From: Isoptericola sp.
GTDB taxonomy: Bacteria; Actinomycetota; Actinomycetes; Actinomycetales; Cellulomonadaceae
NCBI GenBank assembly: GCA_031181105.1
Contig: JAPSLD010000007.1
Span: 1 to 33,798 of the forward strand
Length of the DNA stretch: 33,798 bases
Reading direction: 5' to 3'
The position numbers and the translations under genes are program-made. Positions 1 through 33,798 of this stretch are shown one piece after another. The notes under the pieces are model-generated. The model was given only the letters and a program-made list of their open reading frames with translations, had not been told where the DNA came from and did no database searches. How positions within the stretch are numbered: the first letter of the stretch is position 1; every line of letters begins with the position of its first letter.

Positions 1-612
1 GGAGTCCGCACGGATGGGCGCGGTGTTGTCCGTGGCCATGTAGCCCGGCGCGACCGCGTTGACGTTGACTCCCCGGCCGGCCCACTCGTTGGCGAGCGCC
101 TTGGTCAGGCCGACGACGGCGTGCTTGGACGCCGCGTAGCCGGGCACGAGGATGCCGCCCTGGAACGAGAGCATCGACGCGACGTTGACGATCCGGCCCG
201 AGCCGCGCTCGAGCATGCGACGGCCCGCGGCCTGGGAGAGGTGGAACACCGCGTCGAGGTTCACCGCCAGGACGTCGTCCCAGTCGGACCCGGGATGCTC
301 GGCGGCGGGCGCGCGCCGGATCGTGCCGGCGTTGTTGACCAGGACGTCGACCGCGCCGAGCGCGTCCGTGACCTCCTGCACCGCCGACTCGAGCTCGGCG
401 GCGGTGGCGGTGGTGAGGTCGCGCCGGACCACGTGCACGCGCCGCCCGAGCGCGGCCACCCGCTCCGCGGTCTCCTCCGGGGCGCTGCGGTCGAGCAGCG
501 CGACGTCGGCGCCCGCCTCGGCGAGCGCGAGCGCGGCACCCTGCCCGAGGCCGCGGCTGGTGCCCGTCACGAGCGCGACCTTCCCCTCGAGCCCGAACCG
601 GTCCAGGATCAT
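1..612 (-). CDS. kduD: SDR-family oxidoreductase, 2-deoxy-D-gluconate 3-dehydrogenase (KduD)-like; C-terminus truncated by window edge
   Basis: Minus-strand reading from ATG at 612: MILDRFGLEGKVALVTGTSRGLGQGAALALAEAGADVALLDR..., DVLVNNAGTIRR, YAASKHAVVGLTKALANEWAGRGVNVNAVAPGYMATDNTAP; Rossmann TGxxxGxG and YxxxK. ATGA overlap with the GH88 stop. Confidence 0.85.
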   Translation of the reverse strand, partial: MILDRFGLEGKVALVTGTSRGLGQGAALALAEAGADVALLDRSAPEETAERVAALGRRVHVVRRDLTTATAAELESAVQEVTDALGAVDVLVNNAGTIRRAPAAEHPGSDWDDVLAVNLDAVFHLSQAAGRRMLERGSGRIVNVASMLSFQGGILVPGYAASKHAVVGLTKALANEWAGRGVNVNAVAPGYMATDNTAPIRADS

Positions 613-1865
613 CGGTCGCCCCCCTCGGCGTCGGACGGCCACCACGGCGAGCGCCAGCCCGGCAGCGTCGCGCGGGTCAGGGCCTCGAGGTAGAAGTAGT
701 CGCCCCACAGGCAGCCCTCGTCCACGCCCTTGTTCTTGGGCGCGTCGTAGACGGCGTGGAGCAGCAGCGCGTCGGACGGCTCGTCGACCGTGGGCGTGTA
801 GCCGGCCACGAGGGCGCGCAGCATGCGGTCCGCCGCCCCCGCGTACGTCTCGCGCCGCTGCGGGTCGCTCTCGACCGACGCGAGCTCGGCGAGCCCGCAC
901 GCGGCAATCGCGGCGGCCGAGCTGTCGCGCGGGGCGTCGCTGCCGTCGCCGTAGACGAGGTCCCAGAACACCACGCCGTCGGCCGGCAGGTGCGCGAGGA
1001 AGTAGTCGGCGCACCGGCGGGAGGCCACGAGCGCCTCCGGGTCGCCGGTCGTGCGGTGGTGCAGCGCGAAGCCGTAGATGCCCCACGCCTGGCCGCGCGC
1101 CCAGCAGGAGTCGTCGCCGGCGCCCTGCTCGGTCGCGCCGCGCAGGGGCTCGCCCGTCTCGGCGTCCCAGTAGAACGTGTGGAAGGTCGAGTCGTCCGGC
1201 CGCAGAAGGTGGGTGCGCACCTGCTCGACGTGGCGCCGCACGGCCTCGGCGAACCGCGGCTCGCCGGTGACCTCGCCGGCCCAGGTGAGCAGCGGCATGT
1301 TCATGAGGCTGTCGACGATCGTGCGGCCGCGCTGGGCGGGGTCGCTGAGGTCGCCCCACGCCTGGACGATGCCGGCCGGCTCGAGGAAGCGGGTCATGAG
1401 GTGGTCGGCGGCGGCGAGCGCCGCGTCGCGCGCCTCCTCGTCGCCGGCCAGCCGCCACGCGGTCACGCACGTGAGCGTGTACAGGAAGCCGAGGTCGTGC
1501 GTGTCGAGGTCCTCGCCCGCGTGGACGCGCCGCGCGAAGTCCGCGGTCTGGCGCAGGGCGACCTCGCGGTCCGTCGCGTCGCCGGTGTGCTCGTGGGCCA
1601 GCCACTGCAGGCCGGTCCAGAAGCAGGTGGTCCAGCCGCGGTTCGCGCCCTCGGCGAAGCCCTCGGCGGCGGGGCGCAGCGGGTAGTCGCCGTCGCGCGT
1701 CGTGTCGTCGGGGAACAGGTCGCCGAACGCGACCGCGTTGCGGCGCACGGTCGTCAGGGCCGCCGCGACGGCCGTCGCGAGGTCCCCGGCGGGGTCTGCG
1801 GCCGGGTTCACGGGCAGGTTCGCGACGTCGGGCACCGTCTCGGTGCGCGCCTCGATGGATGTCAT
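609..1865 (-). CDS. Glycoside hydrolase family 88 (unsaturated glucuronyl hydrolase-like)
   Basis: 418 aa; HDLGFLYTLTCVTAWRLAG, RTIVDSLMNMPLLTWAGEVTG, CWARGQAWGIYGFALHHRTTGD, KNKGVDEGCLWGDYFYLEALTR are GH88-like blocks. Confidence 0.88.
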   Translation of the reverse strand: MTSIEARTETVPDVANLPVNPAADPAGDLATAVAAALTTVRRNAVAFGDLFPDDTTRDGDYPLRPAAEGFAEGANRGWTTCFWTGLQWLAHEHTGDATDREVALRQTADFARRVHAGEDLDTHDLGFLYTLTCVTAWRLAGDEEARDAALAAADHLMTRFLEPAGIVQAWGDLSDPAQRGRTIVDSLMNMPLLTWAGEVTGEPRFAEAVRRHVEQVRTHLLRPDDSTFHTFYWDAETGEPLRGATEQGAGDDSCWARGQAWGIYGFALHHRTTGDPEALVASRRCADYFLAHLPADGVVFWDLVYGDGSDAPRDSSAAAIAACGLAELASVESDPQRRETYAGAADRMLRALVAGYTPTVDEPSDALLLHAVYDAPKNKGVDEGCLWGDYFYLEALTRATLPGWRSPWWPSDAEGGDR

Positions 1866-1927
1866 GGGTCACGTCTCGTTTCTCGGCGCGCGGGCGCGCG
1901 CCGTCGCAGGTCTGATCTGGTCGGCGG

Positions 1928-2650
1928 CTAGGCGCGGGCGGCGGCCTTGCCGGGCGTGCCGTCCGGCACCACGGCGCGCAGCGCGTACCGGCTGCCGCCC
2001 CACACCACGTAGAGCAGCGGGGCTGCGGCGAGCCCGAGGCCCACGGCGGGCCGTGCGACGACGACCGACGCCAGCAGCCCGAGCACCAGCAGCGACGCCG
2101 CGCTGGCGTACCAGCGCCGCACGGCCAGGTAGAGGGATGCGCGCAGCAGGTCGCGCAGCCGCGTGGTGCGGAGCTCGGGCACGGCCGCGAGCGCCTGGAC
2201 CGTGGTGGCCACGACCAGCACGATCAGGGTCACGAACACCGGGATGGCCACCGCGCCGGCCCGCGCGCCCCAGACGGCCGCCACGTCGACCGCCAGCACG
2301 ACGACGAGCGCCGTGGCGAGGGCGCCGATCGCGACCGCCCGCCGGAAGTGCGTCCGGTAGGCGCGCCAGTAGGTGCGCGCCGGCGTCGCCGGGCCGGCGG
2401 CCGAGAGCTCGGAGAACACCGCGAACGCGGCGACGAGCGCCGGCGCGACCAGCGGGGCGACGACCGCGTACGCGGGCCAGGAGACGACCGGGTCGGTCGT
2501 CATGAGGAGCACCACGGCGGGCAGGCACGCCACGACCAGCAGCAGGTTCGTCACCAGGCCGGTGTAGACGGTGCCGAACACCATCTCGTACATCTCCTGC
2601 GAGACCAGGCGGCGCCGGCCGCCGGGGTGTCGCGCGGACGCGGCGCTCAT
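1928..2650 (-). CDS. DUF624 (YesL-like) membrane protein
   Basis: MSAASARHPGGRRRLVSQEMYEMVFGTVYTGLVTNLLLVVACLPAVVLLM...; multiple TM segments; position next to sugar ABC permeases is typical of DUF624. Confidence 0.75.
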   Translation of the reverse strand: MSAASARHPGGRRRLVSQEMYEMVFGTVYTGLVTNLLLVVACLPAVVLLMTTDPVVSWPAYAVVAPLVAPALVAAFAVFSELSAAGPATPARTYWRAYRTHFRRAVAIGALATALVVVLAVDVAAVWGARAGAVAIPVFVTLIVLVVATTVQALAAVPELRTTRLRDLLRASLYLAVRRWYASAASLLVLGLLASVVVARPAVGLGLAAAPLLYVVWGGSRYALRAVVPDGTPGKAAARA

Positions 2651-3585
2651 CCCTTGACCCCCGTCGTCGCGATGCCCTCGACGAAGTAGCGCTGGCCGAG
2701 CATGAAGATCAGCGCGATCGGCAGCACCGACAGGACCGACCCGGTCATGATGAGCGCGTGCTCGGCGTTGTACTGGCCGATGAAGGTCTTGAGGCCGAGC
2801 TGCACGGTCCACAGCTCGGGGCTGCGCAGGTAGATGAGGGGGCCGAGGTAGTCGTTCCACGTGTTGACGAAGGTCAGCAGCGTGAGGCTCGCGATCGCGG
2901 GCACCGACAGGGGCAGCATGATGCGCCGCCAGATGCCGTACTCGCTCATGCCGTCGATCCGCGCCGCCTCGCAGAGCGAGTCGGGGATCGTCTCGAAGTA
3001 CTGCCGCATGAGGAACACGCCGAACGCGCTGAACGCCTGCAGGGCCATGATCGACCAGAGCGTGTTCGACAGCCCGGCGTTCGACAGCATGATGAACTGC
3101 GGGATCATGTACGACTGCCACGGGACGGCGATCGTGCCGACGTACGCGAGGAACAGCACGTCGCGCCCGGGGAAGTGCATCTTCGAGAAGCCGTAGGCGG
3201 CGAAGCTGCCGGTCACGACCTGCAGGAACGTCACGGCGACGGACAGCACCAAGGTGTTCTTGAGCCACGTCGTCATGTCCGACCGGGACCAGATGTCGAC
3301 GTAGTTCTGCCAGACGACCGGGTCCGGCACCCACTGCACGGGCACCGTGAACACCTGGTTGTTGTTCTTCAGGGACGAGATGACCATCCACGCGAAGGGC
3401 AGCAGGATCACCGCCGCCGCGAGGACCATGGCGGCGTAGCCGAGCCCGCGGCCGAGCAGCCGGGCGGGACCGGCGTCCGGACGGGACGGGCGGAGGGGCC
3501 GGCCGCCGGCGGCGGTGGACGACGGCGTCGACGGCGGCGCGGCCGGCGCGCCGGGCGTCGCGGGGACAGCGGGGACCGTGGTCAT
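2647..3585 (-). CDS. Carbohydrate ABC transporter permease (MalG-type)
   Basis: MTTVPAVPATPG... then VILLPFAWMVISSLKNNNQVF, EAARIDGMSEYGIWRRIMLPLSVPAIASLTLLTFVNTWNDYLGPLIYL (EAA loop), C-term QRYFVEGIATTGVKG. Confidence 0.93.
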   Translation of the reverse strand: MTTVPAVPATPGAPAAPPSTPSSTAAGGRPLRPSRPDAGPARLLGRGLGYAAMVLAAAVILLPFAWMVISSLKNNNQVFTVPVQWVPDPVVWQNYVDIWSRSDMTTWLKNTLVLSVAVTFLQVVTGSFAAYGFSKMHFPGRDVLFLAYVGTIAVPWQSYMIPQFIMLSNAGLSNTLWSIMALQAFSAFGVFLMRQYFETIPDSLCEAARIDGMSEYGIWRRIMLPLSVPAIASLTLLTFVNTWNDYLGPLIYLRSPELWTVQLGLKTFIGQYNAEHALIMTGSVLSVLPIALIFMLGQRYFVEGIATTGVKG

Positions 3586-4547
3586 CAGGCGTCCCTCCTC
3601 TTGTTCCACAGGAACTGGAAGATGGTGATGAGGATGCAGATCAGGAACAGCGAGACGGCCACCGCCGAGGCGTAGCCGAACTGGTTCTCGACGAAGCCCT
3701 TGGCGTAGATGTACTGGCTGAGCACGAGGGTCGACTGGCCCGGTCCGCCGTTGGTCATGACGAGGATCAGGTCGAACACCTTGAAGCTCTGGATGGTCAG
3801 CATCACGGTGATGAAGAACGTCGTGGGCCGCAGGCACGGGATGGTGACGTTCCAGAACCGCTGCCACCCGTTGGCGCCGTCCATGCGTGCCGCCTCGTAC
3901 AGCTCGGCGGGCACCGTCTGCAGGCCCGCCAGGAACAGGAGCATGTAGTAGCCCATGTCGCGCCAGATGCTCACGAGGATCACGGCGGGCATCGACCAGT
4001 CGGCCGAGGTCGTCCACCCGGGCGGGTTCTCGACGCCGAGCGCGCCGAGGAACTGGTTGACCGGCCCGAACTCCGGGCTGAACAGCATGTTCCACACGAC
4101 GGCGATCGCGACGATCGACGTGATGTACGGGAAGAACGCGACCGTGCGGAAGAACGCGACGCCGCGCAGCTTGCGGTTGAGCAGCAGGGCCAGGCCGAGC
4201 GACGCCGCGAGCGTCAGGGGGATGTGGAACGCCGCGTAGTAGACGGTGTTCGTCAGGGCGGTGTGGTAGCTGCCGTCCCGCAGCAGGCGCGCGAAGTTGT
4301 CCAGGCCGACCCACTCCGCCGCCCCGAACACGTTCCAGCTCGTCAGCGACAGGTAGAACAGCGTGATGACCGGGACGAGCGTGAGCACCGCGAACCCGAC
4401 GAAGTTCGGCAGGATGAAGCTCCACCCGATGAGGGTGTTGCGCCGCTTCAGCCGGCTTCCCGGACGACGGCGGCTGCTGCGGCCCGGCGGGCCGCCGGGC
4501 CCGCGGGCGCCGGCCGGTGGCCGCTCGTCGACGGCGATGGTCGCCAT
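3585..4547 (-). CDS. Carbohydrate ABC transporter permease (MalF/LplB-type)
   Basis: MATIAVDERPPAG... LIGWSFILPNFVGFAVLTLVPVITLFYLSLTSWNVFG; EAARMDGANGWQRFWNVTIPCLRPTTFFITVMLTIQSFKVFDLILVMTNGGPGQST; SD AAGGAG upstream of ATG 4547. Confidence 0.93.
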   Translation of the reverse strand: MATIAVDERPPAGARGPGGPPGRSSRRRPGSRLKRRNTLIGWSFILPNFVGFAVLTLVPVITLFYLSLTSWNVFGAAEWVGLDNFARLLRDGSYHTALTNTVYYAAFHIPLTLAASLGLALLLNRKLRGVAFFRTVAFFPYITSIVAIAVVWNMLFSPEFGPVNQFLGALGVENPPGWTTSADWSMPAVILVSIWRDMGYYMLLFLAGLQTVPAELYEAARMDGANGWQRFWNVTIPCLRPTTFFITVMLTIQSFKVFDLILVMTNGGPGQSTLVLSQYIYAKGFVENQFGYASAVAVSLFLICILITIFQFLWNKRRDA

Positions 4548-4639
4548 GGTCTCGCTCCTTCGGTTCGAGGAAGGGTGGTGCCGGGTGGTGCTGGTGGTGC
4601 CCTGTGGTGCCGGGTGGTGCCCTGGTCGGGACGTCCCGG

Positions 4640-4681
4640 GTGCTCCGCGGGTGCCGCTCGGCGGCGGCACCCGCGGAGCAC
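4640..4681. terminator. Perfect 17-bp stem / 8-nt loop hairpin in the intergenic region between solute-binding protein and first permease
   Basis: gtgctccgcgggtgccg (4640-4656) - ctcggcgg - cggcacccgcggagcac (4665-4681); starts 12 nt after the SBP stop on the minus strand. Confidence 0.8.
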
Positions 4682-4693
4682 CGGTACGCACGG

Positions 4694-6016
4694 TCAGCCG
4701 ATGCCGACCTCGGACGCGACGCGGTTCTCGGCCTCGGCGAGGCCGTCCTCGACCGAGACCGAGCCGGACATGATCGCGGAGTGCGCGTCGTTCAGGATGT
4801 TCTGCACCGCGGCCGTCTCGGGTGCGACGGGGTTCTCGGGCTTGGTGTCGTGCTCCTGGAACGCGAAGCGCGACAGCTCGTCGGTCGGCATCCCCTCGAG
4901 GCCGAGGTAGGCGTCCAGCACCGCGTCGTTGAGCAGCGCCGGGGTGATGCCGATCTCGGCGAGGGCCTGCGCACCGCCCTCGCCCACCGCGAAGCGCACG
5001 AAGTCCTTCGCGGCCTCGACCTTCGCGTCGTCGATCGCCGGGTTGATCCCCATGCCGGTCGGGTCGCCGAACGTCACGGGCGTGGCGTCGGTACCCGTGG
5101 TCGAGGAGTCGTGCTGCGGGATGGGCGCGACGCCCCAGGCGAAGTCGTCCGCCTCGCCGGACTCCTGCTGGGTGATGAGCGTGGCGGCGTACCAGGTGCC
5201 CATCGGCAGCATCGCGGCCTGCTGGGTGCCGAACTGCGCCTGGTAGGTGAGCGAGTTCGTCGTGATCGTGCCGTAGTCCGTCTGCGCGCCCTCCTCCTGC
5301 AGCGCCAGGGAGCGCTCGTAGTACGGCGCGAGCCAGGAGTAGTCGCCGCCGAAGAGGTCGGCGCCGGGGGCCTGCGCGAGCGCGAAGCCCTGCAGGGTCG
5401 ACTGCCAGTTGTGCTGGTAGGTGCCGACGGCGGAGCTGCCCTCCGCCGTGAACGCCGCGGTGAGGTCGCGCGCGGCCTGGGCGTAGTCGTCCCACGTCCA
5501 GGAGCCGTCCGGCACGGCGACGCCGGCCTGCTCGAACAGGTCCTGGTTGTAGAACAGGACCCACGAGTCCTGGCGGTACGGGACCGCGTAGGTGCCGCCG
5601 TCCTCGACCTCGTAGTGCTCGAGACCCCCGGTGGCGGGGTCGAGGTCGGCCGCGACGTCCGAGATGTCGAGCAGCTGGTTGCCGGTCTGGAACGTCAGGT
5701 AGTTCTTGAGGTTCTTGATGATGTAGACGTCGGGGGCGGTCCCGGCGGCGAGGTCGGCCACGAGCGCGGTGTCGTAGTCGTTGCCGGCCGGGTACTCGAC
5801 GACCTCGACCGTCACGTCGGGGTTCTCGGCGCTGTACGCGTCGGCGATGGTCTGGAACTCCGGCGTGCTCGCCAGGCTCCAGCCCGCCAGCGTGAGGGTG
5901 ACGGGACCGTCGGCGGGCTCGCCGCCGCCGGCGGCGTCGCCGCCGCCGCTGCACGCGGTGAGGGCCAGTGCGACCGCGGCGGACGCGCCGAGCGCGGTCG
6001 GGATCGTGCGCTTCAT
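4694..6016 (-). CDS. ABC transporter extracellular solute-binding lipoprotein (family 1, sugar)
   Basis: MKRTIPTALGASAAVALALTACSGGGDAAGG lipobox LTAC; VTLTLAGWSLASTPEFQTIADAYSAENPDVTVEVVEYPAG; SD AAGGAG before ATG 6016. Confidence 0.93.
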   Translation of the reverse strand: MKRTIPTALGASAAVALALTACSGGGDAAGGGEPADGPVTLTLAGWSLASTPEFQTIADAYSAENPDVTVEVVEYPAGNDYDTALVADLAAGTAPDVYIIKNLKNYLTFQTGNQLLDISDVAADLDPATGGLEHYEVEDGGTYAVPYRQDSWVLFYNQDLFEQAGVAVPDGSWTWDDYAQAARDLTAAFTAEGSSAVGTYQHNWQSTLQGFALAQAPGADLFGGDYSWLAPYYERSLALQEEGAQTDYGTITTNSLTYQAQFGTQQAAMLPMGTWYAATLITQQESGEADDFAWGVAPIPQHDSSTTGTDATPVTFGDPTGMGINPAIDDAKVEAAKDFVRFAVGEGGAQALAEIGITPALLNDAVLDAYLGLEGMPTDELSRFAFQEHDTKPENPVAPETAAVQNILNDAHSAIMSGSVSVEDGLAEAENRVASEVGIG

Positions 6017-6123
6017 ACCTTGCTCTCCTTCGAGTTCGGCGGCCCGCGTGCGGGCCTGGACCGAGGCCGGGACGGCGTCCCTGGCCGGACGGGGGGGTGG
6101 GTCGTGCGGTGGGTCGTGCAGGA

Positions 6124-8049
6124 TCAGGGGAGCGAGGACGTGGTCCTCGCCCCGTCGGGCCAGTCGACGACGACGGTCGGCGCGGTCGCGCCCGGGTCGT
6201 CGAGGTGCGCGGCGGGTGGCCGCACGTCGGGGTCGTGCCCGGAGCGCCGCAGGGAGACGAGGGCGGCGACCCAGGTGCCGGGCCGGGCGGGAGCCTCGGC
6301 CCACGGGACGCGCGCGAGCGGGCCGAGGGGGCTCGCGTCGTCGCGCCGCGTCTCGCCCGTCGTGAGCGTCCCGACGAGCGGCACGACGGCGGACTCCAGC
6401 CCGTCGCCCTCGACGACGGGCCAGCCGCAGATCCGCAGGGCGGGGCCCGCGCCGTCGGCCGCCTCGGCGGCGAGCGCGTCGACGCGCACGCAGCGCACCT
6501 CCCAAGGCCCCCGCACGAGCGAGACGACGGTCAGCGTGCCGGCGTCCGTGGTCCGGCCGGAGTAGCCCGAGCCGTGGTGGTGCTGGTCGGCGTCGGGCGT
6601 CAGCCAGCGCACGTCGGCGCGCGATGCCGCGACCGCCACGCGCGCGCCGTCGTCGGGCACGCCGGGCCCGCCGGACGGCTCGAGCCGCAGCTCGAGCGTC
6701 GTCATGCCGGACCGGTGCGTGGCCCGGCCGGACGCGTCGACGAGGACGGCGGACTGCTCGGCGGGCGACGCCCAGCTCGCGTCGTCGAGCCACGGGCTCG
6801 TGGCGGTCGAGTACCCGAGCCGCGCGTACAGCGGCGAGTCACCCGTGCGCGCGCCGGGCAGCGCGTGGTCCGTGCCGTGGTTGACGACGCGCACGACGCC
6901 GTCGGACCGGGTGCCGCTGACGATCCAGCCGGGTGCGCGCACGGTGCGCAGGACGTCCCCGGTCTCGACGGGCAGCGGCTCCTCGGGGGCGGTCCAGGCG
7001 GGGTGGTCGGCGGGCAGCGCGAGCCCGAGGAGACCCTTGCTGGCCCAGTACGGCGAGCCGGGACCCGAGTAGGACTGGGCGATCCGCGGCCACGCGTGGT
7101 GCCAGCCGAGCGTGAGCAGACCGTCGTCGTCCGGGGCGCCGCGGTCGGCGAAGTGCCCGACGACGCCGGAGGCGGCGCGGCGCAGCAGCCCCGGCGAGAC
7201 GGACGGGACGTCCGCGATCGCGCCGACCCAGAACGGGGCGGCCGCGGCGAAGCGGTAGGCGAGCGAGCGCCCCTGCACCAGCGGCGACCCGTCCGCGCCG
7301 ACGAGCGCGACCGCGTCGAGGAGGAACCGGTCGAGGAGCGCGCGGTCGCGCTCGCGGCGGGGCGCGGCGAGGTCGCCGGCGCCGGCCATGCGGGCCCACA
7401 GGGTGGGGTAGAGGTGCAGCGCCCAGCCCGCGTAGTGGTCGTAGGAGCGCTCGGCGCCGTCGGACATCCAGCCGTCCGCACGCTCGAACGTGTCGTGCGT
7501 CGCCAGGTCCTCCGCCATCTCGTCGAGCGAGTGCGGGCCGCCGACCGATCGCAGGAAGGTCTGCACGACGAGCCGGAACCACACCCAGTTGATGCGCGGG
7601 TACGTGTCGTCGCCCACGGCCTCGGCGAGGTAGTCGACGACCCGCTCCTGCACGCCGGCGTCGAGCCGGTCCCAGACCCACGGCCGCGTCATGTCGAGCA
7701 CGAGCGCGAGGGACGCGGCCTCCACCTTGGCCTGGGGGTGCTCCGACATCCGCACCCAGCGGTCGGGCGCGTGCGGGTCGGTGCCCGCGGCGAGGCCGGC
7801 GGCGTAGCGCTCGGCGTACCCGTGCGGGTCGGCGCCGCGCTCCCCCGCGAGGCGGAAGCCGGCGAGCAGGAACGTGCGCGCGAAGCCCTCGAGCCCGTCC
7901 ACGGCGCGCCCGTACCCGCCCTCGGGCCCGGGCAGCGTGACGAGCGCGCCGCCGGGTGAGGCGTACGGCCGCACGGCGGCGAGCATGCGGTCCGCGAGGT
8001 CGGCCCAGCGTTGCCGGTCCCACCCCGTGAACGTCGCGTGCGGTGTCAT
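6124..8049 (-). CDS. DUF2264 domain-containing protein
   Basis: MTPHATFTGWDRQRWADLADRMLAAVRPYASPGGALVTLPG...GLEGFARTFLLAGFRL...; ...SYDHYAGWALHLYPTLWARM...; ATG 8049 chosen over the upstream in-frame start at 8118. Confidence 0.78.
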   Translation of the reverse strand: MTPHATFTGWDRQRWADLADRMLAAVRPYASPGGALVTLPGPEGGYGRAVDGLEGFARTFLLAGFRLAGERGADPHGYAERYAAGLAAGTDPHAPDRWVRMSEHPQAKVEAASLALVLDMTRPWVWDRLDAGVQERVVDYLAEAVGDDTYPRINWVWFRLVVQTFLRSVGGPHSLDEMAEDLATHDTFERADGWMSDGAERSYDHYAGWALHLYPTLWARMAGAGDLAAPRRERDRALLDRFLLDAVALVGADGSPLVQGRSLAYRFAAAAPFWVGAIADVPSVSPGLLRRAASGVVGHFADRGAPDDDGLLTLGWHHAWPRIAQSYSGPGSPYWASKGLLGLALPADHPAWTAPEEPLPVETGDVLRTVRAPGWIVSGTRSDGVVRVVNHGTDHALPGARTGDSPLYARLGYSTATSPWLDDASWASPAEQSAVLVDASGRATHRSGMTTLELRLEPSGGPGVPDDGARVAVAASRADVRWLTPDADQHHHGSGYSGRTTDAGTLTVVSLVRGPWEVRCVRVDALAAEAADGAGPALRICGWPVVEGDGLESAVVPLVGTLTTGETRRDDASPLGPLARVPWAEAPARPGTWVAALVSLRRSGHDPDVRPPAAHLDDPGATAPTVVVDWPDGARTTSSLP

Positions 8050-8230
8050 CGCATCCTTCTTCGTCGAAGCTCTCGGTGCCGTCCCTGTCCGGGGCGGAAC
8101 CCCGGTCCGATCGACCACGATCGAACGAGACCGGAGTCAACCGTTCAGGCTTGTTCTTGTCAAGGCCGCTGCTGTACTGTCATGATCGTTTGTGATCGGT
8201 CCCTGCATCGCCGCTGCTCGACGAGGAGAG

Positions 8231-10222
8231 ATGGCCACCGACGACCACCTGCGCCCACCGGACGAGGCGCTGCCCGTACCGCCCGCCGGCGACCGCGGAA
8301 CCTGGGACCTCGGGTCCGGGTCCGCCGACCGGCCCACCCGCGCGGCGCTGCTGGCCGGCGCCGAGCGCGACCTGGGCACCCCGTGGCCCACGCCGCTGGC
8401 GAGCACGGCCGCGCGCCTGCACCGCGACGGCGACCGCGACACGCACGAGCAGCTCGTGTTCGCCCGCCAGCGGCGCCTGACGCGCGCCGTCGTGGCGGCG
8501 GCCTCCACGCTCGAGGACCGCTGGGTCGACGAGGCGGCGGACGGCCTGTGGCTGCTCTGCGAGCAGAGCTCGTGGTGCTGGCCGGCGCACGACGACGCGT
8601 TCCCGGCCCACGGGTCCGTCCTGCCGGTCACGGCGCACCCGTACCTCGACCTCGGCGCGGGCGAGGTCGCCGGCCAGGTCGCCTGGGCCGACCACGTGCT
8701 CGGCGACGTCCTCGACGCGCGCTACCCCGGCCTGCGCGCCCGCCTGCGGCGGGAGGTCCGCGCGCGCGTGCTGGACCCGTTCGTCGGCCGCCGGGACTGG
8801 CACTGGCTCGGGCTCGACGGCGACGTGCACAACTGGAACCCCTGGATCCACGGCAACGTCCTGGTCGCCGCGCTGCGGCTGCTCGACGGCGCCGGTGACG
8901 GCGCGCTGCGGGCGCACGTCGTCGACCTCGTGGTCGAGGGGCTCGACCGGTACGTCGCGTCGCTTCCGGACGACGGCGCGATCGACGAGGGGTACGCGTA
9001 CTGGTGGAACGGGGCCTGCCGGGCGCTCGAGGCGTTCGACCTGCTGGCGCACGCCACCGGCGGGGCGCTCGACGCGCTCGCGCCCGAGGCCGCCACCGCG
9101 CCGGCGCTGCGCGCCACGGTCGCCTTCCCGCACCGGATGCACCTCGGCGACGGCTGGTACCTCAACCTCGCCGACGGCCAGGCGCGGCCGTCGGCCGAGC
9201 AGCCCTGGCACGCGCTGCACCGCGCGGCGCGGCGGGTCGACGACCCCGAGGCGGCGGCGCACGCGGCGGCGCACCGTCGCGCGGACGCACCCGTCGCGGT
9301 CGACGCCGACGGCCTCGGGCGCCTCCTGCGCGCGCTCACGGACGCCGAGTGGTGCCGCGCCGCACCGCCGGCCGCACCCCCGCACCCGGGCGAGGTCTGG
9401 CTGCCGTCGACCCAGGTGCTGCTCGCCCGGGAGCGGGCCGGGACCCGGGCCGGCCTGACCCTCGCGGTCAAGGGCGGGCACAACGGCGAGCACCACAACC
9501 ACAACGACGTCGGCGGGGTGGTCGTCGCGTCCGACGGCGTGCCCGTCGTCGTGGACGCGGGCCGCCCCACCTACACGGCGCAGACCTTCGGGCCCGACCG
9601 GTACGCGATCTGGACCATGCAGTCGTCGTGGCACTCGGTGCCGGAGGTCGCCGGCACGGCGCAGGGCGCCGGGCGCGAGTTCGCCGCGCGCGACGTGACG
9701 CCCTCGCTCGACGCCGGCCGGCCCGGCCTCTCGCTCGACGTCGCCGGCGCCTACCCGGTGACCGGCCTGCGCTCCTGGCTCCGTTCGGCGCACCTCGAGC
9801 GCCGCACGGCGCACGGCGCGGACCCGGCGGGCGCCCGCGTCGTCGTCGACGACGCGTGGGACCTGGAGCCGGACTCGAACCCGGAACCGGACCCGGACGA
9901 CGGAGCGCCCGGCGGCGCCCTCACGTCCGTGCGCTACCTGCTCGCGGGCGACGTCGACCTCGACCGTGGGACCGCCGTCGTGCGGCCGCTCGACGGCGCG
10001 ACGCCGGTGCGTCTCACGTGGCCGGCCGACGTGCCGGCCGCCCTGCACGAGCGTGCCCTCGACGACCCGATGCTCACCGACGTGTGGGGCGGCCGGCTGA
10101 CCCGGCTCGACCTCGACGTGACGGGACGCCGCGAGGTGCGGGTCGTCGTGGAGCAGCTGCACGAACCGCGCGCCGACGCGGGTTCGGGCACCATCGAGCC
10201 GACGACCAAGGAGGAGAAGTGA
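8231..10222 (+). CDS. Heparinase II/III-family protein (putative cytoplasmic polysaccharide/oligosaccharide lyase)
   Basis: GDVHNWNPWIHGNVL, DEGYAYWWNGACRALEAFDLL, KGGHNGEHHNHNDVGGVVVASDGVPVVVDAGRPTYT; no signal peptide; SD gaggagag before ATG 8231 (ORF opens at 8192). Confidence 0.82.
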   Translation: MATDDHLRPPDEALPVPPAGDRGTWDLGSGSADRPTRAALLAGAERDLGTPWPTPLASTAARLHRDGDRDTHEQLVFARQRRLTRAVVAAASTLEDRWVDEAADGLWLLCEQSSWCWPAHDDAFPAHGSVLPVTAHPYLDLGAGEVAGQVAWADHVLGDVLDARYPGLRARLRREVRARVLDPFVGRRDWHWLGLDGDVHNWNPWIHGNVLVAALRLLDGAGDGALRAHVVDLVVEGLDRYVASLPDDGAIDEGYAYWWNGACRALEAFDLLAHATGGALDALAPEAATAPALRATVAFPHRMHLGDGWYLNLADGQARPSAEQPWHALHRAARRVDDPEAAAHAAAHRRADAPVAVDADGLGRLLRALTDAEWCRAAPPAAPPHPGEVWLPSTQVLLARERAGTRAGLTLAVKGGHNGEHHNHNDVGGVVVASDGVPVVVDAGRPTYTAQTFGPDRYAIWTMQSSWHSVPEVAGTAQGAGREFAARDVTPSLDAGRPGLSLDVAGAYPVTGLRSWLRSAHLERRTAHGADPAGARVVVDDAWDLEPDSNPEPDPDDGAPGGALTSVRYLLAGDVDLDRGTAVVRPLDGATPVRLTWPADVPAALHERALDDPMLTDVWGGRLTRLDLDVTGRREVRVVVEQLHEPRADAGSGTIEPTTKEEK

Positions 10223-11319
10223 CCATCGACCCCGGCCCCCGGGCGCCGTTGCCCGCCGAGCGCCGCGCACACCTGCTGGCGGCGCTCGACCGTGACGGCG
10301 TCGTGCGCGTCGCCGACCTCACCGAGGAGCTCGGCGTCACGGCGGTGACGGTGCGGCGCGACATCATGCAGCTCGAGCGCGAGGGGCTGCTGTCACGCGT
10401 GCACGGCGGTGCCGTCGCGGCCGGGAACGGCAGCTCGGGCCCGCACCGTTCCTCGACCGAGACGATCGGGGTGCTGGTCCCCTCGCTCGACTACTACTGG
10501 CCCGGCGTCGTGCGCGGCATGGAGGCCGAGGCCCGCCAGCACGGGATGCGCGTCGTGCTGCGGGGGTCGTCGTACGACGCGACCGACGAACGGCCCGTGC
10601 TGCGCCGGCTCGCCGAGACCGAGGGCGTCCGGGGCATCATCCTGGCGCCGCGCACCGACGGGCCCCACGCCCAGGACGTGGCCCAGTGGCTCGCGACCTC
10701 GGGCCTGCCGTCCGTGCTGGTCGAGCGGGAGGCGGCGCTCGCACCGCACCGCGAGGCGCTCGAGTCGGTCGTGTCCGACCACGCGCTCGGGGCGCTCATG
10801 GCCGTGCACCACCTGGCCGACCTGAGGCACCGCCGCGTGGGCCTCGTGCTCTCGCGCGAGTCGCCGACGTCGCGCAAGATCGCCGCGGGCTGGCGCGCGG
10901 CGTGCGCCGAGCTCGGGCTGTCCACCGACGAGCACTTCGAGCGGCTCGCGCCCGACCGCCGCACCCCGGAGTTCCCGGGCGTCGTCGAGGAGGTCGTCGA
11001 GACGGCCGTCCGCTCGGGCACGACCGCGCTGCTCGTGCACTCCGACCCCGAGGCGTCCGCCGTCGTGCAGGAGGCCATGGACCGGGGCCTGTCTGTGCCG
11101 GGCGACCTGTCCGTCGTCGCGTACGACGACGAGGTCGCGGGACTGTTCAGCCCCGCGATGACGGCCGTGCGGCCGCCGCGCGCCTCCGTGGGGCACGCCG
11201 CCGTCGACCTGCTGGTCAAGCGGCTCGCGGACCCCGAGCGGCCGGTGCACCGGATGGCGATCAGCCCGCGGCTCGTGGTCCGCGAGTCGACAGGGCCGGT
11301 CCGCGCGACGACGTCGTGA
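10219..11319 (+). CDS. Transcriptional regulator: DeoR-type N-terminal HTH fused to LacI-type periplasmic-binding-like sensor
   Basis: N-term RRAHLLAALDRDGVVRVADLTEELGVTAVTVRRDIMQLEREGLLSRVHGGAV (DeoR HTH signature); C-term ETIGVLVPSLDYYWPGVVRGMEAEA...LSVVAYDDEVAGLFSPAMTAVRPPRASVGHAAVDLLVKRL (LacI sensor). GTGA overlap with lyase gene. Confidence 0.9.
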   Translation: MTIDPGPRAPLPAERRAHLLAALDRDGVVRVADLTEELGVTAVTVRRDIMQLEREGLLSRVHGGAVAAGNGSSGPHRSSTETIGVLVPSLDYYWPGVVRGMEAEARQHGMRVVLRGSSYDATDERPVLRRLAETEGVRGIILAPRTDGPHAQDVAQWLATSGLPSVLVEREAALAPHREALESVVSDHALGALMAVHHLADLRHRRVGLVLSRESPTSRKIAAGWRAACAELGLSTDEHFERLAPDRRTPEFPGVVEEVVETAVRSGTTALLVHSDPEASAVVQEAMDRGLSVPGDLSVVAYDDEVAGLFSPAMTAVRPPRASVGHAAVDLLVKRLADPERPVHRMAISPRLVVRESTGPVRATTS

Positions 11320-11324
11320 TGGTC

Positions 11325-11415
11325 TGACGGCTACGGGTGAGGTGGCGCTCGCTCGGATGAGTCGGTCGCTGCGCTCCCTACGCTCTCGCGCGCACCACCT
11401 CACCCGTGGCCGTCA
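11325..11415. terminator. Long inverted repeat between convergent genes (bidirectional terminator or extragenic palindromic repeat)
   Basis: gacggctacgggtgaggtggcgc ... gcgcaccacctcacccgtggccgtc; about 20-bp near-complementary arms with an unusually long ~40-nt intervening region. Confidence 0.7.
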
Positions 11416-11423
11416 TGTGTGGC

Positions 11424-14400
11424 TCAGCTCGCCGCGACGGCGAACCAGCTCAGCACCGGCGCCTCGGTGCCGCCGTCGGCGGCGACGCGGAACGTCACGA
11501 CCGTCTCCTCGTCGAGCGTGAAGCTCCCCGACAGCACCGCGCTGCGCCCGCTGCTGCCGTTGGGGAAGGCCACCGAGCCGAGGCGTTCCGTACGCGCCTG
11601 GCCGTCCGACGTCGTCCACGACACCGACGTGGCCATGTTCCGGGCCCGGCCGTTGCCGACGTTCCACCACTCGGTGTGGGCCGACGACAGCTCGTAGGTC
11701 CCGGCAGGCAGCGTGAGCCGGTACTCGAGGGGCTGCGACGTCCCGGCCGTGTAGTAGCCCGTCTCGCGGGTCTTGTCGTACGGGTTGGTCCCGAGCGGCC
11801 CCTTGGCCGAGTACGGCGCGACGCGGCCCCAGCCCGCGCCGGCCGACCACAGGGCGTCGGGAACGTCGTTGCGCAGCGTCCCGCCGTCGGCCTCGACCAG
11901 CGCCCGGACCGCGGGGTACGCGGCACCGCCGCCGACCGCGGGCGCGTTGGCGTCGACGAAGTACACGACGTCGTCCGGGACGACCTCGACGATCGTCGAG
12001 ACCCGCAGCGAGGGGTCGGCCCGGAACGTGCCGTCGACACGGACCATCGCGTACGGCTGGTCGAACGCGCCCTCGGGCACGAACCAGTCGACCGCGGCGT
12101 CGATCGTCGGGCCGGCCTCCGACGTCGCCGCGACCGTCTCCGGGAGGTCGGGCGCCTGGCCGACGACCGTCGCCACGCGGGCGACCTCGTCGACGACCGC
12201 GACGGGCCGGTCCTCCGGCGCGACCTTGCGCACCTTCGCCCCGCCCGAGAGCACGTCGACGCCGTCGAGCGTGAACGTGCCGGACACGACGCGCACCGTG
12301 ACGCTGTGGGCCTTCTGCTGCAGGCCGCGCAGCCAGTACGAGGTCTCCCGCGAGCCCGCCGAGCCGACCCGCTCCGTGCGCGGGGCACGGCCGTCGACCG
12401 AGACCTCGAGCGTCGCGGCACCCGTCGCGCCGAACAGGTTCAGGCCCGTCCCCGTGAAGTCGAGGCGGACGGACTGGCCCGTGGTGAGCACGTGCTGCGT
12501 GCGGTTGAAGTGGGCGAAGCCCGCCTGCACGAACCGCGCGCCGTCCGGGTACGTCACGCGGGCGTCGGAGTCGTCGATCTTCTCCGACTTCCACGCCTGG
12601 CCCTTGATCGGCGTGACGGCGAGGTCGTCGTACCAGGTGTTGTAGAACCCGCTCACCAGCGAGACGCGGCCGGTGAGCACCGGGTTGGCCGCGGGGTCCA
12701 CCCACTGGACCAGCCGCTCGTCGTCGAGCCGCGCGGTGATGACGTTCTCCCGCGCCTCGACCGACAGCGTGTGCCACGCGCCGGCGTCGAACCCGTCGAG
12801 CGTGCCCGACGCGACGACCGAGTCGAGCTTGCGCAGCTCCCACGTGCCGTCGTCGTGCACCCGCACGGCGTACGTGGCCTGGTCGCCGCCGCGCGCGACG
12901 ACCTGCCGCACGCCGAGGCCCGCGAAGTTGGGCAGGCTCTCGTCGCGCACCACCGTGTCGAGGCGGAAGTCGACGGTCGCGGTGTAGTCGGCCCACCGGT
13001 GGTCGCCGAGCACGGTCGAGGGCGCGGCGGTCTGCAGGACGTCCTGGCGCCCGTTGCCCCACACGTTCCACGTGAAGCCGCGGTTCTCGGCATGGATCTG
13101 CTGCTGGACCACGTTGCCGCGCGAGCGGTCGCCGCTCGCGACGACCTCGAACGCGCCGTCCTGGTCCGCGGTGTAGCGCGGCGCGCCGCCGCGGCGCTCG
13201 ACGTACGTCATCTCCTCGCCGCCGACCTCGACGGTCGGGTACTCGTCGTACTCGAAGTCGTCGCGGTAGGGCAGCTCGAGGATGCTGTCCTCAGCCTCGG
13301 GCGCGTAGTCGCCGGGCGTGTACTCCTGCGCGGTGCCGTGCACGCCGTGCGGCAGGGTCGACAGCGTGAGGATCGAGTACGGCTCGACCTTGACGCGGTA
13401 CACGTCGTGCTCGGTGCCGCCGATGGTCTCGGTGCGCACGGGCGCGTAGTAGCCGATGTTCTGGAAGTAGTCGGCGTCGTACGTCTCGCCCTTCTCGGGG
13501 CCCGTGGTCTCCCAGGCGTGCAGCGGGCGGCCGGACTCGCCGAGGTCGGCCACCTTGACCTCGAAGTACCGGGCCTTGCTCGTGTTGTTCGCGTGCACCT
13601 GCGTGAGCCCGGGCTCGCCGTCGGCGCCCGCGGGCGAGCGCAGGGTCATGACGGTGCGGGTCGAGGTGTCGACGTTGGTGCCGCCGTCGCCCTTGGTCCC
13701 GTCGCCGCCCGTGGCACCCTCGATGTACTCCCAGCCGTGCTCGGCGAACTGGTGGAAGTGGCGCACGGTGACGATCCCGACGTCGCCCTCCCAGTAGCCG
13801 GACCAGGGGTCGGACGCGCGCACGAGGTGCTTGGGCGAGTACTGCGCCCCCTCGTACATCGCGCTGACCGCGGGCTGGAAGAGGAAGGTCGTCATGTGCG
13901 CGGGGTGGTCGCCCGCACCGCTCCAGCGGTAGGCGTTGATGAAGCGGTCCGCGATGTCGACGGCGCCGACGGTGCCGCCGATGCCCCCGCGCTCGGGGTC
14001 CGCGGCGACGCGGTACTGCGGGTCGATCATCGGCGCGACGCCCTCGGAGTACAGGACCGGCATCCCGAACTCCTTGTTCAGCCGCGTGACGTTGGGTCCG
14101 CCCACGATGTCGTAGTGGAAGCCCAGCGCGTCCACCTGCTCGAGCGCCTCGGGGCTCGCCAGGATCCGGCCGGCGATGTTGTCGCCCTCGCGGTAGGAGT
14201 CGAGCGCGACGATCTTGATCTTCGAGTAGTCGTAGCGCGCGTCGTCGGCCGTGGCGTCGCGCTCGAGCCACTTCGCGGCCTGGACGGTCCAGCGCAGCTC
14301 GGCGTCCTGGTACGTGGAGCCGCGCACCTCGTTCTGCGACGGGCTCAGCCAGTCGAACTCGACGCCGTAGGTGTCGTACGCCGCGTCGATGGTCTCCTTG

Positions 14401-15014
14401 TACCACTGGTAGCGCTTGGTCCAGTCGTTGCCGGTCCAGGACGGCTCCGCCCAGCGCAGCGCCTCGACCTCGACGTCCGGGTTGATCGTCTGCGCGTCGG
14501 CGATGAAGTGGAAGCCGGCGCCGCGCAGCACGTTGGCGGGCTCGTCGGCGCTGCGCTTCGTGGCGGGCTCGGCGCCCGACGACGTGTTGCTGTCCGCTCC
14601 GAGCTCGACCTTGATGTGCGTGAGGCCCGCACCCTCGACCGGGTCGAACAGCATGCGCATGATCGCCCAGTAGGCGTCGGGGTTCTCCTCCTTGTAGTCG
14701 AGGAGGAGGTTGCCCGTGTTGTTGCACGACACCGAGCCGAAGCCGCCGAAGACGTTGTACGGCGTGCCGTCCGGGCGCCGCTCGACGTCGTCGCCGTCGA
14801 CGACGAGCTCGCGCCAGTCGATCGACGGGTCGTCGAGGCGCAGCTCGGGAAGCTCGTCCGCCGCCGGTGCGGCGACCGTCGTGCCCGGGCCGGCGGCTGC
14901 CGGTCCGGCGGCGAGCGCCGTCGTCGGGGCGACCACGCCTGCAGCGGCGAGCGACAGCGCGGCCGCAGCCGACGCCGTGAGCCGCACGCGCCGTGACGCA
15001 GGGAGAGTTCTCAT
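11424..15014 (-). CDS. Secreted GH59-like (galactocerebrosidase-like) glycoside hydrolase with accessory C-terminal domains, including a Big_4-like segment
   Basis: Signal peptide MRTLPASRRVRLTASAAAALSLAAAGVVAPTTALAA; YNVFGGFGSVSCNNTGNLLLDYKEENPDAYWAIMRMLFDPVEGAGLTHIKVELGADSNTSSGAEP resembles the GH59 N-terminus; candidate acid/base in SPSQNEVRGS and nucleophile in VLYSEGVAP; VVDEVARVATVVGQAPDLPETV resembles Big_4. Confidence 0.78.
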   Translation of the reverse strand: MRTLPASRRVRLTASAAAALSLAAAGVVAPTTALAAGPAAAGPGTTVAAPAADELPELRLDDPSIDWRELVVDGDDVERRPDGTPYNVFGGFGSVSCNNTGNLLLDYKEENPDAYWAIMRMLFDPVEGAGLTHIKVELGADSNTSSGAEPATKRSADEPANVLRGAGFHFIADAQTINPDVEVEALRWAEPSWTGNDWTKRYQWYKETIDAAYDTYGVEFDWLSPSQNEVRGSTYQDAELRWTVQAAKWLERDATADDARYDYSKIKIVALDSYREGDNIAGRILASPEALEQVDALGFHYDIVGGPNVTRLNKEFGMPVLYSEGVAPMIDPQYRVAADPERGGIGGTVGAVDIADRFINAYRWSGAGDHPAHMTTFLFQPAVSAMYEGAQYSPKHLVRASDPWSGYWEGDVGIVTVRHFHQFAEHGWEYIEGATGGDGTKGDGGTNVDTSTRTVMTLRSPAGADGEPGLTQVHANNTSKARYFEVKVADLGESGRPLHAWETTGPEKGETYDADYFQNIGYYAPVRTETIGGTEHDVYRVKVEPYSILTLSTLPHGVHGTAQEYTPGDYAPEAEDSILELPYRDDFEYDEYPTVEVGGEEMTYVERRGGAPRYTADQDGAFEVVASGDRSRGNVVQQQIHAENRGFTWNVWGNGRQDVLQTAAPSTVLGDHRWADYTATVDFRLDTVVRDESLPNFAGLGVRQVVARGGDQATYAVRVHDDGTWELRKLDSVVASGTLDGFDAGAWHTLSVEARENVITARLDDERLVQWVDPAANPVLTGRVSLVSGFYNTWYDDLAVTPIKGQAWKSEKIDDSDARVTYPDGARFVQAGFAHFNRTQHVLTTGQSVRLDFTGTGLNLFGATGAATLEVSVDGRAPRTERVGSAGSRETSYWLRGLQQKAHSVTVRVVSGTFTLDGVDVLSGGAKVRKVAPEDRPVAVVDEVARVATVVGQAPDLPETVAATSEAGPTIDAAVDWFVPEGAFDQPYAMVRVDGTFRADPSLRVSTIVEVVPDDVVYFVDANAPAVGGGAAYPAVRALVEADGGTLRNDVPDALWSAGAGWGRVAPYSAKGPLGTNPYDKTRETGYYTAGTSQPLEYRLTLPAGTYELSSAHTEWWNVGNGRARNMATSVSWTTSDGQARTERLGSVAFPNGSSGRSAVLSGSFTLDEETVVTFRVAADGGTEAPVLSWFAVAAS

Positions 15015-15190
15015 CGTTGATCCTGTCGTCGTTGACCATCAGGGACGCGGGGCGCCATGATCGTCTGTGATCGTTTGTGCTCCGTCGGTTACGACGATGT
15101 CGCCGCGCGCGTACGAACGTACGGACCCGAGCGGTGCGGCGTCAACGGCGCGGTTGAAACGATCACAAAGACACAGCGCGCTGTGCTGTG

Positions 15191-15205
15191 CGGGGCCTCT
15201 CCCCG
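15191..15205 (-). terminator. Candidate terminator of the tad operon
   Basis: cggggcctctccccg hairpin immediately downstream of the tadC stop (minus strand). Confidence 0.5.
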
Positions 15206-15206
15206 G

Positions 15207-16118
15207 TCAGGGCACGAGGCCACCTGAGAAGGCGCCGACGATGTCGATCACGACGGGCGTCATGAGGACGATGAACAGGACCGGCAGGATGCACAGCATG
15301 AGGGGCAGGAGGACCTTGACCGGCACCTTCTGCGCCTGCTCCTCGGCCCGCTGCCTCCGCTTGAGACGGACCTCTGCAGCCTGCGTGCGCAGCACGTCCC
15401 CGACGGAGATCCCGTGCGCGTCGGCCTGCAGGATGGCACGCACGAACCGCCGCAGGTCGGGGACGTAGGCGCGCTCCGCCAGGTCTTCGAGTGCCTGCCG
15501 ACGAGTGCGGCCCATCCGCATGTCCTGCAGGGTCCGCGTGAGCTCCTCGGCGAGGACGCCGTTGCCGTGGTCGGCGACGCGCGCCATCGCACCGTCGAAC
15601 CCCATGCCGGCCTCGACGGCGATGGTCATCTGGTCGAGCGTGTCGGCGAGCTCGAGCCGGATCCGCTGCTCGCGCGTCTGGCCGCGGCCGAGCAGCAACA
15701 GGTCGGGCACGAAGTACCCGCAGATCGCGACGACGACGAGCACGGCGGTCACGAACGGTGGCGCCTCTGCGGCTCCTGCCCACACGACCAGGAGGACGCC
15801 GACGGCGGCCAGGACGAGCTTCGTCGTCAGGAGCCCGTCGATCGTCCGGCCCGCCGGACGGCCTGCCCGGACGTGCTGACGCTCCAGCAAGGCCACGAGC
15901 GGCCGCGGGGTGAGCCGGCGTCCCACGGACGTGCCCGGACGTCGGACCGCGGCAGTCGGTGCCGTGGCCACCTGGACGTCGGCCGCGCTCGCGACCCCCC
16001 GTTGCAGGTTGGCGAGGCTGCGCCGCCGTTCGGGCGCGGCCGCGCTCGCCACGAGCCCGGTGAGGAGGGCCACCGCGGCAGCGACGGCGAAGGCGGCGAC
16101 GAGCACTGGCGTCGGCAT
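15207..16118 (-). CDS. tadC: Type II/IV secretion system F-domain protein, TadC-like
   Basis: TKLVLAAVGVLLVVWAG, EQRIRLELADTLDQMTIAVEAGMGFDGAMARVADHGNGVLAEELTRTLQDMRMGRTRRQALEDLAERAYVPDLRRFVRAILQADAHGISVGDVLRTQAAEVRLKRRQRAEEQAQKVPVKVLLPLMLCILPVLFIVL. Confidence 0.92.
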   Translation of the reverse strand: MPTPVLVAAFAVAAAVALLTGLVASAAAPERRRSLANLQRGVASAADVQVATAPTAAVRRPGTSVGRRLTPRPLVALLERQHVRAGRPAGRTIDGLLTTKLVLAAVGVLLVVWAGAAEAPPFVTAVLVVVAICGYFVPDLLLLGRGQTREQRIRLELADTLDQMTIAVEAGMGFDGAMARVADHGNGVLAEELTRTLQDMRMGRTRRQALEDLAERAYVPDLRRFVRAILQADAHGISVGDVLRTQAAEVRLKRRQRAEEQAQKVPVKVLLPLMLCILPVLFIVLMTPVVIDIVGAFSGGLVP

Positions 16119-16119
16119 G

Positions 16120-17045
16120 TCAGAACTTGACCTTCACGACGGCGGCCATCCAGACGATGCCGATGACGAGCAGGATCAAGGCCACGACCAGCGCCACGAG
16201 GCCGACCAGGCTCTGGACGAACGGGGCGAGATAGGAGGGGTTGGCGAGCAGCAAGAACCCGGTCACGACGAACGGCAGGGCCACGAGGATGACGCCGGAC
16301 AGTCGCCCCTCGGCGCTCAGGGCGGCCACGTGGCGGCGGATCTCGTTGCGGTCGCGGATCGTCTTGCCGACACCGTCGAGCACGTCGGCGAGATTCCCGC
16401 CGATCTCCCGGTTGATCGCGATGGCCTGGGTCACCCAGTGGAAGTCCTCGTTGCGCATGCGCACCGCTGCCTCCTCGAGGGCGAAGGCCAGTGGCCGGCC
16501 GACCCTCGTCTCGTTGACGATCCGCCCCAGCTCCGACGCGGTCGGGTCCTCCGCCTCGCGCGCGACGCCGGCGAGCGCCTGCATGAGGCTGTGGCCCGCG
16601 CGCAGACCGCTCGCGAGGAGCTGCAGCGTGTCGTCGAGCTGGTCGGCGAACCTCTTCCGACGCCTGCTCGTGCGCGCGCGCAACCACAGCAGCGCGAGGA
16701 GCGGCCCCAGCAAGGCGAAGAGCACCAGGAGGACGGGTCCGCCGAGCAGCAGCCCGACCGCGGCGAGCACGACGGAGGCGACGATCGCGAGGAACACGAA
16801 CTCCTGGGGGCGCAGTCTCAGGCCGGCGAGGTCGAGCCTGACCGTGAGGCTCCCCTGGCGCCGCTGCATTGCCTTGCCGACGAGCATGGTCGCGGTCGCC
16901 GCCGCGTCGGCAAGCCTGCCCTCCTCCGGTCCCGCGACCGGGCGGCGCCGCGCCTTGGGGATCCGCGCGTGCCCCGGCGCGAGCACCAGCACCGCCGTCA
17001 GCGCGAGCCCCGCAGCCACGGCGATCGCTCCCCAGCCGGCCGGGT

Positions 17046-17049
<4 letters not shown>
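16120..17049 (-). CDS. tadB: Type II/IV secretion system F-domain protein, TadB-like
   Basis: RRKRFADQLDDTLQLLASGLRAGHSLMQALAGVAREAEDPTASELGRIVNETRVGRPLAFALEEAAVRMRNEDFHWVTQAIAINREIGGNLADVLDGVGKTIRDRNEIRRHVAALSAEGRLS. Confidence 0.93.
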
Positions 17050-18523
<1,474 letters not shown>

Positions 18524-18524
<1 letters not shown>

Positions 18525-19747
18525 CACGACACCTTCCGGCGGCCGGACGTGCGCGCGACGGGCGCGTCGTCCAGGTACGCCGCCTGCAGGGTGCGCAGCC
18601 GCTTCGACACCGGGTCCCGCGGCTGGTGGGTCACGAGCGGCACCCCCATGTTCATCGCCACGACGGCGGCCTTGCTGTGCGGCATCGAGGCGTCGACGCG
18701 CGTGCGGATGGTCGCCTGCACGTCGCTGAGGCTCAGGCCGGCTCGAGGGTCCGCGAAGTTGAGGACGATCCGGCGCGAGTCGGGCAGCATGCCGAGGTCG
18801 TGCAGGGCCTCGAGCTCCTTGCGCAGCCCGCGCACGCCCGGCACGTCCATGCTGGTGAGCAGCAGCGGGTCGGTCGTGTGGTCGAGCGCCGCGAGCGTGT
18901 GCGCACCGAGCCCGGCCGCGGTGTCGAGCACCACGTAGCGGAACTGCGACGCGAGCTGCACGAGGAGCGCTTCCACGTGCTCGGGCGTCACGGTTCCTCC
19001 CGCGGCCGGGTCCTCGGGCGCGCACACGACGAGCAGCCCGGAACCGTGCTGGGCGAGCTGCGTCTTGAGCGCGATCGGGTCCTCGTGGTTCCGGTGCCGG
19101 ACGATGTCGGCGAGGGTCGCCTCCGGCTCGAGACCGAGCGCGGTCGCGACGTCGCCGAACTGCAGGTCGAGGTCCACGAGCACCGTGGAGCCGGCCTGTG
19201 CCTGGGCTAGACCGACCGCGAGGTTCGTGGCGACCGTCGTCTTGCCCACGCCACCCTTCGGTGACAGCACCGAGACGACCCGGCCCGGGCGGGGCGCCGT
19301 CGGGGTGGGTGTCCAGGGGGGCTCGAGCCCGGTGTCCGGCACGGAGGCCGGTACGCCGACGGGAACGCGGCGCACCCGCGCCGCTTCACCGACTCGGGCC
19401 AGCACGTCGCGCAGGTGCTCGACGGAGACCTCGGCCGGCACGACGTCACGGACGCCGGCACGCAGCGCCGCGATCGCGAGCGCGTCGTCCGCCGTGCCGA
19501 CGAGAACGAGGCCCGTGCCGGGGAAGAGCCGGTCGAGACCTCCCGCGAGCTCGAGAGCCTCGCGCCGCGAGGTGGTGGTGTCGAGGACGACGATGTCAGG
19601 CAGCGGCGCGCCGCGGAGCTGGCCGAGGAACGCCGCCGGCTCCACCGAGAGTGGCGTCGCCGGGACGGTGATGCAGGCGCCGTCGGCGGCGGTGTGGACC
19701 CGCTCCTGGAGCGTGTGCGAGTCGGTGGCGAGCAGCACGTTGTTCAC
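18524..19747 (-). CDS. CpaE/TadZ-like pilus localisation ATPase (receiver-like + MinD/ParA)
   Basis: VVSVLSPKGGVGKTTVATNLAVGLAQ deviant Walker A; LVDLDLQFGDVATALGLEPEATLADI; N-terminal receiver-like domain. Confidence 0.92.
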
Positions 19748-20466
19748 TCGAAGATCACCTCCGGCGTCACGATCCGCGTGCCGTCCTCCGAGGCGTCCTC
19801 CGGCTCGATCGACAACCAGATCAGCTCGTACTCGGCGGCGTACACCACCTTCTCGGCGTCGGGAGCGGGGAGCGCCAGGGTGACCATGACGCTCTCGGCC
19901 GGAGGGCTCTCCGTCTCCTGGCCGTCCTCGCCCGTGACCTGGCGAGGGCCGCCCCGCACGTCGGTGACGAGCACCTTGTGCAGGGTGAGGTGCGTCGCCT
20001 GGGGAGGCTTCGCGTCGACGTCCAGCGAGACGAACACGCCGACCGTGTCGCCCGGCTCCAGCCCGCCGCCGACCACGCGGCGCGGCTCGAGCTCGATCGT
20101 CAGCTGGTGCAGGTCCGGCGGGACCTCGACCCTGGTCCGCCGGTCGTCCGGCGCCACGAATCGCGCCCCGACGAGCTGCTCGCCCGGCACCAGGTCGGCG
20201 GCCGCCACCCTTCCTTCGAGCGTGGCGAGGTCGGTGACGGCACCTGGGACGACCGTTCCGGCGGGAACCTCTCTGACCTCGACGAGCTCGCCGAGGGCCT
20301 CGGCCTCGGTACCCGCGGGGATCGGCTGCGCGACGACGAGCACGCTCGTCGGTTCCATCTCCGCCATCGCGCGGCGGTCCGCGCCGGCGGCGTACATGTA
20401 CGTAAGTGCTCCACCGGACACCGCCAGCACGGCGGCGACGACGATGGTGACGATGCGACGGGTCAC
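19744..20466 (-). CDS. cpaB: Flp pilus assembly protein CpaB/RcpC (SAF domain)
   Basis: MTRRIVTIVVAAVLAVSGGALTYMYAAGADRRAMAEMEPTSVLVVAQPIPAGTEAEALGELVEVREVPAGTVVPGAV...GLEPGDTVGVFVSLD. Confidence 0.88.
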   Translation of the reverse strand: MTRRIVTIVVAAVLAVSGGALTYMYAAGADRRAMAEMEPTSVLVVAQPIPAGTEAEALGELVEVREVPAGTVVPGAVTDLATLEGRVAAADLVPGEQLVGARFVAPDDRRTRVEVPPDLHQLTIELEPRRVVGGGLEPGDTVGVFVSLDVDAKPPQATHLTLHKVLVTDVRGGPRQVTGEDGQETESPPAESVMVTLALPAPDAEKVVYAAEYELIWLSIEPEDASEDGTRIVTPEVIFE

Positions 20467-20473
20467 GATGTCC

Positions 20474-21517
20474 TCAGTTCTCTGTCAGCGTCAGCTCGAC
20501 GGCACCGACACCCAGCTGGGGCCCGTCCGGATCGAGCTCGTAGTCCCCGGAGGCGTCGACGAAGCGCTCGAAGGTCCCCTGGAGGCAACGTGCCTGGGGG
20601 TCGAGGCCGGCGTTCCGGCAGAGGTTCCGCCCGCCCGGGCTCACGTACTGGCCCGTGAACTCGTACTCGAGCAGCGTGAACGCCGCGAACCCGAGGATGC
20701 GGTACTCGCCGTTGGCGCCGCCCGCCTCGTTGGACACGTCGAAGACGGGGATCAGCACGGTCTCGCCGCGAAGCGCGTTGAAGTCCGACGGGCTGCAGCC
20801 GTTCGGCGGCGACTCGCCCGGCGCGGACGGCACCCAGCCGCCCGCCTCGACCGTCGGGCCGGTGCACCCGGCGCTCGCCGTGAGCCAGCCGAAGCCACCC
20901 GGCAGGACGTTGCCGGACGGTCCGGTGCAGCTCGAGTCGCTCGTCTTGGTGAACTCGAACGTCACGGCCTGCGGGTCCTCCGGGAACTCCACCCCGACCA
21001 GCACCCCGTCCTCGTACACAGGGCTGGCGCCCGCCTGCCAGATGAGCTCGCAGTAGGACAGCACGTACGGCAGCACCCCGGCACCACGCGCCGGGACGCC
21101 CCAGCGTGCGGTGGCGGCTGCCGCGAGATCGGCGGCGTCGTCGAAGCCCACGACCTGTGCGAAGAAGTGCTCCCGCGAGGAGTCGGTGCGCACGGTGACG
21201 ATCCCGGCGTCGGTGTCGAGCCGTGTGATCGTCGCCTCCGCAGGACCCCCGAACGGATCGTTGGCCGTCGCCAGGTCCGACGCCGTGGCAGCGCTGTCGC
21301 CACACTCACCGCGCGCGCAGTCCTGCGCGACGGCGAGCGCCGCGGCGTCCGCACCGGTCTGCAGCATCTGCCGGTCGGCGTGCATCGCCGCGATGTCGAC
21401 CGCGATGGCGGCGAAGCCCAGCAGCGGGACCAGGAGCAGGCCCACCAGGACCGCGGAGGCACCGCGGTCGCGGTCTGCGCCGAACCGGCGGCTGAGGCGG
21501 TCGGTCAGCCGTTGCAT
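20474..21517 (-). CDS. TadG-like pilus assembly protein (Tad_N domain)
   Basis: RGASAVLVGLLLVPLLGFAAIAVDIAAMHADRQMLQTGADAAALAVAQDCARG. Confidence 0.85.
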   Translation of the reverse strand: MQRLTDRLSRRFGADRDRGASAVLVGLLLVPLLGFAAIAVDIAAMHADRQMLQTGADAAALAVAQDCARGECGDSAATASDLATANDPFGGPAEATITRLDTDAGIVTVRTDSSREHFFAQVVGFDDAADLAAAATARWGVPARGAGVLPYVLSYCELIWQAGASPVYEDGVLVGVEFPEDPQAVTFEFTKTSDSSCTGPSGNVLPGGFGWLTASAGCTGPTVEAGGWVPSAPGESPPNGCSPSDFNALRGETVLIPVFDVSNEAGGANGEYRILGFAAFTLLEYEFTGQYVSPGGRNLCRNAGLDPQARCLQGTFERFVDASGDYELDPDGPQLGVGAVELTLTEN

Positions 21518-21909
21518 CGCATGCTCCCTGTTCCGGTGAGGTCGAGCGTGAAGAAGCCGCCGAGCGGCGTGAAGTCCGAGAGCGTGATGGTCACGCGCGC
21601 CGTCGCCGGCGTCCCGCCGGCGCCCGGGTCGCAGTTCTCGGGCGTCACCGCGATCTGGTCGGCGGTCAGGGTCACGGAGGGCGACGCCGAGTCGATCGCC
21701 GCCGTGCGTGCCCGGTCGGCGGCGTCGGCCTCGCGGGACAGCGCCAGGACGCGGACGCCGTCACGGGCGGCGTTCCCCAGGACGGTCTGCACGTGGTAGG
21801 CGTGACCGAAGCCGATGATCCCGACGACCAGCAGCAGGAGCACCGGGAGCACGAGAGCAAGCTCGACCGCGGCGGCGCCGCGGTCGTGCTCGGTGCGCGT
21901 GCTGGTCAT
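21505..21909 (-). CDS. TadE-like pseudopilin
   Basis: MTSTRTEHDRGAAAVELALVLPVLLLLVVGIIGFGHAYHVQTVLGNAARDGVRVLA. Confidence 0.9.
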   Translation of the reverse strand: MTSTRTEHDRGAAAVELALVLPVLLLLVVGIIGFGHAYHVQTVLGNAARDGVRVLALSREADAADRARTAAIDSASPSVTLTADQIAVTPENCDPGAGGTPATARVTITLSDFTPLGGFFTLDLTGTGSMRCNG

Positions 21910-22015
21910 GGTGCCCCCAGACATTCCGTGGTGGGAGAAGTGCGAGCTGCATTCGGGTTTGCGGCGTGGCGCCCGGATGTTTCGCGGGGCGCCACGCCGC
22001 CTCCTCACGGCGTGG

Positions 22016-22219
22016 TCACGGCGTCGTGACGGTGCCGAGCCTGGTCGCGATGTAGTCGAAGAACCGGTCGAGGTGTCCGCCGACGAGGCCGACCGCGACG
22101 ATGATCGCGACCGCGATGAGGCCCACGATCAGGCCGTACTCGACAGCGGCGGCACCGCGGTCCTGGGTCCGGAACTTGGCGGTCTCGAACCGGGCGGCGA
22201 TGAGGTGGAGGAGGTGCAT
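22016..22219 (-). CDS. flp: Flp-type major pilin
   Basis: MHLLHLIAARFETAKFRTQDRGAAAVEYGLIVGLIAVAIIVAVGLVGGHLDRFFDYIATRLGTVTTP; class IVb pilin motif G|AAAVEYGLI; SD AAGGGGA. Confidence 0.95.
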   Translation of the reverse strand: MHLLHLIAARFETAKFRTQDRGAAAVEYGLIVGLIAVAIIVAVGLVGGHLDRFFDYIATRLGTVTTP

Positions 22220-22304
22220 GGGAGTTCCCCTTCTGGTGATGTCGTCGGACGGGTGTCCGACTCGCTTCTCGCCGAGCGTCTTCCCGTTGTTTCGAATTCA
22301 GCAA

Positions 22305-22458
22305 GGGTGAAGTCGGGGGACATTTACCTCATCTGCACTTGTGTCGATCGGAGAAAATTGCTTTCACCCGTCAATTGCGGGTGACGAATGGGTGAAGGCG
22401 ACGGACATTTGCCGCTCCCGCAGAAACTTGCGCGAGAGTGAAATTTGCCTTTCACCCG
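22305..22458. repeat. Imperfect ~85-bp tandem duplication with GGGTGAA/TTCACCC boxes in the flp / tetR divergent promoter region
   Basis: Copy 1 GGGTGAAGTCGGGGGACATTTACC...GAAAATTGCTTTCACCCG (22305-22370); copy 2 GGGTGAAGGCGACGGACATTTGCC...GAAATTTGCCTTTCACCCG (22390-22458). Confidence 0.85.
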
Positions 22459-22492
22459 AGGCCGATGACGAGGTACGGGGCATAGTTCTTGC

Positions 22493-23143
22493 ATGACCCG
22501 CCCCCGGCGCGTCGGCTCCCCCCAGGGCCTGCGCGAGCGCAAGAAGGCTGTGACGCGAACGGCGATCGCCGACGCGGCCTTCGAGCTCGTCCGCGACCGG
22601 GGCGTGGACGCGGTGACGATCGAGGAGATCGCCGACCGCGCCATGGTGTCGCCGCGGACGTTCTCGAACTACTTCGGCTCCAAGGAGGCCGCCGTCCTGC
22701 ACGCCGGACACGTCGAGCCCGAGGCGCTGCTCGCGGGCTTCGACGACCGGCCGACCGAGGAGCCGCCGCTGGTGGCGCTCGACGCGACCCTGCGGGTGAC
22801 GATCCGTGCGCTCACACCCGAGCAGACCGGTGCGATCCGCGCCACGGAGGAGCTCGTCGAGCGCGACCCGGCCCTGCTCCCGTTCCGGATGGCGCAGTTC
22901 GACAGGTTCGAGGCGGTCGTGCGGCGCGCCGTCGCGCGCCGCCTGGGCGTCGAGGACGCCGAGGCCGCGTACCCACGGCTCGTCGCGGGGGCTGCGGTGT
23001 CGGCGATCCGCACCGCGTTGCGTCAGTGGATGCTGGACGAGCACGGCGACGCGGCGTCGCTGGCCTCGCTGGTCGAGCAGTACCTCGTCGAGCTCTCTGC
23101 GGGGCTCCCACCGGAGGCGGCGTCCGCGGCGGGGCACGGGTGA
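22493..23143 (+). CDS. TetR-family transcriptional regulator
   Basis: LRERKKAVTRTAIADAAFELVRDRGVDAVTIEEIADRAMVSPRTFSNYFGSKEAAV. Confidence 0.93.
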   Translation: MTRPRRVGSPQGLRERKKAVTRTAIADAAFELVRDRGVDAVTIEEIADRAMVSPRTFSNYFGSKEAAVLHAGHVEPEALLAGFDDRPTEEPPLVALDATLRVTIRALTPEQTGAIRATEELVERDPALLPFRMAQFDRFEAVVRRAVARRLGVEDAEAAYPRLVAGAAVSAIRTALRQWMLDEHGDAASLASLVEQYLVELSAGLPPEAASAAGHG

Positions 23144-23787
23144 CGGCCGCCGTGTCCCCCCTGGTCGTGGCCGGCGTGGCGCTCGTGTGCTCCACGGCGG
23201 CCGCGTCGGTCACGCCGTGGGCGCGCCGGCTCGTCCGGAGCGACTCGCGATGGCTCCGCGCCTGGGCGCCCGCCGTCCTGGCCGGCGTCGCCGGTGCCGG
23301 CGCCGCCGCGATTTCCGGGACCTGGGCGGAGATGCTCGCGTTCGCGACGCTCGCCGTCGCGTCGGGACTCCTCGTCCCGCTCGACCTCGCGACGTACCGG
23401 CTGCCCGACGCGATCGTCGGGCCGGCCTACCCCGTGCTCGTGGGCCTGCTGGCCGTGGCGGCCGCCGTCGAGGGCGACTGGGACCGACTCCTCCGCGCGC
23501 TGCTGGGCGGGCTCGCGGTACTGACCGGCTACTTCGTGCTCGCCCTGGTCTCACCCACGAGCCTGGGCCTCGGCGACGTGAAGCTCTCGGGTCTCCTCGG
23601 CGTGTTCCTGGGGTGGTTCGGCTGGCACACGGTGCTCCTCGGCACGCTCTCGGCGTTCGCGGCCTTCGCCGTCCTGGCGCTCGCCCTCCTGGCGGTCCGC
23701 CGGGTCTCCTTCCGCACCGACCTGCCGTTCGGCCCGGCGATGGTGCTCGGCGCCGCGGCGGGGGCCGCCTGGGCCACGGTTCTCTGA
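23140..23787 (+). CDS. tadV: A24-family prepilin peptidase (TadV/CpaA-like)
   Basis: VPLDLATYRLPDAIV and SLGLGDVKLSGLLGVFLGWFGW (two catalytic Asp motifs); GTGA overlap with upstream tetR. Confidence 0.9.
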   Translation: MTAAVSPLVVAGVALVCSTAAASVTPWARRLVRSDSRWLRAWAPAVLAGVAGAGAAAISGTWAEMLAFATLAVASGLLVPLDLATYRLPDAIVGPAYPVLVGLLAVAAAVEGDWDRLLRALLGGLAVLTGYFVLALVSPTSLGLGDVKLSGLLGVFLGWFGWHTVLLGTLSAFAAFAVLALALLAVRRVSFRTDLPFGPAMVLGAAAGAAWATVL

Positions 23788-23829
23788 CCGAGGCTTGCGG
23801 GGGCTGTCGGGCGGACCGACGATCGCACC

Positions 23830-24363
23830 ATGCGCATCCGGGCGGAGCAGGGTGACATCACGACCGCGCACGTCGACGCGATCGTCAACGCCGCCAACTC
23901 CTCGCTGCTCGGCGGTGGAGGTGTGGACGGCGCCATCCACGCCGCCGCTGGCCCGCGTCTGCTCGAGGCGTGCCGCGAGCTGCGCCGGACGGTGCTGCCC
24001 GCCGGCCTCGCCGTGGGCGACGCTGTCGCGACGCCGGGCTTCGACCTGCCCGCGCGCTGGGTCGTGCACACCGTCGGCCCGAACCGCCACGCGGGCGAGA
24101 CGGACCCGTCGCTGCTGACGTCGTGCTTCACGCGCTCGCTGGACGTCGCGGCCGAGGTCGGTGCGCGCACGGTCGCCGTCCCCGCGGTGAGCGCGGGCGT
24201 CTACGGCTGGTCGCCCGACGACGTGGCGGCGATCGCGGTGCGGGCCGTCGACGGGTGGGACGAGGCGCACCCCGGCCGCCTCGACGAGGTCCGCTTCGTG
24301 CTGTTCAGCACCCCGGTGCACGCCGCCTTCGAGGACGCACTCGCGACGGCCCGCCGGCACTAG
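23830..24363 (+). CDS. Macro-domain protein (O-acetyl-ADP-ribose deacetylase/YmdB-like)
   Basis: MRIRAEQGDITTAHVDAIVNAANSSLLGGGGVDGAIHAAAGPRLLEACRELR...AVPAVSAGVYGWSPDDVAAIAV. Confidence 0.96.
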   Translation: MRIRAEQGDITTAHVDAIVNAANSSLLGGGGVDGAIHAAAGPRLLEACRELRRTVLPAGLAVGDAVATPGFDLPARWVVHTVGPNRHAGETDPSLLTSCFTRSLDVAAEVGARTVAVPAVSAGVYGWSPDDVAAIAVRAVDGWDEAHPGRLDEVRFVLFSTPVHAAFEDALATARRH

Positions 24364-24375
24364 CGTGCCGGCGGG

Positions 24376-24555
24376 CCCGTCACGAACCACGTGGACCGGG
24401 TTGCGCCAGATGGCCCCCTGCTTCACCTGGCGCAACCCGTCACGGGCTGTGCATGCCCGGCCACGCCAGATGGCCCCCGGTGCACCTGGCGCGACCCGTC
24501 ACGGGCTGCACTCGTCCGGCTGAACCTGGTGTGCCCCCGCCACCAAGCTCAACCG
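24376..24555. repeat. About 60-bp tandem repeat, each unit carrying an internal hairpin
   Basis: GCCAGATGGCCCCC at 24405 and 24465; CCCGTCACG at 24376, 24436, 24495; stems GGGTTGCGCCAG...CTGGCGCAACCC, GCCAG...CTGGC and degenerate GGCTGAACCTGGTG...CACCAAGCTCAACC. Confidence 0.8.
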
Positions 24556-24575
24556 GCCGATCGACCTCCGGATCA

Positions 24576-24600
24576 AGGGCGAGGCTTTTGCCTCAGCCCT
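24576..24600 (-). terminator. Candidate terminator of the small secreted peptide gene
   Basis: AGGGCGAGGC-TTTT-GCCTC(A)GCCCT: 10-bp stem, tetraloop, one bulged A; 45 nt past the peptide stop. Confidence 0.5.
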
Positions 24601-24645
24601 CCGGAGGAGCTGTATGCCGATCGCACGAACGTCGATCGATAGCTG

Positions 24646-24783
24646 CTACTTCGACGTGGGCCAGCACGTGACGCACATGGCGTGCGCCTGTGTCGATTGG
24701 CTCGCTGCTGCGGCACCGCCCGCGACGGGGACGGTGAGCACCAGCGCCACGGCGACTGTGGTGAGCATCCGCATCTTCTTCAT
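24646..24783 (-). CDS. 45-aa small secreted peptide with Cys-X-X-Cys C-terminus (candidate signalling peptide or modified-peptide precursor)
   Basis: MKKMRMLTTVAVALVLTVPVAGGAAAASQSTQAHAMCVTCWPTSK*; strong SD AGAGGAGAAG upstream of ATG 24783; classic n-, h- and c-region signal peptide with Ala-X-Ala sites. Confidence 0.75.
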   Translation of the reverse strand: MKKMRMLTTVAVALVLTVPVAGGAAAASQSTQAHAMCVTCWPTSK

Positions 24784-24895
24784 GGGGCTTCTCCTCTTGG
24801 GGCTTGTCCTGCTCGCGCGCTGCGTGACACCAGTCTTGCGCGTCGATGGCGGTTTGAGCAGCCAGAATGCTGACCACAAGTAGACATGGGAACAT

Positions 24896-25987
24896 GTGGC
24901 CGTGATCGACGGATCGCGTCCCGACGGGTCGCTCGACATCGACGAGACGACCCTCGCCGTGTACGGCGCGCTCCTGCGCGCCCGGACGACCGATGCCGCA
25001 GGGCTGTCGCGGGACCTGGGGGTGGACGAGGCCACGGCCAAGGAGGCCCTCGGCCGCCTGGTGCGCGTGGGGCTCGCCCGCAGGGGGGTCGACGGCGCGC
25101 CGTCCTACCGGGCCCAGGTGCCCGACGCGCTCCTCGACGACCTCGTCGAGGAGCGCTTCGAGGCCCTGGAGGCGGCCGCGGCGTCCCTGCGGTCGGTGCG
25201 GGCGACCGCGGCCCGCGTGCGCTCGCTCTACCACGGAGTCAGCGACAGCCGGAACGCGCTGGAGTTCGAGCGTCTCGACGGAGCGGACGCGATCGCGACG
25301 CGGATCGCCGAGCTGAGCGCGCGCACGGGCACGACGCTCGAGAGCGTCATGACCGTGGTTCCGCCGACCGCGCTCATCAACGGGGCGCGCGACTCCGAGG
25401 ACCGCCTCACCCGCCGTGGGGTCCGGCTCAGGTCGCTGCACCGTGCGGCAGCCCGCCGGTCGCCGGCACTGGCCGGCTACGGCGTCTGGCTCGCCGAGCG
25501 GGGCGGCCAGATCCGCACCACGCCGTGGCCGCTGCCCACGCAGTACATGCTCTTCGACCGCCGAGCCGCCGTCGTCTCGTTCGAGGAACCCGACCTCGAC
25601 GGCCCCGCGGCGGTCGTGCTGACGACCCGTGAGGTCATCACGTGCCTGGGGACGTTGTTCGACCTGCTGTGGGAGTCGGCGCTCCCGCTGCCGGACACGG
25701 CCACCGACGCCCCCACGGCGCAGCCGTCCGCGGGCGAGCTCGAGATCCTGCGGCTGATGCACGCCGGGTTGAAGGACGAGGCGATCGCCCGCGAGCTCGG
25801 CGTCTCGACGAAGACGGTACGCCGGGCGCTGTCGTCCCTCGCGGAGCGCCTGGGCGTCAAGGACCGGTTCTCGCTCGGCGTCCTCGCCGGATCCCAGGGG
25901 TGGCTGCGCGACAACCACGCCGGCGAGCATGCCGACGAGCACCGCGGCGGACGGTCGCCGCGCCCGTCGGACGTCGAGCGCGTGTAG
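24896..25987 (+). CDS. LuxR-type HTH regulator with TrmB-like N-terminal winged-helix region
   Basis: N-term LDIDETTLAVYGALLRARTTDAAGLSRDLGVDEATAKEALGRLVRVGLARR (TrmB-like wHTH); C-term GELEILRLMHAGLKDEAIARELGVSTKTVRRALSSLAERLGVKDRFSLGVLAGSQGWL (GerE/LuxR HTH). GTG start; possibly leaderless. Confidence 0.85.
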   Translation: MAVIDGSRPDGSLDIDETTLAVYGALLRARTTDAAGLSRDLGVDEATAKEALGRLVRVGLARRGVDGAPSYRAQVPDALLDDLVEERFEALEAAAASLRSVRATAARVRSLYHGVSDSRNALEFERLDGADAIATRIAELSARTGTTLESVMTVVPPTALINGARDSEDRLTRRGVRLRSLHRAAARRSPALAGYGVWLAERGGQIRTTPWPLPTQYMLFDRRAAVVSFEEPDLDGPAAVVLTTREVITCLGTLFDLLWESALPLPDTATDAPTAQPSAGELEILRLMHAGLKDEAIARELGVSTKTVRRALSSLAERLGVKDRFSLGVLAGSQGWLRDNHAGEHADEHRGGRSPRPSDVERV

Positions 25988-25989
25988 CG

Positions 25990-27474
25990 TCAGCGCCGCT
26001 TCGGGACCGGACCGTCGGGCCGGCGCCCGTCGAGGCCGGTGACGTCCTCGAACCCGGACTGCCCGCGCCCCGACGTCCGGTTGTACAGGTACGTGATGCC
26101 CCACAGCACGATGCCCACGAGGATCAGCGCGCCCGCGATGGCGTACTGGCCCTGCTGCGCGTCGCTCCGCGCCCACGGGCCCGCGAGGAACGCGCACGTC
26201 ACCGCGCCGAGCGCCGCGAGCGGCGCCCGGGTCCGGAAGTGCTCGTGGTCGACCGGCTGGCGCCGCAGGACGAGCAGGGCCACGTTGACCACGGCGAACA
26301 CGCACAGCAGGAGCAGCGACGTCGTGCCGCCGAGCAGCGCGACCGCGCTCGCACCGGCCTCCGACGCCTCCGCGCGCACGACGTAGGCGATGAGCCCGAA
26401 CGAGATCGCGGTGGTCACCAGGATCGAGACCCACGGCGTGCGCCGCGTGCGGTGCACCCGGCCGAAGGGGCGCGGGAGGACGCCCTGGTTGGCCATGCCG
26501 TACAGCAGGCGCGACGCCATCAGCATGTTGATCAGAGCGGAGTTGGCGACGGCGAACATCCCGATGAACGGGAAGAGCGTGTCGAACGGCACGTTCGGCG
26601 CGCCCGCCGCCACCACTTGGGTCAGGGCCGAGCCTCTCGACTCGTCCGTCAGGTTGCCGACGGGGACGAGCGCGACGGCGGTGGTGGCCACGAGCACGTA
26701 GATGAGCCCCGTGATCGACAGGCCCGCGAGCATCATCCGGGGGTAGTCCCGCACGGGGTGGTGGCACTCCTCCGCCATGTTGACCGAGTCCTCGAACCCG
26801 ACCATCGCGAAGAACGCGAGCGTGGTGGCCGCCGTCACCGCCAGGAACGCGCTCTTCTCGTCCGGGCTCTCGAAGATGACGACGCGGGAGAAGTCGGCGC
26901 GCCCCTGGGACATGCCCCAGATGCCCACGAAGATCACGAGCAGCAGGCCCGAGAGCTCCACGAGGGTCAGCACCACGTTGGCCTTGACGCTCTCCGACAC
27001 GCCGCGGAAGTTGACGAGCGCGACGAGCGCCATGAACCCGAGCGCGATCACGAGCCGGCCTCCGCTGCCCGCCTCCAGACCGAGGCCGAACCCGTCGCTG
27101 AGGAAGCCCGCGAACGCGTTCGACGCCGTCGACGCGGAGGTGATGCCGGAGCTCATCACCATGAACGCGATGATGAAGGTCACGAAGTGGATCCCGAAGG
27201 CCTTGTGCGTGTAGAGCGCGGCGCCGGCGGCCTGGGGGTACTTGGTCACGAGCTCCAGGTACGAGAACGCCGTGAGGGTCGCGACGGCGAACGCCACGAG
27301 GAACGGGGCCCACGCCGCTCCCCCGACCTCTCCGGCGACCTGGCCCGTGAGCGCGTACACGCCCGTGCCCAGGATGTCCCCCACGATGAACAGCAGCAGG
27401 AGCTTGGGACCCATGACGCGCCGCAGGCGCTGCTCGCCGGCCCGCGGGTCGTCGTTCACGACGTCCTGGCTCAT
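25990..27474 (-). CDS. APC-family amino acid permease
   Basis: RRVMGPKLLLLFIVGDILGTGVYALTGQVAGEVGGAAWAPFLVAF...GFEDSVNMAEECHHPVRDYPRMML; many TM helices; SD GAGGAGG before ATG 27474. Confidence 0.93.
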   Translation of the reverse strand: MSQDVVNDDPRAGEQRLRRVMGPKLLLLFIVGDILGTGVYALTGQVAGEVGGAAWAPFLVAFAVATLTAFSYLELVTKYPQAAGAALYTHKAFGIHFVTFIIAFMVMSSGITSASTASNAFAGFLSDGFGLGLEAGSGGRLVIALGFMALVALVNFRGVSESVKANVVLTLVELSGLLLVIFVGIWGMSQGRADFSRVVIFESPDEKSAFLAVTAATTLAFFAMVGFEDSVNMAEECHHPVRDYPRMMLAGLSITGLIYVLVATTAVALVPVGNLTDESRGSALTQVVAAGAPNVPFDTLFPFIGMFAVANSALINMLMASRLLYGMANQGVLPRPFGRVHRTRRTPWVSILVTTAISFGLIAYVVRAEASEAGASAVALLGGTTSLLLLCVFAVVNVALLVLRRQPVDHEHFRTRAPLAALGAVTCAFLAGPWARSDAQQGQYAIAGALILVGIVLWGITYLYNRTSGRGQSGFEDVTGLDGRRPDGPVPKRR

Positions 27475-27591
27475 CGGTGCCTCCTCGCCTCGAGCGCCCG
27501 GCCCCCCGCCGGTGCGCGCTGAGGTCCATGGAACCGCGTCCATGCCGACGTCGCCCGCTGTTCGGTCCCCGGACGTGCTGAGATACCTGTA

Positions 27592-27603
27592 CGCAACGTT
27601 GCG
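27592..27603. promoter_or_regulatory. Palindromic operator-like site upstream of KAS gene
   Basis: CGCAACGTTGCG perfect 12-bp palindrome; CGTTGCGCGG repeated at 27597 and 27611; resembles LacI/PurR-type operators. Confidence 0.45.
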
Positions 27604-27664
27604 CGGGCATCGTTGCGCGGAAGGCCTCGCCTCGGTGGCGGGCCTCGACTGGAGGTGGGAGCAC

Positions 27665-28870
27665 GTGCGACGAGCGGTGGTCACCGGTGCGGGGGCGGTC
27701 ACGCCCGTGGGCCTCACGGCGGACGAGACGTGGGCGGCCCTGATGGCCGGTGTCGGGGCGGTGACGGCGATCGAGGACGAGTGGGCGCGCGACCTGCCGG
27801 TGCGCATCGCCGCACGCGTCGACGACGAGTTCGCCCGTTCCCTCGAGGTTCGCGAGCTGCGCCGGCTGGACCGGGCGGAGCAGCTGGCCGTCGTCGCGGG
27901 CCGCCAGGCGTGGTCGGCGGCCGGCGCGCCCGACGTCGACCCCACGCGCCTCGGCGTCGTGGTCGGGACGGCCAACGGCGGCATCGGCACCACGCTCGTC
28001 CAGCACGAGATCCTCGCGACCGAGGGTCACCGGCGCGTGAGCCCGCACGCCGTCACCATGGTCATGGCGAACGGCCCGGCCGCCTGGCTCTCGATCGACC
28101 TCGGGGCCAAGGCCGGCGCCCGGGCCCCGGTGAGCGCGTGCGCGGCCGGGGTCGAGGCGATCCTCACGGCCCGCGAGATGATCCGTTCGGGCCAGGCCGA
28201 CGTCGTCGTGTGCGGCGGGGTCGAGGCGAGCGTCGTCGACCTGTGCATCTCGGCCTTCGCCCGTGCGCGAGCGATGTCGACGCGCAACGAGCAGCCGGAG
28301 CGGGCGTCGAGACCGTTCGACGCCGAGCGCGACGGCTTCGTCATGGGCGAGGGCGGTGCGGTCCTCGTGCTCGAGGCCGAGGAGCACGCCTCCGCTCGCG
28401 GTGCCGCCGTGCTCGGCGCGGTCGACGGCGCGGCCCTGACCTCGGACGCCCACGACATCGTCGGCGGTGAGCCGCAGAACCAGGCCCGGACCATGGAGCT
28501 GGCGCTGCGCTCGGCCGGCCTGGCCGCGCACGACGTGGGCGTCGTGCACGCCCACGCCACCTCGACGCCCGTCGGCGACGTCAACGAGGCCGACGCGCTG
28601 CGCGCCGTCTTCGGCGACCCGCCGCCGGTCACGGCGACCAAGGCGTCGACGGGCCACCTGCTCGGCGCGTCGGGCGCGCTCGGCGCGCTCGTCGCCCTGC
28701 TCTCGCTGCGCCACGGCGTCGTCCCGCCGACGCTCAACCTCGACACGCCGGACCCGGCCGTCGACCTCGACGTCGTCACGAGCGCGCGCCCGACGACGGC
28801 CGGGCACGCGCTCGTGAACGCCTTCGGGTTCGGCGGGCACAGCGCCGCGCTCGTGCTGTCCCGCGACTGA
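27665..28870 (+). CDS. fabF: Beta-ketoacyl-ACP synthase II (FabF-like)
   Basis: VRRAVVTGAGAVTPVGLTADETW; VSACAAGVEAI (Cys), HAHATSTPVGDVNEADAL (His), KASTGHLLGASG (Lys/His), NAFGFGGHSAALVL; SD GGAGGTGGGAG before GTG. Confidence 0.93.
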   Translation: MRRAVVTGAGAVTPVGLTADETWAALMAGVGAVTAIEDEWARDLPVRIAARVDDEFARSLEVRELRRLDRAEQLAVVAGRQAWSAAGAPDVDPTRLGVVVGTANGGIGTTLVQHEILATEGHRRVSPHAVTMVMANGPAAWLSIDLGAKAGARAPVSACAAGVEAILTAREMIRSGQADVVVCGGVEASVVDLCISAFARARAMSTRNEQPERASRPFDAERDGFVMGEGGAVLVLEAEEHASARGAAVLGAVDGAALTSDAHDIVGGEPQNQARTMELALRSAGLAAHDVGVVHAHATSTPVGDVNEADALRAVFGDPPPVTATKASTGHLLGASGALGALVALLSLRHGVVPPTLNLDTPDPAVDLDVVTSARPTTAGHALVNAFGFGGHSAALVLSRD

Positions 28871-28885
28871 CTCGGCATCATGGGT

Positions 28886-28915
28886 CTCGCTCGGCACCTC
28901 GAGGTACCGAGCGAG
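28886..28915. terminator. Bidirectional terminator-like palindrome between convergent genes
   Basis: CTCGCTCGGcACCTCGAGGTaCCGAGCGAG, 30 nt self-complementary apart from one mismatched pair. Confidence 0.65.
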
Positions 28916-28937
28916 TCCGGAGCTGCCGAGCGAGCTC

Positions 28938-29714
28938 TCAGCGGCGCCGGGCGAACGCCCAGGTCGACGCGCCGGCGAACAGGACGGCGAGGGCCGCGCA
29001 CCACACGACCGCGAGCAGCGCGCCGTCGGCCAGGGCGTCCCCCTGCGGCGCGCCCGGCGTCCCGCCGACGAGCAGCCCCCGCACGGTCTCGATGACGGGC
29101 GTGACCGGCTGGTGCTCGGCGAAGCCGCGCAGCCACGTCGGCATGGTGTCCACGGGCACGAACGCGCTCGACACGTACGGCAGGAACATCACGAAGAAGG
29201 TGAAGCCGCTCGCCGCGTCGGGCGAGCGCACGAGCACCCCGACCAGCACCGCCGACCAGGTGATGGCGTGGACGAAGAGCAGCAGCACGCCCACGGCGCC
29301 GACCCACTCCAGCGGTCCGGCGGTGGGCCGGAACCCGATCGCCGCGGCGACGCCGAAGACGACCGCCGTGGTCAGGAGGTTCTTCACGAGGCTGGCGACG
29401 ACGTGCCCCACCAGGACCGTCCCCGCCGCGACCGGCATCGACCGGAGCCGGTCGATCATGCCGCCGGACATGTCCCGCTCCACCGCCATCGCGGTGGCTG
29501 CCGCCCCGAACCCCGCGGTGAGCAGGATGATGCCCGGGGTGGCGTAGGTGACGTAGGAGGTGCCGACCTCGAGCGCGCCGCCGAACACGTAGGTGAACAT
29601 CAGCAGGATCACGACGGGCAGCACGGCCGCGGTGATCATCGAGTCGACGTCGCGACGCACGAGCCGCAGCCCGCGGCCGGCGAGCGTCACGGCGTCGGTC
29701 GCGAGGGCGGTCAT
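28938..29714 (-). CDS. ABC-2 type transporter permease (DrrB-like)
   Basis: VILLMFTYVFGGALEVGTSYVTYATPGIILLTAGFGAAATAMAVERDMSGGMIDRLRSMPVAAGTVLVGHVVASLVKN. Confidence 0.93.
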   Translation of the reverse strand: MTALATDAVTLAGRGLRLVRRDVDSMITAAVLPVVILLMFTYVFGGALEVGTSYVTYATPGIILLTAGFGAAATAMAVERDMSGGMIDRLRSMPVAAGTVLVGHVVASLVKNLLTTAVVFGVAAAIGFRPTAGPLEWVGAVGVLLLFVHAITWSAVLVGVLVRSPDAASGFTFFVMFLPYVSSAFVPVDTMPTWLRGFAEHQPVTPVIETVRGLLVGGTPGAPQGDALADGALLAVVWCAALAVLFAGASTWAFARRR

Positions 29715-30742
29715 GCCGCCACCTCCTCGGCGGGCCGGGTCTGCTCGCCGGTGGCGGTCCCGGCACGCGTCGTGGTGCGCGCGGCGTGGCCCGTCAGGGC
29801 GAGGAAGACGTCGTCGAGCGTCGGGGTGCGCAGGTCCCAGCGACGGGGTGCGACGCCGGTGCGCTCGACCCCGGCGAGCAGCTCGCGCACGCCGGCGAGG
29901 GTGCCGTCGGTCGCGACGCGCACGGTCCGCGCGTCGGCGCCCCCGGGCACCGGGACGCCGAGGGCGGCCGCGACCCGCCCGGCGTCGTCGGTCGTGGCCA
30001 GCTCGAGCTCGAGCCGCACCTGGCCGACCTGCCGCTTGAGCTCGGCCGGACCCCCCGCGGCGGCGACCCGTCCCCCGTCGATCAGGGCGACGCGGTCGGC
30101 GAGCTGGTCGGCCTCCTCGAGGTACTGGGTGGTCAGGAACAGGCTGGTGCCCTGCGCGACGACGTCGCGCACCACCTCCCACATCGCCTGCCGCGAGCGC
30201 GGGTCGAGGCCGGTGGTCGGCTCGTCGAGGAACATCACCTCGGGCCGCGTCACGAGGCCGGCGGCGAGGTCGAGCCGGCGGCGCATGCCGCCCGAGTAGG
30301 TGCCCACCTGCCGGCCCGCGGCCGCCGTGAGGCCGAACGCCTCGAGGAGCTCGTCCGCCCGGGTGCGGGCGGCCCGGCGCGGCAGGTGCGCGAGCCGGGC
30401 CATCATCCACAGGTTCTCGCGCCCCGTCTGCCGGAGGTCGATGGCGACCTGCTGCCCCGTGAGGCTGATCCGCTCCCGCACGCGGGCGGCGTCGCGCACC
30501 AGGTCGAAGCCGGCGACGGTCGCCCGGCCGGCGTCGGGCGCCACGAGGGTGCTGAGGATCCGGACGGTGGTGGTCTTGCCCGCGCCGTTGGGCCCGAGCA
30601 GAGCGAGGACCTCTCCGCGGCGCAGCGTGAGGTCGACGCCGTCGAGCACGGGCACGCGGTCGCGGCCGCGGCCGTAGGCCTTGCGCAGGCCCGTGGCGTG
30701 CACGACGACGTCCCTCCCGCCCTCGGGTGGGGTGCGGTCCAT
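29711..30742 (-). CDS. Daunorubicin-resistance (DrrA)-like ABC transporter ATP-binding protein
   Basis: LLGPNGAGKTTTVRILSTLVAPDAG (Walker A), YSGGMRRRLDLAAGLVTRPEVMFLDEPTTGLDPRSRQAMW; ATGA-type overlap with permease. Confidence 0.95.
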   Translation of the reverse strand: MDRTPPEGGRDVVVHATGLRKAYGRGRDRVPVLDGVDLTLRRGEVLALLGPNGAGKTTTVRILSTLVAPDAGRATVAGFDLVRDAARVRERISLTGQQVAIDLRQTGRENLWMMARLAHLPRRAARTRADELLEAFGLTAAAGRQVGTYSGGMRRRLDLAAGLVTRPEVMFLDEPTTGLDPRSRQAMWEVVRDVVAQGTSLFLTTQYLEEADQLADRVALIDGGRVAAAGGPAELKRQVGQVRLELELATTDDAGRVAAALGVPVPGGADARTVRVATDGTLAGVRELLAGVERTGVAPRRWDLRTPTLDDVFLALTGHAARTTTRAGTATGEQTRPAEEVAA

Positions 30743-30767
30743 GGCGGTCTCCGTTCTGCGTTCTCTC

Positions 30768-30815
30768 GAAACTGTTTATGGGCAACGCGGTACAGTTACC
30801 GGTATACACAGTTTC
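30768..30815. promoter_or_regulatory. Candidate TetR operator region in the divergent promoter
   Basis: GAAACTGT (30768-30775) ... ACAGTTTC (30808-30815) inverted repeat, plus a third ACAGTT box at 30792. Confidence 0.55.
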
Positions 30816-30858
30816 AGGAGCCGGCGTCAAGGGGTGGCGCACGGCACCATGGAGGACG

Positions 30859-31677
30859 ATGAGCACCGAGGAGCCGGTCCAGCCGGCGGAGAGCGCCCTG
30901 CAGCGCCTGTGGGGGCAGCAGCCACGGCGGCGCCGGGGCCCCAAGCCCGCGCTGAGCGTCGATCGCATCGTCGAGGCCGCGCTCGACCTCGCCGAGGCCG
31001 AGGGGATCGGCGCGGTGTCGATGGCGCGGGTCGCCGAGTCCCTCGGGTGCTCCCCCATGGCGCTGTACCGCCACGTCGCCAGCAAGGACGAGCTGCTCGT
31101 GCTGCTCACCGACCGAGGGGCCGACCTGCTCGGGGACCTGCCGCCCGGCCTGGGCTGGCGGGACGGGCTCGAGCTCTGGACCCGGCGGCAGATCGAGATG
31201 GCCCTGGCGCACCCGTGGTACCTGGACCTGCCGGTCGCGACCGTCCCGCCCGGACCGCGGCGGGTTCGCTGGATCGACCAGGCGCTCGGCGTCATGGCCG
31301 AGCTCGACCTGCCGTTCGACGAGAAGCTCGCGATCGTCGGACTCCTGGCCCAGCACGTCCTCGGGGAGGCCCGCGTGCAGATCGAGACGCGCCGCGCCGC
31401 CGTCGAGCAGGTGCGCAGGTCCGCCGACGTCGGGCCGGAGACGCCCGACGACGAGCTCGACCCGGGGGCACTCGCGCAGGCGAACCCGTTCCACGACTTC
31501 GAGGTCGTGCTCTCGCGGCTCGCGACGCCGGACCAGTTCCCCCACCTCTTCGCCGCGCTCGCGACGTGGGAGCCGCCCGGGGAGGACGGCACGCCCGCGG
31601 GGGACGAGCTCTCCTTCGGCCTCGGCATCGTGCTCGACGGGATCGAGGCGTACGTGCGCCGGCGCACGGGGAGCTGA
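30859..31677 (+). CDS. TetR-family transcriptional regulator, probable regulator of the ABC-2 efflux pair
   Basis: SVDRIVEAALDLAEAEGIGAVSMARVAESLGCSPMALYRHVASKDELLVLLTDRG; GGAGG SD before ATG. Confidence 0.93.
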   Translation: MSTEEPVQPAESALQRLWGQQPRRRRGPKPALSVDRIVEAALDLAEAEGIGAVSMARVAESLGCSPMALYRHVASKDELLVLLTDRGADLLGDLPPGLGWRDGLELWTRRQIEMALAHPWYLDLPVATVPPGPRRVRWIDQALGVMAELDLPFDEKLAIVGLLAQHVLGEARVQIETRRAAVEQVRRSADVGPETPDDELDPGALAQANPFHDFEVVLSRLATPDQFPHLFAALATWEPPGEDGTPAGDELSFGLGIVLDGIEAYVRRRTGS

Positions 31678-31698
31678 GCCGGCGTCGCGGCACGCCGG

Positions 31699-31746
31699 GA
31701 CGGCGAGAACGACGACGAGAGCGACGGCGAGAGGGACGACGAAGCC
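31699..31746. repeat. 12-bp tandem repeat, 4 copies
   Basis: gacggcgagaac gacgacgagagc gacggcgagagg gacgacgaagcc. Confidence 0.8.
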
Positions 31747-31785
31747 CGGGCCGGCGACGAGCGTGCGCTCGCCGCCGGCCCGGGC
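31744..31785. terminator. Strong bidirectional terminator hairpin
   Basis: GCCCGGGCCGGCGaCGAGCGtgCGCTCGcCGCCGGCCCGGGC between convergent genes. Confidence 0.75.
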
Positions 31786-31804
31786 CGCCGTCAGGTGCTC
31801 CGGG

Positions 31805-33798
31805 TCAGCCGCAGTCGACCTCGCCGTAGGCGTGCTCGGTGCTCACGCCACCGGCCGTGACCGTGACCGTGCCGGCCCCGGCCGCCGCGGACCCCGCGGC
31901 GAAGGGCTGGCGCCACGACTTCCCCGGCTTGAGCGTGTCGCGCTCGCGCGACTCGCCGGCGGCCGTCACCGTGACGTCCGTCCGGTCGTCCGACGTGTTG
32001 GTCACCTCGACCACGACGAACGCCTGCTTGCCCCGGCACTCCGCCGTGGCCGTCACGGACACCGGGCTCGCCGGTGCCTGCTCGCGCACGGCGCTGAGCG
32101 GCGAGACCGTGATCCGGTCGACGATCGGCGCCTCGTCGGCACGCAGGTTGTAGTCCGCGGGCCACAGCTCGGAGGCGTACGTCTCGCCGTCCCAGTTGGT
32201 CGCCTCCTCGGAGCGCAGCGAGATCGTGTTCTCGCCCTCCGTGAGGTCGAGGACGATCGTCCGCTCCCAGAAGTTGTTCCGGTGGAACGTGGGGACGAAC
32301 ATCCACCGCTCGGGCTCGCCGCCGTTGACCGAGACGTCGGCGTGCCGGGCGACCGGGTTGGGGTTGTAGTGCGTGCCGTCGACCTGCTCCGGGTTGGAGA
32401 AGCGGACGACGACGGCGTGCGGCCCGGCCTGCTCGGCCGCGACCCGGAACGTCAGCGCGCTGTCGTTGCCGGGCTCGCCGCCCACGCCCGCGACGGCCTT
32501 GCCGCCCTCGGCGAGCGTCAGGTCGACGACGGCGGCCGAGCCCGCGAGCTCGGCATCCTCGGCCTGGTACTCGGTCGTGGCCAGCACGCCCTGGCCGGCC
32601 GCGACGGTGAGGCGGTCGAGCACGACGCCGCCCGCACCACCGGTGACGGTGACCTTGTTGACGCCGCCCTCGAGGTGCACGGCGACCTCGGACGCCGTCG
32701 CGAGGTCGAGCACGTCGCGGCCGTTGACCGCGAGCGTCCCGTCTCCCTCGCCGAGGAGGTCGACGCCGAGCGTCGCCTCGGCGTCGCGCGCGCCGTAGAC
32801 CCAGAACGTCGCCGACTCGCCCTCGGCGAGCTCGACCCCGCCGGAGCCGGAGACCTCGGCCGCGGGGACGCCGTCGGGCGCCGCGTAGACCGCGCGACCG
32901 CCGTCGAGCTGCGCGAGCTCGGCCTCGTACACCGACGTGGCGGCGTCGGGGTTCGCCAGGGAGAGCGTGATGCGGTCGATCAGCGCGTCACCCTTCGTCG
33001 CACCGGTCCCGTCGAGGCTGCGCGCCGCGAGCGAGATCGTGTGCGTGCCCGCGGTGAGCTCGACGGTGGTGTCGGCGTGGTCCCAGACCACCCACTTGTA
33101 GCCGAGCGGCAGGAAGATCTCCTGCTCGGCCTCGCCGTCGACGCGCACGAAGACGTTCGTCGGTCCCTGCTCGGCCACGAGGCCGTAGGTGTTCAGGCTG
33201 TTGGCGAAGACCGACAGGTCGTACGTGCCGTCCTGCGGCACGGTGACCTCGAAGTCCAGCACGCCGTCCGAACCCGTGCGCAGGCCGCCCACGTCGTACA
33301 TGCCCGAGGTGTAGAACTTGCCCACGTCCTGCGGCCGGCCCTCGGGGCCGTTCTTGCTGTAGCCGCCGCCGGTGTAGGTGGCGTCCTCGGCCTCGTAGCT
33401 GCCCTGCCAGAGCGTCGGCGTCGCCGTCGTGGACTGACCGGCCCCGGCCGGCGTCACGACGACCTCGTACGCCGAGGACTCCTGGAGCAGCGGCAGCGTC
33501 TCGCCGTCGAACTCGACCGCGACCGTCCCGTCCTTCACCGGCAGGGTCAGCTCCGCCAGGTGGCGCGGCTGGGCCGAGTCGCCGAGCTGGCCCGTCCACG
33601 GGATCTCCCGGACGAGCACGCGGACCTCGTCCCCGAACACGTCGGCGGGGACGTCGACGAGCTCGACCGGTGCGGCGCCGTCGGCCCCGCCCAGGATGGT
33701 GCGCGCGACGGCCCGGTCCTCGTCGAGCGTCGCGACGCCCTGGAGCGAGTAGTTCTGGCCCGGGAACGGCGGCGTGACCTCGACGGTGTGCCCCGTCA
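31805..33798 (-). CDS. Secreted multi-domain carbohydrate-active enzyme, C-terminal part with CBM6/CBM35-like modules; N-terminus outside window
   Basis: Open frame to window end (…TGHTVEVTPPFPGQNYSLQGVATLDEDRAVARTILGG…); YEAEDATYTGGGYSKNGPEG...VDGEAEQEIFLPLGYKWVVWDHADTTVELTAGTHTISLAARS and YQAEDAELAGSAAVVD...LDLTEGENTISLRSEEATN are CBM6/35-like beta-sandwich repeats. Confidence 0.8.
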   Translation of the reverse strand, partial: TGHTVEVTPPFPGQNYSLQGVATLDEDRAVARTILGGADGAAPVELVDVPADVFGDEVRVLVREIPWTGQLGDSAQPRHLAELTLPVKDGTVAVEFDGETLPLLQESSAYEVVVTPAGAGQSTTATPTLWQGSYEAEDATYTGGGYSKNGPEGRPQDVGKFYTSGMYDVGGLRTGSDGVLDFEVTVPQDGTYDLSVFANSLNTYGLVAEQGPTNVFVRVDGEAEQEIFLPLGYKWVVWDHADTTVELTAGTHTISLAARSLDGTGATKGDALIDRITLSLANPDAATSVYEAELAQLDGGRAVYAAPDGVPAAEVSGSGGVELAEGESATFWVYGARDAEATLGVDLLGEGDGTLAVNGRDVLDLATASEVAVHLEGGVNKVTVTGGAGGVVLDRLTVAAGQGVLATTEYQAEDAELAGSAAVVDLTLAEGGKAVAGVGGEPGNDSALTFRVAAEQAGPHAVVVRFSNPEQVDGTHYNPNPVARHADVSVNGGEPERWMFVPTFHRNNFWERTIVLDLTEGENTISLRSEEATNWDGETYASELWPADYNLRADEAPIVDRITVSPLSAVREQAPASPVSVTATAECRGKQAFVVVEVTNTSDDRTDVTVTAAGESRERDTLKPGKSWRQPFAAGSAAAGAGTVTVTAGGVSTEHAYGEVDCG

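Follow-up and report, generated by a model that had tools for sequence, protein, structure and literature searches.

A predicted secreted CxxCW peptide encoded divergently from a TrmB-LuxR regulator suggests an undescribed way of peptide sensing in actinobacteria

High-GC DNA is rich in spurious open reading frames (ORFs), and a very short one that diverges from a regulator gene in Isoptericola sp. raises two questions: is it a gene at all, and could its product be the ligand of the regulator encoded beside it? The locus lies in a stretch of 33,798 nucleotides, analysed as a whole and referred to here as the window. The original prediction described a minus-strand mini-ORF with a strong Shine-Dalgarno sequence and a signal sequence, and both its coordinates and its product are exactly as claimed. 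The ORF (24783-24646, minus strand) encodes MKKMRMLTTVAVALVLTVPVAGGAAAASQSTQAHAMCVTCWPTSK, a predicted propeptide of 45 aa composed of a Sec-type signal sequence and a short tail, CVTCWPTSK. Its Shine-Dalgarno sequence, AGAGGAGA, occupies 24790..24797 of the same strand, and the codons of the C-terminal core that is conserved in an alignment of 26 peptides (C37-V-T-C40-W41) occupy 24661..24675. The frame and a CVxCWPT tail are preserved in two congeneric orthologues, G156 and G145, whose peptides end in QAMCVACWPTSK and TTQCVACWPTAD. The Shine-Dalgarno sequence is conserved in G156 and weaker in G145. Across related peptides, the signal region and linker are variable and the tail is constant. 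Cleavage had also been proposed at the second of two Ala-x-Ala motifs (AHA|M), with release of MCVTCWPTSK. The motif reads AQA|M in one congener and is absent from G145, and cleavage at this position is thus not a conserved feature.

Short as it is, and with Cys and Trp codons close to its 3' end, the ORF could also be a Cys/Trp-codon attenuation leader. This very improbable reading is ruled out by the arrangement of the window, where nothing lies downstream on the peptide strand and the next gene, encoding a macro-domain protein, is convergent with the peptide gene; the retention of signal sequences across relatives also speaks against it. Between the macro-domain and peptide genes, a ~60-bp unit with CGCCAGATGGCCCCC...CACCTGGCGC is present in two tandem copies (24404-24532), a pattern with no further occurrence elsewhere in the assembly.

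The divergent gene (24896..25987, plus strand; start at GTG 24896 or GTG 24902) encodes a one-component regulator of 363 aa, the proposed receptor. Pfam matched both of the domains that had been expected in it, namely a TrmB-type winged helix-turn-helix (HTH; PF01978) at aa 13-72 (24932..25111), which exceeds the gathering score with E = 4.2e-9, and, at aa 280-327 (25733..25876), a LuxR/GerE HTH (PF00196, E = 6.5e-9). Between them lies a putative sensor region, the middle region (aa 123-262; 25262..25681), which was aligned to TrmBL2; positions 3-242 of the regulator profile align with TrmBL2 chains over the HTH and middle region (E = 5.7e-11). By Pfam, the regulator has DNA-binding and middle domains only, with no kinase or membrane domain. 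The source genome, in an assembly that is 74% complete, contains a single full-length copy. An AF2 model of the regulator (two sequences) reached a pLDDT of 44 and was too poor for use.

The two genes form a cassette (24364..25989) between the macro-domain gene and an APC permease gene. Close orthologues of the regulator are found in three of the 18 genomes of the genus (G000; G156, 77% identity; G145, 64% identity), and strong peptide matches are confined to the same three (E = 1e-24, 3e-14, and 5e-8; the next match has E = 0.05), such that the rest have neither gene. The cassette adjoins the APC permease gene in all three carriers. The empty site was directly seen in four genomes: the macro-domain and APC genes are ~80 bp apart in G141, which has neither cassette gene, and are likewise adjacent without the cassette in G137, G149, and G153. 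The peptide and regulator genes are therefore gained and lost as one unit. The APC permease gene noted in the original prediction is indeed present downstream of the regulator on the opposite strand (25990-27474). Since peptide and regulator come and go jointly and the empty sites retain the APC gene, the permease lies outside the unit and is ruled out as a component of the system. Elsewhere in the window, an ABC ATPase and ABC-2 permease gene pair (28941-30742) is located outside the cassette, 3 kb from the regulator and beyond a ketosynthase gene, and genes for Flp-type pilin, TadE-like, and prepilin-peptidase-like proteins are found at 19744-23787, as read from the ORF list only.

We gathered 129 related regulators by regulator similarity and not by peptide, with a mild bias in that two of the regulator searches were centred on genomes in which the peptide had already been seen. 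Fixed criteria were applied to their flanks: an ORF of 28-70 aa, a Shine-Dalgarno sequence, a signal-like N-terminus, and CxxC within the last 20 residues. Such ORFs were present in 18 of the 129 upstream flanks and in two downstream flanks, and in none of eight shuffles of the upstream flanks. When the 129 regulators were placed in a maximum-likelihood tree, one clade (SH-aLRT 97) took in 24 of the 25 that are CxxC-linked; two of its 35 tips are one locus, leaving 34 distinct regulators. With both flanks searched to 1300 bases, a qualifying ORF was found at 20/35 tips of the clade, and at 0/46 when a distant part of the tree was taken for comparison (Fisher 6.9e-10). The comparison largely bears out the expectation of an adjacent, divergent, secreted ORF with a conserved C-terminal CxxCW near related regulators. 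Shuffled flanks of the clade yielded no qualifying ORF and those of other groups at most one per round; these shuffles, together with the distant regulators as controls, are the basis of our estimate of chance. Two new regulators near that of G852 were then fetched as a forecast, and both have a divergent ORF with a predicted signal sequence, ending SPCIDCW, 371-372 bases upstream. The clade-wide recurrence, the shuffle and clade controls, and the successful forecast refute a chance ORF, for which hardly any probability remains despite the abundance of spurious frames in such DNA. The peptide/regulator pair is almost certainly real.

Divergent CxxC-tail mini-ORFs with predicted signal sequences occur in several genera and at least three families, including genus g10 (paralogues of G080, and G051, G108, and G120) and families f17 (G644, G653, G673, G685, G690, G696, and G709) and f45 (G852). 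Among the 26 aligned peptides, CxxC lies no more than 10 residues from the end in 25 and is directly followed by Trp in 18; V, I, and M predominate at the first position inside the motif, and the flanking positions are variable. In G407, G472, and G621 (loci L067, L110, and L111), the ORF is on the strand of the regulator, lacks a classical signal sequence, and has CVVCW or CMVCW as its very last residues. G080 (loci L092, L098, L101-L109, L176, and L177) is a small genome with 11 related regulators, several of them with a different CxxC peptide of their own, as expected of parallel channels. At L177 of this genome, the peptide gene is duplicated. The pairing is strong but not universal, because for about eight of the 34 regulators of the clade (L121, L117, L113, L154, L093, L098, L102, and L106) no CxxC ORF within ~5 kb is convincing; these receptors may be orphans, or their partners may lie elsewhere.

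What kind of system could such a pair form? RRNPP quorum sensing, exemplified by Rap, NprR, PlcR, Rgg, PrgX, and AimR, is found mostly in Bacillota. Its features include adjacent genes, an exported propeptide, and a TPR-containing receptor of 250-500 aa (PMC10075063). The pair described here resembles RRNPP in the adjacency of genes for a predicted exported propeptide and an HTH receptor, in receptor length (363 aa), and in a predicted small, C-terminal mature tail. It differs in its TrmB HTH, TrmBL2-like middle region, and LuxR HTH, in its CxxCW tail, and in belonging to Actinomycetota; as no TPR is among the Pfam matches listed for the regulator, it is not an RRNPP member. With archaeal TrmB and TrmBL2 it shares the N-terminal TrmB HTH and an alignable middle region, but it has an additional C-terminal LuxR HTH and, as its partner, the gene of a predicted secreted peptide, and the C-terminal sugar-binding domain of TrmB, PF11495, is not among its 25 Pfam matches listed. 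The C-terminal LuxR/GerE HTH is also that of AHL LuxR receptors and LuxR solos, whose N-terminal half is different; the autoinducer-binding domain PF03472 is likewise not among the 25 matches listed, and the regulator is not an AHL receptor. Agr cyclic autoinducing peptides offer a Gram-positive parallel for a Cys-containing peptide signal, as proposed here, but act through the AgrC/AgrA two-component pair in place of a one-component receptor, and a Pfam scan of the neighbouring genes in the window found no AgrB processing enzyme, AgrC, or AgrA.

Signals of Actinomycetota are described as typically enzyme-made small molecules, and genetically encoded peptide signals with cytoplasmic receptors are known mainly from Bacillota (PMC10075063). 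TrmB goes unmentioned in a census of the LuxR proteins of actinobacteria (PMC3466318). The literature searched, the scope of which left out most subscription papers, contains no description of the peptide/TrmB-LuxR pair. The recurrence of the pair across many actinobacteria and its gain and loss as a unit suggest an undescribed way for them to sense their own peptide signals. The best reading is that the pair works like RRNPP but with an unrelated, TrmB-LuxR receptor. If true, the cassette would be a second, non-homologous receptor solution to RRNPP-type logic, and the clade would offer a large set of ligand-receptor pairs, predicted from sequence, that could be tested with cheap synthetic peptides.

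A peptide pheromone and its receptor are, on balance, the likeliest explanation of the pair. We infer that the 45-aa propeptide would be translated, exported via its Sec-type signal sequence, and trimmed to a short CxxCW peptide, possibly closed by a disulfide, with SQSTQAHAMCVTCWPTSK and MCVTCWPTSK as candidate forms of the tail peptide. Because Pfam gives the regulator no kinase or membrane domain, an exported ligand would have to return inside, as in RRNPP; the cassette contains no re-importer gene, and uptake would probably occur through an oligopeptide permease. Once inside, the peptide is predicted to bind the middle region of the cytoplasmic regulator, which would then alter how the peptide gene and its own gene are transcribed from their shared divergent promoter. 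Further targets may exist; plausible ones are the ABC exporter genes that neighbour the pair at several other loci.

The original prediction that the middle domain senses the peptide is only indirectly supported. Distances between peptide tails correlate best with distances between middle regions (r = 0.67), followed by the LuxR HTH (0.59) and the TrmB HTH (0.42). The partial correlation is 0.40 for the middle region given the LuxR HTH (p = 0.0005) and 0.12 for the reverse (p = 0.07), in a test that leaves tree structure uncorrected and in which the middle region is longer, hence less noisy, than the HTH. The closer agreement of the tails with the middle region than with the LuxR HTH is in line with the prediction; with relatedness remaining in the correlation and region lengths differing, the co-variation is a pointer to the sensor region and not a proof.

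The peptide could instead be an effector (antimicrobial, or redox- or metal-active), its gene controlled by the regulator through another ligand, with ABC exporters serving for transport or self-protection. CxxC is a common redox and metal motif, which the peptide matches. At about half of 20 enlarged loci (a raw count), ABC ATPase genes lie within ~5 kb, in most cases accompanied by a likely permease gene that is ABC-2-type or unassigned, and ABC genes directly follow the peptide gene in G709 and G852. However, the loci have no modification or immunity gene in common, and the cassette in the genus of the window consists of peptide and regulator only; beside the cassette in the window, where the neighbours encode the macro-domain protein and the APC permease, there is no RiPP or bacteriocin modification enzyme and no immunity gene. 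The co-variation of the tail with the middle region and the different tails of paralogues within one genome also weigh against an effector, which we consider unlikely. Less probable still is a propeptide that stays unexported or membrane-held and binds the regulator intracellularly as a short antagonist, export being a means of disposal or timing in a form of self-sensing. The regulator is cytoplasmic by its domains and three peptides lack a classical signal sequence, as such an antagonist would allow, but most peptides have a clear one, and export would place the conserved core, at the far C-terminus, outside the cell.

For the pheromone-receptor reading, a candidate operator is available at the shared promoter. 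The perfect inverted repeat ACATG-GGAA-CATGT (ACATGGGAACATGT; 24884..24897), of the form ACATG-N4-CATGT, overlaps the start of the regulator gene and occurs once in the window with one mismatch allowed (0.15 expected). Among the 210 loci scanned, it is confined to those of the three carrier genomes, where it is contained in the most conserved intergenic stretch, a block beside the regulator start.

In a neighbouring part of the regulator tree, we observed mini-ORFs with predicted signal sequences and a Trp near the end at 22 of 48 loci; shuffles gave one to five, and the distant part 2/46 (p = 2.7e-6). Their tails include DPQWE repeats, SIGWD, DGIIWD, DPGWQ, DPTWD, GAGWDT, DMGWG, and TDSLWD, among others, and Trp-repeat or Trp-tail loci are L013-L020, L143-L164, and L059-L064, Streptomyces plasmids included. 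On these plasmids, similar ORFs near regulators are annotated as hypothetical proteins. This pairing is less certain, because some of the ORFs lie downstream in convergent orientation and chance probably accounts for a few. Seven such peptides gave no meaningful Pfam or NCBIfam match. ORFs of this kind are found near a gene for a MupA-type luciferase-like monooxygenase in NBC_01006 and NBC_01343 and near beta-ketoacyl synthase genes in NBC_01244. We tentatively propose, at somewhat less than even confidence, an undescribed superfamily of peptide-signalling pairs extending across the class Actinomycetes, in which the partners of TrmB-LuxR receptors would be secreted peptides of two types, with CxxC(W) tails in the clade and with Trp tails or Trp repeats in the neighbouring group that includes Streptomyces; some pairs would lie inside biosynthetic gene clusters as possible natural triggers. 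If the Streptomyces group works likewise, silent antibiotic clusters might be awakened by peptides of this kind. The four regulators that we checked in the distant part of the tree (L070, L072, L133, and L134) are divergent from S8 subtilase genes and not from mini-ORFs.
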